Shown here: positions 1-39,576 of the stretch, one piece after another | Layout of the letters: each line of letters opens with the position of its first letter | Numbering within the stretch: the first letter of the stretch is position 1 | Assembly (NCBI GenBank): GCA_020055655.1 | Contig: JAIPUR010000025.1 | Span: forward strand, 1 to 39,576 | Source of the DNA: Methanosarcinaceae archaeon | GTDB lineage: Archaea > Halobacteriota > Methanosarcinia > Methanosarcinales > Methanosarcinaceae | Length of the DNA: 39,576 bases | Reading direction: 5' to 3' | Position numbers and translations under genes: made by a program | Notes under the pieces: generated by a model | The model's database searches: none | Told to the model about the DNA's origin: nothing | Seen by the model: the letters and a program-made list of their open reading frames with translations, nothing else

Positions 1-47
1 AGCGCAATAATTATAATAACGGCAACTAAATAATAGAATTTTTTCAT
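1..47 (-). CDS. N-terminus of an unidentified exported or membrane protein (partial)
   Basis: An ATG at 47-45 on the minus strand opens a frame that runs off the left edge. The 15 visible residues start MKKFYYLVAV and continue with a run of isoleucines, which looks like a signal peptide or membrane anchor. The gene lies 17 nt downstream of the Cache-like gene and in the same direction as the TolC-like gene. In efflux operons the next gene is often a membrane-fusion (HlyD-type) subunit, so that is my guess, but too little is visible to say. Confidence 0.45.
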   Translation of the reverse strand, partial: MKKFYYLVAVIIIIA

Positions 48-64
48 GATTAAAACTTCTTAAA

Positions 65-520
65 TCAATAAATAATTTTTAGCAATAACCAATTTGTTTC
101 TTTAATCTCTGCTTTGTAAATCGTATGTTTTTTTCCATCAACATAAAAATTTTCCTTAAAGGAACCTTTCAGTATTTTATGAATTGCTTCTCGCATCCCT
201 TTATTTTGATGCTTTGCTAACGGAGGAGAATTATACATTAAAATATTTTGAGTTACAGGTTTGTAATAAGAAAAATCACGATATGAAGGAATATGAAATC
301 GTTTAGATCCATGTTGGGTAGTACAGATAACATTTCCTTTGTTGTCGGTTAGTATTAAAACCCGTGTTTGATCTTTAAAATATTTTTCTAAAATATTTTT
401 TACGGGAATATCAGCTGACAGAATCCCAATAAATTTATCATGGTAATAAACCGGCACACTTAAAGATAAAAGGAGGCTGACTGCTAATAATAAACTGATA
501 ATAATCTTATTTGTTTTCAT
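65..520 (-). CDS. small exported Cache-domain-like protein
   Basis: This 151-residue protein has a hydrophobic signal or anchor at residues 5-24. The next part resembles the membrane-distal half of a Cache (PAS-like extracellular sensor) domain: YYHDKFIGILSADIPVKNIL, then LILTDNKGNVICT. A normal dCache receptor would be longer and carry a second helix plus a HAMP, kinase or methyl-accepting domain. Here the frame simply stops, so it is a free-standing or truncated sensor domain. The start is well supported: AGGAGGGG sits 8 nt upstream, and the ATG overlaps the end of the TolC-like gene by 14 nt, which suggests translational coupling. Such a strong Shine-Dalgarno fits a bacterium. The ligand is unknown; the link to efflux is inferred from gene order only. 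Confidence 0.6.
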   Translation of the reverse strand: MKTNKIIISLLLAVSLLLSLSVPVYYHDKFIGILSADIPVKNILEKYFKDQTRVLILTDNKGNVICTTQHGSKRFHIPSYRDFSYYKPVTQNILMYNSPPLAKHQNKGMREAIHKILKGSFKENFYVDGKKHTIYKAEIKETNWLLLKIIY

Positions 521-1583
521 AATTTAGCCCCTCCTTAAAATCACCTGTGCTCAAGTATAATTCTGCCAGACTGAGATAATAATCTATCTGAGCATGAGCA
601 TAATTGATTTCACTCTGGTAAAGATCAACCTGAGTTTCTAAAAGCTCTGTTCCGGTGATATAGTCCTCTTCAAAATATAATATTTTTACTCTCAGTGCTT
701 CTTCAAAACTTTCTATTAACTTCTGATAGCGCTCAATCTCTGCAGTACTGTCCTGATGATCAAGAAATTTATTATTGACATCAAGTTTTACTTTATCTTT
801 AATTAATTTAAGCTGGTTTTCAGCATTTTTAAGTTCATTTTCTGCTTCTTTTGCGTCTAAATCAGAGCGATAATCTCTGGCAGCAAGGCGGTAATTGATT
901 TGCTGAAGTTCTTTATTTGCCTCAGCTTCCTTAATCTCAATTCTCTTTTTTAAAGCAGTTTCAAAAAGTTTTTTTAGGCTTTCTTCCAACTGCCAATTTT
1001 TTAGTCTATTTTCTCTGAAATTAAGCTGCAGCTGATCTTCATAATCCATTTTCAAATTTTGTTTTACTTTAAATTCAGCTCTCTTTTTATTATTAACAGC
1101 TGCTTTTAAGTTACTGGCTGCAGTTTTTAATTCAACTTCTGCCTGCATTAAATCACTTTTAATTAAAATTCCCTGTTCATATTTCTCTTTGATATTTTCC
1201 AGTTCCTCTTCTAAAATTTCCTGATATTTCTGGTGAATAGCAATAGAATTTTCTGCTTTATAATAATTGAAAAATTCATTAATCAAATTTTTAGCAACTT
1301 GATCTCTGGTAATTTCTAAATTTCTCTCTGCTATTTCAAACTCTGTTTCTGCTTTTTTTAAAAGCAGTGGTGAAGGACGTACTTCCTGTTCTGCCATTTC
1401 TTTCGCTAAAGCAATTTCTTTAGCTTCCAGATTCATTTCAGCTTCTTTAACTTCTTCATTTTCCACCAGTGACTTCTCTAAGTAGCCCTGCATATCCAGA
1501 TCCGAATCAGCAGCTGAGACATTTAAAGTAATTAATAAAACCGCTGCTATTATTAAAAATATAAATAAGATTTTTTTTTGCAT
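507..1583 (-). CDS. TolC-family outer membrane efflux protein
   Basis: The 358-residue protein has a signal peptide (about residues 1-24, ending near VSAADS). Two long alpha-helical, Lys/Glu-rich stretches follow with heptad character (about 35-150 and 195-340), as in the tandem helical hairpins of outer membrane efflux (OEP) proteins. Such proteins form the outer-membrane channel of tripartite type I secretion or RND/ABC pumps. It is shorter than typical TolC (about 450), so part of one repeat may be reduced. AAAGGGGAT 6 nt before the ATG fixes the start. A perfect 20-bp palindrome lies just upstream, so TetR-type repression is likely. An outer membrane protein has no place in a methanogen envelope, which is one reason to think this block is bacterial. 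Lys/Glu richness and AT-rich codons suggest Halanaerobiales (inference). Confidence 0.75.
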   Translation of the reverse strand: MQKKILFIFLIIAAVLLITLNVSAADSDLDMQGYLEKSLVENEEVKEAEMNLEAKEIALAKEMAEQEVRPSPLLLKKAETEFEIAERNLEITRDQVAKNLINEFFNYYKAENSIAIHQKYQEILEEELENIKEKYEQGILIKSDLMQAEVELKTAASNLKAAVNNKKRAEFKVKQNLKMDYEDQLQLNFRENRLKNWQLEESLKKLFETALKKRIEIKEAEANKELQQINYRLAARDYRSDLDAKEAENELKNAENQLKLIKDKVKLDVNNKFLDHQDSTAEIERYQKLIESFEEALRVKILYFEEDYITGTELLETQVDLYQSEINYAHAQIDYYLSLAELYLSTGDFKEGLNYENK

Positions 1584-1603
1584 TTTAATCCCCTTTCATA
1601 TAC

Positions 1604-1623
1604 ATGAATGAATATTCATTCAT
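1604..1623. promoter_or_regulatory. perfect 20-bp palindrome, TetR-type operator ahead of the TolC-like gene
   Basis: The sequence ATGAATGAATATTCATTCAT is its own reverse complement. Its core TGAATGA-N4-TCATTCA recurs at 2076-2093 ahead of the cupin gene. Spacing and symmetry fit a TetR-family dimer site. It sits between the likely promoter and the Shine-Dalgarno of the TolC-like gene. No regulator gene is in the window. Confidence 0.7.
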
Positions 1624-1640
1624 ATAATTTAAATAATATA

Positions 1641-1660
1641 CCAGCTGCTCTCACAGCCGG
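1641..1660 (-). terminator. putative terminator hairpin after the cupin gene
   Basis: CCAGCTG and CAGCCGG can pair over 7 bp (one G-U) with a 6-nt loop. The flanks are A/T-rich on both sides, so it could work on either strand. It separates the cupin gene from the TolC-like gene; the T-tract on the minus strand is broken (TATATTATTT). Confidence 0.45.
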
Positions 1661-1697
1661 TTTTATTTTCTGTCTTTATTTTAATTAGAAAATTTTA

Positions 1698-2015
1698 TTA
1701 TAGTGATGGTGTTTTTATATTTAAAACTTCAAATTTTTCTCCCTGGTCAGCCTTTAATTCCATTTCAGTATTTGGAGGACAGGTTACAATTGTTCCTGCT
1801 TCTACAACACTTGACTCTTCACCAATTCTTAAAGTTCCTTTACCTTCTTTAATGTAGAAGAATACATCTACCGGTACCTGATGTGCTGGTACAATATCTC
1901 CTTCAGATAAAATAAGGTTCATTACCTGAGCATTATCATGTTTTAAAACTCCCTTAGCAATAACCCCTCTTTTGTTTTTATTTCCTTCTAACTCACTTAA
2001 TTTAATAATTTCCAC
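1698..2015 (-). CDS. single-domain cupin protein
   Basis: A small (about 105 residues) cupin beta-barrel protein. The stretch EGDIVPAHQVPVDVFFYIKE followed by GKGTLRIGEE and VTCPPNTEM follows the two cupin motifs. Motif 1 keeps one His (PAHQVP) and has Asp where a second His is usual, so metal binding is uncertain. The role is unknown; small cupins of this kind are often redox or metabolite sensors. I chose the GTG at 2015 as start because AAAGGA lies 9 nt ahead; in-frame ATGs at 2024 and 2033 are alternatives. The gene has its own bacterial promoter with CRP-like and TetR-like sites, and stands alone between a terminator hairpin and the junction with archaeal DNA. Confidence 0.7.
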   Translation of the reverse strand: MEIIKLSELEGNKNKRGVIAKGVLKHDNAQVMNLILSEGDIVPAHQVPVDVFFYIKEGKGTLRIGEESSVVEAGTIVTCPPNTEMELKADQGEKFEVLNIKTPSL

Positions 2016-2075
2016 AAAAATCATTCCTTTCATTTGAGTAAATATTACTAACGACTATATTATAAATCTCCAATA

Positions 2076-2093
2076 TGAATGATTGCTCATTCA
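2076..2093. promoter_or_regulatory. second TetR-type operator, cupin promoter
   Basis: TGAATGA-TTGC-TCATTCA has the same two 7-bp arms and the same 4-bp spacing as the palindrome at 1604-1623. It would cover about +2 to +19 of the predicted cupin transcript, a classic repressor position. The two sites probably answer to one TetR-family repressor. Confidence 0.65.
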
Positions 2094-2094
2094 C

Positions 2095-2144
2095 TAATAT
2101 AAGTATAGTACTTTGCTTTTGGTTTTGCTGTGATACAGCTCACA
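2095..2144 (-). promoter_or_regulatory. bacterial class II CRP/FNR-type promoter of the cupin gene
   Basis: TGTGA-TACAGC-TCACA at 2129-2144 is a perfect match to the CRP-family consensus TGTGA-N6-TCACA. On the minus strand a TATACT -10 box lies at 2107-2102, predicting a start near 2095. The CRP-like site is then centred at about -41.5, the class II activator position, where a good -35 box is not needed; none is seen. This is sigma70-style, not archaeal, promoter design. Confidence 0.5.
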
Positions 2145-2163
2145 CTTAATAATTTTATTCATA

Positions 2164-5100
2164 TCAACTACTCCACTTAGACAATAAATCATTATAACCT
2201 TCTGACATCTCTTCTCGGCCTCCTACTTTGTCACCAACACCTTTTGGACCGGTGCCTACTACTGTAGCAGCATAGCCATTGAATCTGAATTTTATTGGAA
2301 TGTTATAACCTATCCACACCAAAACTCCACGTGTATCTCTTTCAAATGGATGATTTATACGTACATCTTCCCTCACATAAGTTTGCGCATCGTGTCCGAA
2401 GTAAGGATTTAACATACACTCATTGTCATTATCAGTGACTTCAAAACTACGATATTTTCCTACGACTTCATATTCCCATACATTAACCGTACAAACCCAA
2501 TGTGGCGGAATTACAGGTAAACCACATGGAACTAATTTCATAGACTTTTGCAAACGTGCTTCCATCTTGTCAGCAAGTTGAGCCGTGAGTTTGCCAGTAG
2601 ATTCATCCAGTTTGTTTTGAAGTTCATTGTTTATGTTCGTGAAACACTGGTCGATGGTTGCCTGACAGATAATTATAGATTCGGAGACTCCGTTTGCAAC
2701 ACCTATTCTGAGATCAGATTCGAGACGATAGAGAACAGCATCTATTTCATCGTTGTTTGGTGATGGATTATTTGATGTAATTCGCTGTCTAACACGTATG
2801 AGAATTTCTTCTTGCAAAGTTTTGTCAGCTACCATGCCTATGAGCTCTTCATCAGACAAAGAGTTCAGATAAACAGTTGTGATAGACCTTACTTCCGATT
2901 CACTGATCCATGAATTCATAATGGGATCGTTTATAATTTCCGACGCAAGCATATCTGGCACTTCATGGCGTATGCTTGTGCTGTATTCCGAGATCATTTT
3001 TGTGCGATTCTGCTCTATCAGTGAGGTGTCGGCTGAAATACCATTAGCAATAAGAACTGTGCGCTGAGATTGGATATCCAACATTAGTGAATCGACTTCA
3101 GTATTCATATCAGAAATACTCTGGCTCATGGATTGCGATATGGAAGCTTTTAGTGGTTCTGCACAATTGTTAAGCAATTTAGCAACATCATCGCCAATTC
3201 CTGTGGAGAAAACGCATGTGTTGCGTACACCAAGTGGGTAAACCTCCTTTCCAGTAATTTCATCTACCCACTTGTACTGGCTTTGCATATCAAACTCCGG
3301 GTCGTGGTAGAGATAATCAGGATACTGGTCAACAATGAGAGTTACGTTCTCGGTCCAGTTGTACTTGCTTTGAGGTTCACAGGTGACACTCATAGTTTCA
3401 ATGATACCCATTTCATTTGCAAGGGCTGTGGATGCTTTATCCATGGCAGGATTATCGAATATTAGATCTGTTGACACGCTGCCACCAACCATGTCCATGA
3501 GCTTTCCACCGGTTTCTGCCATGAATGATTCTTCCACATAATTGTTGAAGGAATCACTGATACCTTTATTCCGCTCCGTCATTTCATACAGCAAACGGTC
3601 GTATGCTTCATTTTTTACAATGGCACGACAGGCATCGTTGCTCGTATTGAACTGGGATTGGTTCATATGTTGATCTTGCTGTACAAATGATTCTCTTTTA
3701 GTTGATCCGGTCATTTCAGATGCCAGATCAAGTGAAGCTTTCTGGATCAGCTCAGTGGGATTTTTACCTAGGTTCTCGCCAAGCAGAGAAACATCCCTGT
3801 AGGGATCATCTGCATTAATGGCATTGAACATATCCTTCATTTCCAGTGCCATGTTTTTGTGTACCCATGAGGGAATTTCACAGTAAACCTTTTTTACAGG
3901 AATATAGCTGCCATTTGAGTAAAAAAGATGGTTTGCTTCTATTGATCCAATGCTTATATGATCCTCTCGGTATTTATCTGCAGCATCGGAGCAACATGTG
4001 TCAACTAAAGAAACACCATCAACAACTACCTGTGTATTTCTATAATCGTGTGAATTGCCCCCATTGTAACTGCTGCTAAAACCATTATAGCCACCTGATG
4101 GGAGGTATTGATGGTAAACGATACTTATATTTTCGGATTCTGTTTCTGTATGTGGAACAGATGCTATATTTTGCAAAGGATAATTAGTTCTGAAGCCACT
4201 GGAATCACCACTATGGAAGCTATAACCACTTTGAGAACTATAAGTCTTGTATGACCAGTGATACTTATAATAAATATTCCATCGGGTTTTTATTTTGAAA
4301 TTTATCTTGTAATTAACTCTCCAGTCGAAACTGTGATTCTCATTTTCTAAGTAACCATCCACACGTTTATTAGAGACAAGTGAATCATTTCCCAGATAAT
4401 CGTAAGTTACGTCGACACCCTCACGCGTAATATCATGGGATACAAGTTCAACCCTTGCATCTTTGTAGTACCATTTGTGCGAGGAAGCATCAATATTTAC
4501 TCTATGACTGATATCCAGTACTCCACTCCAATCATAGTTTGGCACAAGTGCACCATTATGAGATATTGAAACCGGGTAGTGCGCTTTCCAGTAAATGTTC
4601 TTTCCTGTTTTGGATTCCCCACCTTGCCAGGAAACCGAATCAACACTTGGCGTTCCTGCTCGTAATCCATAAGAGTTGACTACATCAAATCCATCTCTGA
4701 ACACCTGTCCCTGAACGTTCGCACTGTAAACCTCATGAGTCACATCATGCAAGAGGTCAGGATATGCACAATCCCATGGATCGATGAGAAGATTATCATT
4801 GTAAACCCATCCATAGTATACCTCATCCGTAAAATTCGATACAGCCACTGTGATCCTGGAATTGTTGGATATCTCTTCAATGCTTGTATTAGAATCTCTT
4901 AGAGATTCATTGATACTTTTTGAAACGCTAACATTGAATGATCCTTCATTGGAAAGTCCGTCATAAGTAGTAGATAGATTAGTTCCTTTTTCTACTTCAT
5001 AATTAGAACTGTCTCTTTTGACATCACTGTACAGGACCTTGCCGTTGTAATATGTAGTATATGCCAATGCCCACGGGTCAACCGAGTCAAATATCTTTTT

Positions 5101-6231
5101 CTGTGTATAGAGGCTGCCTGCATTCACGGATGAGGTCAATGAAGGAGAGGTTACGATATTCAGCGGACCATTGAAATAATGTTGCCACGGACCGTATGTA
5201 AAAGTGCGTATATTGGTGGCTCCCAGCACAATATCAGAAGTTGCTCTACCATTCAGAGATATTTCATACTCGTTGGTCATTTCCTCAAGCAGAGGCTCTC
5301 TTGATGTTATAACAGTGGAAATGTTCATACTACCATTATACATTTGTCCGTTTGAAATATCAACAAGAGAGTAATTGAGGTCATCAACTGACATAGTATA
5401 ATAGATAGTATATTCTGCTTTATCTTTTTCAGAACGCTCTAGTTCACGGTCAAGAGTACCGTTGATCTTGTCAATTCTTATTCTTGAGGAAGAAATATTC
5501 TGTTCTACATTTATAGCATAGCTGCTAAACGTGTGCAGATTATCCTGATAAGAAGCTGCTGTAAATTTGTTGAAATGATATGCAGTTATGTCTTTAACAG
5601 GGTTTGATGCTACACGAAACCAATTGGTTGCTTTAGTTTCATTCCCATAATTGAGTAACAAATAGGCATAGTCATCGTTTGCATTTGCAGGAATCCGAAT
5701 TGCTTCCTGAAATTCGGACTTGTGCCAGAATGAATGAAACTCGTCATAAACTATGGTTTGGTATATGGTACCTGATGAACCCTGAACAATTAATGTGCGT
5801 GGTTTTTCAGAAAAGATCGACACAATAGCTTCCAATACATTTGAGGGAAGAATGACAGATACATCCAACGAATCACCAGGTTCAACATCCCTAGTATCCA
5901 CAGTAAGGAAAAAACCATCTTTTCCCCATTCATCATAAGCAGTATCTTCTGGTTTTATAATTGGATGTTCACCCTGCCATTTCAATGCTTCCATACCTGC
6001 ATAGTTCAGGCAGCGTGCAAGATCAGCCGAAGCAAGGTCAAATGATGCTTTTTCCATATTACCATGATTGGTATCATAAATTGTTTCGGCAACTTCATAA
6101 TCCATTTTAGTTAGGTAAAAGGATGTTATTATTGAGACCAGAACTATGAGTATACCAATCACTGCAAAGGGAATATAGGCCTCGGTATCCTGCAATATAC
6201 CTTCGTTTTTACATTTAATTCGAAGAATCAT
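2164..6231 (-). CDS. very large membrane-anchored archaeal surface protein, pilus-like system
   Basis: A 1355-residue protein with one N-terminal membrane helix (about residues 20-42: AYIPFAVIGILIVLVSIITS) after a short charged head containing LQDTEA. The rest is extracellular by prediction, rich in Asn, Ser and Tyr with many N-x-S/T sequons, and contains long helical stretches around residues 1010-1230. No C-terminal anchor is seen. The head motif and helix resemble those of the four proteins beyond hisS, so I place it in the same system. Haloarchaea have a comparable gene set (DUF7284-DUF7288 families) near type IV pilus/secretion genes, and this would match the large DUF7286-type member; that is from memory and unverified. 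It is transcribed divergently from hisS, with a TATA box at 6281-6290. A minor pilin, tip adhesin or secretion-linked surface protein is possible. Confidence 0.6.
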   Translation of the reverse strand: MILRIKCKNEGILQDTEAYIPFAVIGILIVLVSIITSFYLTKMDYEVAETIYDTNHGNMEKASFDLASADLARCLNYAGMEALKWQGEHPIIKPEDTAYDEWGKDGFFLTVDTRDVEPGDSLDVSVILPSNVLEAIVSIFSEKPRTLIVQGSSGTIYQTIVYDEFHSFWHKSEFQEAIRIPANANDDYAYLLLNYGNETKATNWFRVASNPVKDITAYHFNKFTAASYQDNLHTFSSYAINVEQNISSSRIRIDKINGTLDRELERSEKDKAEYTIYYTMSVDDLNYSLVDISNGQMYNGSMNISTVITSREPLLEEMTNEYEISLNGRATSDIVLGATNIRTFTYGPWQHYFNGPLNIVTSPSLTSSVNAGSLYTQKKIFDSVDPWALAYTTYYNGKVLYSDVKRDSSNYEVEKGTNLSTTYDGLSNEGSFNVSVSKSINESLRDSNTSIEEISNNSRITVAVSNFTDEVYYGWVYNDNLLIDPWDCAYPDLLHDVTHEVYSANVQGQVFRDGFDVVNSYGLRAGTPSVDSVSWQGGESKTGKNIYWKAHYPVSISHNGALVPNYDWSGVLDISHRVNIDASSHKWYYKDARVELVSHDITREGVDVTYDYLGNDSLVSNKRVDGYLENENHSFDWRVNYKINFKIKTRWNIYYKYHWSYKTYSSQSGYSFHSGDSSGFRTNYPLQNIASVPHTETESENISIVYHQYLPSGGYNGFSSSYNGGNSHDYRNTQVVVDGVSLVDTCCSDAADKYREDHISIGSIEANHLFYSNGSYIPVKKVYCEIPSWVHKNMALEMKDMFNAINADDPYRDVSLLGENLGKNPTELIQKASLDLASEMTGSTKRESFVQQDQHMNQSQFNTSNDACRAIVKNEAYDRLLYEMTERNKGISDSFNNYVEESFMAETGGKLMDMVGGSVSTDLIFDNPAMDKASTALANEMGIIETMSVTCEPQSKYNWTENVTLIVDQYPDYLYHDPEFDMQSQYKWVDEITGKEVYPLGVRNTCVFSTGIGDDVAKLLNNCAEPLKASISQSMSQSISDMNTEVDSLMLDIQSQRTVLIANGISADTSLIEQNRTKMISEYSTSIRHEVPDMLASEIINDPIMNSWISESEVRSITTVYLNSLSDEELIGMVADKTLQEEILIRVRQRITSNNPSPNNDEIDAVLYRLESDLRIGVANGVSESIIICQATIDQCFTNINNELQNKLDESTGKLTAQLADKMEARLQKSMKLVPCGLPVIPPHWVCTVNVWEYEVVGKYRSFEVTDNDNECMLNPYFGHDAQTYVREDVRINHPFERDTRGVLVWIGYNIPIKFRFNGYAATVVGTGPKGVGDKVGGREEMSEGYNDLLSKWSS

Positions 6232-6280
6232 AGTTATGCCAAATAATTTTATACACAGTTTAGCTAGTCAGGGAAGAAAT

Positions 6281-6290
6281 GCATATAAAC
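6281..6290 (-). promoter_or_regulatory. archaeal TATA box for the 1355-residue surface protein
   Basis: On the minus strand GTTTATATGC forms a TATA box about 50 nt ahead of the ATG, predicting a start near 6260 and a leader of about 30 nt. The whole divergent gap 6232-6554 (323 bp) holds only this box and the hisS boxes; I see no RNA gene or credible ORF in it. Confidence 0.45.
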
Positions 6291-6457
6291 TTTATGATTT
6301 TGTTCAGAGCAATAGTAAAAAATAATATCTACTGATGAAAATAGACATCATTGTATATAGAACAAAAGGTCAAAAATATGATAGCATTAAAGTAAGTACA
6401 ATTTTAAGCATCTAAGAATTGATATATTTGCAAAACCAGAAATAAGATCAAATTAAT

Positions 6458-6485
6458 CGAAACTATAAAATAACCCGATATATAG
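6458..6485 (+). promoter_or_regulatory. candidate BRE/TATA boxes for hisS
   Basis: CGAAAC-TATAAAATA (6458-6472) looks like a BRE plus TATA box, and GATATATAG (6477-6485) is a second candidate. Either would give a leader of about 45-65 nt before the hisS ATG. I cannot tell which is used. Confidence 0.4.
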
Positions 6486-6554
6486 TATTCAAGCAGAATC
6501 AAAATAGGCAGAAAACTGCTTACAGTTAAATTCATCTTATCAGGTCGATCTACA

Positions 6555-7787
6555 ATGAAACTTAGCAAACCACGAGGAACAAGAGATTTTCTCCCAGAAG
6601 ATACAAAACGTAGAAGAAATGTAGAAAATATCTTACGTGGAGTAGTTAAGAACTGGGGTTTTGAAGAAATAATCACACCTACATTTGAGACTCTTGATCT
6701 TTTTACACTTAAATCCGGAGAAGGAATTATAGGAGAACTCTATAATTTTACAGACAAGGGTAACAGAGATATGACTCTTAGGCCTGAGCTCACCGCCCCG
6801 GTTATGAGAATGTATGTTAACGAAATGCAGGCAAGGCAGAGACCTATCAAATTATTCTATTTTGAGAACTGCTTCAGATATGAAAGGCCACAAAAGGGAC
6901 GTTTCAGAGAGTTCTGGCAATTTGGTGTTGAACTTATTGGTAGCAGTAAAGCTGATGCAGATGCAGAGGTCATTGCCCTTGCATACAAAATGCTGGAAGC
7001 AGTTGGCATCAAAGGCGACCTGCACATAAACAATCTTGGAGTAATAAGAAACCTTTTAAGTGTCCTTGAAACTGAACAGCAAAGCCGAATTATGAGACTT
7101 GTGGATAAAAAGGATTACACAGGTTTGGAAGAATATCTCGAAGAGATTAATGCTCCATCTGAGCTTAGAGTTAAGCTTCAGAGACTCATTGAGCTTACAG
7201 GGAACGATGCGATAGAGGAAGCCAGAAAACTCATTGGTGACATCCCTGAAATTAACGATTACCAAAAACTGATAGAACTTCTGGAAGCATACGGAATAGA
7301 GTACACTATTGATTTTGGAATTGCCAGAGGGCTTGATTACTATACTGGTGCGGTCTTTGAAATATATGCAGAAGGACTGGGAGCACAAAATCAGGTTTGT
7401 GGCGGTGGATCATACCAACTCATCAAATTATTTGGTGGGGGAGATGTCCCATCAACAGGGTTCGGACTTGGTTTTGATAGAATTATGGAAGTCTGTGAGA
7501 TAGAACCTGAAGAGTCCAGTTCTGTTGCTATTATCGCCAAAGATTCTACACGCCTGGAAGCAATAAAAGTTGCAAATGAACTTCGCCAGCATGTTCCTGT
7601 TTATGTGGACATCATGAAAAGAAACTTCAAGGCTCAGATGTCCTATGCCAATTATATAGAAGCCAGTCACAGCATAATAGTTGGTGAAAAGGAACTGGAA
7701 GAAGGAAAACTCACCCTGAAAGATATGAAGAGTGGTGATCAGGAATTACTTACTATTGAAGATATAATAGTAAAACTTACAGCATAA
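6555..7787 (+). CDS. hisS: histidyl-tRNA synthetase
   Basis: Class II aminoacyl-tRNA synthetase that charges tRNA-His in the cytoplasm. At 410 residues it has the usual length. Visible marks are the N-terminal [11 protein letters not shown], motif 2 region with [14 protein letters not shown], the HisRS-specific loop [14 protein letters not shown] near residue 260, and motif 3 [11 protein letters not shown]. The C-terminal 90 residues form the anticodon-binding domain. The ATG at 6555 is the only sensible start; there is no clear Shine-Dalgarno. Its stop is 6 nt before the first gene of the surface-protein run, so hisS is probably the lead gene of that operon. Confidence 0.95.
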
Positions 7788-7793
7788 GGTAGG

Positions 7794-8279
7794 ATGGTGC
7801 TTGTGCGCAGAAACTTGCTCGATGATGAAAGGGCTGCAGATGCCCTTCCCATGAAATTCGCTGCTGCAAGCATTGTACTTCTTATCCTTATTGTTCTTGC
7901 ATCCACAGCAGTTTCTTCATTACTCGAAGAAAAAAGCATTCATGATTGTGAAACTGCTATTCTTGAAATCGATTCGAATGCTAAGTTGATGTCTGCAAAT
8001 GGTGCAGGAAGTAAAATTACATTAGACATAAATATCCCTAAAAAAACATTACTTGTTCTTGGTGCTGTTCCTGATCAGGAAGCACTGTGGCCTGTTGATG
8101 CAAATAACTATTTTATACATACCAATAGCAGAGATATAATAGGCCAGTCCCTTGCATCTTATTCTAATAAGAATTTAACTGGTCCCATCAGCCTTGGACC
8201 AGGACCTCATTTACTTACACTGGAAAGTGTTAAAAGTTCTACTAACAATAGAATTTTTGTGAAGGTCTATGAAATTTAA
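7794..8279 (+). CDS. short single-pass membrane protein of the pilus-like cluster (first after hisS)
   Basis: The 161-residue protein has a basic head (VRRNLL), the motif DDERAADALP, then a membrane helix at about residues 24-43 (AAASIVLLILIVLASTAVSS). The outside part has about 120 residues with a beta-rich look and a GPISLGPGPHLLTL segment. It resembles archaeal pilin-like subunits in layout but lacks the classic class III signal peptide cut site. GTG codons at 7797 and 7803 are alternative starts; the ATG follows GGTAGG directly, so the last may be the true one. The next gene overlaps it by 11 nt. No known function. Confidence 0.6.
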   Translation: MVLVRRNLLDDERAADALPMKFAAASIVLLILIVLASTAVSSLLEEKSIHDCETAILEIDSNAKLMSANGAGSKITLDINIPKKTLLVLGAVPDQEALWPVDANNYFIHTNSRDIIGQSLASYSNKNLTGPISLGPGPHLLTLESVKSSTNNRIFVKVYEI

Positions 8280-8919
8280 GCAGAAAGCTGATAAAAGCCA
8301 GAATGAAAAGATAATCTCATTTTTTATTGAAGACCAGAGAGCCTGGATAGACCTTATAATTTCAAAAGCTTCCCTCATATTTGCAACTGTTATAATACTT
8401 GCAGCCGTTTACCACCTTGCTGGCGATTTTCAGGAACTTTCCAGAAAAGAGGAGTTAGACATAGCCACCCAGGAACTGGCATACATTATGAATTCTGTAG
8501 GTAGTGGCCAATATGGAACCCTTGGTTCAAAAAAGGAATACATTTTCAGCAGCTATGGAATAGATAAAAATGTATTCGACAGAATGAATGTTTCAGTTTC
8601 CGGAGAATATGTAGCAATATCATATCGGGAAAATAACAAAGAGATGATCTCAGCAGCACCACTTGTATACAAAACACTCTCTTATAGCCCCGATGAGCTT
8701 TCTATTAAGATGATAGATCAATTTTCTGCAAGTGGTAATGCAAGTGATCCGGTGACTTATCCACACAGACCTACAGATGTTTCTAAGTTCCTGGCAGAAC
8801 TTGGGACGAAAGAAGCAAACTTAAATACAAGTACTAAAGTACACATTGTAAAAACATTGATATGCTGCATAAATAATACTGAGGTAAAAGAGCTTGAATA
8901 CACCCTTGTTTATCAGTGA
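8269..8919 (+). CDS. single-pass membrane protein of the pilus-like cluster (second)
   Basis: 216 residues: a basic head, the motif FFIEDQRAWIDL, and a membrane helix at about 33-52 (SLIFATVIILAAVYHLAG), followed by an outside domain of about 160 residues. EELDIATQELAYIMNSVGSG just after the helix is amphipathic, as in pilin-like N-terminal helices. A CC pair lies near the C-terminus. Both ends overlap neighbours (11 nt and 26 nt), so the genes are translationally linked. Function unknown; the family may match the haloarchaeal DUF7287 type (unverified). Confidence 0.6.
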   Translation: MKFKQKADKSQNEKIISFFIEDQRAWIDLIISKASLIFATVIILAAVYHLAGDFQELSRKEELDIATQELAYIMNSVGSGQYGTLGSKKEYIFSSYGIDKNVFDRMNVSVSGEYVAISYRENNKEMISAAPLVYKTLSYSPDELSIKMIDQFSASGNASDPVTYPHRPTDVSKFLAELGTKEANLNTSTKVHIVKTLICCINNTEVKELEYTLVYQ

Positions 8920-9400
8920 TGATAATGCCTTTATGGAACCCCATAACGATATAATTTCAACATCTTTAGTCATCATCGGGTTTGTTGTATTTGCTGCCAT
9001 TCTTTCAAGCACGTATTTTGCTTTTGATGATAATTCCTATGCACTTGATAATTACAAACATGCATCGATGATAGCTAATGATATTGCCAATTATCAAAGT
9101 ATTCAGGGAAGCAGGGTCGACCTGATATCAGCTGAAAAACTGGATTTACTTTCCACACCAGCAAAAGATAAGGAAAAACATAGGACGTTCTTCCAACGCT
9201 TCTCAGGAAATATGGATCTTTCCGTAGATATTTCCACAAATGATGGAAAATACCATTGGACCATTGATAGAGATGAAAATCAGACCAGTAAAAATGAGAT
9301 TATAGCCGCCTCAGTACCTGTTGTTATTGAGCTTGGCAGCAATGTAAACTGTGCCCCAGGTACTTTAACTGTTAGTGTCCGTAAGAATAAATGGATATGA
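8894..9400 (+). CDS. single-pass membrane protein of the pilus-like cluster (third)
   Basis: 168 residues from a TTG start. I keep the TTG because GAGGT lies 8 nt upstream, and because starting at the ATG at 8933 would remove the SDDNAF motif that its sister proteins share just ahead of the helix. The membrane helix is at about residues 22-42 (STSLVIIGFVVFAAILSSTY). The helix that follows carries DNYKHASMIANDIANYQ, again pilin-like. The rest is a short beta-rich outside domain with one Cys. A gap of 28 nt separates it from the next gene. Confidence 0.55.
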   Translation: MNTPLFISDDNAFMEPHNDIISTSLVIIGFVVFAAILSSTYFAFDDNSYALDNYKHASMIANDIANYQSIQGSRVDLISAEKLDLLSTPAKDKEKHRTFFQRFSGNMDLSVDISTNDGKYHWTIDRDENQTSKNEIIAASVPVVIELGSNVNCAPGTLTVSVRKNKWI

Positions 9401-9428
9401 ATAGAGCGTTTTGAGAAAGGTATAAAAT

Positions 9429-10607
9429 ATGCGCAGGAATTACCGGATAAATGAAGATGCATTCTCATCCACACTTGATGCCATATTTTTCCTTGTGCTT
9501 GTTTCAATATCTGCAGTGATACTTCTACCAAATATCGCAGCTGAAGACCAGTACAGGACCACAGGATATATTTCTATCCAGGAAATGGATAAACATCTTC
9601 TGAATTCGATATTGAGCAGCAGAGTGGACTATTTCGAATATACATTCAAGCCAGCTGAATTGACAAACTATAATCTATCGCTACCTAATAATTCGATGAT
9701 GCGGAATGTTGAAGAAACTCTTTACCAAAAAGAACAGAAGCATAAAGCATTTGCAGATCTGCTTGCCGAAAGTCTTGTGCTGGGATTGGAGATGAAAGCA
9801 GAGAACAATCAAGCAAAAATCCTCAATCCAATGGCTTATGATCATGGTAGTGAAACAAAAAAAGCAATGCAGAACTATATGGAAAGTGAGATTGGTGGAA
9901 GATATAATTACAGATTGGAAGCTCGTTGGTATCCTGTTAATAAGTATATTGGAACTGAAATCATAATAGGTGATATGGCACCAGATGATGCAACTCGTCA
10001 GAGTACTAAAATATCATTACCACTTGAACCGGTATTTTCCAGAAACAATGTTTTTGAGTCAATGAATGATACCGTTTTCCAAAATGCACTTGTTTCAAGT
10101 GATCCGGAATATGAATTACGTAAAGGTTTCAACAATAGTATAAATGTAGCATCCACATATGCGGGAGAAACAATTACCGATATTATATTTCCTGCTGACT
10201 ACCTGAATACACTGACAAACACAAAGCTAGGCACTAATAGTGAACATTTGTCCCTGATATCAAGCCCCGAACAAAATACACAGAATCCTGAGTTGCTGCT
10301 TGCATTACAAATGATCAACTATACTGCAAATGAAGTATACGACATGAATGTAACTGTTCCGGAGCCACATGAAACTATTAATATAAACTTCATAGACATT
10401 GTCGAAACTGGTGTAATAAATAACAATCAAGCAAATATTGCTTCATTCGTCAGAGAGGATATGAAAAGTGAGATCAACCAGAGTATTTCAATTATCCTTA
10501 GTGAGAATGATAGTACAAAGAGATTGAAAATACGTGATCAGCAATTAGAATCAATATGCAGAAACTATGATATGGATGGAGCTGACATCACTTTATTCCT
10601 TTGGTGA
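9429..10607 (+). CDS. membrane-anchored surface protein of the pilus-like cluster (fourth)
   Basis: 392 residues. The head MRRNYRINEDAFSSTLDAIF carries the shared acidic-x-A motif and runs into a membrane helix at about 18-37. The outside part contains about 10 N-x-S/T sequons, helical segments at both ends, and no C-terminal anchor. AAAGGT at 9416-9421 serves as Shine-Dalgarno. It is the last gene of the hisS operon; the next gene, rpsO, has its own promoter. The STLDAIFFLVLVS segment recalls haloarchaeal DUF7284 proteins (memory only). Function unknown. Confidence 0.6.
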   Translation: MRRNYRINEDAFSSTLDAIFFLVLVSISAVILLPNIAAEDQYRTTGYISIQEMDKHLLNSILSSRVDYFEYTFKPAELTNYNLSLPNNSMMRNVEETLYQKEQKHKAFADLLAESLVLGLEMKAENNQAKILNPMAYDHGSETKKAMQNYMESEIGGRYNYRLEARWYPVNKYIGTEIIIGDMAPDDATRQSTKISLPLEPVFSRNNVFESMNDTVFQNALVSSDPEYELRKGFNNSINVASTYAGETITDIIFPADYLNTLTNTKLGTNSEHLSLISSPEQNTQNPELLLALQMINYTANEVYDMNVTVPEPHETININFIDIVETGVINNNQANIASFVREDMKSEINQSISIILSENDSTKRLKIRDQQLESICRNYDMDGADITLFLW

Positions 10608-10643
10608 ATAGCTAAGAATATAAATACGTAAAGCCAATCACAA

Positions 10644-10653
10644 CATATATATT
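10644..10653 (+). promoter_or_regulatory. archaeal TATA region for rpsO
   Basis: CATATATATT lies about 150 nt before the rpsO ATG. A start near 10675 would leave a leader of about 119 nt, long for an archaeon and perhaps used for autoregulation. Confidence 0.4.
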
Positions 10654-10793
10654 ATATGCTGCGTTTATTAGCGCACTTCGCCGATTATAAGATCGTACTA
10701 TTTGGGGGTATCTCCTGTTAACTAACATGGCCCAAAAATGCGATTTGAACAAAAATTACTTTGAATTAAATTATAAATATCAGGAGGATTCGC

Positions 10794-11252
10794 ATGGCAA
10801 AAATGCATACCCGGAAGAAAGGACAATCCGGATCAACAAGACCTATCCGTACAGAGACACCAGCATGGTCAACTGTAACCGAAGAAGAAATTACAAAGGT
10901 TACACTCGACTTATGGAAGCAGGGTGTCAGCACTAGCGAAATTGGAATGATATTCAGAGACAAGTATGGTGTACCTGATGTCAAACTCGCTACAGGCAAA
11001 AAGATAACACAGATCATTAAGGATGCTGGAGAAGAGATAGCTCTGCCTGAAGACCTGTACAACCTTCTTGAAAAGGCAATCGGCCTTAGGAAGCACATGG
11101 ACAACAACCACAAGGATGTTCACAACAAGCGCTCCCTTCAAAACACAGAAGCAAAGATCAGAAGATTGGTTAAATACTACCAGTCTACAAAAGTACTCCC
11201 TGCTGACTGGAAATACAAACCAGAAACAGCTGAGATGCTGATCACAAGATAA
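10794..11252 (+). CDS. rpsO: 30S ribosomal protein S15 (archaeal, uS15)
   Basis: The 152-residue protein is the archaeal/eukaryal-size S15, a 16S rRNA binding protein of the central domain of the small subunit. It has the archaeal N-terminal extension ([16 protein letters not shown]-like, here [16 protein letters not shown]), then an S13/S15-type domain, and the S15 core with [18 protein letters not shown] near residue 105. AGGAGG 8 nt before the ATG is one of the best ribosome sites in the window. A strong terminator follows. In many Euryarchaeota this gene is next to recJ-like, pcc1 and rps3ae; here they are spread over 14 kb. Confidence 0.95.
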
Positions 11253-11271
11253 ATTCAATATACAATACAAT

Positions 11272-11307
11272 TTGTCTGGCTATGTGGCCAGACAAAAATC
11301 TTTTTTT
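11272..11307 (+). terminator. strong terminator after rpsO
   Basis: TTGTCTGGC and GCCAGACAA pair perfectly over 9 bp around a 6-nt loop, followed within 6 nt by a run of seven T (11301-11307). It isolates rpsO from the amino-sugar genes. Confidence 0.8.
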
Positions 11308-11336
11308 GTAAGCTAAATTGCTTAGCTAAAAATATT

Positions 11337-11345
11337 TTTATATAG
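11337..11345 (+). promoter_or_regulatory. TATA box of the glm operon
   Basis: TTTATATAG, about 65 nt before the first glmU-like ATG, is a good archaeal TATA box. No later promoter of comparable quality is seen before the end of pcc1, so the six following genes may form one transcript. Confidence 0.5.
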
Positions 11346-11406
11346 CATACCCAATATAATATCTTAAAAGGTAAGATATAAATTCTTATAAAGAGCATTA
11401 TACTCC

Positions 11407-12627
11407 ATGAAAGCAGTAATTCTTGCAGCTGGTGAAGGGAAAAGATGTCGTCCATTAACAGCCACCCGATCGAAAGTAATGTTACCTGTGGCTAATAAAC
11501 CTATTTTAGAACATGTTATTACTGCACTTGCAAAAAACGACATAAAAGATATTATTTTGGTTGTAGGGTACGAAAAAGAACGTATCATGAACCATTTTGA
11601 AGATGGAATACGTTTTGGCGTTAATATCAATTATGTAGAGCAGAAAGCTCAGATAGGCACTGCACATGCTATTTTGCAAACTAGAGAACTTATCGAACCT
11701 GATGGAGAAGATTTTCTGGTTCTCAATGGAGATAATATTGTTGGAACAGAAGCCATCAGCAGCCTTATAAAAAAAGCAAATGGAAATGCAACTATTCTTG
11801 TTTGCAAAAAAGAAGATGCGATCGGATATGGGGTAATAGTATCTGAAGGGAAATATGTTAAAGAGATAGTAGAAAAGCCTGAAACAGTGGTCAGCAACCT
11901 TGTTAATACAGGAACATATTTGCTAAACTCAATAATCTTCAAAGTAATAGAAAGAACACCCATATCATCAATGGGAGAATATGCTATTACAGATACACTT
12001 CAAATAATGATAGAAAATGGAATGGATATCGTGATGGCAATTACCAGATCCGAATGGCTCGATGCGGCACATTCATGGGACCTGCTAAAAGCAAATCCGA
12101 TCCTTCTTGCACAAAATACAGAAGAAAAACTGCAAAATGGAACCATCGAAGAGGGTGCCATTGTAAAAGGAAATGTATCCGTTGGACAAAACACAACCAT
12201 TCGTTCAGGATCTTATGTAGTCGGTCCAGTAATCATCGGAGATAATTGCGATATTGGACCGAATGCAGTTATACTCCCATCAACCAGCATAGCTAATAAC
12301 GTATCAATATCATCATTCACTCAAGTACAAAATAGCATAATAATGCAGGATGTACGTATTAACACTCATTCAAGCATATCGAGTTCTATAATAGGAAGCA
12401 ATGTAGATATAGGTTCTAATTTTATCTCAGAAGAGAAAGAAGATCTGAGAATTGAAATTGACGATACTTTGCATCATGCTGATAAACTTGGCACGATCAT
12501 AGGTGATGATACCGTAATTGGGGCGAACGTAGTTGTTAAGGCCGGAGTTATGATCTCCAATAACTGCAAAGTGAATTCAGGAAATAAAGTACATGAAACA
12601 ATTCCTGAAAATTCTACAATTATATAA
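11407..12627 (+). CDS. GlmU-like sugar-1-phosphate nucleotidyltransferase with degenerate acetyltransferase domain
   Basis: 406 residues. The N-terminal nucleotidyltransferase domain (about 1-230) has LAAGEGKRCRPLT and the lysine of SKVMLPVANKP, plus FLVLNGDNIV (metal Asp) and EKPETVVSNLVNTGTYLL. The C-terminal third is a left-handed beta-helix with hexapeptide turns (GPVIIGDNCDIGPNAVILPS). Compared with the second GlmU in this operon, the acetyltransferase motif is worn: HLSYLGD there reads HSSISSS here (His321 kept, Tyr and LGD lost), and the NLRHDGK segment is absent. So the uridylyl- or thymidylyltransferase half is probably active and the acetylation half doubtful. No clear Shine-Dalgarno is seen. 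The gap to glmS is 13 nt. Confidence 0.8.
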   Translation: MKAVILAAGEGKRCRPLTATRSKVMLPVANKPILEHVITALAKNDIKDIILVVGYEKERIMNHFEDGIRFGVNINYVEQKAQIGTAHAILQTRELIEPDGEDFLVLNGDNIVGTEAISSLIKKANGNATILVCKKEDAIGYGVIVSEGKYVKEIVEKPETVVSNLVNTGTYLLNSIIFKVIERTPISSMGEYAITDTLQIMIENGMDIVMAITRSEWLDAAHSWDLLKANPILLAQNTEEKLQNGTIEEGAIVKGNVSVGQNTTIRSGSYVVGPVIIGDNCDIGPNAVILPSTSIANNVSISSFTQVQNSIIMQDVRINTHSSISSSIIGSNVDIGSNFISEEKEDLRIEIDDTLHHADKLGTIIGDDTVIGANVVVKAGVMISNNCKVNSGNKVHETIPENSTII

Positions 12628-12640
12628 TCAAGGGGAAAAC

Positions 12641-14473
12641 ATGTGTGGAATAGTTGGGTATGCAGGCAGAAACCAGGCTGCATCTATTTTAGTTGATTCG
12701 CTTAAAAGATTAGAATATAGAGGATATGATTCCGCAGGCATTTCATTATTCAATGGTGAACTTGCTACGCACAAAACAGTGGGAAAAATAGCAGATCTTG
12801 AGGCTATAATTCCAGATGATCTTGATGCATGCATAGGTATTGGCCACACAAGATGGGCAACCCACGGTAAACCAGAAACCAGAAACTCTCATCCCCACGT
12901 CTCAGGAAATGTATCCGTTGTACACAATGGTATCATTGAGAACTACATGATGCTCAAAGAAGAACTGATAGAAAAGGGATATGAGTTTAAATCCGACACT
13001 GACACTGAAGTAATTGCGCACCTCCTTCATCAGAAAATGTATGCAAGTGACAAAAGTATAGACCTTTTGACATCAATGAGGGAAACTATCGAATGTCTGG
13101 AAGGTTCCTATGCCATTGCAGCACTTTGTACTGATGAATCGGAAAAGATCATTTTTGCACGCAAGGACAGTCCTCTTGTTATCGGAGTTGGAGAAGATGG
13201 AAACTATGCTGCATCAGACGTGACTGCTCTTTTGAAATACACAAAGGATATACTTTACATTAATGATAATGAAACAGGTACTGTTAGTCCTGATGAGATC
13301 AGGGTATTCGGCCAGGATGGCAATCTTATTAAAAAGGATATTGAGACTGTAGAATGGGATATAGAAGCTGCTGAAAAAGCAGGATATGACCATTTTATGC
13401 TAAAAGAAATCCATGAACAACCTACTTCAATACAGAATACCTTTGCTGGAAAATTGCTAGAACTTGAAGGAAATATCAAATTAGATGAACTCTACCTTAG
13501 CAAAGAGCAGATAAAATACCTGCGCAGAGCTACAATAATAGCCTGTGGAACCTCATGGAATGCAGGAATACTTGGTAAATACTTATTCGAAAAGCTTGCT
13601 GGCATACATACGGATATTGAGACGGCATCTGAATTCAGGTATGGAAATCCGGTACTTTGCGGAGAGGAATTAACAATAGCAATAACGCAATCCGGTGAAA
13701 CTGCAGATACACTAGCAGCAGTCAGAAGTTCTATGTCATACGGTTGCAAGACCATTGCCATCACAAACGTTGTAGGAAGCACCATTGCGAGAGAATGTGA
13801 TAGTGTATTATACACACGAGCAGGGCCTGAGATTGGCGTAGCTGCCACAAAGACATTTACAGCACAACTGATCACACTCTATATGCTTGCCATTCATCTT
13901 GGTAGAAGCCGAAATTTTATAAGCCCTGATGATGCAAAAAAACTGATAATAGGTTTGAAAAAGTTACCAGGGCAGGTTCAGAAAATACTGAATCGAAAAG
14001 AAACCATCAAGGAATGTGCAGATATCTTTGCAGACAGAAGAGATTATTTCTTCATTGGCAGATACCTGAATTATCCCGTGGCACTTGAATCTGCACTGAA
14101 GCTCAAAGAAATATCCTACATACATGCTGAAGGCTATGCTGCAGGTGAATTAAAACACGGTCCTCTTGCCCTTCTCACAAAAGATACTCCTGTAGTGGCA
14201 ATTGCAACTAAAGGACATACTTATGACAAGATACTCAGCAATATCAAAGAAGTGAAGGCCAGAGATGCTACAGTTATCGCCGTGGCAGATGAAGATGATA
14301 CTGAGATTGAAAAATATGCAGATGTAGTGCTAAGAATTCCATCTTCACATGAGTTGATAGCGCCTGTTTTGTCATCTGTAACACTACAGTTACTTGCATA
14401 TTATACAGCACTTGCTAGAGATTGCTCCATTGATAAACCAAGGAATCTGGCAAAAAGTGTAACTGTGGAATGA
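12641..14473 (+). CDS. glmS: glutamine--fructose-6-phosphate aminotransferase
   Basis: The 610-residue protein makes glucosamine-6-phosphate from fructose-6-phosphate and glutamine, the first step to UDP-GlcNAc. The start is set by MCGIVGYAG, whose Cys2 is the catalytic nucleophile of the class II glutaminase domain; AGGGGA lies 6 nt ahead. Other glutaminase marks are GHTRWATHG and SDTDTEVIAH. Two SIS sugar-isomerase domains follow: CGTSWNAG, then SGETADTLAA and the C-terminal KLKEISYIHAEGYAAGELKHGP. It ends with the usual DKPRNLAKSVTVE tail. Full length and intact. Confidence 0.95.
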   Translation: MCGIVGYAGRNQAASILVDSLKRLEYRGYDSAGISLFNGELATHKTVGKIADLEAIIPDDLDACIGIGHTRWATHGKPETRNSHPHVSGNVSVVHNGIIENYMMLKEELIEKGYEFKSDTDTEVIAHLLHQKMYASDKSIDLLTSMRETIECLEGSYAIAALCTDESEKIIFARKDSPLVIGVGEDGNYAASDVTALLKYTKDILYINDNETGTVSPDEIRVFGQDGNLIKKDIETVEWDIEAAEKAGYDHFMLKEIHEQPTSIQNTFAGKLLELEGNIKLDELYLSKEQIKYLRRATIIACGTSWNAGILGKYLFEKLAGIHTDIETASEFRYGNPVLCGEELTIAITQSGETADTLAAVRSSMSYGCKTIAITNVVGSTIARECDSVLYTRAGPEIGVAATKTFTAQLITLYMLAIHLGRSRNFISPDDAKKLIIGLKKLPGQVQKILNRKETIKECADIFADRRDYFFIGRYLNYPVALESALKLKEISYIHAEGYAAGELKHGPLALLTKDTPVVAIATKGHTYDKILSNIKEVKARDATVIAVADEDDTEIEKYADVVLRIPSSHELIAPVLSSVTLQLLAYYTALARDCSIDKPRNLAKSVTVE

Positions 14474-14520
14474 TCCAGACTTTGTTATAAAATTAGAAAG
14501 ATTATTAAGAGGTTTATTAT

Positions 14521-15822
14521 ATGAAACTTTTTGGCTCATCCGGAATCAGAGGAATTACAAACAAGGATGTAACAGTTGATCTGGCATTACAGGTCGGAAT
14601 GGCCCTTGGAAGATCAAAAAAATCTGCAGTTATAGGAAGAGACCCAAGAGTTGCAGGGGAGATGATAGAGCATGCCATTATCTCAGGACTTGTATCTGCA
14701 GGTTGTAATGTGATCCGGGTAGGAGTTGTAACTACACCCACACTTGCCTATACTGCACGAAACTACGATTGCGGAGTAATGGTTACAGCATCGCATAACC
14801 CATCAGAATATGTCGGGATCAAGCTATGGAATCCTGACGGAATGGCCTTTGATTCCGCACAACAGGAAGAAATTGAAAAGCTTATCGAAAAGGAAGATTT
14901 TGTTCATTCTAAATGGGACATGCTTGGAAATATCAGCACTTATGAAAATGCGGTTCGTGACCATATGGACATGATCAAAGCAAATTCCTCAAAGTCCACG
15001 CTTAAAGTCGTAGTTGATTGCGGCTCCGGAGCAGGATGTACCATCACACCATTTTTATTAAGGGAAATGGGATGTGAAGTCATTACATTGAATGCACAAC
15101 TTGATGGACATTTCCCGGCAAGGAATCCTGAGCCAAGTGACAAGAATCTGGGCTTACTCAAAAAGGCAGTAAAGGAATTTGGAGCGGACCTTGGAATTGC
15201 GCAGGATGGGGATGCTGATCGTATGATGGCTGTTGATGAAAATGGGGTCTTTTTGGCAGGAGATGAGATGCTTGCTATTTTTGCACGTTTTGAATGCAAG
15301 GAAGGATCAAAGCTTTCAGTACCTGTTGACACGTCAATGATAGTCGATGATGCATTACCAGGAACCGAAATCATTAGAACAAGAGTCGGTGATGTTTATG
15401 TTGCCGAAAAGATGAAAGAAATTAAAGCTGATTTTGGCGGAGAACCTTCCGGAAGCTGGATATTCCCAAGAATATCATATTGTCCTGATGGAATATACGC
15501 TGCTGCCAGACTTGTTGAGATATTGCAGGATAAAGGACTGGCTGCAATCAGAGCAGAGCTTCCAGAATATCCAACACTCAGAGATACCATTGCATGCGAA
15601 GATTCCAGAAAAGCAAAGCTTATGGAAGAGGTTAGATATAAGATGGCAGGCATGGGAGAAGTTTCAGATATCGATGGTATCCGCGTAGAAATGGAAGATG
15701 GCTGGGTACTTGTGAGACCATCGGGAACTGAACCAAAGATCCGAATAACTGCTCAGGCAAGGAAAAATATTGAAGAGCTCTACTCAATGGCAGAGAATAT
15801 TGTAATGGAGAGCCTAAAATGA
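14521..15822 (+). CDS. glmM: phosphoglucosamine mutase
   Basis: 433 residues of the alpha-D-phosphohexomutase family. It converts glucosamine-6-phosphate to glucosamine-1-phosphate. Four family marks are in order: the phosphoserine loop [11 protein letters not shown] (Ser91), the magnesium loop DGDADR, the sugar-binding GEPSGSW, and the phosphate-binding [11 protein letters not shown] near the C-terminus. The gene context (glmS before, glmU after) favours glucosamine over mannose. AAGAGG 11 nt ahead is the ribosome site. The last 4 nt (ATGA) overlap the next gene, a mark of translational coupling. Confidence 0.92.
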
Positions 15823-17027
15823 AAGCTGTTATTCTTGCTGCAGGCGAAGGCAGCAGGATGCGACCACTTACCGCTTCAAGACCGAAGGTTATGTTGCCCA
15901 TTGCCAACAAACCCATGATAGAGCACACTATGTCCGAAGCTGTTGATGCAGGGATCACTGATTTTCTGCTGATCACAGGCTACTGTGAAGAAGCCATTAA
16001 AGATTATTTTGGAGATGGCAGCGAATTCAACATCAGTGTCGAATATGCGCATCAAGACAAACAGCTAGGAACTGCCAATGCAATCGCCTATGCCAGAAAC
16101 AATGTTGATGGCAAATTCATTGTACTTAATGGTGATATGCTGGTGAGGTCGGAGCACATCAAAAAACTGCTATCCAGGGAAAATGATGCTATAATAACTG
16201 TGAAAGATGTTGAGAATCCCTCCAGCTTTGGAGTTATTGAAACTGAAGAGGACAAAGTTGTCAGGATAATCGAAAAACCACAGGTTCCGCCGAGCAATCT
16301 TGCAAATGCAGGCATTTATCTCTTTGATGAATCGATTTTTGATTTCATTGATAAAACTGAGGTGTCAAGCAGAGGAGAGCTTGAGATCACAGATTCTCTC
16401 CAAATGATGATAGATGAAGGCCACAATGTGGGTTTTGAGATACTTGACAGTGAATGGCTTGATGTTGGAAGACCTTGGGATATGCTGGAAGCTAACCAGA
16501 TACTCCTCAAAAATATCGATGCGAAGCATGAAGGGATTATTGAACCCAACGCCACAATGAATGGACATATTCATGTTGGAAAAGGCAGCATTGTCCGCAA
16601 TGGCGCTTACATCGTAGGACCTGTTATAATTGGAGAGAATTGTGACATCGGACCAAACTGTTTCATACGCCCATCCACAACCATAGGCAATGATGTGCAT
16701 ATTGGAAATGCTGTGGAAGTCAAGAACTGTGTCATTATGAATGGTACAAAAATTGGTCATCTCAGCTATCTTGGAGATAGCGTTATTGGAGAGAAATGTA
16801 ATTTTGGTGCCGGTACAAAAGTCGCAAACCTTCGCCATGATGGAAAGAATATTCTCTGTCCTGTGAAAGGTGAGCTGGTCGATTCAGGAAGGCGAAAACT
16901 TGGCGTGATCATGGGTGATGATGTACATACAGCCATCAACACAAGTATTAATGTTGGAACCGTTATGGAAGCTGGTTCATTCACCCATCCGGGGGAAGTT
17001 AGTAAGGGCCTTAGAAAAGCTAATTAA
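15819..17027 (+). CDS. glmU: bifunctional GlcNAc-1-phosphate uridylyltransferase / glucosamine-1-phosphate acetyltransferase
   Basis: 402 residues. Nucleotidyltransferase domain: [48 protein letters not shown]. Beta-helix domain from about residue 250: [20 protein letters not shown]. It keeps the acetyltransferase site [18 protein letters not shown] with His314 and the NLRHDGK loop, as in the studied Sulfolobus enzyme ST0452. It therefore probably does the last two steps to UDP-GlcNAc, used for N-glycans and surface polymers. About 40 percent or more of residues seem shared with the first glmU-like protein (by eye), so they are paralogues flanking glmS and glmM. Confidence 0.88.
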
Positions 17028-17057
17028 GGTACTTTTCCATTTTTGATTTATTGAGTG

Positions 17058-18395
17058 ATGCAATTGATCTTTAATATAGAGCTCCAGAAACTAAAAGAGA
17101 TTGCCAGAGAAGCTGCAGATGTAATAGAACACTATGATCATGCACGGGTCATATCCCATAATGATGCAGACGGACTAAGTTCTGCAGGGATAATCTGCCA
17201 GGCACTTATGAGAAAAGGAATACATTTTCATGTGACAATTACCCCAAGACTGGATGCTGCTGTTGTTGATAAAGTAATCGAGACTGTGGAGGAAAAGGAC
17301 CTGGTGATCTTCTGCGATATGGGAAGCGGACATAATGAATACGTATCCCGTATAAACAATAAAATGCTTATTTTCGATCACCACGTACCCGTTGGCGATT
17401 CACCTGCAGAGGTTCTTGTTAACCCCCATCTTGTGGGAATAGATGGAGCCACGCACATCTCGGCATCAGGAGTTTGCTACCTCGTTGCAAAGGAAATGGA
17501 CAAGGACAATGTAGACCTTGCAGGACTTGCAATCGCAGGTGCTGTTGGTGACAAACAATTAATGAATACCGTCAATGGAAGTATACTTGAAGAAGCAATT
17601 AATGCCGGAGTGATATCCATCCATAAAGGACTCAAGGTCGGTGACGGCGATGTTGCACAGGTTCTGGAGTATACACCTGAGCCATATCTCGATATTACAG
17701 GCAATGCAAAGAAAATTAAGGAATTTCTGGACATTCTTGAGCTGAAGGGAAATGTACAGGAACTTTCAGATGACGATACAAAAAAACTGACATCCGCTGT
17801 TGCACTCAAACTTGCAAAGAATGCAAGTCCTGAAGCCATTGATGCTGCAATCGGAGATGTATATTTCCTTGAACATGAACTTGTAAAAAATGTGTATGAC
17901 ATGGTCTCCATTATGAACACGTTTGGAAGAATGGATAAGCCAGGTATGGCATTATCCATATGTTTGAAAGATGGCAGCCACATTGAAGAAGTCCAGGAAA
18001 TGGTTATCGAATACCATCGTTCAATTGTTGAAAATATCAATAGAGCAACAGATAAACTGCAGCATGGCAAAAGCATATGTTACCTAATTGCAGAAGATAT
18101 GAAAGCCACCGGAATGATAGCAAGCACTGTTGTCAGATATATGAATCCTGATATGCCTTTCGTGGCGATCAATCAGGTAAATGATATTGTAAAAGTTTCC
18201 GCAAGAGGAACCCGGGCACTTGTAGAAGATGGGCTTGACCTTTCCTTTGCACTTCGCGAAGCTGCCAATTCCGTAGGCGGGGATGGCGGAGGACATAATG
18301 TTGCCTCAGGAGCCGCAATTCCACCAGGAACGGCTGAAGAATTTGTCAAAAAGGTTGATGAGATCGTTGCAGAACAACTCAAGATTGAGGCTTGA
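17058..18395 (+). CDS. archaeal RecJ-like DHH-family nuclease/phosphoesterase
   Basis: About 445 residues with the DHH superfamily motifs in order: I SHNDADGLSSAG, II VIFCDMGSG, III LIFDHHVP, IV GAVGDKQ, and the DHHA1 substrate motif GGDGGGHNVASGAAIP near the C-terminus. All metal-binding residues are present. Archaeal homologues include GAN (a GINS-associated nuclease of the replisome) and other RecJ-like single-strand exonucleases. The gene lies between glmU and pcc1, and its usual partners in Euryarchaeota are S15, pcc1 and S3Ae. The ATG at 17058 is preceded in frame by a GTG at 17055; neither has a strong ribosome site, as expected if it is read from the glm transcript (30-nt gap). Confidence 0.85.
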   Translation: MQLIFNIELQKLKEIAREAADVIEHYDHARVISHNDADGLSSAGIICQALMRKGIHFHVTITPRLDAAVVDKVIETVEEKDLVIFCDMGSGHNEYVSRINNKMLIFDHHVPVGDSPAEVLVNPHLVGIDGATHISASGVCYLVAKEMDKDNVDLAGLAIAGAVGDKQLMNTVNGSILEEAINAGVISIHKGLKVGDGDVAQVLEYTPEPYLDITGNAKKIKEFLDILELKGNVQELSDDDTKKLTSAVALKLAKNASPEAIDAAIGDVYFLEHELVKNVYDMVSIMNTFGRMDKPGMALSICLKDGSHIEEVQEMVIEYHRSIVENINRATDKLQHGKSICYLIAEDMKATGMIASTVVRYMNPDMPFVAINQVNDIVKVSARGTRALVEDGLDLSFALREAANSVGGDGGGHNVASGAAIPPGTAEEFVKKVDEIVAEQLKIEA

Positions 18396-18397
18396 AC

Positions 18398-18631
18398 ATG
18401 AAGATACATAGCAGTATAGAATTCAGGGATGAGAATGCATCCCATATTGCAGCAAGCATTGCAAAGTCATTGGCACCGGATAACCTCAAAAACATGAAAA
18501 CTGAAGTTTCAGACTCCAGTGCAATAATCTACATTGAAACTGAAAAGATCACATCGCTTATTGCAACAGTAGATGACCTTCTTATGAATGTAAAAATCGC
18601 AGAAGAAGTTCTGGAAGATCTTGAACAATAG
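18398..18631 (+). CDS. pcc1: KEOPS complex subunit Pcc1
   Basis: This 77-residue protein matches Pcc1, the small dimerisation subunit of the KEOPS complex (Kae1, Bud32, Cgi121, Pcc1). KEOPS makes t6A at position 37 of tRNAs reading ANN codons. Signs are the short alpha/beta fold with EFRDENASHIAASIAKSLAPD, then KTEVSDSSAIIYIETE and VDDLLMNVKIAEEVLEDLEQ. GAGG 8 nt ahead of the ATG at 18398 favours it over the TTG at 18392. It starts 2 nt after the recJ-like gene. It ends in TAG; family length makes that a real stop. Confidence 0.85.
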   Translation: MKIHSSIEFRDENASHIAASIAKSLAPDNLKNMKTEVSDSSAIIYIETEKITSLIATVDDLLMNVKIAEEVLEDLEQ

Positions 18632-18650
18632 ACAATACTCAACTTGATGG

Positions 18651-19244
18651 CTATTCCCACAAATGCCTATTCTTATCTATCAGTGATTTTTGTTCGTCAA
18701 TTCTGGAGCGTTTGTATATCAAAGCTGCAGGGTGGAATATCTTTAGTAGTGTCATATTTCCTTCATCTGTTCTTTCAGCTTCGCCCCAATCAAGTTTCCT
18801 GCCTCTACAGAATGCTTTTTCAGCGGTGTTTCCAAGAAGGATGATAACTTTTGGATCCAGCAAGCTTATTTGCGCCAGAAGAAAGACCTTGCATGCATTT
18901 ATCTCGGTCACATGAGGATTGCGATTCTCAGGTGGACGGCATTTTATCGTATTGATAACTGCATAATCGTGATCTGACAGACCCATGTATTCTATCATTT
19001 CATCAAGATTCTTGCCTGCCCTTCCGCAAAAAGGAACTCCGGTTTCATCCTCATTTTTGCCAGGTGCTTCACCTATGAAAACAACGCTTGGGCTCTCTGA
19101 GCCTTTACTTATGACCTTATTAGTGACAGTTTCATGAAGAATGCAGTTTTTGCATTGTAATATGTCCTCTCTGACACGAGAAAAACCTCCTTTTATCAAT
19201 TCAAGAACATACGGAGAATCCATTGTTAATTCTGTACATGCCAT
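18651..19244 (-). CDS. family 4 uracil-DNA glycosylase (4Fe-4S)
   Basis: About 197 residues. It removes uracil from DNA that arises by cytosine deamination. The four Cys ligands of the family 4 iron-sulfur cluster are visible: C31 and C34 (QCKNC), one in TIKCRPPENRNP, and one in INACKVFL. The active-site motifs are GEAPGKNEDETGVPF and HPAALIYKR. I start at the ATG at 19244 because it follows the panE stop by 4 nt and gives the normal length; the open frame reaches further upstream into panE. It probably shares a transcript with panE. It converges on pcc1 with only 19 nt between. Confidence 0.9.
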   Translation of the reverse strand: MACTELTMDSPYVLELIKGGFSRVREDILQCKNCILHETVTNKVISKGSESPSVVFIGEAPGKNEDETGVPFCGRAGKNLDEMIEYMGLSDHDYAVINTIKCRPPENRNPHVTEINACKVFLLAQISLLDPKVIILLGNTAEKAFCRGRKLDWGEAERTDEGNMTLLKIFHPAALIYKRSRIDEQKSLIDKNRHLWE

Positions 19245-19248
19245 ATTA

Positions 19249-20166
19249 TCAATTTGCCTGAAGGTCCTCCATAAATCGTATCTGTTCTGAGATGAAAGAA
19301 TTAAATGCTGCTTCCACACCCAATTCTTCTGCCATTCTGACTATAGCCCCATTGAGGAAATCGATCTCAGTCCTTCTTCTGGAAGACAGGTCCTGAAGCA
19401 TTGAAGAGTGATGATTGGCCGTATTTGGAATTTGCACGTCATGAAGATATTCGAGATACTCTTCGGCCTTGTTCCAGGGAAGCGGTACTTTTTCAGATTC
19501 GACGACCTGAAATGCTTCTTCTACAATATTACGAATAATTGACCATGAATGAGAATTGCTGAGTTTTCCATAAGGCACACCCATAACAGCACCCAATGGA
19601 TTGAGTGCAGAGTTATAAAGTACTTTTGACCAGATAGATGTTTTGATATTCTCTGTTGTTTCTACGGAGATACCTGCTTCTCTCACAAGTTCTGCCAATC
19701 TTATAACAGATTCATCCATACCTGAAGGGAACCTTCCAAGATTCATCGGCCCGCTTTCAACTGAAACATTTATTGTTGCATCACCTTTCCACTCAAAACC
19801 GGTAATGATAGTTCCACCAATCACACTATCAGTATATTTTGAAATTATCTCTTCATTGCCAAGTCCATTTTGCATGCTGATAACTTCATGGCCTTTGATG
19901 GAGTCTTTGAATTGTTCACAAATGGACTCTGTTGCAGTTGACTTGGAAGCTATGAATATATAATCGAATTCATTGTCCTCCGGGATGTCCGCTGAACAAC
20001 TAAAACTATAGGTAGATTCACCCCATATACCAGTCATTTTGAAGCCGTCCAAGTGAATCTTTTCTGCATGCCTTTCCCTGCATACAGCATGCACATTACA
20101 AACAGATGATAATTTTGCAGCGATAGAAAGACCTACCGCACCTGCGCCCAATATTAGAACATTCAT
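19249..20166 (-). CDS. panE: 2-dehydropantoate 2-reductase (ketopantoate reductase)
   Basis: 305 residues. It reduces ketopantoate to pantoate with NAD(P)H on the way to coenzyme A. The Rossmann motif VLILGAGAVGLSIAAKL begins at residue 3, which sets the start at 20166. Other marks are SMQNGLGNEE, the catalytic-lysine region WSKVLYNSALNPLGAVMG, and the C-terminal helical domain with RRRTEIDFLNGAIV, in which the Glu is conserved. No strong Shine-Dalgarno. It runs directly into the glycosylase gene. Confidence 0.88.
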   Translation of the reverse strand: MNVLILGAGAVGLSIAAKLSSVCNVHAVCRERHAEKIHLDGFKMTGIWGESTYSFSCSADIPEDNEFDYIFIASKSTATESICEQFKDSIKGHEVISMQNGLGNEEIISKYTDSVIGGTIITGFEWKGDATINVSVESGPMNLGRFPSGMDESVIRLAELVREAGISVETTENIKTSIWSKVLYNSALNPLGAVMGVPYGKLSNSHSWSIIRNIVEEAFQVVESEKVPLPWNKAEEYLEYLHDVQIPNTANHHSSMLQDLSSRRRTEIDFLNGAIVRMAEELGVEAAFNSFISEQIRFMEDLQAN

Positions 20167-20269
20167 ATGATAACCTAGTTTTAGTAATATCAGTTTCACA
20201 TTAAAAGGCTAACTAATGGTACAGAGATTTTCTTAAAAGTAGAAGTTCTTAATTAGCAAAAGATACATC

Positions 20270-20395
20270 ATGAATAGAGTTATCAAGCAAGAAAAATGCA
20301 TTATTTGTAAAAAATGTAAAAATTGCAATAATCACAAAAACCATAAAACTTATCCATATATCACATATTCATATCACAAAGAGGGACGGAATTAA
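20270..20395 (+). CDS. candidate 41-residue Cys/His-rich ORF upstream of serS
   Basis: An ATG at 20270 opens 41 codons that end 1 nt before the serS ATG. The product contains [19 protein letters not shown]: four Cys spaced CX2CX2CX2C and then four His in the tail, so it could bind zinc or a metal cluster. A TTAAAA box at about 20231-20239 would place a start near 20262. There is no good ribosome site (only AAAAGA). It could be a leader peptide that couples serS to zinc or cysteine supply, a real micro-protein, or chance. Nothing I know of matches it. Confidence 0.3.
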
Positions 20396-20396
20396 A

Positions 20397-21905
20397 ATGG
20401 AATTAAAGTTCGAATTGGAATGTTCACTCAAGACAAGCGCCGACGCCACAGAGGCTGCTGATGTAATTGCTGCGTTTATTAATGAAGCTAATGAGACCAT
20501 ACTCACAAAGGGTGCACCTGAAGGACAGGGAGCAAAAGTTACAGAGTGGAGTATCCATGGAGACAGGATCAATATCAGTGTGGAATCCGGAAGGCATGTA
20601 CGTGTGCATGATGCAATGCTACGTATGAGAAAGCCACTTGCTGGAAAGCTTGGGAAAGAATTTAAGATTGGCATTCGTGGAATTGAAGTTGAGTCATACA
20701 CCATTGAAGTTCCGTCCGAAAATGAAATTGCTGAAATCAAGATCCCATACGTTAGCAAAATGAGCTATGATTCCGGTGTAGTTAAGCTTGAACTGGATGT
20801 TGATGAAGCTGCAATGTCAAACCGTATACCTGACAGGATACTTACCCTGATGGAAGATAAGATCGAGCAGCTATCTTATGGCGGTAAGACCGAGCACTGG
20901 AATGTACTTTGGCAGAGCGATAAGAAGGAACATCCCTTTTCCGAAGATCCCACCAAGGCAATGATGGAAGCCGGTTGGCTCAAAAGAGGTGCAAGCCGCG
21001 GGCAGTGGATCCATGGTCCACAATCCGTCAGGATGTTCAGAACCTTTGAAAGAATAGTTCTTGAAGAATTGCTTGAACCTCTTGGATACAGGGAAATGAT
21101 ATTCCCAAAGCTTGTACCCTGGGAAGTATGGCAGAAATCCGGACATGCAAAAGGTGTTTACCCTGAGATATACTACGTTTGCCCACCAAAGACCAGGGAC
21201 CCCGAATACTGGGAAGAGGTCATTGACCATTACAAGGTGACCCATGAGGTGCCAACTGAGCTTATTAAAGAGAAGATAGGCGACCCTATTGGCGGTATGT
21301 GCTATGCACAATGTCCACCGTTCTGGGTCTATCTCCAGGGAGAGACCATCCCAACAGATGAGTTCCCAATTATGGTATTTGACAGGTCAGGCACATCCCA
21401 CAGATACGAGAGTGGAGGAATCCACGGTATGGAACGTGTGGATGAATTCCACAGAATAGAGATCGTCTGGACAGGAACCAAGGAACAGGTCATTGAAGCT
21501 GCCAATAAACTCCACGAAAGGTACATGCACATTTTCAACGAGATCCTTGACCTGGAATGGAGAAAAGCATGGGTAACTCCATGGTTCATGGCACAGGAAG
21601 GACTCACCGGTGTTTCCGAACAGACAGAAACAGGAACCACAGATTATGAAGCAGTGCTTCCATACCGCGGTGAAGATGCTGAGTGGCTGGAATTCCAGAA
21701 TGTCAGTGTCAATGGTAACAAATACCCATCTGGATTCAACGTGAAATGCCAGTCCGGCGAAGAACTCTGGTCAGGATGTTCCGGTGTCGGTCTTGAAAGA
21801 TGGGCTTCCGCCTTCTTTGCACAAAAAGGACTTGAACCCGAGAACTGGCCGGAAGAATTCAGAAAGAGAGCAGGAAAGATACCAGAAGGTATCAGATTCC
21901 TCTGA
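20397..21905 (+). CDS. serS: seryl-tRNA synthetase, methanogen type 2 (zinc-dependent)
   Basis: 502 residues, the same length as the studied Methanosarcina barkeri enzyme and unlike bacterial-type SerRS. It attaches serine to tRNA-Ser and tRNA-Sec-like acceptors. Codon counting places Cys306 (AQCPPF), Glu355 (FHRIEIVW) and Cys461 ([12 protein letters not shown]) exactly at the known zinc-ligand positions. The N-terminal 160 residues form the unusual non-coiled-coil tRNA-binding domain. Motif 3 is GVGLERW. GAGGGA 10 nt ahead is the ribosome site and lies inside the small upstream ORF. This enzyme type is restricted to methanogens, which is strong evidence for the host. Confidence 0.95.
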
Positions 21906-21930
21906 TCTATTTTAATATACTATCTAATTC

Positions 21931-21955
21931 AGGAATCCTCCAAAAAAGGATTCCT
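21931..21955. terminator. shared hairpin between convergent serS and MDR genes
   Basis: AGGAATCCT and AGGATTCCT pair perfectly over 9 bp around a 7-nt loop. It overlaps the stop codon of the oxidoreductase. There is no clear T-run on either side, so it may act as a 3-prime end structure rather than a classic terminator. Confidence 0.5.
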
Positions 21956-22890
21956 TAGTCCATTTCTATCACAACTTTTCCCGTCACACTGCTCTCACGC
22001 TGGTATTTCAGTGCATCTCCCGCCTTATCCAAAGGAAATGTCCTGTCGATATTAATTGTGATGATACCCTGATCATAGAGTTCTGCCAGTTTTTTAAGGT
22101 CTTCGCTGTTGATCTTCGTGAACTGACCCAATGCATTCACCCCATACTTTTCCATTAGCTCTTTATCGGGCTGCTCAAGCATGGACACGATCATGCCTCC
22201 TTTCTTAAGCACCTGGAAAGATCTTTCATAGGTATCGCCGCCTACAGTGTCAAAGACAGCATCGAAATCACTTAATCTTTCTTCAAACTTCTCGTTCCTG
22301 TAGTCAATGATCTCATTGGCTCCCAGGGCCTTAAGGTAATCAGCCTTGCCTTTCCTACCAGTTGTTGCCACATATGCACCAAGATACTTTGCAATCTGGA
22401 TGGCCATAGAACCAATACCACCTGATCCACCGTGTATGAGAATCTTCTGTCCCTTCTTCAGATTCATTTTGTTGGATATCACATCCAGTGCACTCACACC
22501 CACAAGCGGCAAAGCGGCAGCTTCAATGTCATTTGCTTTTTTCGGTTTTTCGGATAGCAGATGTTCACCAGTAATCAAATATTCTGCAAAAGCACCAGAG
22601 CCTCCAGAGAGAACTATACCACTGCCATATACAGGATCACCTCTCCTATAACGATCTACACCTTCACCCACATCAGAAACCGTACCGGCAAAATCACCAC
22701 CTATAGTCATGGGAGAACTGAGCGTCTTTCCCTGGCTCACATAACCCAAAGTGACCTTCCAGTCAAACGGATTCACACCTGCTGCATTTACTTTTATTAA
22801 TAATTTTCCTGACGAGAGAGAAGGCATTTCTGCGTTCGGATTTATCTCTACGACATCTTCCCCATACTCGAGTATCTGAACTGCTTTCAT
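21955..22890 (-). CDS. NADP-dependent MDR-family oxidoreductase (quinone reductase-like)
   Basis: 311 residues of the medium-chain dehydrogenase family. N-terminal GroES-like domain with NAAGVNPFDWKVTLGY and GGDFAGTVSDVG, then the Rossmann motif HGGSGGIGSMAIQIAKYLGA at about 150. It lacks the Cys-rich zinc loop, so it is a zinc-free quinone oxidoreductase/enoyl reductase-like member that reduces quinones or enals with NADPH. The start at 22890 follows GGGGA; the frame is open 6 codons further. It has its own TATA box (22965-22973) and a palindrome just downstream of the predicted start, so it is probably repressed in the absence of an inducer. Confidence 0.8.
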   Translation of the reverse strand: MKAVQILEYGEDVVEINPNAEMPSLSSGKLLIKVNAAGVNPFDWKVTLGYVSQGKTLSSPMTIGGDFAGTVSDVGEGVDRYRRGDPVYGSGIVLSGGSGAFAEYLITGEHLLSEKPKKANDIEAAALPLVGVSALDVISNKMNLKKGQKILIHGGSGGIGSMAIQIAKYLGAYVATTGRKGKADYLKALGANEIIDYRNEKFEERLSDFDAVFDTVGGDTYERSFQVLKKGGMIVSMLEQPDKELMEKYGVNALGQFTKINSEDLKKLAELYDQGIITINIDRTFPLDKAGDALKYQRESSVTGKVVIEMD

Positions 22891-22915
22891 GGTAAATTCC
22901 CCATACAAATGTGTA

Positions 22916-22934
22916 GATCAACAAATTGCTGATC
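22916..22934. promoter_or_regulatory. operator-like palindrome in the MDR gene leader
   Basis: GATCAACAAATTGCTGATC is a 19-bp palindrome with one mismatched pair around a central A. It would lie at about +9 to +27 of the transcript. Confidence 0.45.
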
Positions 22935-22964
22935 ACATGTACCATAAAAATTAAGCCACCAAAT

Positions 22965-22973
22965 CTTATATAC
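22965..22973 (-). promoter_or_regulatory. TATA box of the MDR oxidoreductase gene
   Basis: On the minus strand GTATATAAG is a clear archaeal TATA box, giving a start near 22943 and a leader of about 53 nt. Confidence 0.5.
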
Positions 22974-23059
22974 CTTGTGAAGAAACATTTTTAAAAAAGA
23001 TATCATGCATGGGAATCAAAAAAATATTTATTGCCAGCTTTAAATCGTTATCTGCAGCC

Positions 23060-23716
23060 CTATCTCAATCCTAGCCGTGTTTTCCTGATTTTATCAATAA
23101 AATCCTTTGTTTCCTTTTCCACATCATCACTGCATACAACAGCGGAAATTGCAACCAGACTATCAACACCACCTTCGATCACATGCATACAATTATCCTT
23201 GTTTATACCTCCAATGGCAACCACGGGAATATTGATAGCATCCTTCACGTTCTTTATCAGATGAAAGCCAATCCCATCTCCTGCATCCTTCTTTGTTGAA
23301 GTGTTGAATATGGGTCCAAGTCCAATATAATCAGCACCGCTTTCTTCGGCTTCAATCGCCTGCTCCAGTTCATGAGTTGAAAGGCCTATGATCTTGTGTT
23401 CACCAATAATTTCTCTTGCAACAGCAATGGGCATGTCATCCTGACCAATATGGACACCATCGGCATCAACTGCCATAGCAACGTCTATCCTGTCATTTAC
23501 AAGGAATATCGCTCTGTCAGCACATATGTTCTTTATCTGAAATGCCTCATCCACCATTTCTTTTGTAGATTTGTTCTTTTCACGATACTGAACGATCTTA
23601 CAGCCCGCAGCAACAGCTTTTTCCACATCCGACAAAGTTCCTTTTTTAGATAGGTCAGAATCTGTTACGAGATAAAAATCAATTTCATCCAGTAAAGACC
23701 TTTTTTGCTCACACAT
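23060..23716 (-). CDS. thiE: thiamine-phosphate synthase
   Basis: 218 residues, a TIM-barrel enzyme that joins the pyrimidine diphosphate and thiazole phosphate to make thiamine phosphate. Family marks in order: [12 protein letters not shown], the metal site [31 protein letters not shown], the phosphate loop [14 protein letters not shown], and [12 protein letters not shown]. The ATG at 23716 follows GGGGT. It lies 91 nt downstream of thiM in the same direction, and the two form a thiamine salvage pair. Confidence 0.92.
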
Positions 23717-23807
23717 TATTGTACCCCATACTGCAAGATATCAGTGTATTGTACTTCTTGAATAAATGACTGAAACATCACCAATTATTCTCGATAACCA
23801 TTGAGAT

Positions 23808-24596
23808 TTATTGACGATCATCAATATTCATTTTAGCCTTTGCCACAGCATCAGTCAGATTGAACACTTCATCATAGAAATTCTGCTTGAAACTTCCCGG
23901 ACCATTCGACTTATCGGCTGCAAGCTCTCCAGCAATCCCATAATAACATAGTGCATCTTTTGCAGCATCAAAGTGATCTGAATTTACTGCAGCAAATGAA
24001 GCTATGACCGATGCTACCATACAACCAGTACCCACAAGTGAGCCCATGTACTCATGACCATTTTTAACAACAAATGTATTTTCACCATCGCTTACTACAT
24101 CTTCAGCCCCGGTCATAACAACTGTGCATGACATTGCTAATGCTAAAGCCCTTGCAACCTGTGCAGGATCAGCATCTATTGAAGTGGATTCTACTCCATT
24201 AGTTTGAGCATTTTCTCCTGCAAGTTTTGCAATTTCAGAATAGTTACCTTTTATTATATCAACACTAACTGAGTCAAGGATCTTGGCAGCCATATAGTCC
24301 CTAAACTTTGTGGCGCCGACGCCTACTACATCAAGTACTACAGGTATCCCCTTTTCATTTGCAGCTTTTGCAGAAATTATCATCGCATCTATAAGTTCAG
24401 TTGTAAGAGTGCCAATATTGAGAACAAGAGCAGATGCTATTCCAGTCATATCTGCACACTCTTCCGGTGCATGTGCCATTACAGGAAGCGCACCCAATGA
24501 ACGTGTCATATTCGCACAGTCGTATATTGTTACCCAGTTAGTAATATGGTGCACCAATGGTTTGCTTGCTCTTATTGTTTTTAAAGGAGATTGCAT
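23808..24596 (-). CDS. thiM: hydroxyethylthiazole kinase
   Basis: 262 residues of the ribokinase-like fold. It phosphorylates 4-methyl-5-(2-hydroxyethyl)thiazole so that ThiE can use it. Visible marks are [37 protein letters not shown], the [11 protein letters not shown] loop and the catalytic GTGCMVAS. The ATG at 24596 is preceded by GAGGT at 6 nt spacing. It is transcribed divergently from rps3ae across a 323-bp gap. I looked for a TPP riboswitch there and did not find one. Confidence 0.92.
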
Positions 24597-24779
24597 TTAT
24601 ATACCTCAGCAGTAAAAATTCAGGAATACAATTACTTAATATGATTAATAGAATAAGTATTAATAGATACACAATATGTATATGAAACTATCAGATTCAT
24701 AATTTAATGACTGATATTTGGTAGATTTCGTACGCAATTATTAATTAATGCTTTTTTAATCATTTGTCAAACCGATTTA

Positions 24780-24799
24780 TTTATATATAGACATGTCTA
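24780..24799 (+). promoter_or_regulatory. rps3ae TATA box with adjoining palindrome
   Basis: CCGATTTAT followed by TTTATATATAG (24780-24790) is the best TATA region in the window. The perfect 12-bp palindrome TAGACATGTCTA (24788-24799) overlaps its 3-prime edge, just upstream of the predicted start near 24812. The remaining part of the 323-bp gap 24597-24919 (A/T-rich) shows no ORF or RNA gene. Confidence 0.55.
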
Positions 24800-24919
24800 G
24801 TATAGAGAGCCAATTTATACAGCATACGCTATATCATTATTATTTGATGAACGCAGTCGAACACTTACATTAATCATATTAACAAATTTCATTAGATCAC
24901 AATCATACGGAGGAATTAC

Positions 24920-25558
24920 GTGGCAAGGAAAACACAGAGGAAATTAGACAAATGGAAGTCTAAGAGCTGGTATGCAGTTGAAACACCAGTATTCATGAGC
25001 AAAGCAAACATCGGTTCAACTCCAGCAGAAGAACCAGAACTTTTAGTTGGTCGTATCGTCGAGACAACTGTTGGCGAAATCACAAACGATTTCACAAAGC
25101 ACAACACAAAACTTAAACTCGAGATAGATGCTGTTAATGGCGATGTTGCAAGCACCAGATTCCTCGGTCACGAGATCACAACAGACTACCTACGCTCAAT
25201 TGTAAAGCGCCAGACATCAAGAATTGACAACAATCTTGATGTAAAGACAAAGGATGGCTACGTTATCAGAGTCAAACCAATATGCTTCACAGTAAAGAGA
25301 GCAAGAACAAGTCAGATCAAGGCAATCAGAGAAGTAATGGAAAGAATTGTCAGAACACGTGCATCCGAGCTTACATTCGAACAGTTCATCGAAGAAGCTA
25401 TCATGGGCAAGCTCTCCGCAAATATCTACAGAAACTCAAAGTCACTCTATCCACTCAGAAGAGTAGAGATCAGAAAGACCGAAGTTCTGTATTCACCTAA
25501 AGCAGATGTAGTAGACACTCCAGCAGCAGAAGAAGCAGAAGCTCCAGCAGAAGCTTAA
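24920..25558 (+). CDS. rps3ae: 30S ribosomal protein S3Ae (eS1)
   Basis: 212 residues, an archaeal/eukaryal ribosomal protein of the small-subunit platform, absent from bacteria. The start is a GTG with GGAGG 6 nt ahead. Recognisable parts are the N-terminal [52 protein letters not shown], and [20 protein letters not shown]. The C-terminus ends in an Ala/Glu-rich tail (about residues 195-212), common in this family. It is cut off from its usual partners pcc1 and recJ-like by 6 kb of unrelated genes. Confidence 0.95.
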
Positions 25559-25569
25559 AATTACTTTTA

Positions 25570-25605
25570 GGTATCACATTTGTGATACCAAAACTATCTT
25601 TTTTT
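25570..25605 (+). terminator. terminator after rps3ae
   Basis: GGTATCACA and TGTGATACC are fully complementary (9 bp; in practice 8 bp with a 4-nt loop), followed by a run of seven T at 25599-25605. Confidence 0.75.
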
Positions 25606-25645
25606 ACTTACTGATTCCAGCATATTAATTTCGATAGTTTCAACT

Positions 25646-25894
25646 TTATGCAGTATTGCGAGCTTCGCTTTCATATTCTTTTCTGATCAGGCGAGCCATT
25701 TCTTCATTGGCTTCAATAACAAAAGAACCAATATAATCACAGTATTTACAATGATAGAGCCCTTCAACGCCACCTGCTTCATAATATAGGTCATGGCTGC
25801 CACATATAGGACACACCTCTACTGTGTCTTCGGAATCATCATCGTCAGCAACTAGAGCCTCCATTTCATCCATATCTTCAAGATCTGTATCCAT
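25646..25894 (-). CDS. small archaeal zinc-ribbon protein
   Basis: 82 residues. An acidic N-terminal 25 residues (MDTDLEDMDEMEALVADDDD) is followed by a zinc ribbon with CPICGSHDLYY and YHCKYC, that is CX2C-x18-CX2C. The tail NEEMARLIRKEYESEA is helical. It resembles small conserved proteins of methanogens and haloarchaea of unknown role, perhaps RNA- or DNA-binding. GGAGG 9 nt ahead fixes the start. It converges on rps3ae and stands alone. Confidence 0.75.
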   Translation of the reverse strand: MDTDLEDMDEMEALVADDDDSEDTVEVCPICGSHDLYYEAGGVEGLYHCKYCDYIGSFVIEANEEMARLIRKEYESEARNTA

Positions 25895-26009
25895 TTAGCT
25901 TGTCCTCCCTGATAAAGTTATGATCTTGCCCCAATTTAGATTCAAAATATGTTCATTAATAAGATGATACTGGAATACATATCAAATTATCTACGAAATT
26001 CCATTTCAA

Positions 26010-26981
26010 TTAGAAACTATCACTAATTTCAGAAGGATATGGAGAAAACAAGGTTTGCGAATAAAGATATTCTATTTTGAATTGCTCTACTCTGGATCTT
26101 AGAAGCTCCCTTAGCTCAAACAAAACAGAGCTATCTTCTCTGTAAGCTTGTAACTTGTTGAGAAAAAGAAATTTATCCCTGGCACTTAAATTACGGGAAA
26201 AATATCCAAAAGCATGCATCATTGCATTGATCGTGGAACTGGATCTTGCCGGTGAAGATAGCAGCTCCAGCAAAAACTGAAGATACTGTTCGTAAACATC
26301 ATCCACTTTCAAACCACCATGATTTGCAACTATGTTACCCATGATAGTCATAAGCTCCTTGTTGTAAGCCATGAAAAGAAGTTTGTTACGAGTATGGAAT
26401 TCTAAAAGTGAATCTATCGACTTTGAATTCCAAAAATCCCTGAATGATGCCAGAGTAAAGATACGAGTCAGGAAATGATCCCTTATCATAGTATCAGACA
26501 TTCCAAATTCATCCACTATTGGAAGATGCCAGAATTCTTCAAAAATTGCATCTGCAAAAAAGCCATTTTCATTCCTGCTAAACCACTCATCTGAATCAAA
26601 ATAAGCATTTACATCTGAAAATACCTTGGTTGTTCCAATTCCACATGACGGAGACTTTGATTTAAGGATGAAGCCATCAAAATCAGCAAGCTCTTCAAGA
26701 TATGAATGTGCAAATTCAATCATTTGTTCAGTAAGATCAAGGCCGCTAGCTGGCTGCACTAGTCTTTTTTCCCCATCAAGAACTATGATTATAGGTTCTC
26801 TTGGAACTCCCAGCCCAATTTCACATTCAGGACATGTGTCAATAAATTCAACAAATGGTTTCATAGATTCCACAAAAGGAGAGGATACTATCTGCCCATC
26901 ATAGCGACAGGCTGCAAATCCAAGGCATTTACTGATCACAATGATCGGACGGGAAAACTGAGAAATTGGAACTACTTCCAT
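26010..26981 (-). CDS. DUF523-DUF1722 fusion protein
   Basis: 323 residues. The first half (about 1-150) is DUF523: SKCLGFAACRYDGQ, DTCPECEIGLGVPREP, and SPSCGIGTTKVF carry the conserved Cys residues that may bind a metal or cluster. The second half (about 190-310) is DUF1722 (YbgA-like): HTRNKLLFMAYNKELMTIMG, then RDKFLFLNKLQAYRE. The fusion is common in bacteria and methanogens; the role is unknown, though gene neighbourhoods elsewhere hint at thiolation or DNA photolyase links. No Shine-Dalgarno is visible. It lies downstream of gltX behind a terminator. Confidence 0.8.
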   Translation of the reverse strand: MEVVPISQFSRPIIVISKCLGFAACRYDGQIVSSPFVESMKPFVEFIDTCPECEIGLGVPREPIIIVLDGEKRLVQPASGLDLTEQMIEFAHSYLEELADFDGFILKSKSPSCGIGTTKVFSDVNAYFDSDEWFSRNENGFFADAIFEEFWHLPIVDEFGMSDTMIRDHFLTRIFTLASFRDFWNSKSIDSLLEFHTRNKLLFMAYNKELMTIMGNIVANHGGLKVDDVYEQYLQFLLELLSSPARSSSTINAMMHAFGYFSRNLSARDKFLFLNKLQAYREDSSVLFELRELLRSRVEQFKIEYLYSQTLFSPYPSEISDSF

Positions 26982-27049
26982 GATAGATTAAACAATGAAC
27001 AATAAAAAAGAGTTTTTGGGTGAAGAATACATAAAATCAAAATAAATCC

Positions 27050-27076
27050 AAAAAGGGAATTTAGATTTCCCTTTTT
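27050..27076 (-). terminator. terminator overlapping the gltX stop codon
   Basis: On the minus strand AAAAAGGGAA and TTCCCTTTTT pair perfectly over 10 bp with a 7-nt loop, ending in a run of five T. The stop codon of gltX lies in the left arm. Confidence 0.7.
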
Positions 27077-28784
27077 ACTTGTGAGTATAGTAAGCAACTA
27101 TCTCCTTACCAACATCATCAATGCGGCAGAAACCAAATCTCTCAAACTGTACTACATTTTCCAGCTCTTCAGTGATCTGCTTTTCACCGATACCTTCAAA
27201 TTCACCATGTGGAGCAAGAACTTTCACAGGATGACCATTTTCAGGTGCCCAGTGAATTATCCTCATTTTTTCCTTTTTGGCAGTGTCCATGGAATCATCA
27301 ATATATGAAGCCTGAAGTGGATCCATTGAAGTAATTTCCACATTGTAAAGGTCCTTGAGCCTGAGCTTTGAACCAAGCTCTAGATTCCCGACATCATCAT
27401 TGCATATGCATATTTTTGAATCAACATCGATGCTACGGGTTCCACGCTTTTCAGTAGGATGAAGGGATGGAGTCACTGTGCAGGCTTCTGCATTGGTTAT
27501 CTCTAATTCTACCGGATCCCATACAAAGAAATACCTGTTTGCTTTTGGATCGATGATCTTTCTATTTTCGGCATAAAGTGTATCAAAACTCAGACTGATA
27601 TCAGTTTCACCTACACCCATTTCTATCATGAACTTGCGTATAGCTTCAGGCAAGATCCCCCTTCTGCGCAAAGCACGTAATGTTGGAAGACGTGGGTCGT
27701 CCCATCCGCTGTACTCACCTTCTTCAATTGCATGGCGCAGTCCGCTTGTACTGAACTTACCGAACTCATGCATCTTTACACGACCCCAGTGAGTAGTTTT
27801 TGGATACTCCCAACCAAGGTAATTGTAAATGTAAGTCTGGCGTTTCTCACTATCCATGAGGTCCTTACCTCTGATGATATGAGTCATACCAAGTTCGTGA
27901 TCCTCAATAGCGCCCTGGAAATCAAGCAAAGGCCAAACACAATACTTATCGTCAACCTCAGCTCTTGGGTGAGCTGTCTTGACGATCCTGAATGCTCCAA
28001 AATCACGCAGTGCAGGATCTTTATGGGTAATATCGGTTTTGATACGCAAAACAGCAGTTTTTTCCTCATATTCACCTGATATCATCTTATTCCAGTATTC
28101 CAGGTTTGTATCAGGGTTCTGATCTCTGTGAGGACATGGCTCCTTAGCATCCTTGAACTTCTTGAAATCCCCACCTTCACAGAAACAGACATACGCATGC
28201 CCCATTTCCATAAGCTTTCTGGCATAATCATAGTACATTGGAACCCTGTCAGAAGCTATAACGACTTCATCGGGTTTTGCATCCAGCCATTCACAATCCT
28301 CCAGGTACCAATCATAAGCTTCAAGCATTGGACGCTTTGTCTGCGGGTCAGTATCATCAAAACGAATAATGAATTTTCCACCGTATTTCTTCACATACTC
28401 GGAATTGACCACTATACCTCTTGTACTTCCAAGGGTAGGAGGACCATTTGGATTTGGTGCAAATCGCATGACAACAGTATCGCCTTCTGCGACATCAAGA
28501 GGTTTTAATCCTTTATCCGGTTCCTTCTTGGTGCTCAATTCTTCAATAAGCTCAGGTGCTAATTCCTCAAGGCGCGCAAGCCACTGTTCAGGTGTTTCCT
28601 TTGCGATCTCGGAAAGGATTTCCTGTATCAGAGGATTTACAGCCTTTGCCTGTGCACGCAGGTGTGGGCATGCCCCCATTACACGACCCATAACAGCACC
28701 TATCTGTGGTGCCTGTCCATATTTTACTGCATTTTGAAGAGCGTATTTTTCCACATTCTTCCTGTCATCTTCAGTTAAAGTCAT
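27075..28784 (-). CDS. gltX: glutamyl-tRNA synthetase, archaeal type
   Basis: 569 residues, class I. It charges tRNA-Glu, and in archaea also supplies Glu-tRNA-Gln for the amidotransferase. N-terminal archaeal extension (1-100), then the Rossmann domain. The usual HIGH signature is altered: FAPNPNGPPTLGSTRG has TLGS in that place. KMSKS is also altered (GKFSTSGL). Other parts are regular: RFDDTDPQTKRP, LDFQGAIEDHELGMTHIIRGKD, NRYFFVWDP, and a beta-barrel anticodon domain. I recall these variants from other Methanosarcinales, so I take the enzyme as active. GGAG 8 nt ahead of the ATG. Confidence 0.93.
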   Translation of the reverse strand: MTLTEDDRKNVEKYALQNAVKYGQAPQIGAVMGRVMGACPHLRAQAKAVNPLIQEILSEIAKETPEQWLARLEELAPELIEELSTKKEPDKGLKPLDVAEGDTVVMRFAPNPNGPPTLGSTRGIVVNSEYVKKYGGKFIIRFDDTDPQTKRPMLEAYDWYLEDCEWLDAKPDEVVIASDRVPMYYDYARKLMEMGHAYVCFCEGGDFKKFKDAKEPCPHRDQNPDTNLEYWNKMISGEYEEKTAVLRIKTDITHKDPALRDFGAFRIVKTAHPRAEVDDKYCVWPLLDFQGAIEDHELGMTHIIRGKDLMDSEKRQTYIYNYLGWEYPKTTHWGRVKMHEFGKFSTSGLRHAIEEGEYSGWDDPRLPTLRALRRRGILPEAIRKFMIEMGVGETDISLSFDTLYAENRKIIDPKANRYFFVWDPVELEITNAEACTVTPSLHPTEKRGTRSIDVDSKICICNDDVGNLELGSKLRLKDLYNVEITSMDPLQASYIDDSMDTAKKEKMRIIHWAPENGHPVKVLAPHGEFEGIGEKQITEELENVVQFERFGFCRIDDVGKEIVAYYTHK

Positions 28785-28901
28785 TGAAATTCTCCATTGA
28801 TAAAATTAAAGTGAAACTGGTCAAATCAAAAGTGTATTGAACCATAGCAGATCCAAACTAACGTGCATGAATAAATACAAAAACAGGTATAAATAATATG
28901 C

Positions 28902-29201
28902 TTAAACAGAAATACCAATATCTTTAATATGAGCGATCTTTGCATTCATGTCAGATATATTGGTTTCGAATTCCTTGATGAAATCCGCAACTGAGTCTCC
29001 TGCTATTGCACCATGAGATGATGGTTTAATCAAATGCTCTTGCTCGAGCACACGCAAAGAATAACGTACTTTATGAGTAGGCATTCCGGTTTCCTCTGAT
29101 AATTTCAAAATACCAATCGGACCTCTTTCCACAACTGCATTCAGTACTCTAAGATGACGTTCAGCAAGTTCCATTTCCCTATTAACCTGGTCGAATAGCA
29201 T
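28902..29201 (-). CDS. small winged-helix DNA-binding protein
   Basis: 99 residues. Residues 12-65 form a winged helix-turn-helix: AERHLRVLNAVVERGPIGIL, then KLSEETGMPTHKVRYSLRVL with the recognition helix, and EQEHLIKPSSHG as wing. The C-terminal 35 residues are a predicted helix for pairing. Its ATG overlaps the stop of the FAH-family gene by 1 nt (TAATG), so the two are translationally coupled. It may regulate that gene or gltX downstream. Conserved in methanogens as an uncharacterised regulator, as far as I recall. Confidence 0.7.
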   Translation of the reverse strand: MLFDQVNREMELAERHLRVLNAVVERGPIGILKLSEETGMPTHKVRYSLRVLEQEHLIKPSSHGAIAGDSVADFIKEFETNISDMNAKIAHIKDIGISV

Positions 29202-29935
29202 TATATAACCTCATTCCTCAAAATTCCAATCCCTTCGATCTCAACTTCCACGACATCACCCGGATGAATATCGCCAACATCGGCCGGGGTACCCGTTACA
29301 ATAATATCGCCAACATCAAGTGTCATGATACCAGATATAAATGCAATAAGGTATGAAACATCAAAAATCAGATTTGATGTATTCGAATCCTGCACAAGTT
29401 CACCATTTACCCTTGTTTTTATATTAGCCTTATCAGGTTCGAAATCATCTGCTGGCACAATGAAAGGACCTACAGGTGCAAAAGTATCGAAGCTCTTAGC
29501 TCTGGTCCACTGACCATCTTTTTGCTGAAGGTCACGTGCTGTCACATCATTAAAGCATGTAAATCCTGCAACAACATCCAGTGCGCGGTCATAGCTTATA
29601 GTTTTGCATTTTTTACCGATGATTATTGCAAGTTCTCCTTCATAATCTACTTTGCTGCTATATGCTTTCGGATAAATGATCTTATCCTGATGGCCAATTA
29701 CAGCGGAAGAAGGTTTTATAAAAAGAATGGGTTCATCAGGAACTTCCATATTTAGTTCAGCAGCATGATCATGATAATTTAGTCCCACACATACTATTTT
29801 AGTAGGATTACTTGGTGGGAGAACATCGAGGTCTTTGAGTGAGTAAGATCTGCCGTCACCTTCGTGAGATGTAACTATATCGCCATCAACTTCTCCATAA
29901 AATACATCATTTGCATATCTGAATCTACCAAACAT
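29201..29935 (-). CDS. fumarylacetoacetate hydrolase-family protein
   Basis: 244 residues. The C-terminal FAH fold shows CVGLNYHDHAAELN, KPSSAVIGHQDKIIYP, the metal ligands in DYEGELAIIIGKKC, FTCFNDVTARDLQ, and TGTPADVGDIHPGDVVEVEI. These enzymes cleave or decarboxylate beta-keto or oxaloacetate-like acids with Mg; the exact substrate cannot be read. Archaeal members include oxaloacetate tautomerase or acylpyruvase types. It is the first gene of a two-gene unit with the winged-helix protein; the TATA box is at 30011-30020. Confidence 0.85.
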   Translation of the reverse strand: MFGRFRYANDVFYGEVDGDIVTSHEGDGRSYSLKDLDVLPPSNPTKIVCVGLNYHDHAAELNMEVPDEPILFIKPSSAVIGHQDKIIYPKAYSSKVDYEGELAIIIGKKCKTISYDRALDVVAGFTCFNDVTARDLQQKDGQWTRAKSFDTFAPVGPFIVPADDFEPDKANIKTRVNGELVQDSNTSNLIFDVSYLIAFISGIMTLDVGDIIVTGTPADVGDIHPGDVVEVEIEGIGILRNEVI

Positions 29936-30010
29936 TAGTGCAACTGTTTTGTTTTCATTCTAGATAAGGATAGGTGATGTTGTGCAAAAATTACAGCATT
30001 TTCACCTCGA

Positions 30011-30020
30011 GTATATAAAT
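30011..30020 (-). promoter_or_regulatory. TATA box for the FAH-family operon
   Basis: On the minus strand ATTTATATAC gives a start near 29988 and a leader of about 50 nt. Confidence 0.5.
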
Positions 30021-30080
30021 CCATCATAATTTATCATTGAAATAATATAGTTATATTAGATTGATACATATTAAATAATG

Positions 30081-30089
30081 GTATATAAT
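30081..30089 (+). promoter_or_regulatory. TATA box ahead of a 39-residue ORF
   Basis: GTATATAAT sits about 50 nt ahead of the small ORF start, predicting a start near 30112 and a 23-nt leader carrying GAGGG. Confidence 0.4.
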
Positions 30090-30134
30090 ATTTCAAGAAT
30101 ATTCAAATGTAACTGAATTAGTATGAGGGATGAA

Positions 30135-30254
30135 ATGGATAATAGAAAAGTAATTAGAAAGACAGAATGCAGATTCCATGAAAGAGACAAATATGAATTT
30201 TCCATTGATGTCGTTTTTGAAAAATATGAAGAACAAAAAGTTTGCTTACATTAG
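30135..30254 (+). CDS. candidate 39-residue small protein
   Basis: An ATG with GAGGG 5 nt ahead opens a 39-codon frame ending in TAG. The product is charged, with 2 Cys and a pattern of RKTECRFHERDKYEFSIDVV that would suit two beta strands. TATA box, leader, ribosome site, ORF and a 3-prime hairpin (GTTTGC at 30240-30245 with GCAAAC at 30255-30260) are all in order, which is more than chance usually gives. I do not recognise the product. Confidence 0.4.
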   Translation: MDNRKVIRKTECRFHERDKYEFSIDVVFEKYEEQKVCLH

Positions 30255-30313
30255 GCAAACTCCACATTTATTTTAAACTTTTTCTAAGCACTGCTTTTTA
30301 GCAGAATACTTAT

Positions 30314-30345
30314 GCAGGAATATCAACAATGAGAGATATCCCTGC
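30314..30345. other. 11-bp hairpin downstream of the TPR gene
   Basis: GCAGGAATATC and GATATCCCTGC pair with one mismatch around a 10-nt loop. It lies 9 nt beyond the TPR stop on the minus strand. There is no T-run, so it may be an RNA 3-prime end or an operator. Confidence 0.35.
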
Positions 30346-30353
30346 GTTAAGAT

Positions 30354-31427
30354 CTATTTTGTCAACAAATTTGCAATTAAAAAAGCAATTACCATTGCTA
30401 CAATACCAATAGCCCAGAATTTTATAGCTTCTTTTGTGGGTACCTTAACATCTGTGAATTGACCTGCATCTGTAACACTTGCAGAAGTACTTGCAACCGC
30501 CATTGAATCTGATTGCTCGGATGATCCAGTTGAAGTGGTATTGTTTACCGCAGATATTGATGCTGCACTTGCAAGTTTTTCTGCCTCACTGTCATCAAAT
30601 GCAGAACTATGGTCTTGTTCAGGAGAAGGAGTCTGTCTAAAAGCTGATTCCTGAGTTTCAGGCTGCTTTGCAAACTCGTTGTCTGAAAATGTATCATTAG
30701 CAGGAGCAGAAAATGTATTTTCATCTTCTTGTTCATCGTTATCGGAAAATGTGTCTGCAAATACCGGGCTTTTCTCAACTACTTCACGTTCATCTACTTC
30801 TTCTTCAGCTATTGTTGTATCGGCAACTATATCCTGGGCTGATTCTCTTGCATTCATACTTCCAAATGATGAAATAGATTCATTCTCCACATCCGATGGA
30901 GAAGAAGTAAAAACATCCTCGTCAGAATTAGCATCATCGGAGCCAAGATGGCTGAAAATAGATTCTTCACCTTCAGGAGATACAAAACTTGTACGCTCTT
31001 CTCGGACTGATTCAGTTACCCATCCCTCGTCACCTGTACTTTCCAGATCTTCATTTATTTGGTCATCTTCAGATGATTTTACAGGATTATCAATAAAAGC
31101 TGTTTCTTCAACTGGTTCTGGAGTCACATCCATCGAACTACTTGCAACATTATCAAGCTCTGGTTGCTTTTTTCCAATAAGTCCCTGATAATCAGGGTCC
31201 ACTTCAATTGCAAGATCAAAACTTCTTTTTGCTTCTTCAAAGTCACCCGTTTTTTCCAGAATTCGTCCCTTTCTAAACCAGGCTTCAGCATTGTAAGGAT
31301 TCACATCCAATGAATTTGTATAGTATTCAATCTGCTTTTCCGGAGTTTTGGCCCCTTCTGCCATCTTGAACCAATTTTCAGCGGCTTTCTGTTTTTTTTT
31401 GGATTTTACTTCATCAAGCATTCCCAT
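30354..31427 (-). CDS. tail-anchored TPR protein with long acidic linker
   Basis: 357 residues. Two to three tetratricopeptide repeats at about 14-92 (AENWFKMAEGAKTPEKQIEY, NAEAWFRKGRILEKTGDFEE, AKRSFDLAIEVDPDYQGL). Then about 235 residues of low-complexity Ser/Glu/Asp-rich sequence with little hydrophobic content, and a C-terminal membrane helix (about 334-355, FWAIGIVAMVIAFLIANLL) with a two-residue tail. The topology is that of a tail-anchored protein with the TPR in the cytoplasm. It could dock partners at the membrane. AGGTG 5 nt before the ATG sets the start. Confidence 0.75.
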   Translation of the reverse strand: MGMLDEVKSKKKQKAAENWFKMAEGAKTPEKQIEYYTNSLDVNPYNAEAWFRKGRILEKTGDFEEAKRSFDLAIEVDPDYQGLIGKKQPELDNVASSSMDVTPEPVEETAFIDNPVKSSEDDQINEDLESTGDEGWVTESVREERTSFVSPEGEESIFSHLGSDDANSDEDVFTSSPSDVENESISSFGSMNARESAQDIVADTTIAEEEVDEREVVEKSPVFADTFSDNDEQEDENTFSAPANDTFSDNEFAKQPETQESAFRQTPSPEQDHSSAFDDSEAEKLASAASISAVNNTTSTGSSEQSDSMAVASTSASVTDAGQFTDVKVPTKEAIKFWAIGIVAMVIAFLIANLLTK

Positions 31428-31578
31428 GTTTACACCTATTTATATGCAAAGTATATTGATCAGTATAACAACTGTAACAAATTATACTTATTATAAAAAA
31501 CTCACATAATAATTACTTTTGCATCAATTTACTACCTTTATAATTAAACAAATACAGCACATACATTATAGATAAATT

Positions 31579-31586
31579 TATATACT
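31579..31586 (+). promoter_or_regulatory. TATA box for the FilR1-like regulator
   Basis: TTTATATA, with a predicted start near 31608 and a 35-nt leader containing GGGG 5 nt before the ATG. Confidence 0.5.
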
Positions 31587-31643
31587 GTGTACTAAAGTAT
31601 AACCAATCCACTTGTTGAATTACATACATTAAATGGGGACTGA

Positions 31644-32436
31644 ATGAAGCGGAGCTTGTTACACACCGTTTTCCTATCAGAAAAACGAAAAAGATTACTT
31701 TTATTACTTGAAGATTCACCAAAAACAATAGAATACATTGTTGATTACCTTGGAACTTCGAGACAAGGATTGTTGCCACAAATTAAGAGATTAAATGAGG
31801 ATAAGCTCATTGAAAAAAAGTGGAGTAATTCAGCTAACAGCCATCGGAAAATTACTGGTTAACGAAATGAAAAAAATCGTTGACACTGTCGATATCCTTG
31901 AAAATAATTACGAGTATTGGACAAGTAGAGATTTTTCAGCAATACCTGATCACCTTTTTAAAAAAATAGATCAGCTTTGTCCCTGCCAAATAGCTGAATC
32001 CCATTTAAATGAAATGTTCGAGTTTAGGCCTGAATGTCTCGAAGGTATGAGGAAATCTAAATATGTCTTTGCATATGCAACATTTATTCACCCATCATAT
32101 CCCTCTATTTTTTGGGAACTTGCTCAAAATAATATACAAACATCAGTAGTATTAACAAAAAATGCCGTCATCAAACTGAAAGTAGATTTCAAAGATAATT
32201 ATGAGACATTCCTGCGATCTGAAAGGTCAAGCATGCATAGTATAGGTGATATGAAAAAACCAGGTATGATAGTAAATGATAATTTTATTTTGCTATGGCT
32301 TTTTAATGATAAAGGAGATTTTGAACCACGCTATATGATATCTCAATCCCAAGATGCCATCGATTGGGGAATAGAATTGTTCAAGTATTATCAGACCCAG
32401 TCTGAAGAAGTAATTGGTTTTATGTATTCTAGCTAA
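31644..32436 (+). pseudogene. FilR1-like winged-helix regulator with frameshift in a run of seven A
   Basis: The frame from 31644 encodes the DNA-binding half: SEKRKRLLLLLEDSPKTIEY and LGTSRQGLLPQIKRLNEDKL. It shifts at 31813-31819 (A7). Reading on after removing one A gives EKSGVIQLTAIGKLL and the rest of a normal protein of about 263 residues, including the FilR1 middle domain (ECLEGMRKSKYVFAYATFIH, ELAQNNIQTSVVLTKNAV). Methanogen regulators of this family control methanogenesis and metabolic genes. Both halves look well preserved, so this is a very recent mutation, an A-run length variant, or an assembly or read error. Promoter and ribosome site are intact. Confidence 0.75.
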
Positions 32437-32567
32437 AGAACATAATTAGAATTAGCTAGAGGATGCCAATATTTTTTATAAATATCGACACCCCGTATTA
32501 TGAATAACTTTATTTGATTTTGCCTGTGTTCAACGATACATGAATATCAACAGGTATTCAAGCATTT

Positions 32568-33140
32568 TTATTCACCTATTGGAAGAACGGTTCTACCATA
32601 CTTTTCATTGAGAACTTCAGCCATGGCCAGATAGATCGCACTGAGACCACAGAATATTCCTTCATAACCAGCGAATGTCTTTAGTGCTGCGCTTCCGGTT
32701 ATGTCAGATGCAGCCAGCAGGAAGAAGAGGAGTGTCAGTGTTCCAAATACAACTTGTAGCGCCCTGCTACCTTTTAGAGTTCCAATGAACATAAAGAATG
32801 TGAACAGTCCCCACATGGATAGATATGCGGCCATTGCAACTGCACTAGGTGCATCAGCCATTCCCAATTTTGGCATCACTAATAGAAAGACCAGAGTAAG
32901 CCAGAAGGCACCATAGGATGTGAATGCTGTTGTTCCAAAAGTATTGCCTTTTTTCCATTCCATGATTCCTGCTACCATCTGAGCAAAACCACCGTAGAAC
33001 AATCCCATTGCTAATATCATTGAACCAAGTCCAAAGTATCCTGCATTGTGTAAATTAAGCAATACCGTAGTCATTCCAAAACCCATTAAACCCAAAGGTG
33101 CAGGGTTTGCTGTCATATCTTTGATCACGCGTTCATCCAT
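32568..33140 (-). CDS. acetate transporter-family membrane protein (GPR1/FUN34/YaaH, AceTr)
   Basis: 190 residues with six predicted membrane helices. The family signature [19 protein letters not shown] starts at residue 13. Members such as bacterial SatP and yeast Ady2 move acetate or succinate, probably with protons or as channels; a Methanosarcina homologue has been linked to acetate use. AGGAGGT 6 nt ahead is a strong ribosome site. Divergent from the acetolactate decarboxylase gene. In a methylotrophic methanogen the use would be acetate uptake for biosynthesis (inference). Confidence 0.88.
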
Positions 33141-33200
33141 TCCAATACCTCCTAACTATCATTTCTAAAAATATTGCAGAATACTCTATGAATAACTAGA

Positions 33201-33210
33201 ATATAAATAT
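33201..33210 (-). promoter_or_regulatory. TATA box of the acetate transporter gene
   Basis: On the minus strand ATATTTATAT, about 62-70 nt ahead of the ATG, predicts a start near 33178. Confidence 0.45.
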
Positions 33211-33306
33211 TATCACGATTAATCATTTATGATCTGCATTGGCAAAAGTTCGAAGATCAGACAAAAACAAGATTCTATGTAGTGATCAATAATTTATTAA
33301 AAAGAT

Positions 33307-33315
33307 AAATATACT
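33307..33315 (+). promoter_or_regulatory. TATA box giving a likely leaderless acetolactate decarboxylase mRNA
   Basis: AAATATACT is centred about 27 nt before the ATG at 33338, so transcription should begin at or next to the start codon. No Shine-Dalgarno is present, which agrees. Confidence 0.4.
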
Positions 33316-33337
33316 ATTATAGTACTAATCTTCTGAT

Positions 33338-34150
33338 ATGAAGAAATATAGCTGTTTAATGGCCATATTACTCCTGTTTGCAGGCATATTAATCTCAGGA
33401 TGTGTTGATCAAGCTGAAAATGGAGAGATACCAGAGTCAAGTTTAAATCGTGACCTACTCTATCAAACTTCTACAATTGATGCCTTACTCGAAGGAGTCT
33501 ATGATGGAGATATCAGTTTCAAGACGATGAAAGAATACGGAGATTTTGGAATTGGAACTTTTAATGGACTTGATGGTGAGATGATCACCATTGATGGAGA
33601 TATATATCAGGTTAAAGCTGATGGTATCGTTTATGCAATGCAAGATTCTACCATGACACCTTTTGCTGCCGTGACATATTTTGATGTAGATGAGGAAATA
33701 ACAATAAATGAAACAATGAGCCAGCAGGAGTTCAAGGACAATCTGGACGAATTGATGATTAACAAAAATATCATCTATGCATTCAGAATTGATGCTACCT
33801 TTGATTACATGAAGACAAGAAGTGTGCAAAAACAAAGCAGACCATATCCCCGTCTTGTGGAAGTAGCAAAAAGCCAACCAACCTTTGAGTTCAACGATAC
33901 TAAGGGAATTATTATTGGTTTCTGGTTACCCGAATACATTGATGGAATTAATGTACCAGGATACCATTTCCACTTTATTTCAGAAGACAGAACGGCAGGT
34001 GGACATGTTCTTGAGTTTGATATTCATGATGCGAATGTCCAGGTAGACCATACCTACGACCTAATGCTGGTGCTTCCAAGAAATGATGACTTTTCCAGTG
34101 TTGATCTTACTGAAGATAAGCAGGATGAACTGGAGCAGGTGGAAAAATAA
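33338..34150 (+). CDS. acetolactate decarboxylase, predicted lipoprotein
   Basis: 270 residues. The bacterial family (BudA/AlsD) converts 2-acetolactate to acetoin. Body marks: YQTSTIDALLEGVYDGDISF, GDFGIGTFNGLDGEM, and the zinc-site region PGYHFHFISEDRTAGGHVLEF with three His. Residues 1-22 form a signal peptide with the lipobox LISGC (Cys22), so the mature enzyme should sit outside the membrane, which is odd because acetolactate is a cytoplasmic intermediate of branched-chain amino acid synthesis. The acidic C-terminal tail (EDKQDELEQVEK) suggests halophily or surface exposure. Probably acquired from bacteria (inference). Confidence 0.85.
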   Translation: MKKYSCLMAILLLFAGILISGCVDQAENGEIPESSLNRDLLYQTSTIDALLEGVYDGDISFKTMKEYGDFGIGTFNGLDGEMITIDGDIYQVKADGIVYAMQDSTMTPFAAVTYFDVDEEITINETMSQQEFKDNLDELMINKNIIYAFRIDATFDYMKTRSVQKQSRPYPRLVEVAKSQPTFEFNDTKGIIIGFWLPEYIDGINVPGYHFHFISEDRTAGGHVLEFDIHDANVQVDHTYDLMLVLPRNDDFSSVDLTEDKQDELEQVEK

Positions 34151-34249
34151 TATTTTGGTGATTATCCAATCATCCACCTTTATTTTCAAACTATGGTCGG
34201 AACTGGCTTAATTTCCTTTTATTTTGATCTAAATTACAGAGTTACAAAT

Positions 34250-34921
34250 ATGACATACAAGTGCTCAAAATGCAATGAAGACATAACATCCTCAGAATAT
34301 AAATACTCTACTAAAAATTTCAAAGCTCCTTTATGCAGAACACATCAAAAGCAATATTCTGATATAAGTAATTCAAATTCTACTAAAGCTCCTAGTAGTC
34401 AAAAAACTTCAAAGAAAGAGGAAGTAAACGCTATTTCAAAAAGGGACAGTAGTTTTGTAGAAAATATGATAAAGGGCAGAATTGCTGAAACCCTTATTGA
34501 AGAATTATTTTTATATCTAGATTATTAAGTGTTCAGATATGGAATGGAAAATACCGTACCAGGCGTAATGAAACTCTTGGCTGGTGTGCGAAGTGATGTT
34601 GCTACAAACATAAGAAGAATGCCAGATTTTGTTGTTCAAAAACCAGATAATGGCGATGTTTTCTTTATAGAAGTGAAGTTCAGAAAAAGTGAGTCCTTTA
34701 AATTTAGTGATATTGACAAAGATTATCCTTACGAGAATTGTTACTTTGTACTTGTTTCAAAAAAACATATCAAGTGCATAACTTATCAAGAGCTTAAAGA
34801 TGGAAAAGAAATTACACCAACTTCACGAAACTATCTTGGAAACCGAAAAGAGTTCGAGCTTGATAAAGATATAATCATTGATTTTTGTAACTTTGCCGTG
34901 AAGTTTTTTGATGTTGTCTAA
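34250..34921 (+). pseudogene. zinc-finger plus PD-(D/E)XK nuclease gene interrupted by an ochre stop
   Basis: Two open frames in the same phase are split by a single TAA at 34526-34528. The first part carries a zinc site (CSKCNED... LCRTHQ) and a flexible Ser/Lys-rich linker, and ends in KGRIAETLIEELFLYLDY. The second part starts VFRYGMENTVPG and carries RMPDFVVQ and FFIEVKFR. Together these are the E, D and ExK of a restriction-type nuclease fold. GAA changed to TAA would restore a single 223-residue protein. The frame downstream is undamaged, so the stop is recent, an error, or suppressed. I place the start at the ATG at 34250; the frame is open 19 codons further. Confidence 0.7.
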
Positions 34922-35029
34922 AGGTTAAAAATGAAATCTGAACAATAAACACATTGATTTATCATATTCTCCGCCAATATCAATTAAAGACATTACAAAT
35001 TTGAATTATCTGCTGGAGACAAAGCTTTT

Positions 35030-35707
35030 ATGAAACAAACTGAGCAGAATATTGGCAGGGTCAAAAGGACAAGGAAAGAGACAAAGAACAGCTATGACCA
35101 AATGAGCATATTTTATCCCATATTCAACATTTTTGAGGGTAAATTCAAGAAGATCGGTCTTCAGAAGCTGGATGTCAAAACAGGCGAAACTGTCCTTGAG
35201 ATCGGATTCGGAACAGGGCACTGCCTTGCACAAATTACAAAAGCTGTCGGAGTATCTGGAAGAGCATATGGAATAGACATATCAGAAAAGATGTGCAGGA
35301 CTGCAAGATCCACTATCGGGAAAAATCCAGAGCCAGCAAAAGCAGATATAGTATGCGGTGATGTCCTCAAACTCCCCTTTCAAGATAATTCCTTTGATGC
35401 GATCTTCATGACTTTTGTGCTCGACCTCTTCGACACGCCAGATATCCCGCTTGTTCTTGAAGAGTGCCACAGAGCACTTAAAAAAGGCGGCAGAATATGT
35501 ATTGTGGGACTTGCCATGGAAGGCGAGGAAACATCCATGCCGGATATCTACGGATGGTTGCACGAACATTTCCAAAGTGTTTTTGATTGCAGACAGATAT
35601 TCCTCAGAGAATCGATCGAGGATGCTGAGTTTGTAGTAAAGGATCATGTGAAGATGGCGCTGCTGGGCTTGCCGATAGATGTGGTTTTGGCTGAGAAATT
35701 GCTTTAG
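35030..35707 (+). CDS. class I SAM-dependent methyltransferase
   Basis: 225 residues of the UbiE/Methyltransf_11 type. SAM-binding motif I is VLEIGFGTGHCLAQIT (about residue 54), the acidic ribose site is GIDISEKMC, then GDVLKLPFQDNSFDAIFMTF and LEECHRALKKGGRICIVGL. The substrate is unknown; small molecules such as quinone, phenazine or lipid precursors are possible, and methanophenazine synthesis needs C-methylation (speculation). GGAG lies 12 nt before the ATG, which is long. Stands alone. Confidence 0.82.
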   Translation: MKQTEQNIGRVKRTRKETKNSYDQMSIFYPIFNIFEGKFKKIGLQKLDVKTGETVLEIGFGTGHCLAQITKAVGVSGRAYGIDISEKMCRTARSTIGKNPEPAKADIVCGDVLKLPFQDNSFDAIFMTFVLDLFDTPDIPLVLEECHRALKKGGRICIVGLAMEGEETSMPDIYGWLHEHFQSVFDCRQIFLRESIEDAEFVVKDHVKMALLGLPIDVVLAEKLL

Positions 35708-35928
35708 CCTGATAACCAAAGTAATTTCTTGGTTTAATGTCAATTGTTGAATAAAATCAGCGATTCCTATTAACCATAATAAAGGAAGTTATGATATGTT
35801 AACTCAATTGTCTTTTTTCAGGAATACTTACCACTTAAACATTTCAGAAAAATACCGTTGTTGGTATAAATTAATATGTAGTTAAAACTAATTTTAAGAG
35901 AACAAACTGCTTTATTCTACGAGAATTA

Positions 35929-36723
35929 ATGGTAACAATTATGATGGGAAATCCTGATTATTTATCGAATGTCACTGTTGTAATACCAAGTTTCAATGAA
36001 GAATATTATATAAAAGACATAATAAAACATATTAAAGCTTTTGGCCTCAACAATATAATTTTAGTAAATGATGGTTCAACAGACGATACAATAGAAAAAG
36101 CAAAAGAAATTGATAAAAACATTATTGTTATTGAAAATTTACATCATTATGGACGTATTAAAACTCGTTTATCTGGACTTTATGCTGTGAAGACTGAATA
36201 CGCATTAATTTTAGAAGCCCCGCACAGCATCGAAAGATATGACAGTCGTTATCTTTTAAATTTTATTAAATTTGGAATTGAAGGTAACCATTCTCTTCTA
36301 TTACCTGAAAAAGATTCATTTCGCAGAAAAGAAACAATACTCAATTTTTTTAAACCAAAGATATCTTCTGTCCTAAAAAAACAGTATGGTATTACTCTTT
36401 CAGAACCACTTTTAGATTGTGCTTTAATAGGTCCATCATTGCTAGAAGAACTTAAAAAGGGCACTTTAGGAAATGATTTTATTATGTTAGAGTTGATTCG
36501 GGTTGCTACAAGGAATTACTTAAAAATAGGAACTTATGATCTTGGACCATTTGTACTCGTTCAATATCATCATAGTTTACTAAACTCTATTAGAAAAAAC
36601 TATCAATTATATAATTACTTAAGGATAGCGTTTCCTACAACAAGAATTCAAAATATTAAAGATCAAGTAATTGTAGCTATAATTGTATTTATATTACTTC
36701 GTTTTATTGAAACTATTTTTTAA
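35929..36723 (+). CDS. GT2-like glycosyltransferase with membrane anchor, DxD not visible
   Basis: 264 residues. The N-terminus has the GT2 fold: VTVVIPSFNEEYYIKDII and IILVNDGSTDDT (nucleotide-binding Asp). Where DxD is expected the sequence reads LILEAPHSIERYD, so the metal site is altered. The C-terminus has a membrane helix (about 243-262, VIVAIIVFILLRFIETIF). Codon choice is more A/T-rich than in the glm genes, hinting at transfer. A surface polysaccharide or lipid-linked sugar role is possible; activity is doubtful. The start could also be the ATG at 35941 or 35944. Confidence 0.65.
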   Translation: MVTIMMGNPDYLSNVTVVIPSFNEEYYIKDIIKHIKAFGLNNIILVNDGSTDDTIEKAKEIDKNIIVIENLHHYGRIKTRLSGLYAVKTEYALILEAPHSIERYDSRYLLNFIKFGIEGNHSLLLPEKDSFRRKETILNFFKPKISSVLKKQYGITLSEPLLDCALIGPSLLEELKKGTLGNDFIMLELIRVATRNYLKIGTYDLGPFVLVQYHHSLLNSIRKNYQLYNYLRIAFPTTRIQNIKDQVIVAIIVFILLRFIETIF

Positions 36724-36795
36724 GACTGTCATTTTCCTTTTATTCAATCTCGATTTACTCGTATCAATAGAAAGTGCAGAAATATATTTCCTATT

Positions 36796-36830
36796 AGTTT
36801 CCCTATCGGAAACTGCTCAACTATATTTTT
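36796..36830. terminator. hairpin between the GT2 gene and tRNA-Thr
   Basis: AGTTTCC and GGAAACT pair over 7 bp with a 5-nt loop; a T-run follows at 36826-36830. It may end the GT2 transcript. The tRNA transcript itself meets a T-rich stretch directly after its 3-prime end. Confidence 0.4.
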
Positions 36831-36895
36831 AGATTAAAAAAAGAACAACTCGAAAATAAAAGGAAAGCTGAACGTTGAAATTATTAAAGAAAAAG

Positions 36896-36967
36896 AGCCT
36901 CGGGTGGGATTTGAACCCACGACCTCGTCATTACCAATGACGCGCTAGACCCCTAAGCCACCGAGGC
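36896..36967 (-). tRNA. tRNA-Thr (anticodon GGU)
   Basis: The minus strand folds as a full cloverleaf of 72 nt: acceptor GCCTCGG with CCGAGGC, a 3-bp D stem, anticodon stem CGTCA/TGACG with loop TTGGTAA (anticodon GGT), T stem GTGGG/CCCAC with TTCAAAT, and discriminator U as in archaeal tRNA-Thr. CCA is not encoded. A37 next to U36 makes it a t6A substrate, the product of KEOPS (Pcc1 is encoded at 18398). Confidence 0.95.
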
Positions 36968-37012
36968 ACATGAATAATTAGTGGGGTGCTCTCCCCTAAT
37001 ACACAGACTTGG

Positions 37013-37020
37013 ATAATAAA
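37013..37020 (-). promoter_or_regulatory. TATA box of tRNA-Thr
   Basis: On the minus strand CCGAAAC-TTTATTAT is a BRE plus TATA box about 46-53 nt ahead of the tRNA, giving a start near 36990. TTAG-GGG and CCCC-CTAA segments at 36978-36999 can form a hairpin in the leader. Confidence 0.5.
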
Positions 37021-37043
37021 GTTTCGGTTGGGAAAGTGTTGAT

Positions 37044-37550
37044 TTATAAGCACCAGCGGGAATCCACCGGGAAACGTTCGTTGATCCACATGAGTACGCC
37101 GTTATGGTGTACGATCCTGTAGTTTCTGGAGAGAACTTTATCTGAATCAAAGAGCGGTTCGTCCTCAAGCATCTCGATACTCTCAAAATCACGGCGTGTT
37201 TCCACATTGTGATCTCGCAGGATTCGACCTATGGGTATATCAGCCTTCATCATATCGCATCGAACAGGTTCGGGCATATTATTGATAGCTGCAAGTGATC
37301 TTGCATGTGCGAAAGGGATGTCACCACATTTGAGTGTCACCACGCGTTCATTGATATCTGCACCCAGCTCCACATCGAATATCTCTGCCATATTTTCATC
37401 AGCAGGAATGATATGCTGGAATTCTGTAACAACTGCAGTGGGATACTTTGTCATAATCTCAAGAAGAAAAGTTACCGAACCATCTGTACCTGCACAGACC
37501 CTAAGACATGTGGGAATATCAAAACTTTTAAGTTTTTCAAGAAAATCCAT
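37044..37550 (-). CDS. DUF98 protein, probable chorismate-pyruvate lyase
   Basis: 168 residues. The DUF98 family includes Mycobacterium Rv2949c, which makes 4-hydroxybenzoate from chorismate. Marks seen: CLRVCAGTDGSVTFLLEIMT, FDVELGADINERVVTL, MKADIPIGRILRDHNVETRRD with the conserved PIGR. In methanogens 4-hydroxybenzoate is the precursor of the methanopterin side chain, so I infer that role. I chose the ATG at 37550 (AAAGGTTGG ahead); the frame opens 20 residues earlier, but those overlap the next gene and look like chance. It is last in a three-gene series with the DUF5611-like and radical SAM genes, just ahead of the tRNA. Confidence 0.7.
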   Translation of the reverse strand: MDFLEKLKSFDIPTCLRVCAGTDGSVTFLLEIMTKYPTAVVTEFQHIIPADENMAEIFDVELGADINERVVTLKCGDIPFAHARSLAAINNMPEPVRCDMMKADIPIGRILRDHNVETRRDFESIEMLEDEPLFDSDKVLSRNYRIVHHNGVLMWINERFPVDSRWCL

Positions 37551-37599
37551 ACCAACCAACCTTTGAAAATCAAAAATAAGAATAAAGATAAAAGAAAGT

Positions 37600-37911
37600 T
37601 TATTTAGCAACTTCCTTCTTAGCCTGCTTCAAGCGTTCTTTAGCAGTGTATCCAGTTGCACAGAGAAGGAAATCTCTGAAACGCTTATTGGAATCAAGAA
37701 TTACTTCATCATCCAAATTACCAGTGTCAGATTCAGTGTCAACTGCTAGTTTCTTCCCTTCAAGCCAGACAGTGAGCTTGGTTAATATACCGTAAGACAC
37801 AACCAGTTTATCCCCATCGCGAGTAACCTCGGTTGGAAAATTATTTGTAAGACATTCATGTATCCTGTCAAGTTCAGGTTTAGAGCCGCGTTTTAACTTG
37901 TATTCCTTCAT
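37600..37911 (-). CDS. small archaeal protein, DUF5611-like
   Basis: 103 residues, basic and compact: KEYKLKRGSKPELDRIHECL, VTRDGDKLVVSYGILTKLTV, NKRFRDFLLCATGYTAKER. It looks like an alpha/beta small domain with a helical Lys-rich tail (QAKKEVAK). I believe it matches the methanogen DUF5611 family, function unknown. The ATG at 37911 (GGAT ahead) is preferred over an upstream TTG. 49 nt from the chorismate-lyase-like gene and 73 nt from the radical SAM gene. Confidence 0.6.
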   Translation of the reverse strand: MKEYKLKRGSKPELDRIHECLTNNFPTEVTRDGDKLVVSYGILTKLTVWLEGKKLAVDTESDTGNLDDEVILDSNKRFRDFLLCATGYTAKERLKQAKKEVAK

Positions 37912-37984
37912 TTCAATCAATCCATTATAACTGGTTTTATACGAATAAAGATTCCGGTTTGGGATGTCCCTGCACCAATACTAC

Positions 37985-38680
37985 CTATTTCTTCATAACC
38001 TTATTTCCCATCTCACCCGCAAGTCGCACCATTGGAACTTCCTCAAATACTATTTTACCGAGGTTCTCAATATCCCCCCATTTAGGTGTGGGTGAATCAT
38101 GACCCATAAACGGAAGATCGAAATCCGGGTTACTCATGAACTGGTAAAGCATAACCTCAGATGCGCCTTTCATATCCGGAAGTATTTTTGGCATTGTTTC
38201 TGCATTCACAAACTCAGGTAGAACCCTAACCCATATCCTCAACCATTTTTTGCGGGCAATATTCAGTGACTCACGCAGAAGTGCCACATACTTTACTGTA
38301 CGCTCTTCTGACATTCCCGTAAGCTCCATTATTGCAGGAATATCATCCAGTGGAGCCTTGATCTCAAGTACAAAACCCTTAACATATGGAGAAAGCTGTT
38401 TGAGAACATACGGCTTCATACCATTGGACTTTACAATAATACTCTTACCTGCATCATGAAGTTGCTCAACAAGTGGTAAAAGGTCCTTTTGCAATGTTGG
38501 TTCAGCTCCACCCATATAAACATCTTCAGTGCTTGATCTGGAAGCAAAGTCGAAAACATCTTCGATCGTCCACTCTATTCTGGGTTGTATTATATGCACG
38601 CAATATGGACATTTCATATTGCATCCTGCAAACTCGATTCTAATGTGCCCTTTACTGTCAGATAGATCAATTAACCTCAT
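37985..38680 (-). CDS. radical SAM protein, pyruvate-formate-lyase-activase-like
   Basis: 231 residues. CNMKCPYC at about residue 20 supplies the CX3CX2C ligands of the 4Fe-4S cluster, with IRIEFAGC ahead and the GGAEPTLQ SAM-binding region after it. LEIKAPLDDIPAIMELTG matches activase-like members. The C-terminal part lacks extra Cys clusters, so it is a minimal radical SAM enzyme. Its target is unknown. GGAG 6 nt before the ATG at 38680 favours that start over an upstream TTG at 38710. First gene of the minus-strand series that ends near the tRNA. Confidence 0.82.
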   Translation of the reverse strand: MRLIDLSDSKGHIRIEFAGCNMKCPYCVHIIQPRIEWTIEDVFDFASRSSTEDVYMGGAEPTLQKDLLPLVEQLHDAGKSIIVKSNGMKPYVLKQLSPYVKGFVLEIKAPLDDIPAIMELTGMSEERTVKYVALLRESLNIARKKWLRIWVRVLPEFVNAETMPKILPDMKGASEVMLYQFMSNPDFDLPFMGHDSPTPKWGDIENLGKIVFEEVPMVRLAGEMGNKVMKK

Positions 38681-38803
38681 GCTTCTCCTTTCACTATAAA
38701 CATCATCCAAACAAATACCATAGGGAAATCGTAATCAGAACTTATTATACTTTTCCACACTATTCTGCAATATCCAAAATTGAGCATGAACAATAGCGAT
38801 TAG

Positions 38804-38811
38804 TATTTATG
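38804..38811 (+). promoter_or_regulatory. TATA-like box ahead of the small conserved gene
   Basis: TATTTATG would place transcription start near 38832-38836, that is downstream of the ATG at 38827. This argues for a later start codon. Confidence 0.35.
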
Positions 38812-38826
38812 TAGCGTAAACAATCA

Positions 38827-39150
38827 ATGCCTAAACAAGCGGTGATAATATTGGCAAGAAAACTACAACTTGAAGACCTTGAAAAGACAAAACAGAAGAT
38901 AGAAGGTAAGATCGATAAGGACGAGCTTGTAGGACTCTATGACCTGATCATACCTCCAGGCACACCATCCTACATTATTTACGATATGCTGGAAGAGTTT
39001 GATCTAGAAGCAGTTAACAGAAAAATGACTGTTGATATTGTAGAAAGTGATGATAGAGAACTTATAGCCCTCCGTGGAACCCTTGAAGAAGTCCAGGATG
39101 CAGAGAAATTCCTTCATGACGAATTAACAGCATGGATAAATGAAGATTAA
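38827..39150 (+). CDS. unrecognised small archaeal protein
   Basis: 107 residues from the ATG, or 99 from a TTG at 38851. The TTG has GGTGAT, an exact match to the archaeal 16S 3-prime end, 4 nt ahead, and lies downstream of the predicted transcription start, so I favour it. The product has an acidic, helical N-terminus (LEDLEKTKQKIEGKIDKDEL), a central LIIPPGTPSYIIYDMLEEF, and ends with an alpha/beta part. ESDDRELIALRGTLEEVQDA reads like a small-molecule or ACT-like fold, but I cannot name it. It converges on the marker-protein gene. Confidence 0.65.
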   Translation: MPKQAVIILARKLQLEDLEKTKQKIEGKIDKDELVGLYDLIIPPGTPSYIIYDMLEEFDLEAVNRKMTVDIVESDDRELIALRGTLEEVQDAEKFLHDELTAWINED

Positions 39151-39185
39151 AATTCAAAGATTTTCTTGATTTTTATCGAAAAATA

Positions 39186-39234
39186 GATGTTGTGCATCAG
39201 CCACTCACTTTCATTGCACAGCATCAAGGTTTTA
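39186..39234 (+). terminator. shared terminator between convergent genes
   Basis: GATGTTGTGCA (39186-39196) and TGCACAGCATC (39215-39225) pair over 11 bp with one G-U pair; a T-run follows at 39231-39234. Serves the small gene on the plus strand. Confidence 0.55.
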
Positions 39235-39240
39235 TTATAA

Positions 39241-39576
39241 TTATACGATCCTGTTTTTGCATTTGCACTTATTACTTTTTTCAGGATTCATATCAATTCC
39301 TGTAATTCCATCTGTATTGAAGTCAAATACATTTGCACGCCCATTAGCATCATAGATGTCCAGTTTGCAAGTGTCATTCACATCTCCGATAACTGCAGCC
39401 TTAATACCTGCTTTTTCAAAAATATCGATACATTCATCAGCATTTTCCGCTTTTGCAGTTACAACATAGCCAGTGGCAGGGTATATCTTAAGCCATTGCT
39501 CAAAGTCAATACCATCCGGACATGGAATCTTGCTAAGGTCCACAGAAGCTCCCACTTTACTAGTCTCGCAAAGCAT
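39241..39576 (-). CDS. AIR synthase-related protein, probable methanogenesis marker protein 2 (C-terminal part)
   Basis: The visible 111 residues run to the natural stop; the N-terminal part lies beyond the right edge, and the ATG at 39576 is probably internal. The text GASVDLSKIPCPDGIDFEQW, then YPATGYVVTAK, and GIKAAVIGDVNDTCKLDIYD matches the C-terminal (AIRS_C) domain of an AIR-synthase-related protein, as in the methanogen marker protein 2 family of about 390-430 residues. The last residues KSNKCKCKNRIV add a Cys pair. Role unknown; found in methanogens only. Confidence 0.65.
   Translation of the reverse strand: MLCETSKVGASVDLSKIPCPDGIDFEQWLKIYPATGYVVTAKAENADECIDIFEKAGIKAAVIGDVNDTCKLDIYDANGRANVFDFNTDGITGIDMNPEKSNKCKCKNRIV

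Follow-up and report, generated by a model that had tools for sequence, protein, structure and literature searches.

Chimeric contigs, in which fragments of several sources are joined, are a known type of error, and misassemblies are described as relatively rare in the available part of one source (PMC8201837). In a mock-community test, as far as the accessible portion of the report covers it, chimeric sequence was always located at contig ends (PMC8172020). Methanolobus and Halanaerobium are both mentioned for fractured-shale waters in the available text of another study, which did not detect Halanaerobium in its own Sichuan samples (PMC13377646). The efflux operon of H. saccharolyticum is ordered TetR, cupin, TolC, TolC, HlyD, and RND (L002 and L003).

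We analyzed a stretch of 39,576 nucleotides (hereafter the window; G000:C17:1-39576), which is the complete contig C17 of the archaeal genome G000. The assembly of G000 comprises 48 contigs and 2,476,202 bases, and is rated at 99.91% completeness and 0.9% contamination. The host genus may be Methanolobus, which we prefer to Methanohalophilus. The latter had been named in an earlier interpretation made from the letters of the window alone (the sequence-only reading) and is unsupported by the kinship data. We conclude with very high confidence that positions 1-2145 of the window, where C17 has its left end, are an assembly chimera, a reading strongly favoured over transfer. This confidence covers artefacts arising in software and in DNA molecules alike.

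Composition and content of the left end of C17

Since the window is all of C17, the bacterial block is the left end of the contig and base 1 is a contig edge. C17 thus ends inside foreign DNA, and no archaeal DNA is present on the far side of the block. The GC content was 0.279 in positions 1-455, 0.311 in 456-2145, and 0.387 in the remaining window, and the GC profile showed archaeal composition across 37 of the 39.6 kb. A Halanaerobium-versus-archaeal Markov score, calculated for 500-base windows on 1-8250, was above zero through 1751-2250 and below zero from 2001-2500 onward; from 2001 it was archaeal-like except in one intergenic window. The open reading frames (ORFs) within 1-2163 encoded only the TolC, cupin, and Cache-like proteins listed in Table 1. 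The GC step, the sign change of the Markov score, and the matches to PF02321 (TolC/OEP) and PF07883 (cupin) confirm the earlier claim that a bacterial block of very low GC stands against an archaeal chromosome. It had also been stated that no integrase, tRNA, or repeat marks the switch. In agreement, the three ORF products include no integrase, no tRNA was found near the block, and the terminal 150 bases at this end shared no 20-mer with the other searched sequence of G000. At the opposite end of the contig, the final 198 bases (39379-39576) are an exact reverse-strand copy of a sequence in C43 (approximately 132263-132460), and the right end of C17 therefore stops at a repeat.

The sequence-only reading had proposed a comparison of composition on both sides of the junction and a search of the first 2 kb against Halanaerobiales genomes. 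Composition differed across the junction in both GC and Markov score, as described above. Among the 12 Halanaerobium-genus genomes searched, the best match (G048) was collinear with 456-2145 at 87% nucleotide identity and did not continue beyond that span. The TolC protein of the window was 69% identical in amino acids to that of H. saccharolyticum, and a near-identical cupin was found at the same position in L055, L056, and L057. A search of G000 itself detected no second copy of this TolC outside the C17 block. Thus, the Halanaerobium source suggested earlier was borne out for 456-2145 and failed for 1-455.

Compared with the Halanaerobium efflux operon (L002 and L003), 456-2145 is collinear with the cupin-TolC-TolC2 start at 75-87% nucleotide identity and lacks TetR, HlyD, and RND. 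The full TolC-HlyD-RND set under a TetR gene is absent: besides the cupin, the window contained only a single TolC and part of the second TolC-like gene (TolC2). Both borders of the piece are cut: TolC2 ends after approximately 21 codons on one side and TetR is missing on the other, the TetR gene of G048 starting ten bases beyond the matched stretch. The operators and promoter palindromes pointed out in the sequence-only reading were found again in Halanaerobium loci. They comprise two inverted repeats (1604-1623 and 2077-2092) and the palindrome TGTGATACAGCTCACA. The names TetR and CRP given to them are putative; ATGAATGAATATTCATTCAT would be TetR-operator-like and TGTGATACAGCTCACA CRP/FNR-like. 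Judged by their recurrence, the promoter palindromes are Halanaerobium features.

The block had been described as a single bacterial unit. A second junction was found at approximately 455/456, and 1-455 had no match in the Halanaerobium genomes. Homology to G048:C22 (L055) starts at 456, where the ORF of L055 runs on as TolC2 (MKTNKIMISLLLVLSLFLSLTVSAAEIDLNTVLESAL...), and the residues encoded from 454 downward matched nothing in the 12 Halanaerobium-genus genomes. The ORF at 65-520 aligned with dCache_1 only at profile positions 128-237 of 240, with an E-value of 1.4e-4, a match that falls short of the curated cut-off. Among 299 genomes from the phylum of Halanaerobium, the Cache part gave a single weak match (E 2e-4) and, the window itself aside, a single weak match in 294 archaeal genomes (E 3e-4). 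No source of 1-455 was found in plasmids, phages, or viral contigs, and PDB sequences yielded one chance-level match only. Because these searches gave no convincing match, 1-455 is assigned to a third source, neither the Halanaerobium piece nor the archaeal host. Two Halanaerobium genomes showed short matches (27-28 bases, at 365-397), which we attribute to chance.

Table 1 Left-end features of contig C17 and of the adjoining archaeal sequence.
Feature	Position	Strand	Details
Foreign piece (S1)	1..455	-	Gene start reading MKKFYYLVAVIIIIA (47 down to contig edge) and C-terminal half of a Cache-like domain (65-454)
Junction S1/S2	455..456	.	In-frame fusion of MKTNKIIISLLLAVSLLLSLSV (TolC2 signal peptide) with PVYYHDKFIG... 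(Cache fragment)
Second TolC-like gene (TolC2), truncated start	456..520	-	About 21 codons; compare L055 3280-4671(-) and L002 11061-12458(+)
TolC-family outer membrane efflux protein (OEP), Halanaerobium type	507..1583	-	358 aa; PF02321, E 2e-19
Inverted repeat ATGAATGAATATTCATTCAT	1604..1623	.	Similar sequence recurs in Halanaerobium loci, also adjoining TetR genes
Small cupin protein	1698..2033	-	111 aa; PF07883, E 5.8e-8
Inverted repeat GAATGATTGCTCATTC, cupin promoter	2077..2092	.	L057 and L060 carry the same bases; L055 and L056 show one change
Palindrome TGTGATACAGCTCACA	2129..2144	.	GTGATACAGCTCACAC kept in L055, L056, L057, and L060; one change each in L002 and L003
Junction S2 (Halanaerobium)/S3 (archaeal)	2145..2146	.	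Best Halanaerobium match ends at 2145; archaeal gene start reaches 2146
Archaeal gene after DUF7286, cut by the junction	2146..2162	-	First codons ATG AAT AAA ATT ATT; gene order of relatives
DUF7286-family protein, archaeal, native to C17	2164..6231	-	1355 aa; PF23957, E 1.8e-34
hisS, archaeal anchor gene adjoining DUF7286 in relatives	6555..7787	+	TIGR00442, E 2.5e-121

The archaeal side and its continuation

Homologues of the DUF7286 gene and hisS lie side by side in same-genus genomes, as determined by DNA homology and neighbour order. All 13 relative loci in which the end of DUF7286 is present carry a small gene that begins at -10 to +36 relative to the DUF7286 stop codon, and the same was observed on contig C16 of G000. 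This small gene is presumably of the sarcinarray type. In the window, positions 2146-2166 of the minus strand read TGATATGAATAAAATTATTAA, which consists of the DUF7286 stop and the first codons of the archaeal gene that comes next, and the TGATATGAA context after the stop is the same as in the relative L019. Because of this shared context, the archaeal sequence is seen to reach approximately 2146, and it breaks off five codons into the next gene. The earlier reading had placed the bacterial side left of about 2145 and the archaeal side right of 2164, with the switch exactly at the end of a gene. The border at 2145 coincides with the end of the G048 match and is retained; the archaeal side starts at approximately 2146 rather than 2164, and the switch lies inside the next gene. 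The right limit of Halanaerobium homology was 2145 in G048 and was patchy to 2150-2169 in other genomes. No long word shared at 2145/2146 was demonstrated in a comparison from which the exact Halanaerobium source strain is absent.

The first 318 bases of contig C16 are the end of a DUF7286 gene; the small gene comes next and then the downstream order of the relatives, and the block is absent there. Because its start carries the expected gene order, C16 is likely the true neighbour of C17. The DUF7286 C-terminus on C16 (L015 = G000 C16:1-20000, positions 1-318) was 72% identical in amino acids to the window copy and 70.8% identical to that of the relative L027. Since the two ends differ, the gap between C17 and C16 is not simple. 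The end on C16 may be a second copy, an allele carried by a different strain, or a foreign cap in its own right, and a tandem duplicate of DUF7286 may explain it. A search of G000 for further DUF7286 sequences yielded only this 318-base end.

Foreign DNA at other contig ends

We examined 95 of the 96 contig ends of G000, the window included. In terms of GC content, 12 of the 95 terminal 600-base windows fell in the outer 0.5% tails of 220 interior windows. Besides the left end of C17, the Markov score flagged two ends, and GC bins flagged others. Five of the GC-outlier ends among the 11 listed (C3, C14, C22, C29, and C39) are rRNA genes, and we did not class them as foreign DNA. Further GC outliers were C11 and the left and right ends of C28. 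At most of the 95 ends, foreign DNA was not recognised by composition. The 23S/5S rRNA ends of C29 (L090, 1-3000) and C3 (L066, 1-3000) were 86.5% identical over 1047 bases, and because of this low identity, one of the two may stem from another methanogen. The 16S rRNA regions of C14 right (L123) and C22 right (L130) were 97.4% identical, with most differences past position 2407 of L123.

Foreign DNA was found at ends of C18, C44, C26, C1, and C6. At the right end of C18 (L126 = C18:34317-37316, approximately 1699-3000), mcrB-mcrD-mcrC is followed by a bacterial rplT gene (ribosomal protein L20; TIGR01032, E 4.8e-50) and an rRNA methylase gene, which replace mcrG. The relatives L158 and L161 have an identical mcrC-mcrG spacer that leads into mcrG, and the 10-base word ATGGCATATG is common to the starts of mcrG and rplT at the join. 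From the sequences compared, L126 is considered a chimeric contig end joined on ATGGCATATG. An assignment of this end to Halanaerobium was rejected: its rplT product shares only 74-78% protein identity with the genus, and the end therefore derives from some other bacterium.

At the left end of C6 (L069 = C6:1-3000, 1 to approximately 340-376), mcrC and the start of mcrG from a distant methanogen are joined in frame to the mcrG of the genome itself. The mcrC product was 47-54% identical in protein to those of relatives, and the DNA from approximately 337-379 onward was 83-87% identical to theirs. At the right end of C44 (L140 = C44:127640-130639, 635-3000), RamA is fused in frame with lipoyl synthase; a PpiC-type isomerase and NusB lie beyond it, with a GC content of 0.57. 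At the left end of C26 (L087 = C26:1-3000, 1 to approximately 1000), epimerase homology stops near residue 145, and the sequence then has a GC content of 0.67-0.71. The right end of C1 (L110 = C1:65718-68717, approximately 2040-3000) has a GC content of 0.15-0.19 and a topoisomerase-like ORF after a TGT_C2-domain gene.

Origin of the block and comparison with known systems

The following course very probably accounts for the block. A true gap in the archaeal sequence lies just inside the gene after DUF7286. Near this gap, the assembly was extended by approximately 1.7 kb from a co-occurring Halanaerobium and then by at least 455 bp from another organism. The joins would have been made by the assembler or by chimeric reads or amplification, perhaps on short shared words. 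We favour a chimera because of the contig-end position, the two-source mosaic, the cut Halanaerobium piece, the broken archaeal gene, the continuation on C16, and the foreign DNA at other ends. Against it stands the rating of 99.9% complete and 0.9% contaminated, which alone would signal no trouble. The differing DUF7286 end of C16, the lack of a shared 20-mer at this contig end and of a demonstrated long shared word at 2145/2146, and the many ends at which composition revealed no foreign DNA also speak against it. The sequence-only reading had left chimera and recent transfer open; the first is now strongly favoured, and the second is disfavoured by the mosaic, the missing far flank, and the other foreign ends.

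The joins may have been present in the sequenced molecules as laboratory or amplification chimeras, for example from multiple displacement amplification, an origin we consider possible and rather unlikely. Such chimeras would likewise be expected to link unrelated organisms at many contig ends, in some cases with little sequence in common or none, whereas the coherent foreign extensions of 1-2 kb at several ends fit graph errors equally well.

For a recent transfer, a piece of the Halanaerobium operon would first have had to be joined to another fragment and then to enter the methanogen chromosome within the gene after DUF7286, breaking it; we regard this as highly improbable. The sharp border and the foreign, still unadapted composition would suit it. 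Halanaerobium and methylotrophic methanogens are also reported from similar brines in the available part of one study (PMC13377646). However, within 2.1 kb the operon has lost both its ends and is joined to a third source, and none of 24 other same-genus genomes carries a related block (one 31-bp chance match). The far side lacks archaeal DNA, C16 has the expected downstream order without the block, and equally foreign DNA occurs at other contig ends, partly inside essential operons such as mcr. Neither recipient DNA on both sides nor presence in relatives or signs of mobility was found. A transfer would have to combine the mosaic, the truncation, the broken archaeal gene, the absence in relatives, and a chance position at a contig end in an assembly with other foreign ends; a chimera needs only one recurring fault. 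It is likewise highly improbable that a methanogen acquired a bacterial composite containing a Halanaerobium cupin-TolC unit, which would place an outer-membrane channel in a cell without an outer membrane. The idea that the contig is bacterial (Halanaerobium or other) and its archaeal part the intruder has no support apart from the first 2.1 kb and is refuted by the archaeal gene content, with DUF7286 and hisS adjoining as in same-genus genomes, 37 of 39.6 kb of archaeal composition, and a Markov score on 1-8250 that is archaeal-like from 2001, leaving it practically no credence.

The chimera thus remains the preferred reading, and the block is almost certainly not a real genomic feature but DNA of other organisms joined by an assembly error; the DNA on either side of the join is ordinary. 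As an artefact, it provides no evidence for gene movement between bacteria and archaea. As a warning, G000, although rated 99.9% complete and 0.9% contaminated, bears foreign sequence at several of its contig ends, in part fused in frame to archaeal genes. Its automated annotation would report interdomain transfers and fusion proteins that do not exist, RamA-lipoyl synthase being one of the latter. Transfer claims from such genomes need contig-end filters or read mapping first.

The window resembles interdomain transfer from bacteria to methanogens in that bacterial genes adjoin archaeal genes. In contrast to such transfer, it has no far flank and no carriers among relatives, and it holds a two-source mosaic with a truncated operon. 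C17 is the same in kind as a misassembled contig of a draft or metagenome-assembled genome, with fragments of several sources and the foreign part at the contig end. Whereas misassembly is called relatively rare in the available part of the source cited above (PMC8201837), several of the 95 examined ends of G000 carry foreign DNA.

Follow-up and report, generated by a model that had tools for sequence, protein, structure and literature searches.

Archaeal type IV pilus modules in which an ATPase and a TadC-like membrane protein work with pilins encoded in trans have been described (Makarova et al. 2016; PMC4858521). According to the main text of that survey, the euryarchaeal subclade 4F combines pilins with class III-type heads, an ATPase plus TadC-like pair and a pilin set unlinked to it, the ATPase often carrying a Cys-rich N-terminal domain. 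The usual archaeal prepilin-peptidase site has G, A or S at position −1 and a charged residue at −2, right before the hydrophobic helix, and Haloferax volcanii cuts PilA1 and PilA3 at DA↓VS, the arrow marking the cut (PMC4371748). In bacteria, the minor pilin and PilY1 priming/tip complex of type IVa pili is encoded in one cluster that runs from several small pilins to a single very large protein (PMC7541494), and the PilV shufflon of IncI plasmids provides a minor pilus subunit with alternative C-termini, using inverted ends and a site-specific recombinase (PMC5430464). Two groups of surface-protein families meet at the locus described here: the sarcinarray (MAST) family (NCBIfam TIGR04209 and TIGR04204) is counted, and no more, in the one paper found that names it, and DUF7284–7288 were named in no paper found in the literature searched.

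The stretch of DNA analysed here (the window; 39,576 nucleotides) makes up contig C17 of a Methanolobus genome of 2.48 Mb, the genus being taken from its closest relatives. Around hisS (6555..7787, + strand), which lies between A and B and is a neighbour only, outside the machine, are five open reading frames, labelled A to E, with the lengths and heads that the initial annotation gave them (LQDTEAY in A, DDERAAD in B, IEDQRAW in C, SDDNAFM in D and NEDAFSS in E), each head standing before one N-terminal hydrophobic helix. A (2164..6231, − strand) encodes a giant pilin-like subunit of 1355 aa matching DUF7286 (PF23957; Pfam E-value 1.8e-34). The other four, on the + strand, are also pilin-like: E (9429..10607; 392 aa) matches DUF7284 (PF23955; E-value 2.5e-8) and D (8894..9400; 168 aa, TTG start) matches DUF7285 weakly (E-value 0.015), while B (7794..8279; 161 aa) and C (8269..8919; 216 aa, in B-C-D-E order) are conserved families for which the profile search found no Pfam match. 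The suggested kinship with haloarchaeal DUF7284–DUF7288 proteins thus applies to three of the five. In the window's ORF list, a ribosomal protein gene adjoins E downstream. PHROGs and NCBIfam scans of A–E gave chance-level matches only and a plasmid collection yielded no relatives of A, of which an orthologue, whole or partial, turned up in 20 of the 24 further Methanolobus genomes covered.

The predicted prepilin-peptidase site of A is D-T-E-A↓Y, with the cut after A18 (6178..6189, − strand; alignment of 66–68 homologues). Homologue alignments place the corresponding sites at D-E-R-A↓A in B (7824..7835), D-Q-R-A↓W in C (8332..8343), D-D-N-A↓F in D (8918..8929) and N-E-D-A↓F in E (9450..9461), all on the + strand. 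The acidic-x-A motif pointed out in the initial annotation was kept in all five families in orthologues from at least 10 Methanolobus species, with consensus heads QD(T/E)xA↓Y for A, (D/N)ERA↓AD for B, DDxA↓W for C, D(D/E)xA↓F for D and DExA/G↓F for E. A or G stood at −1 in 61/66 homologues of A, 20/21 of B, 18/18 of C, 23/24 of D and 19/24 of E (141/153 overall), counts that cover Methanosarcinales, haloarchaea and one further family of the phylum; some of the exceptions are probably due to misplaced anchors or starts. At the other positions, wider relatives usually have D or N at −4, E, D or T at −3 and R, S or K at −2, where R, S, K or E is common among homologues of A. Four window proteins have a charged residue at −2 (E in A, R in B and in C, D in E); the fifth, protein D, has N there and its homologues have R or K. 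A crude scan of a sample of this genome returned 38 genes with an N-terminal hydrophobic segment, six of them with the motif, namely A, B, D, E and two pilin-like proteins beside pilus ATPases; it missed C. Judged from these sequences, the head shared by A–E is not a product of chance.

The initial annotation had taken this head to be different from the usual class III pilin signal, a view that other pilins do not bear out. The Pilin_N (major-pilin-type) protein of this genome reads MSKANQFLDEEDA↓VSPVIG (DEEDA↓VSPVIG), and KDTEA↓VTEVIG and SEEG↓VSVIFG are the heads of pilin-like proteins next to other pilus ATPases of the genome. Homologues of A–E carry RG or RA at the site, and also DERGVT; in haloarchaea, the homologue of D, assigned by position and sequence, reads RRGQ↓TEPIAAL, and D/E homologues are of this type or read DRA↓VST. 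Because the pilins of the same genome share the acidic-x-A/G head and the A–E homologues carry RG or RA, the alignments identify the head as a class III prepilin-peptidase site in a slightly divergent archaeal form, comparable to that at which PilA1 and PilA3 are cut. The strict FlaFind pattern accepted only E at the correct place and failed A, B, C and D, whose +1/+2 residues are atypical (Y, W, D) or which have N at −2. That four of five subunits fail it may be the reason why A–E have gone unannotated, and explains how the set came to look new.

Gene order and shared fate tie the five proteins together. The Methanolobus layout A←hisS→B-C-D-E→rps was kept in at least nine genomes, and hisS remained in place where A–E had been lost. 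In Methanoperedens-like genomes (L096, L099, L102 and L110) the genes form a contiguous operon in the order B-C-D-E-A, an order that recurs in another family of the phylum (L150 and L151; partial sets in L152 and L153). In haloarchaea, ATPase and TadC-like genes lie a few genes upstream of A, which D- and E-like genes precede; counterparts there were assigned for A, D and E and not for B and C, owing to unreliable ORF calls in these GC-rich loci. Decay was visible in one genome (G006), where hisS is still surrounded by remnants of A, B and E and no ATPase is present. There were two exceptions: one genome has lost A–E and kept the engine intact (G003), and in another B–E and the engine are present and A was not found (G028). 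The single operon in other lineages and the joint loss support the proposal, made in the initial annotation, that A–E belong to one surface machine. The two outcomes named there as refuting it were both looked for and neither was seen: homologue alignments keep the acidic-x-A residues, and the genes co-occur across genomes.

The window contains no ATPase or TadC-like gene, and the expectation that the engine would lie elsewhere was supported. The genome holds six pilus-type ATPases and one more distant, together with one prepilin peptidase (Arc_PepC_II, contig C3, G000:C3:50100-50375; E-value 1.1e-29). One of the ATPases, on contig C22 (835 aa; T2SSE E-value 3.9e-20), is followed by a 649-aa membrane protein and has no pilins around it. 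Every haloarchaeal DUF7286-linked ATPase matched it best, and a tree of these and genome ATPases grouped it with them, apart from five others of the genome (support 1.00). Its N-terminal extension contains Cys residues, as described for subclade 4F ATPases (PMC4858521), of which it may be a member. The 649-aa multi-helix protein had no Pfam or NCBIfam match and was missed by a T2SSF search of the genome; its haloarchaeal counterpart matched T2SSF weakly (E-value 0.05), and the two are homologous (G222; E-value 1.3e-51). From its position, its ATPase partner and this homology, the protein is a putative TadC-like platform.

The 649-aa gene is specific, occurring in one place per genome, and it tracks A. 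Among 40 relatives, 25 had both A and the engine gene, 12 had neither, three had the engine gene only and none had A only; among 40 further genomes, the engine gene was intact in 22/23 with A and in 0/17 without it. Overall, the engine TadC-like gene was intact in 47/48 genomes with A versus 2/32 without (Fisher p ~1.7e-18, a value inflated by kinship, for which it is uncorrected, although some losses can be seen to be separate). In three genomes lacking A (G006, G242 and G257), the engine gene was present only in broken form. A control TadC of the same genome (contig C26) was present in 34/34 good genomes and did not track A. In four order-level relatives, paralogues of the B family stood directly beside the engine TadC-like gene. 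No dedicated major pilin for the A–E machine was identified.

Two side observations were made. A cytoplasmic coiled-coil-like protein (start type MERPDVNGRIESFDQ.VRSLDRRLRAVERRLS), possibly an accessory factor, recurs beside the engine or B gene (L222 8180-8890, L219 5173-5838, L220 1440-2135 and L150 5082-5582). A stretch that matches the T2SSF profile (L161/L177; G000:C1:67757-68128) contains six in-frame TGA codons; it may be foreign, recoded or what is left of a decayed gene.

Behind A lies a partner. In 105/105 non-haloarchaeal cases judged, that is, those with the end of A and enough downstream sequence, a gene of about 200 aa of the sarcinarray/MAST family (NCBIfam) directly followed the end of A; seven further non-halophile copies had no called partner, several of them at contig ends. 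The protein has an N-terminal signal and an archaeosortase-type C-terminal sorting profile. A–E are not themselves members of this family, whose tie to DUF7286 and pilus genes distinguishes the present setting from earlier counts. The partner is not universal, since sarcinarray is missing beside the haloarchaeal A.

In Methanosarcina and some other Methanosarcinales, A and its sarcinarray gene are followed by units that consist of the C-terminal part of A and a different sarcinarray gene. All partial copies lay in tandem in the same orientation as A, and no inversion was found, in contrast to the inverted ends of the PilV shufflon; here the direct copies each have their own partner gene. What varies from cassette to cassette in relatives corresponds to the last 67 aa of A in the window (2167..2367, − strand). 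Across 24 Methanosarcina copies, A was conserved up to Y-V-R and divergent after it, with a tip core, F.GYA.T(I/V)VGPGPKGVGDK, conserved in all copies. The strongest example, from a metagenome bin (L087, 6360-13266), has a partial copy that is essentially identical to A for ~990 nt and then drops sharply, at the variable tip, to 57–69% identity through the tip and the sarcinarray gene. At L055, the partial copy is 91–99% identical for 270 nt, then about 50–65%, then 97–100% at the far end of the sarcinarray gene, and weaker forms of the identical-then-divergent pattern occur at L084 and L077. Other cassette sources include named strains (L084 and L076) and a one-contig genome (L154). For the 24 Methanosarcina units, tip and partner distances were correlated (Mantel r 0.56, p 2e-4; 0.59 with the upstream block held constant), whereas tip and upstream block were uncorrelated (r −0.03). 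This covariation fits exchange of tip and partner as one unit, although linkage alone could give it. In the Methanolobus profundi type locus (L047/L230, 12492-14976), four different sarcinarray genes stand in a row behind A with no partial A between them; partner arrays can thus grow without A cassettes.

The locus in the window departs from that of other Methanolobus genomes, where sarcinarray lies directly behind A: here A has no adjacent sarcinarray gene. The genome's own copy (145.9 bits versus a curated cut-off of 45, TIGR04209) lies near the beginning of contig C16, after a second C-terminal fragment of A (L057/L178; G000:C16, 1-929) with 73% DNA identity to the end of A over 312 nt. The genes after this unit (trpB-like and hel308-like) are those that follow the locus in G006. 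The C16 fragment with its sarcinarray gene may be a cassette or a broken second locus, and an insertion between A and this second unit is likely; both units lie at contig ends. In the window, the space beyond A holds a low-GC block (1..2100, − strand; GC 0.303 versus 0.39) of cupin, TolC/OEP-like and Cache-like genes, the TolC/outer-membrane-efflux-type gene (PF02321, E-value 2e-19) at 507..1583 (− strand) having its Cache-like and cupin neighbours at 65..520 and 1698..2033. The block, probably acquired from bacteria, sits in a single-membrane archaeon at the usual place of the partner gene of A. The OEP-like gene was rejected as a machine part, being of foreign composition and not conserved beside A; no relatives of it were found in the plasmid collection.

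Structure models gave outlines and no kin. In an AlphaFold2 model of E (pLDDT 74.5), a 47-residue N-terminal helix precedes a mixed strand/helix domain, and a model of an 895-aa A from Methanoperedens (pLDDT 82.9) has a long N-terminal helix and strands. Searches of the PDB with these two models (Foldseek, VIA-align) returned no convincing match to pilins or other proteins; the best Foldseek E-values were 0.13 (E) and 2.8e-3 (Methanoperedens A), the latter to TolC with a TM-score of only 0.06.

Genome comparison displays the conserved head, the operon and gene linkage, the joint presence and decay with the engine, and the anatomy of the cassettes. From these we propose, with a probability of roughly 70%, that A–E serve as prepilin-like subunits in a single archaeal machine of the type IV pilus kind, with a giant A bearing an exchangeable tip and with a distant engine. 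A–E would be inserted with the short acidic head inside and cut after the conserved A or G by the prepilin peptidase (PibD) encoded on contig C3. The freed N-terminal helices would pack into a short filament or pseudopilus, its assembly driven by the C22 ATPase and TadC-like pair, with B, C, D and E as minor or core subunits and A, by far the largest, as a tip subunit displaying its large outer domain. The order of subunits from small to large recalls PilY1 and its minor pilins by analogy only; A differs in having its own pilin-type head, and no sequence or fold similarity to PilY1 was detected. The last ~70 residues of A and the adjacent secreted, archaeosortase-sorted sarcinarray protein, which may contact each other, would together act as a recognition unit open to exchange. 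The downstream cassettes of partial A and sarcinarray in Methanosarcina and some relatives would then be spare recognition units, able to replace the active one in living cells by homologous recombination through the flanking near-identical sequence. The purpose may be adhesion or cell recognition, possibly virus evasion.

The same genes could instead build a type II secretion-like pseudopilus, a short piston of A–E that secretes or positions sarcinarray and other surface proteins, with no external pilus. We regard this as unlikely. In its favour, several pseudopilin-like subunits with one much larger recall GspK, the sarcinarray partner is itself secreted and encoded behind A in nearly all non-halophile loci, and no dedicated major pilin was found nearby. 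Yet the N-terminal signal and archaeosortase-type C-terminus of sarcinarray make a further exporter unnecessary in a one-membrane cell, and haloarchaea have the machine without sarcinarray. Far less probable is a polymorphic toxin-like system in which the end of A would be a toxin tip, sarcinarray its immunity protein and the downstream units orphan cassettes as in contact-dependent inhibition. Profile searches found no toxin domain, the tip keeps a conserved core in all copies instead of unrelated domains, and the partner, in place of a cytoplasmic immunity protein, is a secreted protein sorted to the surface, which also occurs where cassettes are missing and is absent in haloarchaea; in favour of a toxin system are a long protein with a variable end, an adjacent small gene, orphan end-plus-partner cassettes and the covariation of tip and partner distances. 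Fainter still is the chance that the head is an unusual, non-class-III sorting signal common to otherwise unconnected membrane proteins. Failure of four of the five window proteins in the strict FlaFind pattern speaks for such a signal, but the canonical pilins of the genome share the acidic-x-A/G head, the homologues carry RG or RA, and A–E share operons and fate.

The pilus-type reading of A–E places them close to what has been described. The initial annotation called the machine uncharacterised, which stands in part. As a kind, ATPase/TadC modules with pilins in trans were already on record in PMC4858521, and the locus shares with subclade 4F, as presented there, the class III-type heads, the pair of an ATPase and a putative TadC-like protein and the unlinked pilin set. 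It differs from 4F in that strict FlaFind would miss most of its subunits. The main text of PMC4858521 makes no mention of a giant DUF7286 subunit, a sarcinarray partner or cassettes. On comparative evidence, the system is real and conserved and is probably a variant of the archaeal type IV pilus machine, in which the cassette feature was unexpected.

The analysis joins DUF7284, DUF7285, DUF7286 and sarcinarray, all without an assigned role so far, and two unnamed families into one machine with an identified motor. It corrects the idea of a new sorting signal and shows why rule-based pilin finders miss such subunits. For methanogens and methane oxidisers, the locus offers a testable case of programmed surface variation that could govern aggregation, partner choice or virus attack. 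Tentatively, and at somewhat less than even odds, we suggest a diversity-generating pilus in Methanosarcinales, in which the A tip and the partner ectodomain would be swapped jointly by gene conversion from silent downstream cassettes, changing cell binding or virus binding. If true, archaea would have their own equivalent of the PilV shufflon and of silent-cassette variation in pilins, with an exchange unit of two proteins.
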